DNA of 64,000 nt from Tetradesmus obliquus (Eukaryota; Chlorophyta; Chlorophyceae; Sphaeropleales; Scenedesmaceae): assembly GCA_030272155.1 (NCBI GenBank), contig CP126203.1, positions 2,480,001-2,544,000 of the forward strand, written 5' to 3'. Each line of letters starts with the position of its first letter. The first letter of the stretch is position 1. The notes beneath the pieces were generated by a model. It made no database searches. It was not told where the DNA came from and worked only from the letters and a program-made list of their open reading frames with translations. This document shows positions 1 through 64,000 of the stretch, one piece after another. The position numbers and the translations under genes were made by a program.

Positions 1-511
1 GTGTGCAAACCCACTACATTATGCATCTGCTTCCCTGCAACTGTTTATGCTACTTTCAGCGATGGACCTGCATGCACGTTATAACCCTTGACTAATATTT
101 GCGCCCCCGGCACACCACAGCAGTGCCACTGCTGACGCGGCAGTCAGTGAGTCCACAGAGTACTTGCAGCCCCATCCTTGTCTGTATGACCGTTCAACCG
201 CAGTACAGATCGTGCTAGAAGAAGCTTATAGGACATATTAATCAGCAGCATTTTTAGTCCTGACTAGGGGTTCACGCCGTGCTCACTTCGACTTGCCACA
301 TGGTCACCTTCAAGGTGACACCTTGCCGGGTCACCTTCCGTGAAAAGGAGAGGGGATCACCCTGAGCACCTGTAGAATGATATATACAAGTAACCAACCC
401 ACCGAACCATTGCCATCGGCTTAAGTCGCAGAGCACGTGACCATTTTGGCAGGAACCCCACACCACTGCAGTAGGTACAGTGGCCAATTCTGGACAGCCT
501 GGCCAGCGCAG
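1..511. other. upstream region without supported gene
   Basis: No ORF here looks coding on either strand. It may hold the promoter or earlier exons of the RING-protein gene that follows, since that gene's first exon could not be fixed. Confidence 0.4.
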
Positions 512-2220
512 ATGGGCTCATGGAGCTCAAACAGTCAGATATGGCTTCTTTCAGACAAGGTAGAGCGCGATAGGTCCGTTGGCTTCGTGCTGGGTCGACT
601 ACTGCTGGATGATGAAGCAAGCTCACAGCAGCAGCAGGCTCCTGTGGTGGTGCGCCTCATGCCTGCTGCTGACCCTGCTATTTATTCTTCTGGAATTCAC
701 GCTTATGTCGGCAACAAATGCTTGAATAACAGAAAAAGTAGCGAGCCATGACTTGCGCAGTTGCTGGGGCACACCTTGGCCAATGCTGGCTGACATGACC
801 ACTGTGTTGCACTTGCAGGAAGCTCGCATCTATCCCGCTGCTAACACAGCGTGCTGCACACATGGCAGCACAGCCAGCATCTTCACACCGCTGCCATCAG
901 ACAAGCTGTTCTTTGATGACATATCAGAATATTGGCACGTCTGCTGGCCTAAGCAGGGAGGGCTAACCCAGCTCCCCAGCAACAGCAGCAGCGGCAGACT
1001 GTTGGGGTGCAGCAGGTTTTCGAGCAGCAGGGCCAGCCAGGAGCAGCAGCGCAGCAGCAGAGTGTTCACCGTTTGCCTCATACCTCACACGCACCCATGG
1101 CTGGCGCAGCAAAGCATACACTGGGTGAGTTGTTTTTGCCAGTAGCTGAGGCAGGTGCAGGCAGCGAAACCGCTCATCCGGTTGTCCTGTGTGGTAGCGC
1201 ACGTGTCGCTGCCATTGTTACAAGTGTGATGTACTTTGAGTTTGTAGCAGAGGGATCCTGAGCAACAGCATCTGCAGCATAAGCTGCTGCGCATGTTGTG
1301 TTCACGCTCTGAGCTTGCAGGGTTCCCGTCTCCCAGCAACTGCTCTGCACCACCTGCTGCGTGCAATTGCAGTTGCCATATGGCTTGCCATATGCTCATG
1401 CCTTCTGTTCCGAACAGAACAATTTGTTCAGCCTGTCTCCCTGTACTTGTCGTTGAATCAGACCTGTCAAGCCAAACAAACGCTGCTGCCCACGCGTGTC
1501 CATTTCAACTCCTCTTGCAGGACAACCCTCAAGTTGAGCAGTACTGTCAGCAGCTGGGCATGTCATCGTTAATCGAGTCAGTTGCTGCTCACGGCCTTAC
1601 CGGACTGCCAGAAACACTCGAGTCAGAGGAGCAAGACAGCAAGCCGTGGTTTGGCTTCTGCGCTGCAACAGACCACCTACACATTCAGGTGCTTGCTGAC
1701 CTGATCTGCCTGCCGCAGTACCAGCGCAATAGGCAGCTGTATGCATGTGCACATTACGAGCTGCTGCAGCCTGCAGCAGAAAGCAGTGCAGTGATTGCTG
1801 CACACGCATGGGGGCACGGCAGCCGTGCGATTACCACGCACAGCGCAGCAGTGTTGCTGGTGGGCTGTTCCAACGGTACCATGAAGTGAGGCTGGTGCAG
1901 CAAGAGCAGCAGCGGGCAGCAGCAGAGGCTGCTGTTAGTGAGAAACAGGCCGATAACAGGGCACAGAAGCGCCTGCAGGTGCAACAGCAGCAGCTGCAGC
2001 AGCAGGAGCTTAACGAGGCGCAGGATGTGCAGCAGCAGCAAAGCCCTCAGCGGCCAGGCAAGAAAAGGAAGAAGAAGAGCCAAGCAGCAGCAGCGGCAGC
2101 GGCAGCAGCAGAAATCAGCAGCTCTGCAGGGCCTGATAACAACCAGGCAGCAGCGTGTGGAGCAAGTAGGGCAGGTGGCAGCATTAATGACGGCGGGGAG
2201 GCAGAAGCCCCTGAGGCCGC

Positions 2221-2280
<60 letters not shown>

Positions 2281-2663
2281 CAAACATGAGCAGCAGGAGC
2301 AGCATGGCACTCAACAGCAGCAGCTGCAGGTGGATGTCCAGCATGTGGAGCAGCAGCAAGATGACACGGCAGTTGCAGCGTCTGCTGCATCAACTGGCAC
2401 CACGCTCTGTCAGCAGGAGCAGCAGCAGCGGCGGCAGTACCCAGGTGCATTGCCGCTGCTGCTGCAGCTGCAGGAGCAGCGGCTACAGCAGCGCCAGAGC
2501 CTAGGCAGCAGCTCGGCCTGCCAGCCAGCCTGGCAGCGGCTGCTGCAGCAGCTGCAGGCACACGTGGCGGGCAGCAGCCCAGCTAGCCCAGCAGATGCAG
2601 CGTCATATGTGTCACGCACAATGAGCCTGGCAGTAGATACCTGGGAGGAGCTTAACAGGGCTG

Positions 2664-2721
<58 letters not shown>

Positions 2722-3079
2722 TCAGAGCTCAGCAGATGCAGCAGCAGCAACCGCAAGCAGTGTTGCAGCAGCAGCTGCAGAGGCTGCGGTAGATGAGGTC
2801 AGCAGCAACGGTACAGTGAGCAGCAAGGCTGCAGGGCTGCAGCACGCAGCTGAGCAGCTGTTTGCGCTGCAGCATTGTGTGGTGTGCTTGGATGCTCCTC
2901 GTAGCGTTTTGCTGCTGCCCTGCAGGCATGCAGTGCTGCGCCAGGGCTGCTCTCAGCTGATGCTGCAGCAGGCCTGCAGGAAGGTTGCGGGGGTTCTGCC
3001 GTGCTGCCCTATGTGCAGGGAGCACGTGCACGAACACATCAGTGGCATCATCTTATCTTCAAGCGTCACCCTGTTGTGA
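512..3079 (+). CDS. RING-finger protein with poly-Gln/poly-Ser tracts (probable E3 ubiquitin ligase)
   Basis: The last exon (about 1844-3079) is the secure part. It is rich in Gln, Ala and Ser, has a basic stretch PGKKRKKK that could be a nuclear signal, a poly-Gln run coded at 2224-2277, a poly-Ser run at 2668-2720, and a C-terminal RING-HC motif (2876-3027) with CVVC, PCRH and CPMCREH elements. RING proteins of this layout normally recruit E2 enzymes for ubiquitin transfer. The fifth metal ligand is odd: the usual Cys of the H-x3-C-x2-C step is Arg (codon CGC). Upstream exons are tentative: 512-706 (contains GRLLLDDEASS), 819-960 (contains KLFFDDISEYW) and 1521-1688 (contains DNPQVEQYCQQLGM); the 1688/1844 junction keeps phase. 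The true start is not fixed and may lie further upstream. Confidence 0.6.
2224..2277 (+). repeat. (CAG)n microsatellite, poly-Gln coding
   Basis: About 18 uninterrupted CAG units within the last exon of the RING-protein gene, read as Gln. Confidence 0.95.
2668..2720 (+). repeat. (AGC)n microsatellite, poly-Ser coding
   Basis: About 17 units of the same trinucleotide as at 2224, but in the frame that gives Ser. The two tracts sit in one exon and use different registers of the repeat. Confidence 0.95.
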
Positions 3080-3821
3080 GGTTTAGAGCGTGTGATGGCA
3101 CATGTGGTGGTAGTGACAATCACCTGTGACATTACAGTTGATGTACGGTTGATAAGTGCTCAGCCTTGCTTGAACGAAGCTAGGCTAGGTCCCAGAAAGG
3201 AGACTCGTGAGCCCATTCAACGACGCAGCCCTTAGTTACTACTTAGCTCAGCAATGAGCCGTGCACTGCGACGCATTGCTTTTCCTGCAAATTCGCAGGT
3301 GAAGATCTTCAGGCATGCTGCTTCCACCATTTGCTGCCGGTGAACAAGTTCTGTTAGACAACAGAAACCATATCATTTCGAACAGTATGTAGTGTCTGCC
3401 CGGTGCCCTCTGCAGCCCCCTGAATGAGCCCGCCACCCGTCATTGTCACTTTTGTTCAAAAGGTCGGTGTTGTGGTGAACACCGTCGCAGGCGTAACAGC
3501 TCATACTGTAGCGTTTGCTTGTCTTCACTTTCTTTCATGTACGCACCGACAGCGTACGTGCTGCAGACTCAGTAACTGTCGTAACACCCCTTACGACTGC
3601 ATCAGCCATACGCACACGATCAGGACTGATGCGATTACGGTCTGCCAGCAAAGATGCGCACACAGATGCACAGCCCACTGGGCCCGGAGCCACTGACTAG
3701 TTGAGCATGACCAACCTATGCCTCTTCAAACCCGGCAAGGTAGCTCTCTAGCGCATTTACCAGCCCCGTAGCCTGGTGACTGTTAGCTAATCGTTAGTAG
3801 TCTGCTATTGGGTGCTCGCAG
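3080..3821. other. intergenic region, possible first exon of the oxygenase gene
   Basis: Downstream of the RING gene stop. The 2OG oxygenase frame opens only at 3801 without an ATG, so its initiating exon should lie in this stretch or further left. ATG-led short frames exist at 3424 and 3515 but nothing selects between them. Confidence 0.35.
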
Positions 3822-3894
3822 GCTTCAGCTGCAGCGACAGCAGCGAGGAGGGCAGCAGCAGGCAAGGCAGCGCGGACCTCTGCAACACAGTCAT

Positions 3895-3925
<31 letters not shown>

Positions 3926-6900
3926 CCCACCAGCACCAGCACCAGCAGCAGTAGCAGTAGCAGACTCTCAGCAAGAGCCTGCAACAGCAAAATGGGAGTC
4001 TGAACAGGACACAGAGGGCGAGTGGGAACAGCTGCTGTATGATGCTCTGCATGGTGCTGGCCCTGCAAGCACTTTTGCCTGCTCAGGCAGGCTGGGCAAA
4101 ACAACAGCTGGGCTATACCCACATATACATGTACAAGGTAACAGTAACCAGCTGCATGTGCCGCACAGTGCACTCGAGTCACCCTGCGAGCCAAATCACG
4201 CTGGTTTCTGATGTGCATGCTTTTCGTTATGCGCTGCGAAGCTCGGCACTTCTTGCAGCCGCCTACTCCCGTGGGGTTGCAGCTGTATGCAGGACAGCTG
4301 GTGCTGCCGGCGGACAATACACCATAGCATTGCTTGTGGCACAGCAAGCCAGCATTTGCATGCCTACTCAGCACCAGACACATCTGTCACAACAATGCCG
4401 CTGCAGACAGTGAAGCTGCCCAATGACAGCTGCTAGGCGCCATATAGCCTGGCGCTGCACTGCTCGCACATTTGCAAAGAGTACAACAATGCGTCACACC
4501 TCTGCTGCAGGCGTGGGCAGGCTGGCACTGCCCCTGGGCAAGGAGCAGACATCCATAAAACACCATACTATTGTTATATGACTGTTATATTGTTATATGA
4601 CTGCATCGCAGGCGTGGGCAGGCTGGCACTGCCCCTTGGCAAGGAGCAGGCAGCAGGGCTCAAGGCAGCAGCTGAGCGGGCGCCACACGGCAAGGGTCTG
4701 CGCACAGTGGTGGACACAACAGTGCGGGATGCATTCCAGGTGGGCCAATGGCATCCTTGCTATGGCTTTATTTGAAATCATTAAATTTAATCAAAACTAA
4801 TCAAGATTAATTTCATTTGCCAGTAATCCAGAGTAGGAGCCGGATGAGTGCGGGATGCATTGCAGGTAGGCCAGGGGTGCTGCAGCTGTGGGTACGGCAC
4901 AGCAAGGATGATTGCAGCTCTGTGTCGCGTGGATGGCTGCGCAAAGTGCCTTGAGTCAATAACAAGCACTGCAGGCCGTTGTGAATGCAGCACTTGAAGT
5001 GCTGTGTTTGAGTGGTCACTGCCGTAACAATGCAGCTCCAGGTTGTGTGGTGCTTGCAGATGCTGATGAGCTAGTGCGCTGTTTGCAACTGCACCGCAAC
5101 TGCACTGCACGCATGCTTGCTGCACTTAGTTGTGTTGTCCTGCATTAACAAGAAAGAAGGAATCACGTCATTTTCAAATGTGCGTTTTGCCCTTCTGCAG
5201 GTGGACGCCTCCCGGGTGACTATCAGCGGCAGCTGGCAGCCAGTCCTGCAGACAGCAGTAGACGCAGCAGCCCGTACACTGGGCATTGCTGCCGCCTCTG
5301 CAGCTGGCGTTACTAACAATGTTACTAACGTGGAGGCGCGGCTCTACAAGCTGCTGCTATATGAGAAGGGAGGGCACTTTGCTGCTCACAAAGATACAGA
5401 AAAGGAGCCCGGAATGATTGGCACGCTGGTTGTGCAGCTGCCGTGCTGTGGGGGCCACAGCGGCGGGAGGCTGGTGGTGCGTCACCAGGGTGCGAAGTTT
5501 TCACACCACTTTTCACAGGTGAGCAGGGTGTGAAGTTCACACAACACATTGCGCAGGTGAGCAGGGCATACTGGTTGTGCAGCTGCCGTGTTGCGGGGGC
5601 CACAGCGGTGGGAGGCTGATGGTGCGTCACCAGGGTGTGAAGTTCACACACCACTTTTCACGGGTGAGCAGGGCACGCTGGTTGTGCAGCTGCCGTGCTG
5701 TGGGGGCCACGGCGGTGGGCGGCTGGTGGTGCGTCACCAGGGTGCGAAGTTCACACACCACGTTTCGCGGGTGAGGAGATGGCACAGAAGGGTTTGACGT
5801 TCACACAATTTGTCGCGGGGGTGAGGAGAGTGACTTTAAAGGGAGAAAAGTTCACACACTCCTATTTTTTATGGGTGAGCGGGCATTGTGACAGGGCAGG
5901 CAGCCAGCACCTCTTGCAAACCTGATATTGTCGAAGATCATGCTAACGCTGTTGGCTCCACCAATGTGACATCAGGCTGGTGCTCACTTGCTAGCCACAC
6001 ACAGTGGCAGATTCCCGCAGCGCCTGCTGCTGCTGCTGCGCCTGCTGCGGCACAGCCTGCTCCCATGCTCTACTGCGTTGGTCCCATGTTCTGCTGCTGG
6101 CCCGCACCTTACCTGCGCCTCTGTAGCTCCACCCTCTTTGAACGATTAATGCACCGAAGACGTCTCAGCCACTTGTGCTGTGCCACCGACTGTGCTACTC
6201 GCTTGCAGGACAGCGCAAGCAGCATGCAGTGCGCAGTACGCAGCCTTCTTTGCTGACTGCATCATGAGCTGAAGCCCATCACTACCTGTACTGCCTGTAC
6301 TGCTTGCACGACAGTGCAAGTAGCCTGCAGTACGCAGCATGAGCTGAACCCCTCACTACCTGTACTGCTTGTACTGCCTGTATTGCTTGTGCTGCTTGCA
6401 GGACAGTGCGAGCAGCATGCAGTACGCAGCCTTCTTTGCCGACTGCGAGCATGAGCTGAAGCCCATCAGATCTGGCATGCGGCTGGTGCTGGCTTACAAC
6501 CTAGTGTACACTGGGCCTGCTGCTGCAGCCCAGCGACTCAGCAGCAGCAGCAGCAGCAGCAGTGCTGCAGAGCTGCTGCTGCAGCGCGCCCTGAGGGGCT
6601 GGGAGAGGCACTTGGATGCTGGAGGCACCAGGAGGCGCATTGCGCTGCTGCTGGGTGGGTGCTGGGGCTTTTGGGATGGTGGGTGCAGCGTCGCCAGCGC
6701 CAGACAGCACACGCGCTGGCTGGCTGCACTGAACATGTGCATTGCGCTTGTTCTGCAGTCTCTTTGGAGTTGCGGCTGTCTTCACGTCGCCACTGCTGCT
6801 GTTGCTGCTGCTGCCATCATTCAAAGAGCACAATTACACGACAGCCAACCTGTGCTTTGGGCGACTTAGTGGCTGTCTTCACGCACACGCACTGCGTGTA

Positions 6901-9900
6901 TATGTTTTGCAAAACACAAGTACACGGTAGCCAACCTGCGCTTTGAGCACCTGAAGGGCTGTCTCCACGATGCTGCTGCTGCTGCTGCTGCCACCATCAA
7001 ATACAGAGCACAAGTACACCGCAGCCAACCTGCGCTTTGAGCACCTAAAGGGCACCGACAGGACCCTGGCTGCTGCGCTGCCAAGCTGCCCGGGGCTGGA
7101 GGCCCACCTGGTGCTGATCACACGCACTGTCAAGGGCGGCACGGTAAGTGAACCACACAACAGCAGCCATGCAGAGCAATGCATAGCATGCTGCAGTTCA
7201 TTTGTATTGCCTGGTGCTGATCACACGCACTGTCAAAGGAGGCACGGTGAGTGACTCACACAACAGCAGCCATGCAAACGCTGCTGAATGTGTGGTTTGG
7301 TCGCGTATGTGCCTACTGCAGCCACAGCCGAGCGTTGCCTGCAAGCAGCAGCATGTACAAGCACACATTGACCCCTGTCGTCAAAGTTATCCATGTAGCT
7401 GTGACTTTTTCCCACATACGTGGCGAAGACGAGTGCTGACCCTTGTTATTGATATCATCCATGCATGCGACATTGCAGGACTCTCCTTGGAGGCGCAAGA
7501 AGCGGCACATGCGGCGTCAGCGCGTGGCCGCCGTTACGAAACGTCTGAAATATCGCATGTGTAAGTGCAACGACTCTTTCTTTACCCTTGCAGGACTCGC
7601 CGTGGAAGCGCAAGAAGCGGCGCATGCGGCGCCAGCGTGGCCGCTGGGACATCATGGATGAGGAGATGCTCGAGATCCCCAGCGATGACTCAGTGGGCAG
7701 GGCCCATGTCATGAGCGAGGTGATTGAAATGCTTGAACTGCAATGCTGGGAATGCTGGCAAGATGGACATTTATGTTTCTGCTAGTTGCGGAGATACAAG
7801 CCCTGCAGGTCCACGTAGGAGCGTGCTTTAGGCTGTGCTAAAGGCCCTGAGACTGGCGCTGCAACGGCCTTCCCTGCAATGCTGTGCCACTGCAGAACAT
7901 TAGAGGAAGGCAGCCAGCGTGACAAGCATGCTGTGCGTTTGCAGAACACTAGAGGGAGGCAGTAACAGCAGCAAGCATGCTGTGCCATTGCAGAGCGTTA
8001 GTACATTCATAGAGAGGCATTGGAACTTCAGCTCAACATGTGTGCTGTGCCATTGCGTGACATGGTGCGCACATGGACCTTCTCATCACCCTCGCATTGC
8101 AACAGGTGTGGGAGACCAAGACAGAAACTGGCAAGTGGGTTGCCTTAGATGACTCCTCACAAGGGTCATGCCAGACACATTATTTTTCACAACAGCGCCC
8201 CTTGTGCTGCCGATGTTGCATCTGCCGCATTGCAACAGGTGTGGGAGACCAGGACAGAAACTGGCAAGTGGGTGGCCATGGACGGCTCCTGCGTTGACTA
8301 CGGCCAGGTCAGCGTTGACCAGGACTTCTTTGACCCGCGTGGCAGGCCGCTGTTCCGGCCGGGCGACCCAGCAGATAGCGAAGACTATGAGGCCTACACA
8401 GGCAATGAAGGTGCGCTGATGATGCCCTTTTGTTTTTGTGGTCACTTGTGTTTCCTTACAGCGTTTATCACAACCCTGCAGCAGTTGTTTTGGGTTTGCT
8501 TTCTGCTGCCATCAGAGCGTACACAGCCAAGAAGCCGATTGCAGCCGCCTGTGCCTGTCCTTTTCCCAATCTGCCGTTGCCTGGCAGGGCCTGAGCTGGA
8601 GCAAGTCTACAGGAAGGCGCTGCTGGTGCTGTGGCCACGCTCCCAGTCACTTGCTCATGCACAGCGCGCCGGCATGACAGCGCTGCTGCCGCTGCTCAAA
8701 CGGCAGCTGGCAGAGGCGACTCGCCTGCAGCAGCAGCAGCAGCAGCAGCCTGACAGAGCCGCGGCCGCCGGCAGCTGCAGGTCTGACAGCGCTGCAGCGG
8801 AGGTTGCAGCTGCGCTGCAGGCATGTGTCACAGCAGTATGCAGCCCGCAAGTGCAGCAGCAGCAGCAGCAGCCGTCATACAGCCCATATTCGTACAGCCC
8901 CTTTTCTTACAGCTCAAAGCTGCAAACACAGCAAAGCAGCAGTGCTGAGGACCACACTGCGGCTGTGCTCGAGCTGGGAGTGCAAGCAGCTCAGTTGGGC
9001 ATAAAGGCTGCTGCAGCACCCCTGGTGCAGCTGCTGGTGCACATATGCAGCTCGCAGAAAGGCCTCTCTGATAACAAAACAACAGCAACAGTTGCAGCAG
9101 CAGTTGCTGCAGTGGGTATGGAGGCAGTGTCACCAGCACTGCAGCAGCTGCTGTCACAGCAGGTGGCTGAAAAGCCGAGCATCTGCATCACCCTGATAAA
9201 AGGAGTGGCAAGCTTGACAGAGCTCCAGCAGCTGCTGGCATCAGCAGCAGTTGCAGCAGCAGCACCTGCAGGACAGGCAGAGCACCTGGTGTTGCTAGCA
9301 GTTGCAGTGCCGGGGCTTCCAGCAACACAGCAGGAAGCAGTAGAGAAAGCAGCGGCTGCAGCACAGGCTGACACGTCAGGTTTGACTGCGGTCAAAGTAA
9401 TGGGGCTGCTGCCGCAGCTGCGGGAGCAGCCAGCGCTGCAGCAGCTGCTGGCGTGTGCTGCTGCAGCTGCGCTGAGTGCTGCGGGCCCGCTGCAGCATCG
9501 CAGGAGCGTGGTGCAGCTGCTGCAGGCATACCCAGGGCAGCAGCAAGTGGCTGAGCAGCTGGTGCCAGCAATTTGCAGTGCACTGCGCAGCAACGCAAGC
9601 TCTGGGTGCTGGACAGACACCCCAAAATTCCTGCAAGCCTTGCAGGAAAGTCCAACAGCATGGCTAGCAGTGCTGACAGCAGCAGTGGAGGCAGCAGCTG
9701 GTGAGCTGCGGGGGACGTATTATCCGATGCAGCACAGCAGCAGCATACTGCAGCTGCTGAGGGCATGTCAGGGGCAACAGCAGCAGCAGCTGGAGCAGCA
9801 GCTTCTGGACGCAACTTGCTGCGGGATACGCCACTCGCGACAAGCATGGCTGCAGCCGGGTTGCATGCAGCTGCTGCAGGGGATCGCAACCACACCAGCA

Positions 9901-11444
9901 GCACGTAATGCAGTGCTAGCAGCAGCAGTGGAGGGCGCTGCTCGCGAGCTGCGCTTTGAGTCCAAGCCGATGCTGTACAGCAGCAGCATGCTGCAGCTGC
10001 TGCAGGCGTGTCAAGGGCAGCAGCAGCTACAGCAGCAGCTGCTGGAGGGGACGTGCGAAGGCATTCGCCTCTCCCAGCACGCTTGGAGGGCTCCTGGCTG
10101 CAGGAAAGTCCTGCAGGCACTGATCGACACACCAGCAGCACACCTGGCAATGCTAGCAGCAGCAGTGGAGGGCGCTGCGCGCGAGCTGCGCAGTGCAGCT
10201 GATCCTGTACAGCATAGCAGCAGCATACTGCAGCTGCTGCGGGCATGTCAAGAGCAGAAGCAACAGCAGCTGGAGCAGCAGCTTGTGGACGCAACTTGCT
10301 GCGGGATACGCCGCTCGCGACAAGCATGGAGGGAGGCCGGTTGCATGCAGCTGCTGCAAGCACTAACAGCCTCACCAGCAGCGCAGCTCGCAGTGCTAGC
10401 AGCAGCGGTAGAGAATGCTGCTGGCGAGCTGCGCACGGCATCCCATACCATGATGTACAGCAGCAGCATATTGAAGCTGCTGCAACTGTGTCAGGGCAAT
10501 GAGCAGCTGATGCAGCAGCTAAGTGTGGCCATGGCATTTGCGCTGCAGCACAAGCCAGGAGCTTGGCAAATAGATGGCTGCATGGATATCCTGCAAGCAC
10601 TGCAGGCAGCACCAGCAGCACATCTGGAAGTGGCATCAGCAGCTGTAGCAGCAGCAGCTGCTACGCTGTGGGACGCTGCTGCTTCACCCGAGCTGCACTT
10701 TGGGCATGTGGTGCCGCTGCTGCAGGCGTGCGGGGGCCAGCAGCAGCTCAAAATTGCTGTGATTGAGGCGGTTTGCTGCGGTGTGCCGCACACAACCACT
10801 CAAGAACGAGTGCTGCTGCTGCTGCTGCTGCTGCTGTGATTTCATGCCAGGTGGAGGCGTTCCTGCAAGGCCCGGAGGAGCAGTTTGCTTTGGGAGGCTT
10901 CCCAGGCACCACTGAAGCACATTCCCGCCTACCCCGGCAGTGGATAGTGCGGCCCAGCATCCACACTCCTTTCCTGCAAGTGCAGGAGGCACCTTGCCCT
11001 GCTGAGCCTCTTCTCGACTCATCAATTCCGCCCGTACCGAACGCAGCGCATACTGACAAACGCTTACTTACAAAGACTGCCTGCTGCTGCTGCTGCTGTG
11101 CGTGTTTGCATCAGGTGGAGGCATTCCTGCAAGGCCCAGAGGAGCAGTTTGCTCTGGGAGGCTTCCCTGGCATCACTGAAGCACGCACGGCAGCAAAGCA
11201 GCTGATCATGTGCAACGCCCCCAGGTTCCACTCAGGATACAGCAGCTACAGCAGCTACAGCAGCAGCTACAGCTTCACTGCGCTTGCAAAAGGGGCGGGT
11301 GATGACGCACACGTGGCCATTCGCAAGACGCAGGAGTATTACATTGGTAAGCTGAAGCAGCTGCCAGCAGTGAGCCAGGAGCTGCAGGGGATGCTGACAC
11401 TGGTGCGGCCAGCTGCAGGTGCAGGTGTTGGCAAGGCCTTATAA
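3822..11444 (+). CDS. 2OG-Fe(II) oxygenase (prolyl-4-hydroxylase-like) with long C-terminal helical-repeat region
   Basis: Fitted exons, all phase-compatible: 3822-4137, 4612-4739, 5201-5518, 6402-6654, 7007-7143, 7594-7719, 8239-8410, 8588-10809, 11115-11444 (about 1,333 codons; initiating exon missing). The N-terminal third matches the fungal/algal/plant family of prolyl 4-hydroxylase-like Fe(II)/2-oxoglutarate dioxygenases: GVGRLALPL, LYKLLLYEKGGHF, the HxD metal pair in AAHKDTEK, GTLVVQLP, GGRLVVRHQG, the distal His in FFADCEHEL and Arg in SGMRLVLAYNL. Middle exons carry YTGNEG and LLVLWPRS, also typical of the family. Codons from about 8700 to 10800 form an Ala/Leu/Gln-rich alpha-solenoid with about six 80-residue repeats. 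The substrate is unknown. Nearly every intron contains partial copies of neighbouring exon edges, so alternative exons are possible. Confidence 0.75.
4511..4548 (+). repeat. partial copy of exon 2 5' edge
   Basis: Repeats the CAG acceptor and the first ~38 bases of the exon starting at 4612 (GVGRLALPLGKEQ), then diverges. A further short copy of that exon's 3' edge lies near 4846-4870. Confidence 0.8.
5570..5875 (+). repeat. tandem copies of exon 3 3' edge plus donor
   Basis: The end of exon 3 (from 5425, coding LVVQLPCCGGH to HHFS and the GTGAG donor) recurs at 5571 and 5678 with high identity, and in decayed form near 5795 and 5850. Spacing of the good copies is 146 and 107 bp. The copies retain an open frame over the exon part. 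Confidence 0.85.
6203..6345 (+). repeat. two partial copies of exon 4 5' edge
   Basis: TTGCAG acceptor plus DSASSMQ-coding bases occur at 6203 and, with the acceptor changed to TTGCAC, at 6304, before the intact exon that begins at 6402. Both copies lack the complete metal-binding segment. Confidence 0.8.
6827..6960 (+). repeat. two partial copies of exon 5 5' edge
   Basis: Bases coding a variant of HKYTAANLRFEHL occur at about 6827 and 6914 ahead of the intact exon at 7007. The copies have substitutions and no good acceptor, so they look decayed. Confidence 0.75.
7200..7275 (+). repeat. copy of exon 5 3' edge with donor
   Basis: The last ~40 bases of exon 5 (LVLITRTVKGGT), its donor and following intron bases are repeated about 103 bp downstream. 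Confidence 0.8.
7476..7545 (+). repeat. partial copy of exon 6 5' edge
   Basis: TTGCAG acceptor plus bases coding DSPWRRKKRHMRRQR, a near match to the true exon at 7594 (DSPWKRKKRRMRRQR). Confidence 0.85.
8090..8152 (+). repeat. partial copy of exon 7 5' edge
   Basis: Acceptor plus bases coding VWETKTETGKWVALDD, followed by a stop, 135 bp before the intact exon at 8239 (VWETRTETGKWVAMDG). Confidence 0.85.
9490..10730 (+). repeat. intragenic ~240-bp repeats coding an 80-residue helical unit
   Basis: The unit centred on SSSILQLLRACQG recurs with ~240-bp spacing near 9493 (divergent), 9735, 9978, 10218, 10458 and 10695 (divergent). The middle units are much alike in DNA, which suggests recent expansion. 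The composition (Ala, Leu, Gln, Cys) fits paired amphipathic helices of an alpha-solenoid. Confidence 0.85.
10851..10920 (+). repeat. partial copy of last exon 5' edge
   Basis: CCAG acceptor plus bases coding VEAFLQGPEEQFALGGF, repeated 264 bp downstream at the true last exon (11115). A (CTG)9 run lies directly after the donor at 10810. Confidence 0.85.
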
Positions 11445-12454
11445 TCAGTCGAGAGATATGTGAGGACGAAGAGGACAATGGCTCTGCTGCAGCGGCCAGC
11501 TGCAGGCTTTGCTGCAGCGGCGAGTGCGGCAGCAGGGGCAGCTGCAGCGGTGACATGAGGCTAGCTGCAGCAGCGGACCGGGTTGGCGCAAGGGGGTGGT
11601 GACTACGCTAATGTACTGTAGCAGGTGTGTCAGCGGGCATGTAGCTCTGTATACTTCAGGGATCTGCTGGCACGATTATAATATATGTGGTATGCCATAT
11701 CCAATGTTGTTGGCGCCTGCATGCAGCAGCGCTGGCAGCGTGCAGCGGCGACCTTGTGAGCAACCATTGATGGTGTGTGTAGCATATGGTAGCCGTGAGT
11801 ATCGCACAACAATGCATTCCGAGTGGCGCCATGCTGTGCTTGCGCGACCCTGCTGACAATGCTGTGATACAACGTGATCACGACTTTGTATAGCTGCAGG
11901 TGCTGCCTCTTGTTGTTTTCAGCTTACATGCTGGGTGCATATGCGGCATATGATCTGCCGGATTACCTCACCTTCTGTCAGCATCTGTGTCCAGTGTTGC
12001 CATCATAGCATGTTTGTACGGTTCTTGTTCAGTGTGTGCGAACGCCGGTCTGTTTACTACTGATGCAACTATTTCTGTGTGCCTATGCCAGGGTCCCAAT
12101 GCAGCCACTCAAGGATGATGTCTGTTTCTTGACAGTGATTTGGTGACAATTACTATGCAGTGACTGACAAGGCAGCACGCAGGGTTGCGGTGGTCTGGGA
12201 CGCAGTGCACAGTGCAGCAGGCCAGTTGGCTGCCTGGGTCCTAGCGAAGTTGGCTACTTGGGTCCTTGCAGGAAAAGCAAAAGGTTACATGGTCAAGGCT
12301 TGCGCAGCAGTAGTATGCTGTTCGCACCTCTGCTGCAAACCTAACCCTAAGTTGCTAGTCCCAGCTGCCAGCAACATTGACCGGCTCAGCAACACCACCG
12401 CAGGCCTCAGTCAAACTAACAAGCTAAAGTCAAACATACAACAACTGCTCAGCT
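11445..12454. other. convergent intergenic region (3' UTRs)
   Basis: Lies between the stops of the oxygenase (+) and anthranilate synthase (-). It should hold both 3' UTRs. No supported ORF or RNA gene. Confidence 0.6.
12285..12289 (-). terminator. candidate TGTAA polyadenylation signal for anthranilate synthase
   Basis: TGTAA, the usual chlorophyte poly(A) signal, on the minus strand about 170 bases past the stop codon. Confidence 0.4.
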
Positions 12455-12692
12455 TCACTCGCAGTGGGGCTGCACGAAGGCCTGCTCTGCCAGGTCAATG
12501 GCCCTGCCCAGTGCTGCTGCTTTGTTGAGTGTCTCCTCGTACTCGCTCTCAGGCACGCTGTCAGCAACAAGGCCGGCACCAGCCTGCAGCAGCAGCAGAA
12601 GCACATAATCAGCAACACGTGCCCTCTTGGGTTGAGTGTCTCCTCGTACTCGCTCTCAGGCACACTGTCAGCAACCAGGCCGGCACCAGCCT

Positions 12693-12728
<36 letters not shown>

Positions 12729-13959
12729 AATCAGTAACAGGGGTCTGCAGCAGCAGCCACTTTTGAGCAGGCCTAGGCTTCCACAGCTACAAATCACCAC
12801 AGCAGCTTCCAAAGCATCGAGTCGACTGGTTCTTTAAATAATTGCCACAACAATCCCCGCACCTGCAAGTGCACCGTCCACTCGCGCCTGCTGTTTGCGC
12901 CCGCGTAGCTGTACAGGCTGTCCTCGCTGGCGGTGGGGATGACCATGGTGCGCAGGCCCAGGGCCATGTCCATGCTGCCACTGAAGGACACGTGGCCCAG
13001 GCCGCCGCCGTAGGGACCGCGCTTGTTCACTTCGAGCTCATCAATGATCTGCATTGCTCGCACCTGCACAACAGCAGCAGCAGCAAAGCATGAAACAAAC
13101 GAATATCTGGCAAGAGAGACAGGGACATGCAGCGCTTGTTGACCTCAAGCTCATCAATGATCTGCATCGCACGCACCTGCACAACAGCAGCAGCAGCAAA
13201 GCATGAAACAAACGAATATCTGGCAAGAGAGACAGGGACATGCCGCGCTTGTTGACCTCAAGCTCATCAATGATCTGCATCGCGGGCACATGCACAGCAA
13301 TATGAGGATTGGGGTTTTGAGTTCAAGGTTCGGCAAGGTTATGGTCCACGACAGCTGCATGACAGTAGGCTCTTTCCTACACCCATCCAGCAACAGCGGC
13401 CTGCACACCTTGGGGCCGCCGCTGACTGTGCCTGCAGGCAGCGCAGCGCGCATCTGTACCACAAAGAACTGCCGCGTCCAACATTGGCCCAAAACAATCA
13501 CGCCATAGCCTGCTCTGCGCACCTTGGGGGCCCCGCTGACTGTGCCTGCAGGCAGTGCGGCGCGCAGCGCATCCCAGGAGTCCAGGCCCGGCTGTAGCTG
13601 TCGCACATCTTTGGCAAATAGGTTACTCGACATAACACCACACGTTGCTGTGCATGTTACATTCAACTTATCAATTAGTAAAGCCACTGCCAGCTCTGGG
13701 CCTGCTTCAACTAACCACACCATTTGCTCTCCACACACAAAATAACAGCAAGCCAAGGACAGCCACAGCCACCCACGCACCTTGGGGGCACCGCTGACTG
13801 TGCCTGCCGGCAGCGCAGCGCGCAGCGCATCCCAGGAGTCCAGCCCTGGCTGTAGCTGCCCCGTCACGGTGCTGCTGATGTGCATGACGTGGCTGTAGCG
13901 CTCAATCTCCATCAGCTTCTCCACCACCACGCTGCCTGACTTGGACACCTGGCAACGGC

Positions 13960-14023
<64 letters not shown>

Positions 14024-14090
14024 TGTGCATGACGTGGCTGTAGCGCGATCTCCATCAGCTTCTCCACCACCACACTGCCTGACTTGGATA

Positions 14091-14139
<49 letters not shown>

Positions 14140-15933
14140 TGTGCATGACGCGGCTGTAGCGCTCAATCTCCATCAGCTTCTCCACCAACACGCTGCTTGA
14201 CTTGGACACCTGGCAGCGGCAGCAGCAGCAGCAGCAGTTGCAATACTGAGCAGATACTATCTGCACATGTGGGTGTTTTGGTGGTGAATGTAGCCCCAGA
14301 GGTGGGCGTACTCTGAACCTAATCCAAGTGCTCTGCTGCAGTCAAGTTGCTCACCTTGCCCACACCACTGCGTCCAGGCCAGCAAGCATGACGTGCTCCA
14401 CGCACTCATCACAGACCACATGATGCCTCACCTTGCCCAAGGACAAAGTAACAGAAGTAACATGCATTCCTCACCTTGCCCACGTCGTTGCGGCCCAGGT
14501 CCACAAGCATGACGTGCTCCGCGCACTCCTTCGCGTCAGACAGCAGGTCCTTCTCAAGCGCCAGGTCTGACTCAGCGTCAGCGCCACGCCGGCGGGTGCC
14601 TGCGAGCGGGCGGTTGGTCACGATGCGCTCGTTGTCCACCCTGCAGGAACAAAACAGGCAGGTAGGCAGGCAGGCAAGCAGGCAGGCAGGCAGGCAGGCA
14701 GAACTGAGGTGCTGCAGGCACAGAAAGCGAATGAGTGCATGGGGATGCAGTTGCAGGAGGGCAGCGCAGATGCAGCAGAGTGCCTGCAAGTGGTCGAATG
14801 GCCATTTCGCATTCGTTGTCCACCTTGCAGGACAAAACAACAGGCAGGGAAAGAGGTAGAGGGGCGATGCAGGCATGCACGCATAGTGACTGCAGGCCGG
14901 AGCAGGAGCATTCAGGCACAGCAGTGGCAGCACGGTGCATCAAGCAGCGAGACTGTCCAGTCTCGTGTGTCTACTGGCACGTGTAAACATGTCTGTGCAC
15001 GCTGAGGAATGCTTGTAACACGTGCGTCCTGGCACCGCACACAACGGATAACAAACTCACCCCCGCAAACCCTTCCGGTTAGGAGAGTCATGTATACCAC
15101 ATTTGCTGTGGCACGCACCTGCACAGGATCTCTGGGCTGCTGGACACAATGATGCAGCATATAATCGCAGAACCTACAGAACTTGTGCACTGCATGCTGC
15201 GCACCTGCACAGGATTTCAGGGCTGCTGGAGACGATGATGCAGCCGCGCGCCTGCATGTAGACCATGTAGGGGCTGGGGTTGACCACGCGCAGCGCGCGG
15301 TACACCTCAAAGGGGTCGGCAAAGGTGCGGCGCTCGTAGCGCTGCGACAGCACCAGCTGGAAGATGTCGCCGCTCTGCAGCAGTTGATGATACGAGGCAT
15401 GGAAAAACGACAGGACGCGTGTGGGTACAGCGCGCATGTGCTACAGACCGCGCTCTGGATGCCGATGCAGCCTTGTTGCCGCTCTGCAGGAGTTGCAGGA
15501 AAGCATGCAAAACAAAGGCAAGAAGGCGAGTTTGGGTACAGCGCGCGGTACACCTCAAAGGGGTCGGCAAAGGTGCCTCGCTTGTAGACTGAGACAGCAC
15601 CAGCTGGAAGATGTCGCCGCTCTGCAGGAGGACATGGACGAGGGCATGAGCACATAAGATGTGAGCAGGGTAACTATATGTGGGTACAGCGAGCGCATAC
15701 CAAAGACCGTGCTCTGGATGCTGCTGCTGCCTTGTTCCCACTTCCTCTTGCAGGAGAGGGGAAAGCACGCATAGCAAGCAGATATGATAGAATCCTTGCT
15801 TTCATAAGTTTCAGTGCTGTGCTGCGCACCAGGATGTACTCCTTGGCTGCCAGCACTGCATCCAGGAACTGCTGCTTGGTCACGTTTGACTTGCCGGGCG
15901 GCGCAGGCAGCTGCGTGAGCGCCATGTCAACCT

Positions 15934-15971
<38 letters not shown>

Positions 15972-17702
15972 CACGCGATGGTCGTTCAGAGTAGGTATGG
16001 AGAGCTGCTGGTTGCAGATGACAGATGTTGACTGCAAGGCCGCAGTGAGAGAGGCAAGCCTGCAGCTGGCCCTTGCTTTGTGTGGGCTTTTGATGGCACA
16101 CTACTGCTTCACGCTACTGCTTCCGGCATGCTTCTTCAGTTACGAGGCTTCAACACACAGCTCTGCAACACACCTGCGCGGGCGCCAAGCTTGGAGGTGG
16201 GCTGTTCAGCCGCTGCACAAGCTGCCTCAACCGCTGCTTGCCCTCATCATACGCTGCCCGCAGCACGTCCGTATCTTGGCTGCCGCTGCTGCCGTTGCTG
16301 CTGCCTGCTGCCGCCTGCGCCTCGGCATCTAGGTGCACCCAAGAGATGATGTAGATGAGCTTTGTTGCCTGGTCAAACACGATGACGTCATTGTAGAGTG
16401 ACAGGTGCATGTCTGGCAGGTGGCGGTCGTCCTCTGGCGCTGCTGAAAACGGAATCTTGCCTGCAGGATGCGGTGGTGGCAGAGGTTTGCAGAAAAGGAA
16501 AGGAAATGGCAGATGTGCTGTGTGAGCATGTGCAGAAGAGAGGAGAGTGCAAAGCTGTGTGATTGAGAGCGCCTGTGGCGCCTTGGCCTTGCAGGAGACT
16601 CTTAACAGAGGTGGCAGAGGGTGCAATCCCATGCTCACAGGACTTGCAGGAATCACGCAGCAGCTGTCCCTACATATGCATGGCAGGCAGCAGCTGCTGC
16701 TGCTGGTGTGCCACACAGCTTCCCATATCCAGCGCAACACACAACAGCACCTGCAGCTGCTGCCTGCCATGCTCAGTGCTGCAGGAGTGCGGCTATACAG
16801 CTGATACAGGAGTGCCGCTGTACTCCTGCTGCACTACATGCATTGCTGCTATGCACTTGACCGGACTGATGTTACTGTACATGTGTGCAGCTGCACAGCG
16901 CGTGGCTCAGAACTCGCCAGCTTCGTCAAGGGCACTCACTGCCGTGCACGCAGCCCACAGCGTCGTATCCCGCACAGCCCACCCAGCCAGCTGTACACCT
17001 GCTGCACAGCATGTTCTCACACAAGTGCATGCAGCTGCAGGACACTTACTGCCGTACACGTAGCGCACGGTGTCGTATCCCGCGTAGCCCACCCAGCCGC
17101 CAGTGAAGACCTCCGGCAGTCCCTCCACCTTTGCAGGCCTCCAGTTCCTGCTGAGCTTCTCTGGCACCTGCATAGGGTGAGTGAATGAATGAATGAATGA
17201 TTGAGCTACGCGTGTTGTGCTGTTACTCACCACCCGCGTAATTTAAGGGAGGGGATGTGGGTGACGATGAGGACACCCCATGTGCCTTCACACCTCCTAC
17301 CATCCTCACCTGCATAGGGTCACTCTCCTCGCTGACCTGGCGTGAGCCTGCCTGATGGTCAAGTAATGTTACTTTGTGGCCCTTTGCTACAACCTCCAGC
17401 GCTGGGTTAGCGCCTACAAAGCTGTAGCGGCCCTGCTGGTCTCCGTTGACCACAGATTCGAGCAGGAAGCTGGGTGATTGGATGTCATTTTGCTGCACCA
17501 GTGCGCGGTATGCTAGCACTGGGGTGAGCTGGTCGCTGAAGATTCGCTGGAAGAGTGGCACGATGTTTGCGCCGGATGCCGCATGGCTGCAGAAGGCATC
17601 AAAGTCTGCTGCTTCTGCTGTGCTGCATACGGCTGAGGCAGATGCTGCTGCTGCTGATGGCGCGGCCTGCGCTGCTGCTGCAGCTACATGCGGGAAGGGC
17701 AT
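12455..17702 (-). CDS. ASA1: anthranilate synthase component I (alpha subunit), plastid
   Basis: Converts chorismate and glutamine-derived ammonia to anthranilate, first step of tryptophan synthesis; plant and algal enzymes act in the plastid with a separate glutamine amidotransferase. Exons (descending): 17702-17310, 17167-17050, 16460-16174, 15931-15830, 15374-15205, 14640-14475, 13948-13781, 13063-12863, 12583-12455, giving 577 aa in continuous phase. Family motifs in order: [15 protein letters not shown]-x10-S (the tryptophan-feedback element, intact), [79 protein letters not shown] and the C-terminal [14 protein letters not shown]. The N-terminus is Ala/Ser-rich, short for a transit peptide, so another exon upstream is possible. 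Six of nine exons have partial copies in adjacent introns. Confidence 0.95.
12625..12692 (-). repeat. partial copy of anthranilate synthase last exon
   Basis: Repeats the CAG acceptor and bases coding [20 protein letters not shown], 109 bp upstream (in gene sense) of the true exon, then runs into intron sequence. Confidence 0.85.
13037..13289 (-). repeat. 113-bp tandem repeat of exon 8 5' edge
   Basis: Bases coding the exon start ([14 protein letters not shown]) plus acceptor and intron recur at exact 113-bp steps (13037, 13150, 13263). Only the first, inside 12863-13063, continues into a full exon. Confidence 0.9.
13405..13605 (-). repeat. partial copies of exon 7 3' edge
   Basis: [12 protein letters not shown]-coding bases and donor occur at ~13408-13445 and ~13522-13605 in addition to the full exon at 13781-13948. 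The second copy also includes [13 protein letters not shown]. Confidence 0.85.
13962..14232 (-). repeat. CTG runs and copies of exon 7 5' edge
   Basis: Two copies of the [15 protein letters not shown] edge (about 14027-14092 and 14145-14212), each preceded in gene sense by a (CTG)n run ending in CCAG. Runs: about 16 units at 13965-14013, 12 at 14097-14130, 6 at 14219-14236. Confidence 0.85.
14655..14700. repeat. (GGCA)n tetranucleotide tract
   Basis: About ten units with a few substitutions, inside the intron between anthranilate synthase exons 5 and 6, just upstream of the exon-6 acceptor. Confidence 0.85.
15118..15160 (-). repeat. partial copy of exon 5 3' edge
   Basis: A decayed copy of the SSSPEILC-coding edge with donor, about 87 bp from the true edge at 15205. 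Confidence 0.7.
15539..15634 (-). repeat. partial copy of exon 5 5' portion
   Basis: The acceptor and first ~95 bases of exon 5 ([11 protein letters not shown] to FEVYRA) recur upstream in gene sense, with a short indel relative to the intact exon. Confidence 0.8.
15934..15969 (-). repeat. (CTG)12 run at a 3' splice site
   Basis: In gene sense the run reads CTG repeats followed by TAG and the exon starting GTTGACATG, so it occupies the pyrimidine-tract position. Confidence 0.85.
16930..16990 (-). repeat. partial copy of exon 2 3' edge
   Basis: Repeats the [12 protein letters not shown]-coding region and donor of the exon at 17050-17167 about 118 bp downstream in gene sense, with substitutions. 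Confidence 0.75.
17182..17201. repeat. (GAAT)n short tandem repeat
   Basis: Four to five units in the first anthranilate synthase intron. Confidence 0.8.
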
Positions 17703-18899
17703 GACAGGGCACAGGCATCAGTGCAGCTACACTTGCTGGGCACCGCCAGGACTAGCAGGCCTGACAGGCCTTCAAAACTGTTGGTGCAGGTGGTGCACAC
17801 ATAGCACAGAGCATACTTTCCTTGCTGCTGCTGCTCGTGCTGCTGCTGTTGCTGCACGTAATGCTGCATGTGCTAGCAGGCATGGGACAACAGTCAGCAT
17901 GGCCATGCATGACGAATTCATAAGTTTAGTGTGTTTCAGCTGCGCATGAGCTGCAATTGGCATGCTGACAGCTATCTGAAACACTAGCACGTTGCTGCCA
18001 GTCTGGTGGCTGGTGAGCAGGTGGTTGTGACGGCTCATGGAGTGTTCAACCCGCGAATTAACAAAGTAAGTCAATAAAATATGTTCGCTCACCTGCAGCC
18101 TCACGAACAGCAGATCCCACTGCTCCAGCGTGAACACGCCCCCGCCTCACCCGACCGGCAGCAGTTCCCACATGTGGTCTTACTATATTATGCCGTGCAT
18201 AAGACTTTCTATGTGCTGCGTGTGCTGCGCCTTCTGCGATCTTGCCCTGCAGCAGCATGCTTGCTGTCGATACTGTGTTCAGACTAGTTTTGCGCCCAGA
18301 CTACGTGCCATTGTCTACAAACAAGGTAGTTATGTGTATGGTAAGCAGACCACCGCTGTGTACGTCGAGGATTACCCTCCTCCGGTTGAGTTACATGTTC
18401 GGGAACGGTGTTGCCTGGGCAGTGAAGACAGGCGGATGCATAACAATGGGGATGAAAGTACTGAATTGTGCTGCTGTTGAGTTCTGGCATGGGCCCTGTC
18501 GCGCCAGCTAGAGGATCGCTCTCAACTAGGGCTTCATTGGGTAAAGAGTTGCAGGAAAAACTGAAGACAGAGGCTTCACCTCCAGGCCCTGTATGCCATC
18601 ACTTACACCATATGCCTTGAAGCCATTGACGAAACCCCCACTGAAGCTGACGCACGTGACAACACCAGACCAAGACAGCTGCCATCAACACATTGCTGCT
18701 ACAGCACACCTTGCACGTGCAGCCAGCGGCTGCAGTCAGGCAGCCCATGCAATCATCTCTGCACGTGAAATATTATGCTTTAGGCCAACACATATCAAGC
18801 TGCTGCTCAAGTGCGCCCACACACATATAACCCCAGCCCTAGTCAGCGAGGCATATTGTTGGTACCAAGCAAACAACACACGCATCCCTGCATGCTGCT

Positions 18900-19340
18900 C
18901 GTAATTACGCCGCAAATAACTCTGCTCAGGCACGCAGCCTACGTAATACTGCTCAAACTCTTCGACTGACAAATGGACACTGAGAGGACTGATGCATGAC
19001 TCTAGCGCAGCAAGACAGGCCCGCCACATGCGCGTGGCCGTAACAACCAAGCACAGCAGATGCTGCAGCCAGCCAATCCCTTCACTCTGCAAACAGTTAA
19101 GTAGGCCCGCCCCTCCTCTCCTCTGCCCACCACCCACCCTGACCTCTCCGCAGCTGTGGCCGCTGTTTCCGCGACATCAACCACGGTCGCCAAAACACCC
19201 TGCCAGCAGCAGCTGCTCAGTGTCGAGCACGTCGCTGACACACTTGATCCCGTTGGCACCTTGAGAAGGTTCCTGGGAAGCAAGCCACCAATGCTGCATG
19301 AATCCTGCCGCCTGATGTTGTGCTGCGCCTTCAAGAGTGG
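18900..19340. other. possible coding exons, strand unresolved
   Basis: On the minus strand, frames coding GANGIKCVSDVLDTEQLLLAG and VEEFEQYYVGCVPEQSYLRR look protein-like. On the plus strand, 19156-19344 reads LLSVEHVADTLDPVG from a good CCGCAG acceptor to a stop. I cannot decide which is real, or whether either is. Confidence 0.25.
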
Positions 19341-19474
19341 TTGAAGTGCACTAGCTGGTGAGGGAGCGCAGACACACGTATGCATACAAACAGGTTGCTA
19401 TATGAGCGAGACACAACGAAACAGGTTATGAGCTGCATATACAACAAAATTGTGTTCAGCTGGCCCGCTGCAAC

Positions 19475-19717
19475 ATGCGTGGAGCAACGAAGCGCAGGCG
19501 CAGACCAGACTTGACCAATGCTGGCGAGCGCGGGGCATCGGAAAATCGCAGCACTGCTGCACTGCACGGAGTGCGCGCCATTGCGGTTGCATGGCGACGC
19601 CCCTTCCGTGCTGTGATGACTCTTGCAGGCGCATGTGCCCCGGCCGCGGAGCAAAGACCGATAATGATGCACAAACAGCGTTGCGCGGAGCTGGCAGCTC
19701 TGCGCAAGCTGGTCTAA
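19475..19717 (+). other. 80-codon ORF, CpG-rich, doubtful
   Basis: An ATG-led frame with little CAG content, starting MRGATKRRRRPDLTNAG. Its base composition differs from its surroundings. The opposite strand is also open. No recognised domain. Confidence 0.2.
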
Positions 19718-22490
19718 CATGACAAACACGTGAGTGCGACAGCGCGCTTCGGCGCCGCGCTGATGCGTGCGTGTAAGGAGTAGAGGATGGCGCTAAGCAA
19801 GGCAATCCATGATGCAAAAGTGAAGCTCCCTGGGTGTGCAGTAGATGCAGCAGCCTGACAAACCACCTGCAGAGAACGCTCAAGCACACTGCAGCGCTAC
19901 CCTGCTCGTCTCACCACCACCATCGCCACCAGCTCCAGCCCTGCACAACACCACCTGTGCTACCAGCCGCTCACACTTCACACAACATGAAATCCAAAAC
20001 GGAGACCCCTTGTAAGCAAAGGACGTTCTAGCTCCCCCAGCAACCACAGTATGCCCTACCTACGTCACACATAGCGCTCTAACGAACTACAGCAAAACCC
20101 AAAACCACAGAGGCTTGAACCACAACCTGCGAACGTTGCATAGGTGGGCCTTATCGCCTCAGCATGTAGTTTGCCTGCCAGAAACCCCTATGCCCTACAG
20201 TAATACATGCACGTGCCCTGCCTGCCGCCCCATTTTTTTGTTTTTCCAACTAAAGACCAGGCAGCTGCCAAGGCCTCATATAAAGCTCCGCCAAATCCGT
20301 CACAAAGCCTACACGAGTGAACTATTCCCTCCCTGCCAACCACGAAACCCCAAGGACACGCACCTGCATCTGCACGAACAGGCAAGTAGACAACGCAGCA
20401 CAGCAGCAGCTCTTGCACCAGATGATGATGTGCATGCTGCCGTGCTGCGTGCTCGTACCGGCTGTCACACCTAGTACATGCATGCATTGCCTTTGTCACC
20501 TCCATTCCAACCCAACAAACCACCAACACCACCAACAACAAGCACACCTGGGTGCGGCAAACCATGTTTGGCTGCTGCACAACCTCAAGCTGCTTCTCCC
20601 TTCCTTTCAAACCTGAGCCTGAAACCTACACCACCCTGGGCACTTGCAGGACAGCGGCTGGCAACCAAAACTCATACAACAGCTGCAACACACCTGCACA
20701 CGGGCAGGCGTTTGGCATGAGTGTCTCACAGCTCAACAGTGGCTCACTCGATTCCGGAAAGACTGCACAACTGTGTGCAGCGCTCTCTGTGCACCCAACC
20801 CCAGACCTCGGCACCTGAAACTCTTATGTGCCTGTTGTGCATTCATCTCACACACACAAACAAACACACACTGTGGGGTTCTGATCAAACTGAACGCATA
20901 CCGCATACAACATGTACTGCCGCACACAACATGTACTAGTCTGCAGGGAAGTCCTCTCCATAGGGTGAAGACATGAATGCAGGCTGCTGTGCTGATTGTG
21001 TACTGCTATCAACCTGACTGCTGCACTCAAGTTGGGTTTGCAGGGAAGCACACACATGCTGCGAGCCATCCCAGCAGTGACATGTGCACAGCAAGCAAAC
21101 ACACAGCGTGTGCTGTTTACACAAGCACAGTGGCACATGCAGTCCACTGCTGACTGACAACCACTCACTTGCACAGCGCAAGCTGCACAGCGCGTAGCTG
21201 CACTGGCCACCAGACATGCATGCCACACAAAAATCGAACACTTACGAGCAACCTTGACTGCACAGCATCCACCTGAGCCAAACACCGCCACAACACCTAA
21301 GCCTCGAAACAATGTGTATCTGGTATGCAGTGCAGCACGAAGCAGTGTGCTTGATACGCCTGTGACACTTGTCGCTGGTCCTGCAAGCACGGGCCCACCC
21401 AACTCGCTAGTAAGCTCGCCCTACCTCCCAAACCTGTTTGCACTAAACCATATCCACTGTTTGTGTGCATCGCAAGCAGCGCTACAGAGCAACAGCTACG
21501 GCATAAGTACCATCACCCAGCCCTTACTCCCAGGTAACACCTGCAGCTCTCTCAGCCACTCATGTCCTGCAGCATGTTCGGTGCTGCAGGATTAGCCTGC
21601 CTGCTCCTGCAAGTTGCTCTCGCACGCTTCAGCCGACTCTCGTACAGGCCACTCTTGACAACGCAACACCAAGCTCAGGACCACGTCAATCCGCTGCATT
21701 CAAGACATGCCATAGCTAAGTCAAAACAAGGCCCTGCTGCAATCAAGCACGCATGAGAAACCTGTATCAATGCTGAGGGCAACACGTGCAGGCATAGCAT
21801 GAGGAAGACATCAGCAAAAGATTGGTGCAAGGTGCCAAAAGAGAAACCTGCAGACCAGTTTGACCCAGCAGCTCAGTCAAGCTGGCCACCAAGCGGGCAT
21901 GCACCTGATGAGCACACAAAAGCCTCTGGTAAGAGCAAGTGGCCAGCAGAACAAGCCAAGCAACCACCAGCGGGGGCCAGGGCAACAGGCAAGACAGCGC
22001 AGCAGCGCAAAAGCAGCAGCAGGAGCCGAGAACACCTGCATGTGTGCTGCAAGGCGCACGCATCTGTACTCGCCAACGCAGGCAAAAACATAACACAGTG
22101 CGCAGGACGGCACATCCAATACGCATGATATGATATTGCATGCTGGGACAGGGGCGAACATAGCCACAGCTGAAGCATGACTAGTACGATCAAAACCCAT
22201 CCGCATGTTCCCTTGATACTCCGTTTACTCATGCCATGGTGCCAGCATTCTCCAAACTTGCCACACGCTGGCAAGCGAAACACCACATGTGTGCAATCCA
22301 CTACAAGCCCAGGACAAGCTGGCACTTGTACTTGCAGGAACAGCCACAGCACATGTTCCAGGGGCACACAGAAGCAGCAGGCGCTTGCAGGACACCTCGG
22401 CTGCAAGCAGGACAGCAGCAGAGCACTCTTCCATGCTCCACTGTGCGGCTCCCCACAAGCAGCAGGCACAGCAGGCGCTTGCAGGACAGC

Positions 22491-24849
22491 TTAGCTGCAC
22501 GCCAGGCTGGAGCACAGCTCCAGCTCCTCTGCAGTTGCAGAGCCTCCAAGCAGGCCCTCCCATGCATCCTCACTGGACTCCTGCATCAGCAGCTCATCCA
22601 GGTATGCAAACGAGTCAATGGCCATGTCATCCCCGCTGCTTCCAAAGCATGTGTCGCTCAGGCCACTGTCGAGGTCGCCCAAGAGGCTCAGCGCTGGCTC
22701 ATCTGCTGCTGCAGGGCTCGCAGGCGCAGCAGCTTTAACTGCTTTGACCGGTGAGTTGACCGCAGCTGCTGCTGCTGCTGCTGCTGCTTTGCCAGCTGCA
22801 GGTGCAGCAGCAACCACAGCAGGCGCAGCCGGCTTGTGCTGGCTGCGCTGCGGGGACTTTGCCTGGCTCGCTGGCAGCTGCTGCTGCTTCTTGGCAGGAG
22901 ATGCCGCAGCGCTGGGCTTGGCCTTGCTGCTGTGGTTGCTGCTGCCTGCCGCCACCTTTTTCTGCACTCCTGCCTGTGCAGGGCCCAAGCCTGCTGCAGC
23001 AGCCTTCTGCTGGCCGCTGCTGCTGCTGCCGCCCTTGCAGGAAGGCCCTGCGGGAGCCCTGCCTGTGCTGCCTGCCTTGCTGCCTGCTGCGGGCTTTACT
23101 GCGCTGCCAGGGGCTCCTTTGATGCTGCGGATGCGCAGCACCTTGGGCTGCTGCGGCTGGCTGGCCTTGCTGCTGCTGCTTATGAGTGCTGATGCAGCAG
23201 CTCCTGCAAGCGCCTCACCGCTGCTGTATGCAGAGCACACTGACGACACGCGCTTGATGCGCGGCGCCGGCGCCTTTCCTGCAAGGCTGCTGCTGCTCTT
23301 GTGCTTAGGCAGCTCTCCAGGAAGCGTGATGAGCTGTGCCAGGTCAGCATCCAAGTCATCACCCTTGTCATCTGCTGCGAAAGCCAGCCAGGGCACCTCC
23401 GGCGCTGCGTCGCACTCGCCCCCTGCTGCTGCTGCGGGTGCAGCGGCAGCAGCGCTGTGCATACCCTGCTGGCAGAGCATGGCTGGAGGCATGGGCAGGG
23501 GTGCGACAGCTGCTGCGCTGGGGCTGCTGCTGTTGCTGCCGTTGCCAGCGGCTGTTGCTGCACTGTGCAGGGAGCCGGATGGGCTGCAGGCGCGCTGCTG
23601 CGGGACGGAACACGGATAGAACAGGGAAGAGGCAAGCCAACCCACGTTTAAGAATGTTGCTGTGTGCAGGACACGCATCTACAATAAAGTGATATATTGG
23701 GACAATGCCATTCGGCAAGCTGACAGCAGGTGGCAGGCAAGTCAACATCACCAACAAGCAGAGGCGCATCCTGCAAGCACAGCTACCACGCACGGCGCAC
23801 AGTCAGCCTTCTTGCAGTGCCAGAAACCGCCCAACGCACTTGTTGCAGGCATACCATGCTTGGCATGTAGCCTGAATTGCGGCTCACCTGCACTGCAGCC
23901 ATTGCTGCCTTGTGTGCGCGCTCAATTGCTGCCACCTTTTCAAAAATCTGCTCCAGCTCAGGCTCCACCTCCACATCCTCATCCGGCATGATGTCATCCT
24001 CATCATCTGCATCTGCTGCTGCAGCTGCTGCACCAGCCTCGGCTGCAGGTGTTGCAGGAGGGCTGCTGGTGTGGCAAGGCTGCTGCTGCTGCATGCACGT
24101 GGTGCTCGCCGAGCCGTGCTGCTGCTGCTGCATCATGGCCGGTGGAAGGAACATGCCCATAGGGAAGCAGGCTGGCATGCCTCCTGGCTGCTTGGCTGCC
24201 TGTGCCATGGCTGCCTGCGCTGCTGCTCCCATCGCCTGCAGCTGTGCAGGGTGAGGGAACATCATAGGGGGCATGGGCAGCATGCAGCCGCCCTTGCTGC
24301 TGCTTATTGGTGGAACCATGCCTGCAAATCGCAGCAAAGTCAGCAGAAACGGGCAGAATCATAGGCAAGGTCAGATCACGGCCATCATGCAGGGCAGGTG
24401 CCATTGCTGTGCAGCAGCAGCGCCCATGCGCGTGTCCTTAGCGGACCGGCGGGAGCTTGATGCACATAATCCAGTGCTTTAGAACTCAACGAATCAAGTT
24501 GGGCAGTACTAGCCCCCTGGATCGGGCACCTGAACAACCGTCGCGATGAGCATGGCCTAACAGCGTCAGCTGCACGTAAGTCATGCACAGGTGCAAGATC
24601 ATAGCTAATCAAGTGGTTGTTGCAGCAAACCAACGCACCTGGAAGGAAAGGGAAACCAAACATTGGCCCCATTGGAAACGTGGGGGGCATCGGCAGCTGA
24701 GGAAACCCGTATGAGTTGCTGACTTCAGACACTGCAGCTTGCTTGCCGCACGCGCTGGGAGAAGCAGCACCAGGCTGCAGACCAGGGACACCTGGCTGCA
24801 CTCGAGCACCCGATTGTTGCGCACTGTGAGCTGCCACTGATATCGCCAT
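22491..24849 (-). CDS. hypothetical low-complexity acidic/Ala-Ser-rich protein
   Basis: Three exons fit in phase: 24849-24639, 24321-23888 and 23597-22491, giving 583 aa from an ATG in good context (CAATGGCG). I recognise no family. Visible features: Pro/Met/Phe-rich N-terminal segments (MPPTFPMGPMFGFPFLPG, GGCMLPMPPMMFPHP), an acidic block DADDEDDIMPDEDVEVEPE running into a helical EQIFEKVAAIERAHKAAM, then a long Ala/Ser/Lys/Gln-rich region with KRVSS, KVLRIRSIKG and KKQQQ, and an acidic C-terminus (LLGDLDSGLSDTCF, DMAIDSFAYLDELLMQESSEDAWEG). The C-terminal acidic/hydrophobic pattern resembles an activation domain, so a transcriptional role is a guess only. The 333-codon plus-strand ORF opposite is a shadow. 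Confidence 0.6.
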
Positions 24850-26381
24850 TGCGTAAAACGATGGCGGAGTCCTGTTTGGCTGCTCGCAAGTGCTGCACTA
24901 GGTGCTGCAAAAGTGCTGCCTCCGCCTGCTTCTAAGGTTCCACGTGATCTACAGCTATTAAGACTAAACACGTCAAAGCAAGGAAGTGAGTGCAGAACGT
25001 AGGTGCGCCTAGGGAGTATGCAGTGCCAACAACACCCTCACACCCGCCTCTGATACTTTTTAAACGACTGACACAACCTACACGCTGGTTCCAAGAGTGT
25101 TTCACGCAGTCCCAACTGATTGTACACACATTTCTTGCGTAACGCGCGCTGGCAGGCTCTCTGAAAGTCACAAGCGCACATATCGTACCGGTGACCTCTA
25201 CTACATGCTTCGCTTAGGTACCTCTCAGGTGCCTCCCTCGGATCCCAGTTCCCTGATCTTTCCAGGTGCAGTTGTTGGCAAGGTGGCAGGAACTCAACTG
25301 CAGTTTCCAAGCAAGAGCTGCGGTGCCACAGGAGCTGGGTGCTTAGCCTCAGAAGACGCACCAAATAACATAACAAAAGACGCGCCAAACAATAGTACAA
25401 AGCTCCCACACAGGTGCCACGGTGTATGCGTTGAACACACCGCCCACCAGACAAAGTGCAGTGTGCTACATCAAGGACTGTTTTGACGCATTGACGCAGC
25501 CTAACTACAGCCAAACAAGATTGCCCGTTCAAACAGGGTTGTTATCAGCACCCTGTTCCGCCTCGCATCAAGTGCCACACATGCTGCACGCATGCTCCTT
25601 GTGGTGTGGTTTGAGGCACGGTGCTGTGTGTGCTAGCCAAAGTGTGCACCCCCAGGCTTCAAAAGACTGCCCACAACCCACAGAAGCTCCAGCTGTAGCA
25701 ACAGTAGCCACTCAGCAAAAGGATGCCCGCTCCCACCACAACACTCAGCGAACCTCAAGTGACCACTGCACGCCAACAACATCACGTACGTGTCCCGGCC
25801 CCTACATGTGATCATCCCCGCAGCTGCGCCCTCACCGCCTATTGTGCAGCAGCAGCCTGCGGTACCCATGCAGGCATGCGGCAAGACGGAACAGCACACA
25901 AAGCGTGTGCCGTACAAATGTAACGGACGATGACGGTCGGCACTTGCTTGACGAAGCGTGGCAGGCCGTGTTGCTGCATGCGTGCATGTGCAGCTGCCTC
26001 AAGGCATGCACAAGAGTGGCACGTTCATACATGCGCTACACAGATGATGTGACAAGCGGGAATACTTCCATCCACTACTAGAAAAAAAAAGTGTCCGTCA
26101 GTCCGTCAGTCCGTCAGTCCGTCAGTCCGTCAGAAGCCTGGCTTAGGACCTGGCCCTTGAACCCCAGGGCGATTCGAAAACGTGCAGAGGAAGCGAACGA
26201 GAGCGCGACAGCAACAGATAAAAGTCAGTGTAGACCAGGTTTTTCAACCGCACACCTATGAGATGCAACGACTTGCGATCAGCGCTGTTCCTGCAATGCT
26301 GCAGTGAACTGCTGTCGCGGTTGTACCCGCCAAGCACTGCGTCATTGACTGTGGAGTTTGAAGGATGCGTCTAAGCTGTAC
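24850..26381. other. divergent intergenic region
   Basis: Between the starts of the minus-strand low-complexity gene and the plus-strand LRR gene, so it should contain both promoters. Short frames near 25038-25532 (-) and 25097-25486 (+) show no protein-like features. Contains an A9 run followed by an octanucleotide repeat near 26082-26132. Confidence 0.5.
26093..26132. repeat. (GTCCGTCA)5 perfect tandem repeat
   Basis: Five exact 8-bp units, directly after an A9 run and GT. It lies 250 bp upstream of the LRR gene start. Confidence 0.95.
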
Positions 26382-28075
26382 ATGCGGTGGTGGACAGTGA
26401 TCAGCGTGCTCTTGCTGGCCATCACTGCCACGGCTGCAGCAACCACCACACCCAACAGCAGGGCGTCTCTGCAGCGGCAGCAGCACGCTGCGAGGCAAGC
26501 AGATCGCGATGATCGACACGAGGAAGGTGAGTGGTGCCGGTATGGATGTTGTGCGGACAGTGAGCGAGTGACACAGCAGAGCGAGCAGTGATCGTCACTG
26601 TGAGGCAAGGTGTGCTGCGCTAAACGCTTCCATTCCTGCTGCCGATTGTTGATATTGCAGTGGGAGTTTCACCCGCTGCAATTGGAGCTCCACTCGCCAG
26701 TCCACCTGCAACAGATGCAGCTCAGCCAGCAGCAGCTCAGACACCAGGTGCGTCGACAGCAGCAGCACAGCCAGCACAACAGACGATGCTGGCATGTTGG
26801 AATTTCCATGAGAGCAGCTTCTAGACGTTTGATGTTCAGCTTGACGTCTTCCAGCAGCTCATGTATGACGTTGCCTGCCTGCCTGCCTGCCTGCCTGCAG
26901 GTGCTGCCACAGAGCCAGAGGGCCAGCTGCCACCCAATGTTCAGCAGCGGCAGCAACAGTCCTTGCCAGCATGCTCTCTGCACCGCAGCCTGTGCAGTCT
27001 GCCTACCAGAATGCGCTGCAGGTTATGCAGCGGCGCTTGCAGGAACAGGCAGCAGCCCGTGCTGCTGTAGCGGCAACAGCCCAGCAAGCGCGTCCAGCAG
27101 CCCAGCAGGCGCGTGCAGCAGCCCAGCCCCAAGTTACCACTGCATCAGCGCAGTTCTTGGCAGAGGTGACAGTGCCTGAGCAGGGGCACCCGCACCGGCC
27201 AGTCCTTCTTCCAGCTCGCGTGCTGCGGGTGACATCTCAGCAGCACCTGCAGCAGGTGCTTGCTCAGTTGGATCATGAGTTTGACGTACCGCTGCAGTAC
27301 TCCGTGCAGTATCTGCTGCCAGCACAGCCACCCATGCAGCCGCAGCTGCCGCCTCAGCAGCCGCCTGTGCAGCCACAGCCTCAGCTGCTGCCTCAGCAGC
27401 AGACTGTGGCACGCGCAGAGACAGCATCACAGCAAGAACGCCTGCGGCACCAGTTGGTGCAGCAACTGGAGCAGCAGTTTCAAGGCAACGCCACCTCAGA
27501 CCTGCCCGGCACAGGTGAGCCGGCATCTGGCACTGCAGTAGGCTAATGTGGGCCAGTGCAATGGGCTTTGGCCCATTGCATAAGGCTGCAGTGGCCTGCG
27601 CAGCAGGCAGCATGGCAATGCAGAGTGCTGCAGACTGCCGCTAAGCAGCTGTGTGCGAGCCCTAGCATCGCTGTGGCCTTTGGGCAGTCAAGCTAAAGGT
27701 CCTGCACTGTGTTTGCTATGCCGCTTTGCAGGTGCTGCTGCAGGCAATGCAGGCATGTTACTCGGTGCTGCTGCTGCCGTTCCGGCAGCTGTTGGTGCCA
27801 GTGGCTTGACAGCCCTGAAGGTCCTTGACATCAGGGGCTGTCCCAAGCTAAAGGCTCTCCCCGCAGGCTTGCAGCAGCTGCCACAGCTGCAGATTCACTG
27901 CGATGAGATGCCTGAGACTCAGCCGCCAGATCCGGCTTGGGTTGCAGAAGCAGAAGAATTGGGATATGATGTTGAAGCATTTGACATGTACAGTGACGAT
28001 AGCTGGGCGTTTCATGACGAGTATGTAGGGCACAGCGATGGATTGGAGGTTGACTCATGCGCTGCTGACGTTTGA
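26382..28075 (+). CDS. secreted or membrane-targeted protein with C-terminal leucine-rich repeat
   Basis: Exons 26382-26526, 26661-26747, about 26921-27514 and 27732-28075 join in phase to 389 aa; the third exon's acceptor is the weak point (26901 is an alternative but gives the wrong frame). The N-terminus MRWWTVISVLLLAITATAAA looks like a signal peptide or signal anchor. The middle is Ala/Gln/Pro-rich with a helical segment (VMQRRLQEQAAARAAVAATA) and a PQLPPQQPPVQPQPQ run. The last exon carries one clear leucine-rich repeat, LTALKVLDIRGCPKLKALP plus LQQLPQL, then an acidic tail ending EVDSCAADV. A single LRR suggests a truncated or unusual member; binding partner unknown. Confidence 0.6.
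26874..26899 (+). repeat. (CCTG)n tract at a 3' splice site
   Basis: Six tandem units ending in CTGCAG, immediately before the third-exon region of the LRR gene. Confidence 0.85.
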
Positions 28076-28735
28076 TGGTGTGTATGCGTCACTGTGTGTC
28101 ACCGGTGGTGACATTGGCAACTGGGGTGAGATACAGGTGCTGGTTGTGGGTTGTTGTTGTGCAGCAACTTAGGCTACTGTAGCTGGTGTGTACACGCAAG
28201 ATGTTGTGTAACATGAGGTGTTCCAGAACGTTGGGGTATGAGCACCACACTTGGCACTGGAGCAGTGTGCCTAAGATACTCAATAGATGCCGCTCTGGCT
28301 TAAGTAACTATGCTATTTGCGTGCAGCTGCAGTTACCAAAGCTGCCTCACACCAAAGGGTTCGGACAGATGTTAGGCCACCTTTGTCCCGCAACAGCACA
28401 CCTGAACAACACAATGCACCTCCATGCCAGATGCGAGTGGCGTAGCCACGGGTAACCACTAGTTCACTGCCAAAAGTGCTGCAGCATAGCTGCAAAAACT
28501 CGCCACACCCCTACCTTATACCCCCTCAAACCAAAACCAAAATCAAAACCACATCAACATGCAAGCAGCCACGCCACAGCAGCAGCTGCCGACTCATGAA
28601 GGCATAGCTTCAGCCCGTGGCCACTCGATGACAATCTGCAGCAAGCAAACCCAAGGCCGCATCAACCCCCAGCAAAGTCACGCACTTCCGGCAGGCTTGC
28701 TGCACGGCAGCAGCCGGTGAGCGCTGCGTGAATGC
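28076..28735. other. convergent intergenic region
   Basis: 3' flanks of the LRR gene (+) and the F-box/kelch gene (-). Nothing else seen. Confidence 0.6.
28207..28211 (+). terminator. candidate TGTAA polyadenylation signal for the LRR gene
   Basis: TGTAA about 130 bases after the stop, the position and motif expected for chlorophyte poly(A) signals. Confidence 0.45.
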
Positions 28736-29407
28736 TCATATGCTGCCCTCAACCACAGTGGCCTGCTGCAGCAGCATGCTTGGGTATGCCAGCAGCAGCC
28801 CTAGCACCAGCGCTGCCACTGCCAGCAGCAGCTGCAGCAGCGCACCCGGCTTCTGCTGTTGAGGCTGCCACAGCTTCTGAGAGCCTGCTGCTGCTGCTCC
28901 ACCTGAACCTGATGCTGCTGCTACTGCTGCTTTGCCATCTGCTGCTACAACTCCACCAGCAGCAGCGCCGTTGGCAACTGCTGCATTTGCTGCATTGCTG
29001 AGGTGTATACTCAACCCTGCAGCACGCTGGTGGTGCTGGCTGGCAAGGTGTGCATGACCTGGTGTGATTTCACTGTAAATCGCACTCACAGCACCAATGC
29101 TCTGCCCGCAATTGCCCAGCAGCGCAGCAGCAGCAGCAGAACCAGGTGCAACCCCACAGCAGCTGCCAGCATCAGCAGCTGCTATGCGAGCCAGGCAGCC
29201 GCAGCAGCTGCCACACCGGCAACTGCCTGTGCCCCCGGCTGCAACACTCGCTGCCAGTAGCTGCTGCTGCTGCTGCTGCCGCCGCTGCTGCAGCATCTGC
29301 AGCGCGGGATGGCCGCCGCCGCTCCCAACAGCGTCATGCGCATGCCTGTTGTCAAACTGCTGCTGCTGGAACAGCGCCGCACCGCCACTCCCTGCCGCCG
29401 CAGCTGC

Positions 29408-29453
<46 letters not shown>

Positions 29454-32163
29454 CCAGCGTCAAACACGATGGGTGGCCCTGGCAGCAGCACCTCTAGGCG
29501 CGGCACCACCTGCAGCCCATACGCGCCGTCCCTGCTGCCGCCCACCACCACGCATGCAGTCGCGCTGAAGTCTACTGTATCGCTGGTTAGCTGGCGTTGT
29601 GCGGCTCCTTGTGCTGCACTGCAGAGCTGCAGTGGGGGCTTCCAAGCGAGGCTTGGTAGGTGCAGGCGCTGCACGTCGTTGAGCGGCTCGTTGTGCGGCC
29701 CTCGGCCGCCCAGCAGCAGCAGCCACTCGCGGCTTATGTGCATGAGGGTGGGCGCGTGGCGGCTGGGAGGCAGGTAGCCCATCGCGGGGCCCTTGCGCCA
29801 CCTGAAATTTAGAGTGGCGGCAACAGCAGGAGCAGAGGCAGCAGTGCAAACATGAACATGCAGTAACACGTGAAAGCAGCGGCTGGGCGGCAGGTGGCCA
29901 TGACGCGGCCCTTGCGCCAGCTGCAGAGCAAAGGGGCAGACACAACTCTACAATGGTGAGGCGTGATGGTGAGGCCAATCAGTGGAAAATTTGTGCGTTG
30001 TAGCTAGGATGGAGGGAGCCCATGACTGGGCCCTTGCGCCAGCTGAAGTACTTAGGAGGCAGGATGGGCAGCAGTACAAGGACCAGCAGCAGCAGCAACG
30101 CTTGATCAATGAAGCATATGTGCGGCGCGGCTAGGAGGCAGTAAGCCTGTGACTGAGCCCTTGCGCCAGCACAGGAGACAGGACAGGCAGCAGCGAGACC
30201 AGAAGCTGCAGTGAAAGCATAAAGCGGCAAGAGCACAAGAAACCAGCGGTAGCATGCAAGGCATCAACTGAAGCACCACATACAGCACGCACAAGAGAAC
30301 ATCGTCATGTAGCTCGCACGACACGCACACCCACAAGTAACAGCCTGAAGAAACAACCATAACAACATAACCACGTGTTAACAAAACAGCGCTCACGTGA
30401 AGGTGGCAAGGTCCAGTGCATACGGCACAAAGTCCGCAAGCCCGTCGCTGCCGCAGCCCCCAAGCACCACAAACTCCTCATCCCCCGTCACAGGGCTGCG
30501 CCGCACAAAGCTCATGGCCTGCTTGCGGGGCCCTGGGCATGTGCTTGGACCCGCCATGACATGGCCTGGCTTTGGAGGCTCGTTCAGAGGCCAGGTGGGC
30601 TGTCGGCGCCAGGTCAGGCTGTTGACATCTAACAGGTACAGGCACATCAGCAGGTAGCCTTCTACCACGCTGACATCAGCATCTATGGTGCCCTGGATGC
30701 GCCCACCAGCCCAGCCGCCATACACAATCATGGTGTGGCCGCCAGCAACAGTTTGGCAGCAGGAGTAGGCGCGCGGCGCGGGCGCGGCGCCGCTGGTGCG
30801 CAAGGGTAGCCACACTCCCCAGCTGCCGTTGTGTGCAAGCCACAGCGCATGCAGCTGCTGGCCTCCTAGCTCTGAGCCGTCCGGGGTGAGGCCACCGAAC
30901 AGCAGCAGGGTATGGCCGCCGCTGCAGGCCAGGTCCGGTGATGCGGAGCCTTGCTGCTGCTGGTGCTGCTGCTGCTGCTGCTGTTGCGCTGGTTGATTGT
31001 TGCTGTTGCCGGGTGGAGCAGCTGCTTGCACTGCCTCCAGCACCTGCCAGTGACACACCAGCAGCACAGAACAGTAAGGCAGGTGCTTACCACATTAAAA
31101 TGGAAAACAACTGGCAATATGCAGCTGCTCTGGAACTTAGAGTGGGCTGGCCAGCTGCTTGAGCCAGCAGCAACTCTTGCTGCCAAGATGTACGATAGCA
31201 GTGTGCACGCACGGACGCTGACAGGCACACATGAGCATCACCAAACAGCCTGCTGCAGGCGCTTACACATTTGCACATGCAGTTGCCTTGCAGGAAACTA
31301 CAACTGCAGTTGTTCCTACCTGACGGTGCAGCAGTGAGCCCTGCTCCAAAGCCACCAGCGCAGTGCACAGGAAGCGCAGTGCAGGCGGCGGCGCGCCTGA
31401 CAGCCTGGGCTGAATCATGCGCCTGCCAACTAGGTCCAATACTGACATGTCCAGTGCCTGGTGTGCTCCGTCACGCAGCATGCCGCCAACAAGCACAAGC
31501 AGCGCGCCGGCTGCGATGGTGTTGTGGCCATAGCGCGCCAACAGAGGCTCTGCCTGGCAGATGCTGCCGAGCGTGCTGCTGCTGTTAGTGCTGCTGCTGT
31601 TATTGCTGCTGCTGGGGTTGCTGCTGTTGGCCGTGAGGGAGATGCGGTCCGTGGTAGGTGCACCAGCAGACCAGTGCACGACGTCTAGTAGCCGGGCTGA
31701 CTTGTACAGGCAATACCAGGTTGCTGCCTGCTGTGCTGCTGTCCCTGAGCTCGCCACGTATGCCACAGTAAGCTCGCCCAGCAGCTCACGGCAGTGGTTT
31801 TGCCTGCATGTGGACATACGCAAAGCAGCAGACGCTGCAGTGAACCTGGCAAGCTAAAGAAACCTCGAACCTCGTTCATGCTGCGACACAGTGTCAACTC
31901 ACCAAAGCTGCGCAGCATGATGTCCAGTCTTGATGCTTCGTTGAAGCTGCTTGCATGCCACTCCAAGTCGTGCGACATCGGCAGCAGACACACGAGACAG
32001 CACCTGCACGACACCAAGTTGGGTCACTTCCTGCTGGCTTTCCTCTAGCCTGTCACGTCCAGCAGAGCAAAGTGCAGCAACTCACAAGATCAAGTGCTTC
32101 AGCATCAAGACACAGTAAGCTGCTGCTGCTGCTGTTGCTACTGTCAACAGCTGCAGCACCCAT
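28736..32163 (-). CDS. F-box/kelch-repeat protein with C-terminal membrane anchor
   Basis: Exons 32163-32086, 32003-31903, 31803-31320, 31043-30397 and 29801-28736 join in phase to 791 aa. Residues ~18-62 form an F-box (LDLVLSRVSAADVARLGVA with LW at the end), which would dock to Skp1 in an SCF ubiquitin ligase. Kelch-type blades follow, each with a hydrophobic strand and double Gly: LLVLVGGMLRDG, LLLFGGLTPDG, TMIVYGGWAGG, EFVVLGGCGSDG, WLLLLGGRGPHNE, with distal Trp residues (LTWRRQP, FTWRKGP). The C-terminal half is Ala/Gly/Gln-rich and ends with a hydrophobic helix, LLQLLLAVAALVLGLLLAY, near the stop, as in tail-anchored proteins. A membrane-anchored F-box/kelch protein is unusual. Target unknown. 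Confidence 0.85.
29410..29454. repeat. (GCA)n run coding poly-Ala in the F-box/kelch protein
   Basis: About 15 CAG-type units on the plus strand; read on the minus strand in the gene frame they give Ala, not Gln or Leu. Confidence 0.9.
29880..30172 (-). repeat. three partial copies of last exon 5' edge of the kelch gene
   Basis: The edge coding WRKGPAMGYLPPSR, with acceptor, recurs three times in the preceding intron. The CCTTGCGCC anchor (plus strand) lies at 29791, 29910, 30032 and 30159, spacing 119, 122 and 127 bp. Confidence 0.85.
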
Positions 32164-34097
32164 CTTCAGGCCAAGGGCTGTCCAAATGAACTAGAGTGTC
32201 TGCATCACATTCATGTACATCACCAGGACAATGAAAATAGCACTTGGTGCTGTCATCAGCCAACATATGCTAACAGGAACCCAGGCCAGGCAGCCACTGC
32301 AGTCTAACAACCCAACCTGAGGGTTTTGGCATGTTATCACCACACAAGCAGTGAGTCACCCTGACTGCACTGCACCTGCAAGCCAACTGCACATTTTAAA
32401 GATCTATGGGTGGATCGGCGAAGATTGGGGTCAGTTCGTGCAGTGTACTGCGTACGCTTCATTGGGAGGCAGGACCAGCTGCGACATTACTTTTGGCGTG
32501 TCACAGACAATATTTTGCTGCGCAGCCCAAAGCATGATGGCCCAAGCAGCGCCTGATGCTTGACAATGCTTCTCAAATACTGAACGTTGCCTGCATCCCG
32601 GCATGGCTTAGGCTTGGTTGGTAACAATCAGGCGCGCATCAGCTTGTCAGGCTGTGCCACGGTCAGGCGCGGCGCTGCAGCTGGCGCACCCAATTGAGCA
32701 AACTGCGCTTTATGGTACAAGATGAGGCCGCCGCCGGTAGTGCCGGAGTTGTGGCTGAGAGGGTATGTCCTGTTGGCATCTTAAGCTTGCTGTGCTTGAA
32801 ATGTCACACGTTGGCCCAGGGGTGTATCCCTGGCACACCTAAACTTACTTCCTAAACTGCCTCATCCACAGCTCAGCTGAGCTGCCCTTTGACTTTGCTT
32901 GCATACTCGCAATGCAAGCTGCTGTTGAGCAGCTTCAGAGCGGCCGCGTGGCCAAAATGGCACGGGCAACTGTTGCAGCGGCTGGGACACAGCCATTGGC
33001 TGTCATTGCCTGCCATGCTGCCAGCATGGCAGTGCCAGTGGCAAAGAAGCAAACAACCTCGCAGGTGGTGCATAAACAAAGCGCGTTCAGCTGGTCGGTC
33101 AAACAGCTTGTTGAATTGTTGGGGTCCCTTTGTTGTCAACCCAGCTGGATATGATACAAAACGCTCGCCTGGTGACTCATCTACCCTGGCAGTGGCATCA
33201 TGCCACCGTGACGCAGCAACTGCGTCTGTGACGTGTGTGGTTGCAAAGCTACAGCTTGCAGCGTGCGCATGCTACTGAGGGCATGCATACCACCTCTTTC
33301 ATGTGCTGAAGCATCTGCCATCGCTCGCCCAGCAAATGGTGCATGCGTGCAAGGGATGAGGTGCTGTGGCCAGCACCACATGACTCATCAACTCGGAGTT
33401 GATCATGTTGATGAGTCACTTGGCGGGACTGCATGGCTGCCTGCTGCCAACAGCATGCATGGTTTTGATTAAATCATATCAGCACATTCCACATTCAAGA
33501 TTTTTTTGTGGCAGCACAAGACGCACAAGCAGAGGTGCAGCTGTCTCAACAGCATGCTGAACTGCAGTCACGGTTGTGCAGCACCAGTGGGACAGCAGGG
33601 GCATGGCACTGGCCGCACAGACTGAAAGTTTTAACTTTAAATCGTTCTATTCTTCGTGTTGCATCAGAACTCAAACGTGCCACGTCGATTTTGAAGTGAC
33701 CAAAGCCAGAAAACCCTGGATCATGTTGTTGTGCTGCGGTTTTGCGTTTTTAAGCCGGGACTGACACGGGTGGAGCCTTCAAATAGGGCACGCCATACAA
33801 CTTGAATCATCATCAAGTTTCATCTGCAGCCTGCCTTACGACGCAATTCTCGGTGTTGCTTTCGTTAAAGCTGCAGGCTGCAGTACTAGTCCGCTACGTC
33901 AACTCTTAGCCTATAGGCCCCGCACGCCACCCTTTCGTGTTCGTCGTTTGTCTGCTTAACTGGTGAGTGCTTCTTGGCTCTCATCAGTTCGCAGCGCATG
34001 CCATATTCAAACCCTGGCGACCTCGATAGTGCGCCAATTTCCCAGCTGGGTGTTGCCTGCATCAGCCAGAGCGCTGCACCTAGTTCAAGCACGATTC
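32164..34097. other. divergent promoter region between F-box/kelch and DEG genes
   Basis: 1.9 kb separating two divergent starts. Small open frames near 32889-33278 are not convincing. The 33960-34097 part is open in the DEG frame but has no ATG and begins after a stop, so it is probably 5' UTR. Confidence 0.5.
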
Positions 34098-37000
34098 ATG
34101 CACGCAGCAGCTAGGAGTTTCAGCTGCCCTCAGCACCAAGCAGCTGTGTCAGCAGCACCAACACCGCTGGTATCCTTGCCCACGCGCCGCAGCTTGATCA
34201 GTTGCTCATCATCGCGACCCCTTTCTGATTTACACGCCATTACCTGCCGACCCAAACTCATCGCCGGCCCCAGCCCTTCGCCCGCCAAGCAGCAGCTGTT
34301 CACCAACCACCTGCTACGACTCGTAGCCAGGCCGACCAGCAGCTCCAGCTTCGCCACAAGCGTCATTCCCATGGCTGCCTATCAGCGCGACGAGGCTCTC
34401 GGCTGGGCTTACAACGCAGACAAGGAGACCACAACTGTGGCCAGCACCACCACTGCTGCACCCACCATCAAGCGGCCAAGCATGGATGAGACCACAGATG
34501 CCCTCACAGGCATGATCATTGCAAGCCCAAAGAAGCAGAGGACAGCAGCAGATGGTGTGGCAGTTGCTGGCTACTCGCCGGAGCTGTCCAAGGCCCTCAA
34601 GTCTGTTGTCAAGATCTTCACCACTATGGCTAGGTGAGCTGTTGCTGCTGAGATGTGACTCATGAGCCAAGGCAGCAGCAGACCTACATCCTGCAAGATT
34701 GCAGCAAGATCATGCAAGATATGTGCACATGGGACCGTTTGGGGCGCTGCATGGCTATCGCATGGCGAGAATTGGGCTTGCAGGACAACCGTGGAACTAC
34801 ATGTCAGGCTGACGGCTAGTGCCCTCAGGCCATGCATGTCAGACAACAACCTGCCGCTTTTTGCTGCTGCTGTAATCCATGTACACCTGTGAATTGCTAC
34901 AACACTGCAACAAAGCCTTGTGGTAGATAGCAAGTCGTGCTGTCACTGCCATGACACATCCAATCCTTCCCGCTCAACCACTCTGCTGCTGTTCCTGCTG
35001 CTGCCTCCTGCAGCCCCAACTTCTCCAGCCCCTGGCAGATGTGCCAGCAGACCAAGTGCACGGCCACAGGCTTTGTCATCGCGCCGCTGTCCAGCAGGCG
35101 CATCCTCACCAACGCGCACGCTGTGGCCAACCAGGTGGCAGTCAAGATCCGCAAGCACGGCAGCGCGCAGCGCTACACCGCACGCGTGCTGGCAGTGGGT
35201 CACGAGGTGAGTCACTATTGTAATTCATTTGTCACTGTTGCTATTGCTGTGCTGTCTTGTCTGCTGTCTGATGCTGCTGATGTACGCTCACTGCAAGCTG
35301 CTAGGATGGACACATTTGCTTGCCGGAAAGCGTCAGCATTGTGTCCTGTGTCACCCAGCCCCGTGCATGCTATGCCCCCAGATTCCTGCGTGCTTTGCCT
35401 AGCTCACCCGCACCCGCCTGCTCTCCGCTTCCCTGCTGCCCTCCCTCACCCCTGCTGCCCTCCCTCACCGCTTCACAGTGCGACATCGCCATGCTGACTG
35501 TGGACGACGACGAGTTCTGGGCAGACATGGTGCCGCTGGAGATCAACGGGCTGCCGGCCATGCAGGAGAGCGTGATGGTGGTGGGCTTCCCCACGGGCGG
35601 CGACAACGTGTGCGTGACCAAGGGCGTCGTGTCACGCATTGACAGGTGCGCGGGCTTGCGCATGGTTATGTTGCTTCCTTGCTGCTGCTTGTGCATGTGC
35701 AGGCTGCCTGCCTGTGCATGTGCATGCTGCCTGCTTGTGCATTTGCATGTGCATGCATCTGGGTGCTGCTGTACACTTGTATTCTTACATGTTGCTGCTG
35801 CTGTTCCTGCTGCTTGCAGGTCCACCTACAGCCACGGCCGCACCACGCTGCTGGCCATCCAGGTGGATGCTGCCATCAACAGCGGCAATAGCGGCGGCCC
35901 GGTCATCCTGGGAGACCACGTGGTGCGTTGTTTGACTGGCCTTGCTTGCAGGAACTACTCCTGGTGTGGCCTGCGGCTTGTAGGAACACTGTTGCACTGT
36001 TACTCTGTTACTACAGCGACAACTGTGTGGGGTTGCTAGGAAGTATGCAGGGTTTCAAGCGATGCTCTGCTCATGCATGCGTGCATGGCGCTTTCCTGCA
36101 GGTGGGCATTGCCTTCCAGTGCCTGACCAGCGGCGAGAACATCGGCTACATCATCCCCGTGCCAGTGATCAACCACTTCCTGGAGGACCTGGAGCGCAAC
36201 GACGGCAAGTACACAGGTGGGTCAACAGTGTTGGTAGCAGACATGTTGATTCTGCTGAAGGTGGCCCTGCAAAAGGTGGTCCCGCAAGCATTGTCTTCCA
36301 AAGGGCGGCCCTGCAGAGTCCGGCCCTGCCATGGCAGTCTGCACAGGAGTTCTCTGCAAAAGAGTGCCTGCACAGGCTTTCTACTGGTGTACACACTGGC
36401 TCCCAGCGTTGCTGCATCAGAATAGCTCCCAGCAATGCCTAAAGCGTTGCATCCTTTGCTTTCGCGCTTGCGCAGGCTTCTGCGAGCTGGGCATCAGCTG
36501 GCAGTCGCTGGAGAACGAGGGCATGCGTGAGGTGCTGGGCATGCCCAAGGCGCTCACGGGCGTGTTCATCACCAAGACGGAGCCGCTCTTCAATGCCAGC
36601 AGGTGGGCACGCAGCGGTTTTAATGCACTCGTCGGCGAGAGGTGATTGTTTTTTTGGCTCACGCAACCCTAATCTTACATGTGAGAGAGGTCAGCGCGAG
36701 TATGCATCAACCAGCTGCTCACTTGCCTGACCATGTCTTGCCTGGCGGCGCTGTAGACAGCTGCTGATTGACGCACGTTTACACCGGCTTCCATGCCTCA
36801 CCTAGCTTTGTGTGCCTGCGCTTGCCGCACTGCAGGCAGCTGCTGGCTGGTGACGTGCTGACGCACTTCAACGGCGTGCCCATTGCTGATGATGGCACCT
36901 TCCTGTTCCGCGAGGCGGTGCGCATCAACTTTGGGCACCTGGTGTCGCAGGCCTTCAACGGCGACGTGGCCATGGTGAGTTGTGTTGTGTTTATGTGTTT

Positions 37001-38645
37001 TGTGGTGGTGCTGCTGCTGTGGTGCTTACAGGACACTGCGCTGCATGGTGTTGCGGCCGGTCGGGGTGTGCAGAACACACAGGCACGAGCACGGCGCAGG
37101 GGCCTACGCCTGCCAGCAGCACACGTTGCTTTTTAGTCAGGATTGCTGCTTGGCAGCTGTACACACTGCGTGTGTTCATGAAGCAGTACCATCCCACATC
37201 AAGCCACTCCGCCAATGCTGACTTCAGCTACCCTGCACTGCTGCTGTGTTGCGCTGTGCAGCTCAAGGTGTGGCGTGACGAGCAGCACGTGGAGCTGCCG
37301 GTGCAGCTGAGCACGCCGCACCAGCTGGTGCCTGTGCACAGCCACGACCTGAAGCCCCACTACTTCATATACGGAGGTGAGGCTGCGCACCGCTGCTGCA
37401 CAGGCTCGCAAGTAGTAATGCAGTATACTACGCACTTGAAAACACTGGCGCTGCACAGTCTTGAAACTCGTGAACGCCTTGTCATGTATATATGAAGATA
37501 TATGTACTGACTGTCTCCTGCTGATCTTGCTGCCGTTGTCCCCCTCCCTCCTCGCTGCAGGCCTGGTGTTCACGCCGCTGACGTGCTGGTACCTGCGCAG
37601 TGTGTACGGCGCGGACTGGTCCTGCAAGGCGCCCATCAAGCTGGTGGAGAAGGCTTTTGCTGCCAGCAAGCGCGACTCACAGGAGGAGGTGGTGGTGCTG
37701 AGCAAGGTGAGGGGCAAACTCAACACAACAGTGCGTGGCTCAGGGCTTGTTTGTTGCCCGGTGCACAGCTTGCCTGGGGCACAGTGGCTTGCACCTACAC
37801 GTTCTTTGATGGCCTTTTCGGCTGACAAGCACGAATCGCAGGAAGAGGTGGTGGTGCTGAGCAAGGTGAACGTAGCTGGGCCCTGTCGCACATGAGGCAA
37901 TGACGCTGTGGTTGTGGCGCATTGTCTTTGCTGTGCGGTGCTAGCATGTCGGGCTTCTCAATAGGTTAGTCACCTTCATCACTTTCTGACTATCTTACAT
38001 GCGTGGCTGCTGCTGCCTTGCTCCCGCTGTGCCCAGGTGCTGGCGGCCGACATCAACAGCGGCTACCAGGACACCGGCAACATCCAGGTGCTCAAGGTCA
38101 ACGGGCAGCGCGTGGTCAACCTGGCGCACCTGGCACACCTGGTGTCAACCTGCAGCGACAAGTTTGTGCGCTTCGACCTGGAGTGGAACAAGGTGGGTGG
38201 TTTGATCCTGTAGTGAAGGTTAATAGTTGCATCTGCAGCTGAGGGCGCGGTGAAGTGTGGTGCATGTGGCCAGTGTGTACCCCAGCACTTTTGCTTGTGG
38301 GATGCTTGTCTGTGGTTGCCCTTGTCACTGCTGTGCTTGCACTTGATTTGCAGTGTCCCGTTGATGCTTGCTCAAAGTGCTGCAAATGCTGCTCCTGCTG
38401 TCTCCTGTCAATCGCCACAGGTCATCTACATCGCGCACGACAAGGCCACCAATATGCTGCCAGACATCCTGGAGCAGAACAGCATCCCTGCAGCGCACTC
38501 CAAGGGGCTACTGGACATGCCACACCCAGGCAACAGCCCGCAGCAGCAGCAGCAGGACTCGTCCATGCAGGTGGATGGCGGCAGCAGCGACAGCGAGGTC
38601 AGCTCAGATGAGGATGCTGCTGTTGTGGCAGCATCCAAGCTGTGA
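34098..38645 (+). CDS. DEG/HtrA-type serine protease with PDZ region (DEG2/9/10 group)
   Basis: ATP-independent trypsin-fold protease of protein quality control. Exons 34098-34633, 35014-35206, 35479-35645, 35820-35922, 36102-36216, 36476-36602, 36836-36974, 37262-37376, 37561-37706, 38037-38192 and 38421-38645 join in phase to 673 aa. Catalytic triad intact: His214 (TNAHAV), Asp245 (CDIAML), Ser323 (NSGNSGGPV). PDZ-like segments follow ([10 protein letters not shown] to GVPIADDG; later [19 protein letters not shown]), and GLVFTPLT is typical of the plant DEG2/DEG9/DEG10 clade. The N-terminus is Ala/Ser/Arg-rich, as in an organelle presequence, but SPKKQRTA could be a nuclear signal, so location is open. 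The C-terminus is Gln- then Ser/Asp/Glu-rich. I chose 34098 because it is the first in-frame ATG after a stop at 33957. Confidence 0.92.
37830..37870 (+). repeat. partial copy of DEG exon 9 3' edge
   Basis: Bases coding [10 protein letters not shown] plus the donor are repeated 162 bp downstream of the true exon end (37706). Confidence 0.85.
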
Positions 38646-41250
38646 GCTGTGCGGCTGTGTGGGCTTGTGGTGAACTTGAGGGAAGCTGTGGTGACACAGC
38701 AGCAATGGTTTGAATACAAGAGTGTGGAGAGGGACCTGGCGCTGCGCTGCTGCAAAGTGCGCACGCGCAGCATTGCATTGATCTGTGCTATGAGACGTGG
38801 CGACAGCTACTGATCTGGTTTGTATAGCCAACTCTGCATTGAGATGATTTTGTGAAGGCCGTTGCCATTGAGGGCAGCAGCACAGGACGTGCTGGATGGG
38901 TGTGTTGCTCTGCAGCACCTGCCTACCACAATCTGTGGTGGATAACAGTGTATCAATCCCAGCGGGTGGATACGCGAGTCACATTGAGACTGCTTGCTCA
39001 GCAGCACAACAAAGTATGCAGCTGATACCTCTTCACTTTGCAATACATCATCTTGCATGATGGTGTATTGTAGTGCGCTGAGCACGTGTTGCACGGAGCG
39101 CATGTACATTTGGTTTTGTTCTTTGCATTGCTCTGTCCTGGACTTGTCTGATAGCTAGTGACCCAGGAAATCCTCACACAAGCATTGTTTACCAGCACGC
39201 ATAGCACACACCTAGTGTGGTGCTGTTCTGTTTTCTGTGCTCGCTGTTGCGCGGCGTCAGCCCTTTGTATCAACCGTTTGCAGACCATGCACACACACTA
39301 GCCAAATGGAGTAGTGTGCTCTTTTCATGGTCTGCCAACTTACATCTACTTGTTACTGCCTGCACGGCTGTCTGCAGTTCACCCTACATGTACTTTAGGC
39401 AAATGGTGGATGTTCACAAATAGCAATGTATACTTTTAGCCGACTTTTCCACTTTTACCACACGTCTGGAGGGTAAGCTAATATGCTTCTGTACTCTTCT
39501 TTGCGTCGGCACAATATGCAGTGAGCAGCAGGCTGTTGGCAAATGTGCCAGCAAGTATGTAGTAGTCTGATTGATGATGATGCATGTGCTTGTTAAGGCA
39601 GGTTGATAGTACAGCGCTCCAGCAGGCTGGAGCTGCTTTGCTGCGTTCCTCTTGCTTTTGTCTTTAATTTGTGGTGTTGAGGTGTGAGATGCAATGGTCC
39701 AGTGCAGCTGCAGTCAGCTTTGGTAACGATTCCTTTCTTGAGGTGACTGGACCAGCTGTTCGGCATGTGTACACCATGTGCTCAAGGCATGATGGCCTTG
39801 TGTGTGGACTGGTGGTTTCTTTTAGACAATCTTTCCTGGTGGTTTGAGAAGCACCAACAGCGTGTATGCTAGGCGAATGCAAGCCAGTAATACTCTGGTT
39901 TTGCCCCTTGTCCAATGCATTGCATCGTTTATGCATGAGGACACAGCATTGTGGTAGCTGCTGTTAGTAGCTGCTTTGTGTTGTGCAGTGCATGCTTGTG
40001 TACTGCATCATCCCCTACCTTCAGCCTATCATGCTATGGAGGCGAGGCCGTGCTTTGTCATATGCTATGATGTCGTACTTGTCGACATGTGCAGATGACA
40101 TTGCGATTTGCGTTGCACATCATTTGGATGCAGGCCAGCACTCTTTACATTTTGCTAACATGTCGTTTGTCATGTCATCGTGCACACCATTCTGTAGTCT
40201 ATGTGGCGTGTGCAACAGGTTCTCCGCTCAGTTTCACTGTTGAAGGGGACGACAGCTCTTGTGTTGTTGCCCTTTTGGGCGGTGCCTGATTAACTGTGCT
40301 GTGAGCGTTCTTTGTGCGTGTTACGTCAAGGTGTAACATGCTTTGACTGCACAACATGGGCAACGGCACTGACTGCTCTTCTGGCGGCGGCAGCAGCAGT
40401 GGCAGCAGCAGTACAACCCTTGGCCAGTCAATGGATGATTGCCACCAGCGCGAGCATTTTGTAAGGGAGAATTTTCATTTTGTGGCATTGACCAGTACGA
40501 TCAGGCTGGCTGCGGCTGCAGGCATCAGAGTAATTGTTTCTTCGTTTCTTACTGCAGCAGTAAAGGGCAAGGAAATGCGACAGTAACAACAATTGCATGG
40601 TCTTGGCCATGGGTGCCGGGATGTGCGATCCTGGCCGAGAATAGTGAGCTCTAGGCGGATGAAGAACTACGAGCAAAGCCTGGAGCCCATGTTGCTCAGC
40701 AGCAGCAAGTGCACTTCCGCAGAGGAAGTTCACCCCGAATGGGCTTCCGAGTTAACACCGGCACGGTAACGTTCTCGTCACACCACGTGGTTTCAAAGCA
40801 TTTTTCATGCTATTTTAGGCGAACCTTAGCGTCTTACGAAGACCTGAGGTGTTACGATGCCATTTGTTCATAGCCATTGTGATTTTGCATGGGATTTGAC
40901 GTATAGCGGGCCCCGTAAATATAATCTACATATATCTATGTCCTGTTAGTCCAGGCATATGCTTCAATGCCAGCGTCGTGGCATGGATAAAGGGGATTGA
41001 CACCAGCATTTGCTAATGACGAAAAGTGTTACGCGGCTTCCTGAGAATATAATGAAGCCTGCGCCCATAGCCTGTGTTCTGTATGCAGCCTCTCTCATAC
41101 AACCTGCATAGTGCTGTTTCCTCTTGCACTTCTCCGGAAGTGCTGTGTCTACTTACCAGGCTGCACGCATTGGCAGTCTAGCCATAACCAATTCTTCATA
41201 CAAGCTCCCTTCGCCGCCTCAACGCCACAGAGCCCATGTTGTATACCAAC
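38646..41250. other. 2.6-kb intergenic region
   Basis: Between the DEG stop and the cupin start. Less CAG-rich and more T-rich than the genes. Short frames only; 40356-40586 has Ser-rich low complexity. No RNA gene recognised. Confidence 0.5.
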
Positions 41251-44200
41251 ATGGGCAGATCATCAATCCTGTGCTACGTGGCGGTGCTGCTGCTCTCGCT
41301 GCACGGCTTACCCACGCCTTCCCATGCCGATGAGTTCACCGATACGCGAGTAACTATTCAGATCAACGTCGATAACCGCGGCAAGTGGTGCTCGCGGCAT
41401 TTCGGCAAGCCTCACAGGCCCTGCACCGGGGTGTTCAACCTGCGACTGCCTCGCTTCCTGCCCACCAACGAGACCAGGGGCAACGTCTTCAGACGCACTT
41501 GGGAGGACACTGTAAGTTCCTTGTTTTTGCTGCGTATAGAGCATGCCGTTGCTGACACGAGCCCTCCCTCCTGTCACTCCTTGCCGCTGCTGTTCCTCAA
41601 CGCCCTGGCTTCTGACCTTGCTTTGCTCTTTATATTCTGCTGCAGTGCGGCTTGTTCGACATCCTCGTGGGTCAGTACCTCGGCGCAGGCGAGGGCCCCC
41701 CACCCCACGTGCACTACGCAGATGAGGTGAGAGGGTGTGCGCTGCTGGCCCCTGTCCAGTGTTTTTTGTTTGCACAGCTGGCATTTCTTGAGCCTGTATA
41801 AAGCTACTGTACTTGTAACCAGCGTTGCTGCTACCCAAGATGAAGTTCTCGTCATCGCAGAGGCAGAGAATTGCCAGGGCTGCATGTGCATACTCCAGTG
41901 CGGTGCCTTCCACCACTCCTGTGCTGTAAAGCACATGTGCTGCCAATTGCTCTAGTGAGAGAGAGAGAGAGAGACTACGCGAGGCTAAGGTGCACTCCTG
42001 GCTGCCAGGGGCGCGGAAGCCTGCGTAAATTAAGGAACGAGGGTAGGCTTGCCGTCGCCGGCTCCGTACCCCCTACCCCTCCACCAGGTGACCGTGCGGC
42101 CCCCTGGAGAGGTTTATGCTGACCAAGGTAGGCGTCCTTGGTCAGCCCCGTCAGGGTACCAGTTTAGCTTTTCCGTCTTTTGACGTGTTTGCGGTGGCTT
42201 GGTGCCTTGAATGCCCTCTTCATGTTCGCTCTCTTGTTTTTGCTGCAGTTGTTGAGCTTCAGGTGTCCCAGGTGTTTGAGCAGTGCCCCGCGCTGCTTCC
42301 ATATCCTTTCCATGCCATTGATGGCGATGTAATGCAGGTCACACAGCAGCTTTTTGAGCGCGGATCCCTTGACTCCTAAGTTTGTCAGCTGTTGTTCTGT
42401 CTCCGTAAAAATTACACCGGTGACTCCCAGCAGGATATTGACCTGCCGTACACTGGGTCGCGAGTAGTCCGTATGCGAGATCGCGGCACACATGCTGGTC
42501 ATCTCTTGATTGCCTTGTGCGCCTAGTTCGGTTTGGGCGGAGGCACCGCTGATGCTGGTACGTAGGTGTTCATGTTGTTGGGTTGCTGTGGCATGTTGTG
42601 TGCTGCTATCAGTGTCCCTGCAATATTTGATTTCCACCACCGTGAATTCGTTGTGTTGGTGATTATACATCAGGGCATCCGGCACACTGTGTTGGTTGAT
42701 TAGGGCGCGCTGCACTGCGAGGGGAACCGCCTCCAAGTATGGGTTGGCGAAGTCCTCAGCAGTAAATCTTCTGCGGGTAGTCAGAGTGGTGCCATTGCGA
42801 GTGAGCTCCTCTTTGCTGCTTCTTTTGTGTACGCCAACATCCGATGTAACCAGTTCCCCACCTCTATCACCGTGTAGAATAGCCTTCACTATGGCGGTTC
42901 CCGCGTCGTTGTGTCGCAGTGTCACTGTTTGTGACAGCGCTGGGCAGCCGCTGATAGCATGGTGCCCTCCATCCTCTCTGCCGCACAGCAGGCACAGGCT
43001 GCTGGTGTTGCCTGTTTTGTCCCATCTGCTCAGCAGTTTCTGGGTGGGTACCTGCCCATAACGGGCTTGCAGCGGCAGCCGTTTTGTCTGCTGTGGCAGC
43101 TTGGGGTCGTTTATAAACAAGTGGCTGTACGCATGGTTCATGCCCGGGCATGCAGCCTCCCAGCTTCTGAAGTATATGGATTCTTGGTTTGAGGATCCCA
43201 GCTCTCCCGTTGTCAGCGCTATCTGCGCGAGAGTTTCACTCATATTGGCCAGTGGCACTAACCGGGTATGCTGCTCTGCTCCAGACGAGGATTCCGCCAA
43301 GGTCTCTGTGTGAGGCCATACCATATTGTTCCTATCATTACTCGGGTGGCTAAAGGTGCGAGATTCCCGTGGTGGCGTGTCACCCTTTGCCACGCTGCCA
43401 GCCGCCCGATCTGCCTCTTCGTTGCCCACTATGCCGATGTGGCTTTTCACCTTCCACAGGTGGACCGTTCCCTCATGTGCGGCGACCGTGTTAGCAATGC
43501 TTTTGATGAGTGCAAAGTGCCGATGCTCTAGCATGTCTTGTGGTCTCGTGTTTGCTTTGAAGATTTGCCTGATACTGCCCAGGCTGTCCGTGGCGATGTG
43601 CAGCACGTCTGTGCTTGCCATGTGTTGGTCTGCCGCTTCAAGAGCTACGGATATGGCTGCCAGTTCGGCTCTGTTGATTGTATCTACGTGTTGTTCTGAG
43701 GTGCAGCAGTTGATTGGGATGGTCACGGGCACACGCCCGGTGAGTGGGTTGGCGGGAATGTGCACAGCCGCTCCTATGCCAGGTCCTTTTTGCTTTCGGT
43801 CTTTGGGTAAGACACTACCGTCCGTGTAAAAAAGGGGTCCCTCCAGTCATGTTTGAGGGCTGGTATTTCTCCCTGCAGTGTTTTCATCATTACGATTGCC
43901 TCCTGTACTGCCCGTCGAGTTTGGTCTCCCGGACAGGCCTCTCTCGTTGTCTGATAGCCTTGAATGACACTCGACGCGCCAGGAGTGTCTGTGGTGCGTG
44001 CCTTCTGGTCATGTTGTCCTTTGTGAGTGTGACCTCTTGTCAGAGTGAGAAGCCTGTCGATTGGCGGCACTCGGGGGCGTTGATCGCAGTCATTAGGCCG
44101 TTGGCGGAATGTGCTTGGCAACGTGACGTTGTTTACATCCCGTGGCTGCCTAGAGATGTCCACAAAGCCGTCACCACTGTCTGCAGTCCCCCAATTGAGT

Positions 44201-47200
44201 CCTGGCCCGTTCGTTTCGCGATTAGCAAATATTTCATTCATTCGAGTCTTAAATTTATCCCAGGCAGTGGCGCCATACGGTTCCTGCCCCCAAAATGGCA
44301 GATACTCTCGAAACCCTGCCACGTTGCCCACTGCCAGCACGAATGTGTTCCATTTCAGCTTGGCATGGGGCGCGTGAGGCTTGTTGCCGGGGGGCTGGAG
44401 CTCCATCCTACTGCTGGGGATGACCAGCAAGCGCCTGCAGCATTCAGGGTGGCGGTGCACCCAGTGCATGTATGGGGCGTTGCTGTATCCATCCTTGCTG
44501 TCAGAGAAGCTGGGCAGGAACAGCAGAGTTAAGGTGGGTTTTGCGTGAGTTGCTTTTGCCGAGTATACTGCCCACTGGACTGCTTGTGTGGCCGCGTCCT
44601 GGTCAAAGTCAGGCACCGCAACGCTGGGGCCTGTCCACTTGCTGCTATATGCACTGCCTTGGGCGCCGAACATGTAGTCGTCCTTGAACGCAGAATAATA
44701 TTTGCTGCATGCTGGGTGGACATTGAGTGGGCTTGCAAAGCGTTCCTGTTTGCATCCCAGCTCGTGGAAAAGGTAGTCCTTGAGTGCAGCCGGCAGTGTG
44801 CACTGCTGCTTTTCACTGATGGTTTTGCCGCCATTCCCAGGCATGCAGTTGCCTGGCGCATATCTGGTCACCAGCTTCACCAGGTCTTGTTCATATGTGG
44901 TGGAGCCGAGCTTGATCATGAGCTTTCGGTGGTGCCTTTGCATGTGCTTGTATCTGAGGTGCAATGCTGCTGCCACTGCAGGGGCAAGCATGTGCTCACA
45001 TCGGCCGTCAGCATGGTACACGCATGCCAGCTCTCTGTGGCAGCAGGCAGACCCGTCCGGGCCTTCCCCAAATCTTACTTGCCGGAGAAGGACCTTTTGT
45101 GCACTGGTAGGTCCTATATCAGTGTGGGGATTTATTGGCAGCGCGTGCACCACCAGCTTTTGGCGTCTGGCCTGTCCTATCGTGATGTCGTACACGGAAT
45201 CGGCAGGCGGCGGGGGCCGTGGTGCGGGACAGGTCTGCTTGGGAGGAGGGGGGCTGCTGTCATCTGCCGTAAGTTGCATACCTTGGACTGCCGGCATTGA
45301 CAGCAACTGTTCCTTTGCGTGGTCTGTGCCGGCTGCCAACACTGTTGGTATGGGTTCGTATGCGTCCTGCCAGGTCGCCTTGTATAGCCAGAGCTCCGGC
45401 GGCAGTGTGTCTAAGGTCCATCGCTTTGCGCTGCATTGCCTGCATTTGTACTGCTGTCCAAGGACGGGCTGTGTGCCAGTTACGCACTGGACGTGGTACC
45501 GCCGGTGACACGCGCAGCAAGTGACGCTATCTGCTGCTGTGTCTCTCCGCGCGCAGATCTCACATGGCCATGGGATGCCTGTCAGAGCGACGTCGTCTGG
45601 CTGGATGCGGGTCGGCGGCGCCGCCGTCTTGTAGCCCAGTTCCAGGAAGACTTGCAGCACATACCCGAGCTGGGCAGACTCTCCCCATTTTACTTTCACC
45701 TGCAGTTGCGTAGATGGTTGTGGTGTGTTGAGTTTCACCCGCGCGGGGCCGCCGGTGTCCACGCTGACAATGGTTTCCGGTTTCAGAGAGTACTGTTCTT
45801 GCAGGCCCAGCAGCTCCTGCTGCAAACGCTCTTTGTCTGCACCACAGGCTGCCCTATGCTGCGTCATTTTTTCTTGCACTTTCTCGTAGCCTGTTTTTGC
45901 TGTGCTGCGAGTGTTGTGTGTCCTGGCAGTTGGTTGCCTGATCAGTGCTGCGTTGTTGCGCGCACTGCTATCAAGGACTGTGTGCCTTCGCATGTGCATT
46001 CTCTCTTCCACCGTGAGTGTCATCTTGCTTCTGATGCTGTGGATGCGGTCGCGGTTGCTGTGCTGCAGGTCTGCAAGCATGTGTACTATGGTGTGTGGCT
46101 TGGCATTTGGGTTGGCTGGCCACAACGTTTGCAGGGCCTCCTTGATAGACGCGTGCAGATGCCGGCTGGCGTGTGATATGCCTGCTGCCGTGTCGCAGTG
46201 TCCATCACGGATGTTTGTGCCTGTGGTGAGAAGGTGGCTTATCCTGTTCCATGCTGCTATTTGTTTCGCTCGGATTGTTCGGGCTCCCAGCATGGCCGCC
46301 AGGTCGGCAGCAGACCGCACTTTTGTGCGGGTGGCATCCAGCAGCTGTTCAATGGATTGCACCCCAGCGCTGCTGAGGGTGTGTATGTCCTGTACAAGTT
46401 GCCTGTCCCAGTGTGTGTGTCCATCGACCGCGTGCTCCAGTGCGGCGGCGAGCGTGCTCCTGTCTTTCATTGTGTCTAGTGGTTGCCCATCTTTGCAGAC
46501 TCTTAGATCGCAGCGCTTGAAGGCCATCAGCTGCCTCACTCGCATGCTGTATCTGAGGGTGTACGGCAGCTCCTGTGCAGTGAGATTGTCCATGCCCTGG
46601 CACTGGCACTGGTAGAGGGCGTTGCTGAGCACACCCAATGTGCCAGCGTTGTTGAGTGACCTGGTTAGTCGTTCCACTCCTATCTTGTTGTATTCAACCT
46701 CTAGTGAGTGGCAGCCCAGTCCCCCTTTGTCTCTGCTTAGGTGTGCGGCTGCTGTGGACATGCTGTTAGGCAGTCTGTGTGCCTTTTTGACCGCCTTGGT
46801 GAGCAGGCTGTCTAGGCACTTGATTTCTGCTAGTGTGTAGGGTGCTGCCATGAAAGCGTATGTTATAGACGGACGGATGGACTGCTCAAGTATGCGCTGT
46901 TTCTGCTGCGTGCTAGCGAGTGATTTGCCAAGGTTGTGGGTCATGTTCGCTACCTCCTCAAGCGTGGCTTTCAGTTGGTGTTTGTAGTTTAGGTCCATGG
47001 TAAGCAGGACGCCCAGGTGGCGAAACGGCTGTTTCGGCGATTGATATGTGATTTTCTTATCTTGTATGCTAATTGTGTTGCACAACCGTTGCGCCAGGGC
47101 AGTTTCGTCGTATGGCTGGTGTGGCTGGTCACCATGCAGGGCCCCTGTGACAGTGGTTTTGGTGTTATTCACATTGAGGTGCCCCCAGTCTGCATAGCGG

Positions 47201-50200
47201 CTCAGTTTGGCTGCTTGATGTTTCAGGTTTGCTAGCCCAGATCTGCCTCCCGTTATGATGTTGACGTCGTCTGCATATGTTATATCCGTTATTTGGTGTG
47301 CCTGCCTTTCGGCGGCATCGAGGTGAGCCAGCGCTCCCGGCCGGTACCCTTTGTTTCCTGCGCGCAGCCAGCGCAACAGCGGCTCCATGTATAGCACAAA
47401 CAGAAAGGGGGATAGGCTGTCGCCCTGTATGGTGCCGCGTTCTATGGGAATGCTTTTTGTCATGCCGTACGGGGTTTGCACTGCTGTTTTTGTTTGTGTG
47501 TACAGGTCTTTGACCACTTCGATTGCGTCTGTGGGGAAGTGCAGATCATACAGTATCATTAGCAGCTTGTCATGCGAGATGGTGTCAAACGCTTCAGTCA
47601 GGTCGGCTTGAATCATGAAAATGTTCTGTTTGAAAAGGTGGGCGTCTTCCAGCGCCATTATCATCATTTCCACCTGTTCTGCTGTGCTGCGTTTGTTGCG
47701 GAACCCAGCTTGAGAGCTGCTCAGCATGCCCAGTCGCTCAGCCCTGTCTGCCATGGTGCGCGTGACCATGCGTGTCCACAGCTTATATACAGTGAGCTCT
47801 AGTCCGATCCATCTGTAGTATTTGAGTTCTAGTGGCGTGCCTTTGTGTTTGTAGAGAAATAGCGTGGTGCTCCGCTTCCAGCTGTTTGGGGTGAGCCCTG
47901 TGGCCCACATGATGCGCATCATGTTGTGTAGCGCCTGGTGGCCTGATGGTGGTAGGGCCTTGATCACTTCATTGCACACGTCATCAGGCCCAGGTGTTTT
48001 GTTGTTTGCCAGTCCGTTCAGGCAGTGTTCAAACTCAAGCTCGTCATCTATGGCGTTATGTAGCCATTGTCGGTGGGTTGAGGCGGGTGCGGTGTGCTGC
48101 AGCAGGTTATGATATTGCCTAAATTCCTCATCAGTGGATGTGTCGAACGGGTAGTGCCGCGGTGCTTCTTCTGGGAGGTATTTCCCTTGCTTGCCGTTGG
48201 GTTCAGGTGCAGTGAACTTTCGGGTGGCAGTGGCTTCCACCTCTGGCAGTACTGTATGTTGTGTTGTTGCGTATGCTCCTTCCGGGGTTTTGATCACGCG
48301 CAGTGCCAGTGTGGGGTTGGGTTTGTGTTTGCCTAGGGCCAGCTTGTTTCCTCTGCGCTGATTTTGTTCCAGCCGTTGCTGTGTGCGCATTATCGCTTGC
48401 TGGTGGGCCAAACGGGGGCACTGCTTGTCTATTTCATTGAGCTGCGCACGTGTTTTGTCCCTCACCGCCTGGTGCGCCTGAACCACATCATGTTCGGGGT
48501 GTTCTTCTAGATGTTCTTGCACCAGCCGCTGCACTGTGGCAAACGCCTCCTGCGACGGCGTTGCCACGTGCTTGCTGTGGGGAGTTCTGTGCTTGGCCGT
48601 GTGCAGCAGCATCGTGGCGGCTTTGTGGTCTGCTGACGCTTGGTCACGCAGCGCGGTGACGTCGAGTGTGTCGTCTGCTGGAGATTGGTCTTGTCTCCCA
48701 TGGGCCCCCAGCACCACGCTGATTGCATGTCTGAGCTGCGCGAGGCGTTTGCGCGTACATCGCAGCCGTCTCTTCCTGTAGTGTTTCCAGCCGTGTGTGC
48801 TATCTATTGTGGGACACACCTCATATGCTTCATCCCTGGCATTGGCCAGTAGCGACAGGATCTTTTCCCCCAGAGCATTCACCACGTCGTTAGCCGGCTG
48901 CTCGTTTATGCGCTGCAGCGTGCGCGGCCGGTCGGCCGACGTGCACTCCAGTGCTTGCCAGTGTGGCCTGACATCCTGCTGTACTATGTTGGTTGTTTCT
49001 CGGAGCAGTGCTTCCCAGTCCTGGCCGTGTCGAGTGGCCAGGGCATGTTGTAGGGCCTTCGTGCTAGCTGTCGTGAGTCGTTTTAGGCGCACACCGCCGC
49101 GCTGCTGTGCTTGATCCGGCGGGGGCAACAGGTCCAGGGTTGTGAATGGCATGTGCAGCAAAAGGCCATGGTGGTCGAAGTATGTGCCCACAGTGTCTAC
49201 TACGGTGGTTTGCATGTGCTGTGTTAGGTCATGCCGCGATGGGTGCAGCGCATGACTCATCTGTATGTATATGTCATCTATGCGGCTGTGTTCATGAGCT
49301 GTTGTGCCCCGCAGGTACGTGTAGGCCCTGGCCGTGCCATCTGTGGGCGGTGGGTCCGTGTGGAGCAGTTGTGTGTCGGCCAAGAACTGGCGCAGGCTGT
49401 GGTCCCTTGCATATGCCTTGCCGTTAGCCCGATCATTGTCTTGGGCCGTGCCGTTCCAGTCACCTGCGAGCATGACGTTGTGCTTGTGTTCCTTTGCGTC
49501 GCGTAGCACCGTGGCGCATTCCTTGTAGATCTCGTCACGCAGTATCTTGGCGTTGCCATTTGGGGGGCTGTATACTCCTAGTACATGCAGCGGGGTTGAC
49601 GCGGGCAGGTCGATCTGCACGTGTGTGATGTACTGTGCCAGTGTTGTGTTGTGCAGCGGGATCTTCTGCACATTGCCTAGCTCGCAGAGAGGTTGCGTCA
49701 CCGCCACCACCACTCCGAACCTGGGTTCAGTATGAGAGGCTGTGGGTGATACATGAAGCGGGTTCATGAAGACCTGGTAGTCTTTCAGCAGGTGTTTTAG
49801 GGTGTCGTGTGTCCTGGTGTATTTGTGATCGGTGAGCACCACCAAGTGCGGTTTGTGACTTCCTGTGTTTTCAATCAGTTGTTTCAGTTCTGCGCGCTTG
49901 CTGGCTGCTCTATGGCTGCAGCCGCCTGGCCGCGTGGCAGATATGCCTTGCACATTCTGCAGATATAGCTTGAGGTGTTGCTGCTGAGCGGTGAGCAACG
50001 TGCTGCCATCACCTCCACTGGCGGGTTGTTGTGCTTCCTGGCGTGCTGGCTGCTCGGCAGGCTGGTGTGGCTGTGGTGGCTGCTTCTCGGTCGTCTGTAT
50101 TGGCAGCTGTGCCGGCGGCTGTGCTGGCAGTTGTGTTGGCTGGTGTGTGGGGCATTGTGACGGTCCCTGTGGCGGTTGTTGCGCCAGCTGCCTCACCGGG

Positions 50201-53200
50201 TGCTGTCCAGGGCTTTGCGCCACAGATTTGGCTTTTGGCCGGTGTGCTGGCTGCTCAGCAGGCGGACGCGTTGTTTGCTTCTCTTGTTGCTGTGGTGGCT
50301 GCTGCTTGGGCGGTTGTGCCGGCGGCTGTGCCGGCGGACGTGGTGGCGGCTGTGTCGGCTGGCGTGTCGGCTGCTGTTCAGGCCTGTGTGCTGCGGTGGC
50401 GGTTGCTGTGGTCGGCTTTGCCGCAGTGGTTGTGCCACTCACAGTTGCTGCCTTACGCAACAGCTGCTGGATGTCCTGTGTGTGCGAAGCTGCTACGTTG
50501 GGCTTGCGGCGCGGCCGCGCTTTGTGCGTGGCTGTTTTGGCAGGGTTGGTGGCCGCTTCTGTGGTGGGACGGGTGGTGAGCCCGAAGTACTTAGCTATTG
50601 TGTTATGTGTCAGAGGAGGCTGGCTGCTCTTGGAGGGTTTGCCTGGCTTACGGGAGGTGCGTGAGCTGGCTACGGGTGGGGTTAGCCTCGTGCCGCCGCT
50701 TGCTTGGGAGTGAGTGTTCGCCCGCGCCGTGTGGCTGGCTGGAAACGTGCCTGCCTGCGGCGCTGCGGTTGACAGCTGTTGTCGCTTGCTGGTTGGAGCA
50801 GTCTGTAATACGTGGCCAGCAGTGCGTTTTCTCCCGGCCGCCGTGTCTGTGCCCGTTGCATGCGGTGTGTCTGTGGACGTGGTTTGTTGCCGGGGGGTGT
50901 GGGCGGGAGTAACCGTGCCATCCGCGTTTACAATGCGTTGTTTGCTGGTGCTGTATTTCAGCGTGGTGCCATCCACCCATGTCAGTGTCTTGATGCTCGG
51001 GGCGGTGCGCGAGCCACGCGCGCGGTTAGGTCTGTGTGGTGGTTCGATCAAGGTGCATCCATATTCTATGGGGTCCATCTCGACCAGGCAGTACAGGCAA
51101 CCTGCAAAGTTCTCCCAGTCCCTTCGGTGCATGCGTTTCACCTTGCCTGTGGCCGCGTACGGTATGCTGTCACAATTGTACCAGTGGCCGTCTGCTGCTT
51201 GGCGCCAAGTAGTGAAGTGGTTGATCGAGGGTGTCAGGGCGAAGTGCGCTATGATGCCCTTGCAGTTGACGGGTGCGTAGTCCAGTATCTTTTGCTGGCT
51301 GTATCGTTGTTGCATGCAGTTCAGGAAGTTTCTCAGCGTCACCTGTCGTTGGCTGCTGCTGTGTTCTACTGCGTATAGGTTCAGGTGCGCTGGCCCATAG
51401 TTGCCATTGGGCTGCAGAGCTGCTAGTTCAGAGTGCGGAGCATTGCTTGATATAAGTGCCTGGTAGAAAAAGTTGGGCGCCACCCGTTTGCCCAGCAGGG
51501 CGTGCCATGCATGGCAGAGGCATTGCATATCTATTTGAGGTTCGCAGTACAGGCCAACCGCCGCGGGGTCCACCCAAACCTCCTGTTCTGTGTCCCCATC
51601 GTCGATGCTCATTGGTTTACCATGCACTGTTTCCGGTTGTGTTTGTGCGTGTTGTTCATCCGTTAGCATGGGCTGAGCTTCGTCATCTCCTCCTTCCTCG
51701 CTTGAGATGTCCATGTGTTCCACATCTGTTCGTGCTAGTGGGTTGCTCCAGTAGACATCAGGCTGCGCTGGTGGGTCTACCTGCATGTTGGTGTCAGGCG
51801 CTGCATCGGAGCGTTGTGCCGCCAGGCGGGCGAACATGCGCTCCTGGTGCGCGGCTGCCATGCACTTCACCGGCTCGGTACTGATTTGTATGGACCTCCC
51901 ATCAACAGCTACTCCCGTGTCTGGTTGTTGAGCGTAGAAGGTGTTCCCATGTTCATCAATTGGCATGAGCATACCCCTTCCAGCCATGTATGCGTCACCT
52001 GAGACCAAGCACATCATGTTGCCTGTGAACGCCTGCCAATCCTGCTCCGTCAGCTGTTTCACTTTTCCGTGCTCGGCATATGCGAGGCTTTCACACTCGT
52101 ACCAGCTGCCTTTGGAGTTGTTTGTGCTGTGTGTGCCCTGTGGGTGCACACGGGTTTCCTGCACCCAGGCTTTGTAGTGCAGAATGCGCGATCCTTCGTC
52201 GTTTATGTGCTCGTATTGAATGAATATGGCTGTGCACCCTGCTGGAGCGGCGCGTAGCGCGTCTGCTTGAGACATGCCAGGTTGTACCACTTCGAGGAAG
52301 GGGTGCAGCATGTACCTGGCACCCGTGTGTTCGTAGAGCCAGGTGTTGATTGCGGCTATGTCGTACTGTCCGTCGCGCTCGAGCAGGTCAGGGAGTACGT
52401 CCCCTGCGATGCGGGCGTTGGCAACGCTAGCTTGCAGCGCTCTTACCATGTATGTGGTGGCGTGGGTGATCGCAGCCCTGCCCAACATAGCGTTGAGTGC
52501 ATGTGCACCACAGTGTCGGTCTGCCTGTGCCTCACAATAAAGCCCCACGGAGCGGGGATCTATCCATGTGCCTTGCGGCAGTGGTCTTTTTTGTGGTCGC
52601 TTTCTGTAGGTGTGCCCCCCTCCTTTGATCGGCATTGTGCTAGCAGCTGCATCTCCCTTGGGTGCGGGTTGGTCAGCGCTGAGCGCCGGAGTTGATTGCG
52701 TGCTGGTGTTGACGGGTTCGTCCGTGCTGTCTTCGGATCTAGCTGTTGTCGCTGCTTCTGCTGTTGTTGTGGTGACTGTTGGCGTTGTCGCTGCTGTTGC
52801 TGCTGCCGCTGCTGCAGCAGCAGCTGCATTTGCCTTTTCTTGTATTGCTGCGATTAGTTTTGCTAGGTCGTTCAAGTGAGCTTCAAGTCGTGGCAGCATG
52901 AGTGTGCCATATAAGCTACGTTGCCAGTGTTTGTGTTGCCGCGCTGGTGTTGGTAACTTCCAGTGCAGCAGGTCATCCTTGACTCTAGCGAGGGTGGCTC
53001 GGCGGGTCTGCTTATTCAGCAGTTTACGCCTGGCTCGTTTAAATGACCTTTGTTTCACTCTGGCGAGCGCCACTAAGCGTCTGTGCACGGTGAGCTTACG
53101 CTGAGCTGCTGTGCGCATGCAGCGCCGACAGTTGGCGGTGGTCTGCTTATTCGGCTGTTTACGTCTGGTTCGTTTAGAGCGTCTTCGTTTCACCCTGGCA

Positions 53201-55460
53201 GGTGCTATTGTACGTCTGCAGGTGGTGAGTTGGCGCGGAGCTGCAGTGTGCGTGCGGCTCCTACAGTTGATGTTAACATCACCCACGTTGGTGGCTGGAG
53301 TGCGCGTTTGTGTACCATGCTGGGTAGCTGGCGCCGCCGCGCCTGCATGGGGCGTTACGTGTGAGTTGGTGGGGGGTGTTGGCATGCTGTTGCCGGGTGC
53401 GATGCTGGCAGCCCTGGCAGTGGGGATGCGGTGCAGTGCCAACATCAGCAGTAACAGCAGTAGTAGTTGGAGTGCCGGCTTGCTGAGTCCCCGCGGCCCT
53501 GTTGTTGGTTTAGCGACTGCAACTGTTGTTTCAAATAGTCGAGGGGGTCCTCCGCGGGGCGTCATGCACCAGGCAGTTGCCAGCAATGCAAGCGCGAGTG
53601 CCAGCAGGTGGAGTAGCTGCTGCATGATTGCTGCGTTTTGCAGTGGCTGGTCCTGCTGCAGCCGGGCTGCAAGCGCCGTTAATTCGTCCCGAAATACACG
53701 CATCTGCTCAATGCGTTCTGGGCTGTACTCATCGCTGTACACTGGTGGCAGTATCCTGCCATCGTGAATTTGGATCAAGACTGGCTGAGCGCCTGTGAGC
53801 AACGGTTCGGCAGCGGCAAAGGGCGTTTTGGTTAAGAACTGGTGATATCTTGGCAATGGTCTGTGTTGCGAGGGCTGCATTGGTGCTGTTGGAGCTGTGG
53901 GTGGCATGTGGCCTCTGAGCAGCTGCAGGGCAGGCATAGTCTGCTCCACGGCACAGGCATGTATCGGCTCCACAGGCTCGTTCATGGTCTGGCTCAGGAG
54001 CCACGGCAAAGATCTTTTTGTTTCGGTTGTTTGGTCCGGATTTAACCGTCCAGGGGTGAGAGGAGACCTCAGGCGAGGTGCTGAACAGGCATGATCCTCC
54101 ACATCCCTGCCGCGCCGAGGCCAGCCCCCAACTGGGCTTGGCTGCCTCGTGATCGCGACAAGAACGAGAAGTAAGATCCCTTTAAGCGTTCTCACCTGCC
54201 ATAGCGCCACTTGGTCGAGGCGCCTCCTCACGCCTGCCGATTGCTGACTACCTCTGCTTGCTTTAATGCATTTTAATTCATTATCCGGTGGCGAGTCCAG
54301 GACGTTGGACAACCTCTAGTGCTGCATGCACAACAAACAATGCATCCCTACAGTCTCCCACCCATTGCGGCTCCTGCAGCCTCACCCCTCGACCATTCGC
54401 CCGTCTCTGCTGCCTGCTTTTCTTTTGCAGGAGTGGTTCTTCCCATGGGGTGAAGGCAGTGTGCGCATGTACGCTGGCCAGAAGAGCATCAAGTACCTGC
54501 CAGGCCAGGTGCCAGGCTTCAACGCCCCCATCACTGTGCCTGGCTCTGCCTCCATCAAGAAAGGAGACATCCTGTACAGCCCTGTGGGGGTGGTGCACTG
54601 GTTCTCAGCTGAGGACAAGGGAGTGTACAACTTCATCCAGGTCCACGCATACGGTGAGCCTTGCACACTTCGAGTATCTGAATCTTGTGTCAGGTAGAGG
54701 GTGTGGAGCCCAGGGGCGCCGCCCCTGGCCACACACACCGTCTTAGCCTTACCTGCCAGCTACGCTATGCCCAGATTGGTTGCTGCTGGTGGCTACCGCG
54801 TGGTACCTTAATAATCCGACTGCACACACTGCCACCCACACTGCTGCTGCTGCTGCGTTGTTGTGCTGCCACGCTCCGACCTGCAGGCTATGCTATGCCG
54901 AAGATCATTGCCGCTGGCGGCAATCCCGAGATCTTCAATGATGACCGCAGGTTCCTGGAGTACACAGGTGGGTGGCGGTGCTTCAAGATGTGACGTGCTG
55001 CCCTGTTTTGTTGCTAGCTGCGTTTGCTGCGCTACGCTGCGGTGTGCTGTGCCGTGTTGTGTTGGGTTATTACTATTATATGCTGTGTTGGACTGTGCTG
55101 TTCTGCGCCGTGCTGTGCTGTTCTGCGTTGTGCTGTGCTGCGGTGTGATGTGCTGTGTCATGCTGTGCTGTGCGGCGCTTTACAATTTGGGCTGAGCTGA
55201 GTCATGACGACCCCTTTCCTAGCGCTTCTGCTACTCACTTCACTTCTGCTGCTGCTGCTGTTGCTGCAGGGCTGTGGGGCATCCCCCATGACAAGTCTGG
55301 CAAGATGGTTGGCATGAAGAACCTGACCAGCAACACCGAGTGGCCCCCAGTTGAGGGCACCTACCGCTCTGCTACCGGCCCAGTGAAGCTGTTTGACCCA
55401 GACCTCAAGCGCCTGCAGAAGATGTTTGATGACTCTGAGCGCTGCTACCCCCGCAAATAA
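41251..55460 (+). CDS. secreted cupin-domain protein, intron 2 carrying a retrotransposon
   Basis: Exons 41251-41511, 41646-41726, 54431-54653, 54887-54967 and 55270-55460 join in phase to 278 aa. The start MGRSSILCYVAVLLLSL has good context and a signal peptide ending near THADEF-like PSHADEF; ATG at 41236 is an alternative. Cupin motif 1 is perfect across the exon 2/3 junction: HxH at 108/110, Glu114, then E-x6-G (HVHYADE joined to EWFFPWGEG). Motif 2, GDILYSPVGVVHW, has the G-x5-P-x-G-x2-H pattern but Ala where Asn is common. The domain is therefore a metal-binding beta barrel; enzymatic role unknown. Intron 2 is 12.7 kb because of the antisense LINE. All exons are intact, so the gene may still work if the intron is spliced. 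Confidence 0.85.
41950..41957. repeat. target-site duplication, left copy
   Basis: CTCTAGTG, identical to 54314-54321, directly next to the retrotransposon's 3' tail. Confidence 0.75.
41958..41974 (-). repeat. (CT)n 3' tail of the retrotransposon
   Basis: Dinucleotide run at the 3' end in element sense, in place of poly(A). Abuts the target-site duplication. Confidence 0.75.
42164..43834 (-). CDS. retrotransposon RNase H - CCHC - restriction-like endonuclease region (-1 frame)
   Basis: Open from the T6 run at 43828-43833 to the stop at 42164. RNase H acidic residues are all visible: TDGS, RAELAAI, HIATDS and GNEEADRAAG, with VKSHIG before the last. RNase H would remove the RNA template. After it comes a CCHC knuckle (CLLCGREDGGHHAISGC), an RHN motif (TLRHNDAG) and a PD-x-E-x-K-like block (VPDALMY then VVEIKY), the order known for the restriction-like endonucleases of R2-type LINEs. 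The C-terminus is basic (KHVKRRKS). The frame is -1 relative to the main ORF, which otherwise stops 55 bases after the run, so expression needs frameshifting or a corrected indel. Confidence 0.8.
   Translation of the reverse strand, partial: LFYTDGSVLPKDRKQKGPGIGAAVHIPANPLTGRVPVTIPINCCTSEQHVDTINRAELAAISVALEAADQHMASTDVLHIATDSLGSIRQIFKANTRPQDMLEHRHFALIKSIANTVAAHEGTVHLWKVKSHIGIVGNEEADRAAGSVAKGDTPPRESRTFSHPSNDRNNMVWPHTETLAESSSGAEQHTRLVPLANMSETLAQIALTTGELGSSNQESIYFRSWEAACPGMNHAYSHLFINDPKLPQQTKRLPLQARYGQVPTQKLLSRWDKTGNTSSLCLLCGREDGGHHAISGCPALSQTVTLRHNDAGTAIVKAILHGDRGGELVTSDVGVHKRSSKEELTRNGTTLTTRRRFTAEDFANPYLEAVPLAVQRALINQHSVPDALMYNHQHNEFTVVEIKYCRDTDSSTQHATATQQHEHLRTSISGASAQTELGAQGNQEMTSMCAAISHTDYSRPSVRQVNILLGVTGVIFTETEQQLTNLGVKGSALKKLLCDLHYIAINGMERIWKQRGALLKHLGHLKLNNCSKNKRANMKRAFKAPSHRKHVKRRKS
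43774..53985 (-). CDS. retrotransposon polyprotein: 2x Josephin-like protease, APE, RT, PHD, PCIF1-like
   Basis: 3,403 aa from the first in-frame ATG (53985); the frame is open to the element's 5' end without another ATG. Approximate order by residue: two hydrophobic helices (121-139, 171-189); tandem basic repeats with KRRRSKRTRRK (240-330); Josephin-like domain A (470-660, CGAHALN, later LHYKAW); domain B (800-970, CLCHAWH, later NHFTTW); Pro/Gln-rich linker; APE endonuclease (1337-1606, YLQNVQG, LAGDWNG, SRIDDIYI, DHHG); RT (1986-2284, QADLTEAFD, QGDSLSPFLF, TYADDVN); PHD finger (2805-2849, CEIC, CCACHRRYHVQC, CRQC); PCIF1-like region (3076-3240, FASPLN, FGAQGS, AVPDF). The first five are enough to call a non-LTR element of Dualen type. 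The frame ends in the -1 shift before RNase H. Confidence 0.88.
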   Translation of the reverse strand: MNEPVEPIHACAVEQTMPALQLLRGHMPPTAPTAPMQPSQHRPLPRYHQFLTKTPFAAAEPLLTGAQPVLIQIHDGRILPPVYSDEYSPERIEQMRVFRDELTALAARLQQDQPLQNAAIMQQLLHLLALALALLATAWCMTPRGGPPRLFETTVAVAKPTTGPRGLSKPALQLLLLLLLMLALHRIPTARAASIAPGNSMPTPPTNSHVTPHAGAAAPATQHGTQTRTPATNVGDVNINCRSRTHTAAPRQLTTCRRTIAPARVKRRRSKRTRRKQPNKQTTANCRRCMRTAAQRKLTVHRRLVALARVKQRSFKRARRKLLNKQTRRATLARVKDDLLHWKLPTPARQHKHWQRSLYGTLMLPRLEAHLNDLAKLIAAIQEKANAAAAAAAAAATAATTPTVTTTTAEAATTARSEDSTDEPVNTSTQSTPALSADQPAPKGDAAASTMPIKGGGHTYRKRPQKRPLPQGTWIDPRSVGLYCEAQADRHCGAHALNAMLGRAAITHATTYMVRALQASVANARIAGDVLPDLLERDGQYDIAAINTWLYEHTGARYMLHPFLEVVQPGMSQADALRAAPAGCTAIFIQYEHINDEGSRILHYKAWVQETRVHPQGTHSTNNSKGSWYECESLAYAEHGKVKQLTEQDWQAFTGNMMCLVSGDAYMAGRGMLMPIDEHGNTFYAQQPDTGVAVDGRSIQISTEPVKCMAAAHQERMFARLAAQRSDAAPDTNMQVDPPAQPDVYWSNPLARTDVEHMDISSEEGGDDEAQPMLTDEQHAQTQPETVHGKPMSIDDGDTEQEVWVDPAAVGLYCEPQIDMQCLCHAWHALLGKRVAPNFFYQALISSNAPHSELAALQPNGNYGPAHLNLYAVEHSSSQRQVTLRNFLNCMQQRYSQQKILDYAPVNCKGIIAHFALTPSINHFTTWRQAADGHWYNCDSIPYAATGKVKRMHRRDWENFAGCLYCLVEMDPIEYGCTLIEPPHRPNRARGSRTAPSIKTLTWVDGTTLKYSTSKQRIVNADGTVTPAHTPRQQTTSTDTPHATGTDTAAGRKRTAGHVLQTAPTSKRQQLSTAAPQAGTFPASHTARANTHSQASGGTRLTPPVASSRTSRKPGKPSKSSQPPLTHNTIAKYFGLTTRPTTEAATNPAKTATHKARPRRKPNVAASHTQDIQQLLRKAATVSGTTTAAKPTTATATAAHRPEQQPTRQPTQPPPRPPAQPPAQPPKQQPPQQQEKQTTRPPAEQPAHRPKAKSVAQSPGQHPVRQLAQQPPQGPSQCPTHQPTQLPAQPPAQLPIQTTEKQPPQPHQPAEQPARQEAQQPASGGDGSTLLTAQQQHLKLYLQNVQGISATRPGGCSHRAASKRAELKQLIENTGSHKPHLVVLTDHKYTRTHDTLKHLLKDYQVFMNPLHVSPTASHTEPRFGVVVAVTQPLCELGNVQKIPLHNTTLAQYITHVQIDLPASTPLHVLGVYSPPNGNAKILRDEIYKECATVLRDAKEHKHNVMLAGDWNGTAQDNDRANGKAYARDHSLRQFLADTQLLHTDPPPTDGTARAYTYLRGTTAHEHSRIDDIYIQMSHALHPSRHDLTQHMQTTVVDTVGTYFDHHGLLLHMPFTTLDLLPPPDQAQQRGGVRLKRLTTASTKALQHALATRHGQDWEALLRETTNIVQQDVRPHWQALECTSADRPRTLQRINEQPANDVVNALGEKILSLLANARDEAYEVCPTIDSTHGWKHYRKRRLRCTRKRLAQLRHAISVVLGAHGRQDQSPADDTLDVTALRDQASADHKAATMLLHTAKHRTPHSKHVATPSQEAFATVQRLVQEHLEEHPEHDVVQAHQAVRDKTRAQLNEIDKQCPRLAHQQAIMRTQQRLEQNQRRGNKLALGKHKPNPTLALRVIKTPEGAYATTQHTVLPEVEATATRKFTAPEPNGKQGKYLPEEAPRHYPFDTSTDEEFRQYHNLLQHTAPASTHRQWLHNAIDDELEFEHCLNGLANNKTPGPDDVCNEVIKALPPSGHQALHNMMRIMWATGLTPNSWKRSTTLFLYKHKGTPLELKYYRWIGLELTVYKLWTRMVTRTMADRAERLGMLSSSQAGFRNKRSTAEQVEMMIMALEDAHLFKQNIFMIQADLTEAFDTISHDKLLMILYDLHFPTDAIEVVKDLYTQTKTAVQTPYGMTKSIPIERGTIQGDSLSPFLFVLYMEPLLRWLRAGNKGYRPGALAHLDAAERQAHQITDITYADDVNIITGGRSGLANLKHQAAKLSRYADWGHLNVNNTKTTVTGALHGDQPHQPYDETALAQRLCNTISIQDKKITYQSPKQPFRHLGVLLTMDLNYKHQLKATLEEVANMTHNLGKSLASTQQKQRILEQSIRPSITYAFMAAPYTLAEIKCLDSLLTKAVKKAHRLPNSMSTAAAHLSRDKGGLGCHSLEVEYNKIGVERLTRSLNNAGTLGVLSNALYQCQCQGMDNLTAQELPYTLRYSMRVRQLMAFKRCDLRVCKDGQPLDTMKDRSTLAAALEHAVDGHTHWDRQLVQDIHTLSSAGVQSIEQLLDATRTKVRSAADLAAMLGARTIRAKQIAAWNRISHLLTTGTNIRDGHCDTAAGISHASRHLHASIKEALQTLWPANPNAKPHTIVHMLADLQHSNRDRIHSIRSKMTLTVEERMHMRRHTVLDSSARNNAALIRQPTARTHNTRSTAKTGYEKVQEKMTQHRAACGADKERLQQELLGLQEQYSLKPETIVSVDTGGPARVKLNTPQPSTQLQVKVKWGESAQLGYVLQVFLELGYKTAAPPTRIQPDDVALTGIPWPCEICARRDTAADSVTCCACHRRYHVQCVTGTQPVLGQQYKCRQCSAKRWTLDTLPPELWLYKATWQDAYEPIPTVLAAGTDHAKEQLLSMPAVQGMQLTADDSSPPPPKQTCPAPRPPPPADSVYDITIGQARRQKLVVHALPINPHTDIGPTSAQKVLLRQVRFGEGPDGSACCHRELACVYHADGRCEHMLAPAVAAALHLRYKHMQRHHRKLMIKLGSTTYEQDLVKLVTRYAPGNCMPGNGGKTISEKQQCTLPAALKDYLFHELGCKQERFASPLNVHPACSKYYSAFKDDYMFGAQGSAYSSKWTGPSVAVPDFDQDAATQAVQWAVYSAKATHAKPTLTLLFLPSFSDSKDGYSNAPYMHWVHRHPECCRRLLVIPSSRMELQPPGNKPHAPHAKLKWNTFVLAVGNVAGFREYLPFWGQEPYGATAWDKFKTRMNEIFANRETNGPGLNWGTADSGDGFVDISRQPRDVNNVTLPSTFRQRPNDCDQRPRVPPIDRLLTLTRGHTHKGQHDQKARTTDTPGASSVIQGYQTTREACPGDQTRRAVQEAIVMMKTLQGEIPALKHDWRDPFFTRTVVSYPKTESKKDLA
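43828..43837 (-). other. candidate -1 frameshift site (C4T6)
   Basis: In element sense CCCC TTTTTT ACACGGAC. Zero frame reads CCC TTT TTT ACA; the -1 frame reads CTT TTT TAC ACG GAC and gives the RNase H TDGS motif at once. It may be programmed or a replication/sequencing slip. Confidence 0.55.
54314..54321. repeat. target-site duplication, right copy
   Basis: CTCTAGTG, abutting the inferred 5' end of the retrotransposon. Confidence 0.75.
54755..54800 (+). repeat. partial copy of cupin exon 4 5' edge
   Basis: A degenerate copy of the edge coding YAMPKIIAAGG, with a CCAG acceptor, ~125 bp before the true exon at 54887. Confidence 0.75.
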
Positions 55461-56870
55461 GCTTCAAACGTCGAGGCTACACATGGACAGCATGCCTTGG
55501 CGACCCTAGGCAAACAATGCTGGAGCTGGAAAGGTAGCAACACAGATCATTGTGGTGTCTGTTGCTTCATTTCAGCTTGTCCCGCAAGCACGCACGCACT
55601 GGCTGGCCGTGCAGTGCGCTGTTTAATTCTTGTACTGCAATGAGAATGCGGAATGAGCTGGTGCCACCGGGCGCAGCCAGGGTGACAGAGCTGGCTGTTT
55701 TACACTGCAGGGCCTGTGCCCATGTGCTGTGTAGCCAGCAATGTTCGGTGATCATCAGAGGCTGGGATGCCCTGTGATTTGATTGTGTGTTCTGGCTGCA
55801 AAAACTAGGCATTGCATTAGCACACTGCTTTGCATGCGCATGTTGTCCTCACCTGGCTTTGCTACTGCTGAGATAATGATTACGCAGCTGAGAGTTGGGA
55901 TCTGCCCATCAATGCACGCATATGTGTCTGATGGCATCTCTGCTGACTTGGTTCTAGCAGCGTTGCTTGACTAGTCCTTTTGGCCATTGGCTTATACGCA
56001 TGGCGCTCTTGTGGGGGTGTTCCTTGTGCCCTCAGTCACAGCCGTGCCTTGAGGCAGTGCTGCTGCTACTACTGGCACGCGGCTTGTTGGCAATTACAAC
56101 ATCCGATCCTTCTTGATGTGATTATGATAGTGACACTTTGGTGGTTTAGCTAACACGCTACAGTGCAGGTTGCATGCCTGGCGGCGGCATCAGCACTGAC
56201 ACATTTGTTTTTCCGGGGTTCGGGCCCGAACTGCACTTGTGGCACACACAGCACGCAACAACCACCTTGCCCATACACCAACTTTCTGTTGACACACATG
56301 CAGCACTTGTCATATTATCAGGCGTGCTTGGGCGTTGGTTTGGCAGTGGTGTGAGCCGCAGAGTGGCTGCCTGCTGCCAGAATGCGGCGTTGATTGAGAT
56401 TGACCATGCAGCCTTCCTCTGTTGCTTCGTCCATACTGACCCTACACACTGAGCTGGGACTGAGCACACATGAGCCAAACATACATCAGTTACAGTTGAT
56501 ACTCGTGCACCAAACAACTCCACTGCATGCTTGAAATGGCACCCCACGCTGCTTCTTGCGGGGGTGTAGTTTGTGGGGTTGCCAGTGGTGACTCGTGTAA
56601 CTTATAAGCTATTGGCTTTCACAATCCCCAGCAAGTGTAGTGCACCTAGTTGCAATTGCTGTTGCAACAGCCCACACTGCAGCCCTGCCTGATGCGGCAC
56701 TTGTCAGGCTCCGCTCGTACTACGAGTAGTAGTACTGCTGCCAGGGTTGCTGGCAAGAAAATTGTGTGTTGACATTTGCAGCTCTCCACAATTTTGCTGC
56801 CCTGCAAGCTTGCAAGCTACTGTTGTCACCACAGTCCGGCTGCCATCAAGCGTTGGGCCCCAGGCCAGCC
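55461..56870. other. convergent intergenic region
   Basis: 1.4 kb between the cupin stop (+) and the DNAAF5 stop (-). Only short unconvincing frames. Confidence 0.55.
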
Positions 56871-59800
56871 TCAAGGCGCAAGCTTGCTCAACACTGCTGC
56901 AGCTGCTGCCTGCACCTCAGCATTGGCATCGTCCATGGCAGCAGCGAGGGCTGGCACAAGCCCTGCTGAGGCCTCAGCAGCAGGTGCTGTGCTGCTGCTG
57001 CTGCAGGTGATGGTCTGCATGGACTGCGCAGGCGCCACATCAAGCATAGCTCCCAACACATGACAGGCCTGCGCCCAAAAACCAAAAAGCAAAACGGAAC
57101 AGGACATACTCACCAGTCAGGAGCAGCCATTAAAGCGCAACGATTGTGCTTGCAAGTACAGCATTGCGCAACAGTTGGACGCCGCCAACCCACACGCATG
57201 TGACGCGTGCTTCCCTCACTGCAGCAACATCAATGCTCAATTGAGCTTGCAAGGACATGCAGCATGAACTTTGAGGCCCTGAACTGCCAAGCACTGCTGG
57301 CGCATTCGCAGCCTGTCTTTTGCAAAGCAGCAAGCTGACACAGCATGGGAGCATAACTTACCATACTGCGCCATCGGCATGTAACGGCTGCATGTAACGT
57401 CTGCCGTAGACACACACGCAAAGCAGCTGCCGCTCACCTCCAAGCGCACAGCCAGATCTGGACTCTTCAGCAGCAAGCAGACAGGCTCGACCAGCGCGCA
57501 GAGCTGCTCAACAACAAGCACCCCTGCTGCTCCTGGAGCCGTACGCTGCTGCTGCTGCTGCTGCTTATCCGTGCACCCATGGCCCGTGCTTGCAGCTTCT
57601 GCTGCAGCCACTTCCAGCAGCCCCCGCTGCATTGCTATGTGCAGCGCCCGCAGCCCTGCCATAGCTGATAAGCTGCGGGCACTGCCCAGCAGTGCTGGCA
57701 CAGCAGCAGCCAGCAGGTGCTGTAGCACCTGCGGCGCAAACGCTGCTGCTGGCCAGGTCAGCATGCAACAGTCCAGCGTGGCATGCAGCAAGCGCATAAT
57801 TGGTGGCGTCTGCTGCTGCTGCTGCTTGCTGCAGCAGCGCTCTGCCCTTGCTAGCAGCTTCAGCAGCTCCAGCAGGTGTGGCGGCCGACATGCTGCTGCA
57901 GCTGTTGCTGAAGCAAAGCCCCCAAGTTGTTGCTGCTGCTGCTGCTGCTGCCGCGGCAGCGGCAGCGGCGGCTGATCTGTGCTGGTTGTGCTGTCCGCGC
58001 TGCCAAACTGCGCAGCCATGCTGCTGCTAGCACTGCCAGAGAGCAGGCTGCTAGCTGCTGGCAGTGTGGATTGCAGCTGCTGGTCTGCGAGCAGCTGCCT
58101 GTTGCCGATGTAGCGCCCCTTTCCTGCTGCTGTCAGCACCCACGCACAGCTGCTGGGCAGCAGCAGCCTGCACACTGCTGCTACTGCTGTGGAAGAGTCC
58201 AGGTCCATAGCGGTGCACATCTGCAGCAGCAAGACAGTGGCAGGCACACAGCACTTGAACTTGATGGCCCCACAACAGCTTGCCTCATCGCTCGTCAAGT
58301 GCAATGCCAGCATGGTGCTGCTGTGCTTTCAGCAAACCCCTTCCTAACACAGTGAGCTATTCCAGAACTGGCCTGGCCTGGATGCACAGCATCACAAAAT
58401 AACATCATCTCCAAAAGTGAAGTACTGACGCCATACCTGGGTCAGTAGCTGGCTCCTGCAGCTTGCCAACAGGTCGTCTGTGGTGCCATAGCCAGCCGCT
58501 GCAGCCAAGGCTGTAAGCATCTGCTCTGCATGCTGCTGGTTGCTGCTGTCTGGTTCATCGCTGCATTGTACAGGTGCGGCAAGGCATGCATTGACAGCAC
58601 CTAGCTCAAGCACCAGCTGTACCAGCGCCGGCACCAGCTGCTGCCGCTGCTGCTGTGGCTGCACCTGCTGCTCTTGTGTGTCACTGCCATGCTCTTGCTC
58701 CTCTAACAGCAGCTGCTGCAGCACCCCAGGCACTAGCAGCTGCTGCAGCGCTGCTGTTGCTGCTGCATTCACGTGGCTATCCTGGCTGCCAGCGGTGCTT
58801 GGGTCAGCCAGCAGCCTCAGCAGCTGCTGCGAGTGACCCCTGAGACGCCCCACGGGCCCTGCGCCCCTGCAGCACGCAACAAACGACACAGCAGCAGTGC
58901 CGCACAACTTCAGGACCAGCAGCAGCCTGTGTGTAGCTGAAGTTTGCACCACATGCATGCTCCGCGTGTCACCACAACCAACTAGCAGACCTTGGGCTTG
59001 CAGTTGATTCACATGGCTTGCAGGACATTGCTTGCTGGACAAACTTTGCACAGTTGATACCAACGAAAACACAACTGCTTATCCGCAGTTATGATTTTGC
59101 CCACCTGTAACAAATCACAGCAGCTTACCTGAGGACAGCTTCCAGCACCAGCAGCACGTCTGCTTGCTTCTTTGCCTCTGCTGATGCATCTAGTGCCCTC
59201 GGCTCCAGCAGCTCCAGCAGCAGCTGCAGGCTGCAGTGGCAGCCCAGCAGAGCTGCACAGTCTGCCACTGCCGGCCCAGCATCTTCATCACGAACAGAGG
59301 CACACAGCGCAGGCAGCAGCACCTGCAGCAGCACAGCCACACATGGACATTCTGCACACTGCTCCAGCACTCATCACGAGCTTCCTCTGTTTCTTTCGCA
59401 GCTGCCTACTGCAGCCTTAATGTCTTGTGTGCTACGCCATGCATTGCATATGCTGCGACTCCAGCACCAGCCACATGTATGCACTGCTGCCAGATGGGTG
59501 GTGTCAGGCCAGTTTCAGTTGCAGTACACACCAACAGGCCAGTACCTAGATGCAGTACAACCAGACATGCAATGACACTGCTGCTGTGTGATGGTTCCAG
59601 GCCACAACACACACCTGCAGGCGCCGCTCTGCTGCTGACTCAGCCAGCACCAGGTCGACCCTCAGCAGGCTTGCAGCACATGTACTGCTGCAGTGCATCA
59701 CCAACTAGGCATGCATGTGTACTGCTGCCATGTTACTGTCCCAAGCCAACACACACACCTGCAGGTGCCGCTCTGCCGCTGACTCAGCCAGCACCAGGTT

Positions 59801-62800
59801 GACCCTCAGCAGGCTTGCATCACATGTACTGCTGCAGTGCATCACCAACTAGGCATGCATGTGTACTGCTGCCTCGTTATTGTCCCAGGCCACAACACAC
59901 ACCTGCAGGTGCCGCTCTGCCGCTGACTCAGTCAGCACTAGGTTGACCCTCAGCAGGCTTGCTGACATGGCTCGAGGGCCAGACTGCCAGCTGGACAGCT
60001 CAGCACACAGCGCGTGCAGCGCTACACTGAAGTTGTTACTAATAACCAGCCGGCTGCCGATCCTTGGGCGCTGGGAAAAGGGCCCAGGCACTATGAATAC
60101 AGCTGCTGCTGCATTGGGCTCCTCTTCGCTGTGTGTGCTTTGCCCAGCCGCCGCAGTTGCTGCCTTGTAAGCAACAGCGCCCTGCTGCAGTGCTTGCAGG
60201 AAAGCAGCTTCGTTGGCGTGCTGCGCCTGGCCTCCGAATCTGATCAAGTCTGCCAGGTCATTCTCATGCTCCTGCTCATACTGCTCCCCAAGTTGCTCCA
60301 GCAGCTGCACTGCAGCCTGCACATTGGCCACATCGCATCACAACACATGTTGACAGAGACACCACAACCGGTTGCAACACACGTGGAGGGTGAATCGCTG
60401 AGGTCATGTACCATGTAGGCGGCACAAACAGCAGAACACGCAGCAGAACACGCAGCAGAACAAACAGCAGGTGTTGACCACCGGATCTGCAGCACCAGAA
60501 CACCCAATGCTCGGCAATAGCTGCAGCAAACAGGGGCCACCCCACCGCTGACGCCATCTCACCTGTACTACGGCTGGTGACTCATCGCACAGCCCGCTGA
60601 GCAGGTAGGGCAGCAGGCGGGGCTGGTGGTCCAGGCGCTCCCGCAGCGTGAGCAGCCAGCTGCCCACCATGCCTAGGAAAGCCAGTCGCACCTGCAGGGA
60701 GCCACCGGCACATACGCATATGTGTTGCGGTTGCCTTGACCAGCTGGCCTGCTATGCCAGTTGCTGGCACCTATGTAGGCAGGAATTGATTAAAGGGAAG
60801 GCACGCAGTACACTTGAAATAACACAGCACCAAACAAGGACAAGCATGGTGCAACCGTGCTGCCTGCCACCATACAGCACCATTCATCTTCAAGCACTCT
60901 GCATTGCCGCCTGCACTGTAACAAGCCCACCCAGCACGTCCCATACCTGCGGGTGGTGGTCTGTGGCCAGCTTGCCGCAGTAGTTGACCTTGAGGTCATC
61001 GCCGTAGAAGGCGCGGATGGGCACCACGTTGGGGTCGCGCCAGCCCACCATGTCCAGGATCGCCTCGTGCGCACCCTGCAGGCAGATGCAAAGCAACAGC
61101 AGCCAGCAGTTGTGCCGCAATGGTAAAGAGGTTGCGCCAGCCCACCACGTCCAGGGTCATCTCATGCGCACCCTGCATGAAATCCACGCAGAGAAGATGA
61201 AGCAAGCAGCACGTTGTTGTGAGATGGGCAATAACTATGCTGCAGCAGTGCGAGAGGGAGGTTGACTGCGCCAGCCCACCATCTCCAGGATCATATTGTG
61301 CGAGCCCTGCAGGCAGATGCAAAGCAACAGCAGCCAGCAGTTGTGCCGCAATGGTAAAGAGGTTGCGCCAGCCCACCATGTCCAGGATCATCTCGTGCGC
61401 ACCCTGCATGTAAAGAAGGTGAAGCAAGCATGCTATTGGTGTACGCTGGCAATGCATGAGGGCGCTGCAGCAGTACGAGATAGAGGTTGACTGCGCCATC
61501 CCACCATCTCCAGGATCATCTCGTGCGCGCCTGCAGGCAGATAAGGAGCAACAGCAGCCAGCTGTTGATGCTGCAATGATACAGAGGTCGTGCCAGCCCA
61601 CCATGTCGTGATGATCTTGTGCGCACCCTGCATGAAAAGCAGGTGAAGCAAGCAGGCCGTCGGTGTATGCTGGCAAATCATGAGGGCGCTGCAGCAGTAC
61701 GAGCTAGAGGTTGACTGCGCCAGCCCACCACCTGCAGGATCATCTCATGCGCACCCTGAAGCAGATAGCAGCAGGCACTTCAGCAGCCAACTGTGTTGTA
61801 ACAGCAGTGGCGTCAATTGCGGCTCTGTAAAACCGTCTATGAATGGTGCCAGCACCCACAAGTAGCTGCCCCTGGCAATTGTCAAAGCGCGCGCAGCGTC
61901 ACGAGAGGTTGACTGTGCTACTGCCTATGCCCGCTGCTGCATGGCTTGCTGATAGTGCTGAGCACTGCTTGCCCTGGTAGGAAGCCCAGGCTAGAGCTGC
62001 TGCACCCTGCACAAGGTGCCTTTCAATAGCATGCAATTTGCTGCAGTGCCTGCTGCTCCTCACCAGGTGCATGACATCCCTCAGTGCTTCGATAGCTGCA
62101 ATGCGCGTCCTGTGCCGCTTGTGAGTAGTCAGCGGCAGCAGCGCGGCCACTATGTCTTTGCTGATGGTAGACAGGCGCATGCCCAGGCACCCTGGCATGG
62201 ACACAGTTGCAACAAGATGTACATGTAGAAAGTTATGCATGGCATCCGCCAGTTGATCAACCATGGAAGCAACACACTGTGTGTTTTGTTGCTGCTTGAA
62301 CATGCCACACACAAACACATGCACGGAGGTGCCGGGCAGTCAATCATGCATCACAACTGCCTGCTCAGCAAGCAAACATAAATACATGCATGATTGGCAT
62401 CTGCAACGCATCTCACTCCACACCTCCTGCCTCACCTGCCAGCTGCTGCACTGTCCTGCAGGCCTGCTCTGCTGCTTCGTGGAACGAGTCTGCCAAGCCA
62501 GCAGACAGCACCGACCAGACCTCTGAGGCATAAGCTGCTACTGCTGAGCCTGCTTGAGCGACAATAACCCCCAGCAGCTGCAGCAGCAGCAGCCGCACCT
62601 CCTCACTTGGCTCTGCAGAGCCCTGACCCTGCAGGGGTGTGATAGGATGTGATGTGAGAAATGGAAAAGTGACATTGCAGGAATCATACGGGCAGCAAGG
62701 TGGTGTGTATGTACGATCATGTGATACTAGAAGAGGTATTTTGCACACAGTCAACTGCAAGATGCAGGTGCCCAAGTAACATCTTGACGAACATTCAACA

Positions 62801-63951
62801 AGCGGCTGCCGGTGCTGCCAAGCTGCTTGCATGTCTTGCTGCATGCCCACCACAGACTCCTCGCCTGCACTACCAGCAGATGTTGCACCCACGCAAGCAG
62901 CATACGGGCAGCAAGTCCTGCAGGACATGTATGCTTTCTGGCAGCTGGCTGCAGGGGTGTTTTCCCACCTGCTGAATGAATAGCCGCTCTTCCAGGACTG
63001 GTATAGCATATGGCAGCAGGCTCAATGTAGCATCTGCCCCCGCCTGCACAACAAGATAGACGAGGAAACAGACAGACAAGGACGTGTTTGGCCAAGTCCT
63101 TGTGGAAGCAAGCCAGCAGAGCACTGAGCAGCTGCAGCAGCATGTGGAGGGCTGCTATTGCAGAATGCTATACACCTAGTCAAAAGCATACAGCTGAAGA
63201 TGCAACGGCACAGTAGCAAGTGTACTGCTCCTCTGCAGTGCTACTGCAGCTGTCAGCAGCAGGCACCTGGAGCATGGCGTTGAAGGTGCTGACTGCTGCC
63301 TCCCTGCAGGCTTCCGACTTGTCCTCAAAGCGACGCAGCAGCGCCTTCCCCAGCTTGCAGGAAAGGGCCTCTGCCACATCTTCTGCTGAGGGTGGTGGTG
63401 TCCTGCTTACAAAAGCAACCTGCGCAGCAACGAGCAGGCGCATGCAGCTGTTCAACTTGAGTGCTGCAAGGCCGCAGCAGGGGGAGCGCTCTAGCACTGC
63501 TGCTCTTGCTAATGCCTAGGGCTCAGGATGTACATCTAGCGAAAGTCGTTCATTGCATACCGAAGATGTGTATGCAACTCACCTGCACTTGGTGCAGTGC
63601 TGCCTTGCGCACATTTGCATCAGGGCTCTGCAGTGCCTGCACCAGCCTGTCCAGCGCAGCACCCTCCAGGTCTGTCGGGGGCGCAAGCTTTTGCTGCTGT
63701 TCTTGACTCGCTGACGTTTGTCTGACAACTGCAAGTTTGCCGATCAGTGGATCGAGCTTGAGCTGCTGAGCCTGCTTCTTGGCCGTGTCCTGTGTGCTGC
63801 TGCTGCATGGCTTGTTGGACCTGGAGATGTCGCTGCTGAAGCCATGCCACAGCTTATCAAAATCGCGGTTGCTCGCAGGCCTTGATGCGTTCAGTTGCTG
63901 CCAGATAGCGTTGACATCGCGCCTGTCAGGCTTCTTCCCGCCCTCCTCCAT
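56871..63951 (-). CDS. DNAAF5: dynein axonemal assembly factor 5 (HEATR2), HEAT-repeat protein
   Basis: Cytoplasmic factor for preassembly of ciliary dynein arms. Exons (descending): 63951-63583, 63419-63267, 63043-62969, 62628-62436, 62191-62064, 61075-60947, 60691-60563, 60316-59903, 59322-59129, 58866-58437, 58220-57438 and 57068-56871; phases all agree, 1,064 aa (human protein ~855). HEAT-type helices run throughout. Family-like segments: LLPYAIPVLEERL, SEEVRLLLLQLLGV, RTRIAAIEALRDVM, RLAFLGMVGSWLLTLRERL followed by LLPYLLSGLCDESP, RPRIGSRLVISNNFS, and MCTAMDLDS. Length excess comes from Gln/Ala-rich loops in the 58220-57438 exon. A small exon between 57438 and 57068 cannot be excluded. 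Its presence implies the alga makes, or recently made, motile flagellated cells. Introns 5 and 8 hold arrays of copied exon edges. Confidence 0.88.
59613..59925 (-). repeat. 144-bp tandem repeat of DNAAF5 exon 8 3' edge
   Basis: The end of exon 8 (LRVNLVLAESAAERHLQ-like), donor and adjoining intron recur at exact 144-bp steps; the ACCTGCAG anchor is at 59613, 59757 and 59901. Only the last belongs to the full exon. Confidence 0.92.
61055..61765 (-). repeat. higher-order repeat of DNAAF5 exon 6 5' edge (seven edges)
   Basis: The edge coding GAHEMILDMVGWR with acceptor occurs near 61060 (true exon), 61155, 61288, 61384, 61511, 61607 and 61736. Spacings alternate about 96 and 130 bp, so the array is built of ~225-bp dimers with two kinds of intron spacer. 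Confidence 0.88.
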
Positions 63952-64000
63952 TGATGCTACTGTCAGATGGTGCCCTGGCTACTCCAGCAAGCACTTAGTG

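Follow-up and report, generated by a model that had tools for sequence, protein, structure and literature searches.

A LINE in the Tetradesmus obliquus window (the whole 64,000-nt stretch of DNA analysed here) carries in its polyprotein, between a PHD-like finger and RNase H, a domain homologous to the catalytic part of the cap adenosine methyltransferase PCIF1, in which the catalytic asparagine of the NPPF motif is replaced. The domain holds a fixed position in the polyproteins of related families, is retained clade-wide in this genome and evolves under constraint. Judging from sequence, we give about even odds (roughly 0.5) to the reading that it derives from a single ancient capture, lost the catalytic Asn and was kept as a non-catalytic nucleic-acid-binding module. 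The features are as follows.

41957..54313, minus strand: LINE element of the window, family A, about 12.4 kb, with a (CT)n tail at the 3' end of its own strand
43774..54315, minus strand: open frame of the LINE polyprotein P0001, 3513 aa, stop to stop
49315..49956, minus strand: APE-like endonuclease domain, residues 1454-1667 (Pfam Exo_endo_phos, E=1.8e-4, 21.8 bits, just under the cut-off of 24.5)
47062..47826, minus strand: reverse transcriptase (RT), residues 2164-2418 (Pfam RVT_1, E=5.2e-23)
45433..45564, minus strand: PHD-like zinc finger, residues 2918-2961 (Pfam PHD, E=0.0029, below cut-off)
44266..45195, minus strand: PCIF1-like domain, whole conserved unit, residues 3041-3350 (block conserved across families A-D; dN/dS)
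44488..44901, minus strand: match to Pfam PF12237 (PCIF1_WW), residues 3139-3276 (E=1.9e-11, 44.3 bits, cut-off 31.1)
44722..44739, minus strand: FASPLN, common to PCIF1 (profile and row alignments)
44653-44700, minus strand: YYSAFKDDYMFGAQGS, quoted word in frame
44605..44616, minus strand: VPDF at the place of PCIF1 NPPF (profile and row alignments)
44506-44526, minus strand: LLFLPSF, quoted word in frame
44410-44436, minus strand: RRLLVIPSS, quoted word in frame
44311-44349, minus strand: NTFVLAVGNVAGF, quoted word in frame
43388..43834, minus strand: RNase H domain, residues 5-153 of P0002, a separate frame in the window copy (Pfam RNase_H, E=8e-14)
42626..42994, minus strand: CxxC..H..C followed by PD...ExK, candidate restriction-like endonuclease (RLE) region (invariant letters; profile match to R2)

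The first-pass annotation had quoted the words listed above as lying downstream of a PHD finger, in an order recalling PCIF1, and had delimited the region as 44270..44760. All of them occur in that order in the minus-strand frame 43774-54315, at coordinates running from 44739 down to 44311, and they do lie past the PHD-like finger. The region is PCIF1-like as proposed; the conserved unit is longer, extending approximately from 44266 to 45195. The PF12237 match, which exceeds the Pfam cut-off, corresponds to the methyltransferase core in spite of the family name, and the match of the host's own PCIF1 gene spans the stretch aligned to the NPPF region in PDB. No family other than PCIF1 was returned for this segment by Pfam at E<=10. 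When the single sequence was compared with PDB by phmmer, PCIF1 was matched weakly (E 0.19 and 0.22) and was the sole match at E<=10; with a profile of 14 rows, all from this genome and several of them near-identical copies, the two PCIF1 sequences reached E=1.4e-5 and 6e-5, and nothing else among 177,635 matched at E<=10. Comparison by hhalign with a PCIF1 alignment of three rows (two PDB fragments and one host gene) gave a probability of 96.5, E=9.1e-10 and a score of 70.3 over 189 columns. The highest score in 100 column shuffles was 21.2 (mean 14.0) and the reversed alignment scored 13.5; chance resemblance to PCIF1 was thus rejected.

The alignment begins in the last part of the PCIF1 helical domain and runs through the methyltransferase domain, with about 25% identity between the LINE domain and the PCIF1 rows. 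The three PCIF1 rows are identical at 75 of the aligned columns; every LINE row agrees with them at 17 of these, only some LINE rows do so at 23, and no LINE row does at the other 35. The best-conserved words (FASPLN, D..FG and TG.S.A.P) are those surrounding the PCIF1 active-site motif, and every aligned LINE row has FASPLN itself or a form that differs at one or two residues. What the domain has in common with PCIF1/CAPAM (PF12237; PDB 6irv, 6irx) is therefore the alignable stretch, which starts towards the end of the helical domain and takes in the methyltransferase domain, with the words FASPLN, SAF..D..FG and GS.A.P. It differs from it in having no NPPF, in being part of a mobile-element polyprotein, in the WW domain, for which Pfam gave no match in P0001 at E<=1, and in the block with which the LINE unit opens. 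This LINE-specific block, YDITxGQ..R....H..PINPHTD (window 44902-45195, residues 3041-3138), precedes the PCIF1-like core, and its sequence is conserved from family to family; no PCIF1 counterpart was found for its ~97 residues, and neither Pfam nor PDB gave a match for the segment beyond PCIF1's own region. Altogether, the significant PF12237 matches and the exclusive return of PCIF1 in sequence searches support the suggestion, already made in the annotation, that a retroelement captured a PCIF1-type domain. The captured piece would include the end of the PCIF1 helical domain and would have been fused between the PHD-like finger and RNase H.

The 3' edge of the element is sharp at 41957 and common to two copies (L046 and L047) whose flanks differ. 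At the 5' side, homology to another copy (L056) reaches 54283, and the final ~30 bases are based solely on a candidate target duplication of 7 bases, CTCTAGT (41950-41956 and 54314-54320), which is suggestive only. The APE-like domain lies upstream of the RT, where expected for a Dualen-group LINE, with a match slightly under the cut-off. The solved RTs closest to that of the window in a PDB search are R2 proteins (best E=1.1e-15; best LINE-1, 5.3e-4). RNase_H exceeds the Pfam cut-off in families A, B and C. In the C-terminal region, the C, C, H, C and the P, D, E, K letters are invariant in all three of these families, and a profile of the region matches R2 proteins at E=0.0011 and 0.002, the match covering positions 14-90, that is, the finger and not the PD-ExK part. 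RNase H and the CxxC..H..C/PD-ExK region occupy a second frame in the window copy (42164-43846), while RT, PCIF1-like domain and RNase H share one frame in copies of family A (L046), family B (L048) and family C (L049). The PHD-like finger is found at the same place in L046 (E=0.00086) and L048 (E=0.091), below the cut-off in both; L049 gave no PHD match at E<=0.1 in Pfam and has, as read by eye, a cysteine-rich finger at this position. Counting the latter, the order RT, finger, PCIF1-like domain and RNase H is identical in families A, B and C.

Some further observations were made on the element. The frame change of the window copy falls at 43774-43846, just before RNase H. Two other family A copies (L002 and L003) are in-frame there and a third (L004) is in-frame into RNase H as far as its match extends; copies with an open frame thus exist. 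In the C11 copy L045, homology to the window ends at window position 43579, inside RNase H, so that this copy seems to be 3'-shortened, which is unusual for a LINE. In the N-terminal part of P0001 (window 51000-52600, minus strand; residues ~590-790 and ~925-1100) are two similar stretches, GLYCEAQADRHCGAHALNAMLG and GLYCEPQIDMQCLCHAWHALLG, which by eye we take to resemble tandem Josephin- or OTU-type cysteine peptidase domains. Their sole Pfam trace is Peptidase_C98 (E=0.6, second stretch), and a PDB search with 51900-52599 returned no relevant relative. Rfam gave no match within the window at the gathering score.

LINEs of the Dualen/RandI group are described, in the available text of PMC4640811, as combining APE, RLE and RNase H. 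The window element resembles this group in its RNase H, in a candidate APE-like domain (under cut-off), in an RT nearest to R2 among solved structures, and in an R2-like CxxC..H..C finger with a conserved PD-ExK pattern, a candidate RLE. To this it adds the PCIF1-like domain and the PHD-like finger, in a comparison made by description: named Dualen elements may carry them as well. Since both endonuclease assignments fall short of certainty and the group is known here from its description, the element appears best termed Dualen-like.

The PCIF1-like domain starts ~80 residues past the PHD-like finger, in the same frame. It could accordingly be envisaged that the domain, without catalysis, serves as a tether to other proteins or to chromatin rather than as an RNA binder. 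Acting with the finger, it would anchor the polyprotein to chromatin or to RNA polymerase II, steering target choice or escaping silencing. Precedents are available. PCIF1 function can outlast a dead active site (PMC12896973, in the part of the text consulted). Drosophila Pcif1, termed catalytic-dead in excerpts of PMC9479742 and PMC10544176, is likewise a PCIF1 protein kept after a change in NPPF, and a paper cited in the latter assigns it a role in expression and fertility; the change there is Phe to His in a cellular gene, whereas in the LINE domain Asn and a Pro are changed and the carrier is a mobile element. Captured chromodomains of LTR elements are thought to target integration (PMC5348765, as excerpted). 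However, the missing WW domain, through which PCIF1 binds polymerase II, argues against the LINE having copied the contact that PCIF1 itself makes with the polymerase, and the conserved words FASPLN, D..FG and TG.S.A.P surround the active-site motif rather than outlining any obvious docking surface. We hold a tether to be unlikely.

At the active site, PCIF1 EANPPF aligns with VAVPDF in the window copy: Asn is changed to Val, the first Pro is kept, the second is changed to Asp, and Phe is kept. Profile, hhalign and row alignments agree on this placement, which is the one originally annotated. A genome search with the domain as query gave at least 26 matches; 18 of 26 loci cover the motif and all 18 were read. 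The other eight stop short of it (two of them, L013 and L021, overlap or adjoin read loci), and C4:7215122, which starts at the motif, was left out of the 18-copy count. The motif reads VPDF in five copies, VPNF in four, VPDT in four, CPDF in two, and VPGT, CPDY and TPPS in one each. None of the 18 copies has the catalytic Asn. Seventeen have also lost the second Pro, the exception being L025, a decayed fragment that retains two prolines and whose similarity to most queries stops at the motif. Asp or Asn is found at the third place in 16, the exceptions being L017 (VPGT) and L025 (TPPS). The annotation had asked whether NPPF occurs in sibling elements; as Asn is gone from every one of this genome's copies read, the altered motif is a clade-wide trait in this genome. 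A second NPPF-like motif elsewhere in the domain was also considered and rejected: the sole occurrence of [DNSHQ]PP[YFWHL] in the five element frames read is QPPL at residue 1232, outside the domain and far upstream.

According to the available text of PMC11550742, the PCIF1 mutants N553A and F556G have lowered activity; in METTL16, N184A and PP185/186AA abolish methylation, and the motif of this enzyme class is given as [DNSH]PP[YFW] (PMC7927073, as excerpted). The absence of Asn, taken with these mutant effects, makes methyl transfer to N6 unlikely, and we think it probable that this activity has been lost. Of the two functions initially considered for the domain, the loss of Asn thus disfavours modification of the cap-adjacent base; the better candidate would be the other, a dead module that binds the cap or RNA. 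Two arginines, R239 and R269, are named for cap-ribose contact in the same part of PMC11550742; their positions are N-terminal to the alignable part, hence cap binding cannot be argued from residues. The Glu named there is not confidently placeable, the host gene itself differing from the animal proteins just after NPPF.

An active methyltransferase, using xP[DN]F as an altered motif on a different target such as the cDNA or RNA of the element, would account for the near-constancy of FASPLN in all aligned LINE rows, for the Asp or Asn at the third place in 16 of 18 copies and for the strong constraint in families B, C and D described below. Retrotransposons with working cytosine methyltransferases are known (PMC5890265, in the part consulted) and are the closest printed parallel to the present case, a host-type methyltransferase having been captured into a retroelement frame. 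There, however, the enzyme is a working DNA cytosine methyltransferase, whereas the LINE domain would have the fold of an RNA adenine enzyme and lacks the catalytic Asn. With that residue gone from 18 of 18 copies, its mutation crippling both PCIF1 and METTL16 (excerpts of PMC11550742 and PMC7927073), and the class motif [DNSH]PP[YFW] found in none of the five element frames read, we regard retained activity as improbable.

The domain accompanies the RTs of one clade, defined by at least 47% RT identity. For 10 of the 11 RTs found in this clade, it lies downstream on the same strand at a distance of no more than 4.5 kb; none of the 76 other RTs found, all at 28% identity or less, has it there. 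Both sets are drawn from the best-scoring candidates. No domain was found downstream of C6:5848090, a broken clade RT fragment. From family A to B and from A to C, RT identity falls from 72% to 57% and domain identity from 44% to 33%, the range for the domain between families being 32-45%. This co-occurrence and the parallel fall in identity fit one capture before the family split, followed by descent within the element; loss of the catalytic Asn would then also have preceded the divergence of this genome's families.

In the diverged copies, dN/dS of the domain is 0.16 and 0.15 in family B, 0.18 and 0.19 in family C and 0.21 in family D; binomial tests against neutral site proportions gave p=5e-10 (B), 2e-8 (C) and 3e-5 (D). 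Only in family C could an RT of similar divergence be set beside the domain; dN/dS there is 0.16 for the RT and 0.21 for the RT-PHD linker, and the linker in family B has 0.22 and 0.18. The close pair of B with C17 shows two changes in the domain, three in the RT and six in the linker, too few to weigh. Family A copies, with values of 0.36-0.58 on 5-9 changes per pair, are too alike for constraint to be demonstrable; whole-match values in this family (0.48-1.79) include the out-of-frame tail of the window copy, and domain-only values were therefore used. The family C pair L015-L019 has 0.55 on 11 changes; in the same element (C11) the domain-only count is 0 changes in 191 codons, so that these changes sit in a few codons at the fragment edge.

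A decaying passenger without function would fit the loss of the catalytic motif, the stops inside the domain in three copies (L005, L018 and L024) and the internal deletion in L020 (C17:791067-791390), which removes the methyltransferase part and joins the N-terminal block to RNase H in a 799-aa open frame. L020 also counts against the reading favoured here, as the domain may be dispensable in some copies, or else L020 may be dead. Yet dN/dS of 0.15-0.21 in three families, near the RT value where the two can be compared (family C), indicates that the domain is not decaying; together with frames open across it in long copies and its upkeep at 32-45% identity between families, this largely refutes the passenger explanation.

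The genome also has a PCIF1 gene of its own. A search with PF12237 found 18 places, 16 of them over the cut-off. Two of the 16 are adjoining pieces in different frames at C10:3565590-3566307, which we read as exons of a spliced host PCIF1 gene; it retains EANPPF and, with exons joined by eye, matches PF12237 at E=2.7e-48 and PDB PCIF1 at 4e-35. The other 14, the window included, coincide with LINE places. At ~25% identity to the PCIF1 rows, the LINE domain is not a recent copy of the host gene. A weak match under the cut-off (20.7 bits) at C17:1870418-1870591 (L051/L044) may represent a second cellular PCIF1-like gene or a remnant. That the domain comes from another family of Rossmann methyltransferases and merely resembles PCIF1 is very improbable. 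In its favour, PDB is matched weakly by the sequence taken singly (E 0.19), no PCIF1 counterpart was found for the first ~97 residues of the unit, and the evidence for homology is at sequence level; against it, only PCIF1 was returned at E<=10 in Pfam and in PDB for this segment, and the alignment reaches into the end of the helical domain.

Relatives were also sought beyond this genome. Scans of viral contigs with the LINE domain, the host PCIF1, the PCIF1 alignment and the RLE region found none; the VPDF codon pattern matched 25 viral contigs, none of which encodes a relative at E<=0.1. The prokaryote genome scan with the PCIF1 alignment, phage records and PHROGs gave none either. The viral and prokaryote contig scans depend on short peptide patterns and can miss relatives; within the viral, phage and prokaryote collections, neither a relative of the LINE domain nor a source in viruses or bacteria was found. 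Among the matches listed in the literature on PCIF1, transposons and chlorophytes, we found no description of a PCIF1/LINE fusion, and an earlier notice is possible.

Taking these data together, we favour a single, ancient capture, in which a lineage of Dualen-like LINEs acquired the core of a PCIF1-type methyltransferase acting on the cap adenosine; after loss of the catalytic Asn the fold would have been retained under purifying selection. Dead enzyme domains can serve as structural parts in retroelements, the tether RNase H being an example (PMC5348765, as excerpted). The place of the domain between RT and RNase H and its constraint point to a role in reverse transcription, and the simplest use of a dead RNA methyltransferase would be to bind capped RNA, an RNA end or an exposed adenine. 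We thus tentatively suggest, at slightly under even odds, nucleic-acid binding as the function of the module, its likeliest ligand being the 5' end of the RNA of the element itself or a flipped adenine. The retrotransposition step would be target-primed reverse transcription, during which the module would hold the template on the RT. In a more specific and rather doubtful version, a cap methylase has been turned into a reader of the cap-proximal end of the LINE's own RNA, by which the RT would pick a capped full-length template and grip its 5' end. To our knowledge, no such 5'-end tether is known in any LINE.

Truncation at the 5' end is frequent among LINE copies, and the question of how the machinery locates that end of its RNA and holds on to it has yet to be settled. 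Here a conserved domain with an altered catalytic motif, related to an enzyme that recognises m7GpppA, lies between RT and RNase H and offers a concrete, testable candidate for such a function. The LINE domain would provide a natural PCIF1 pseudoenzyme in several diverged families. If the proposed reading is true, RNA-capping machinery would join the host functions captured by retroelements.
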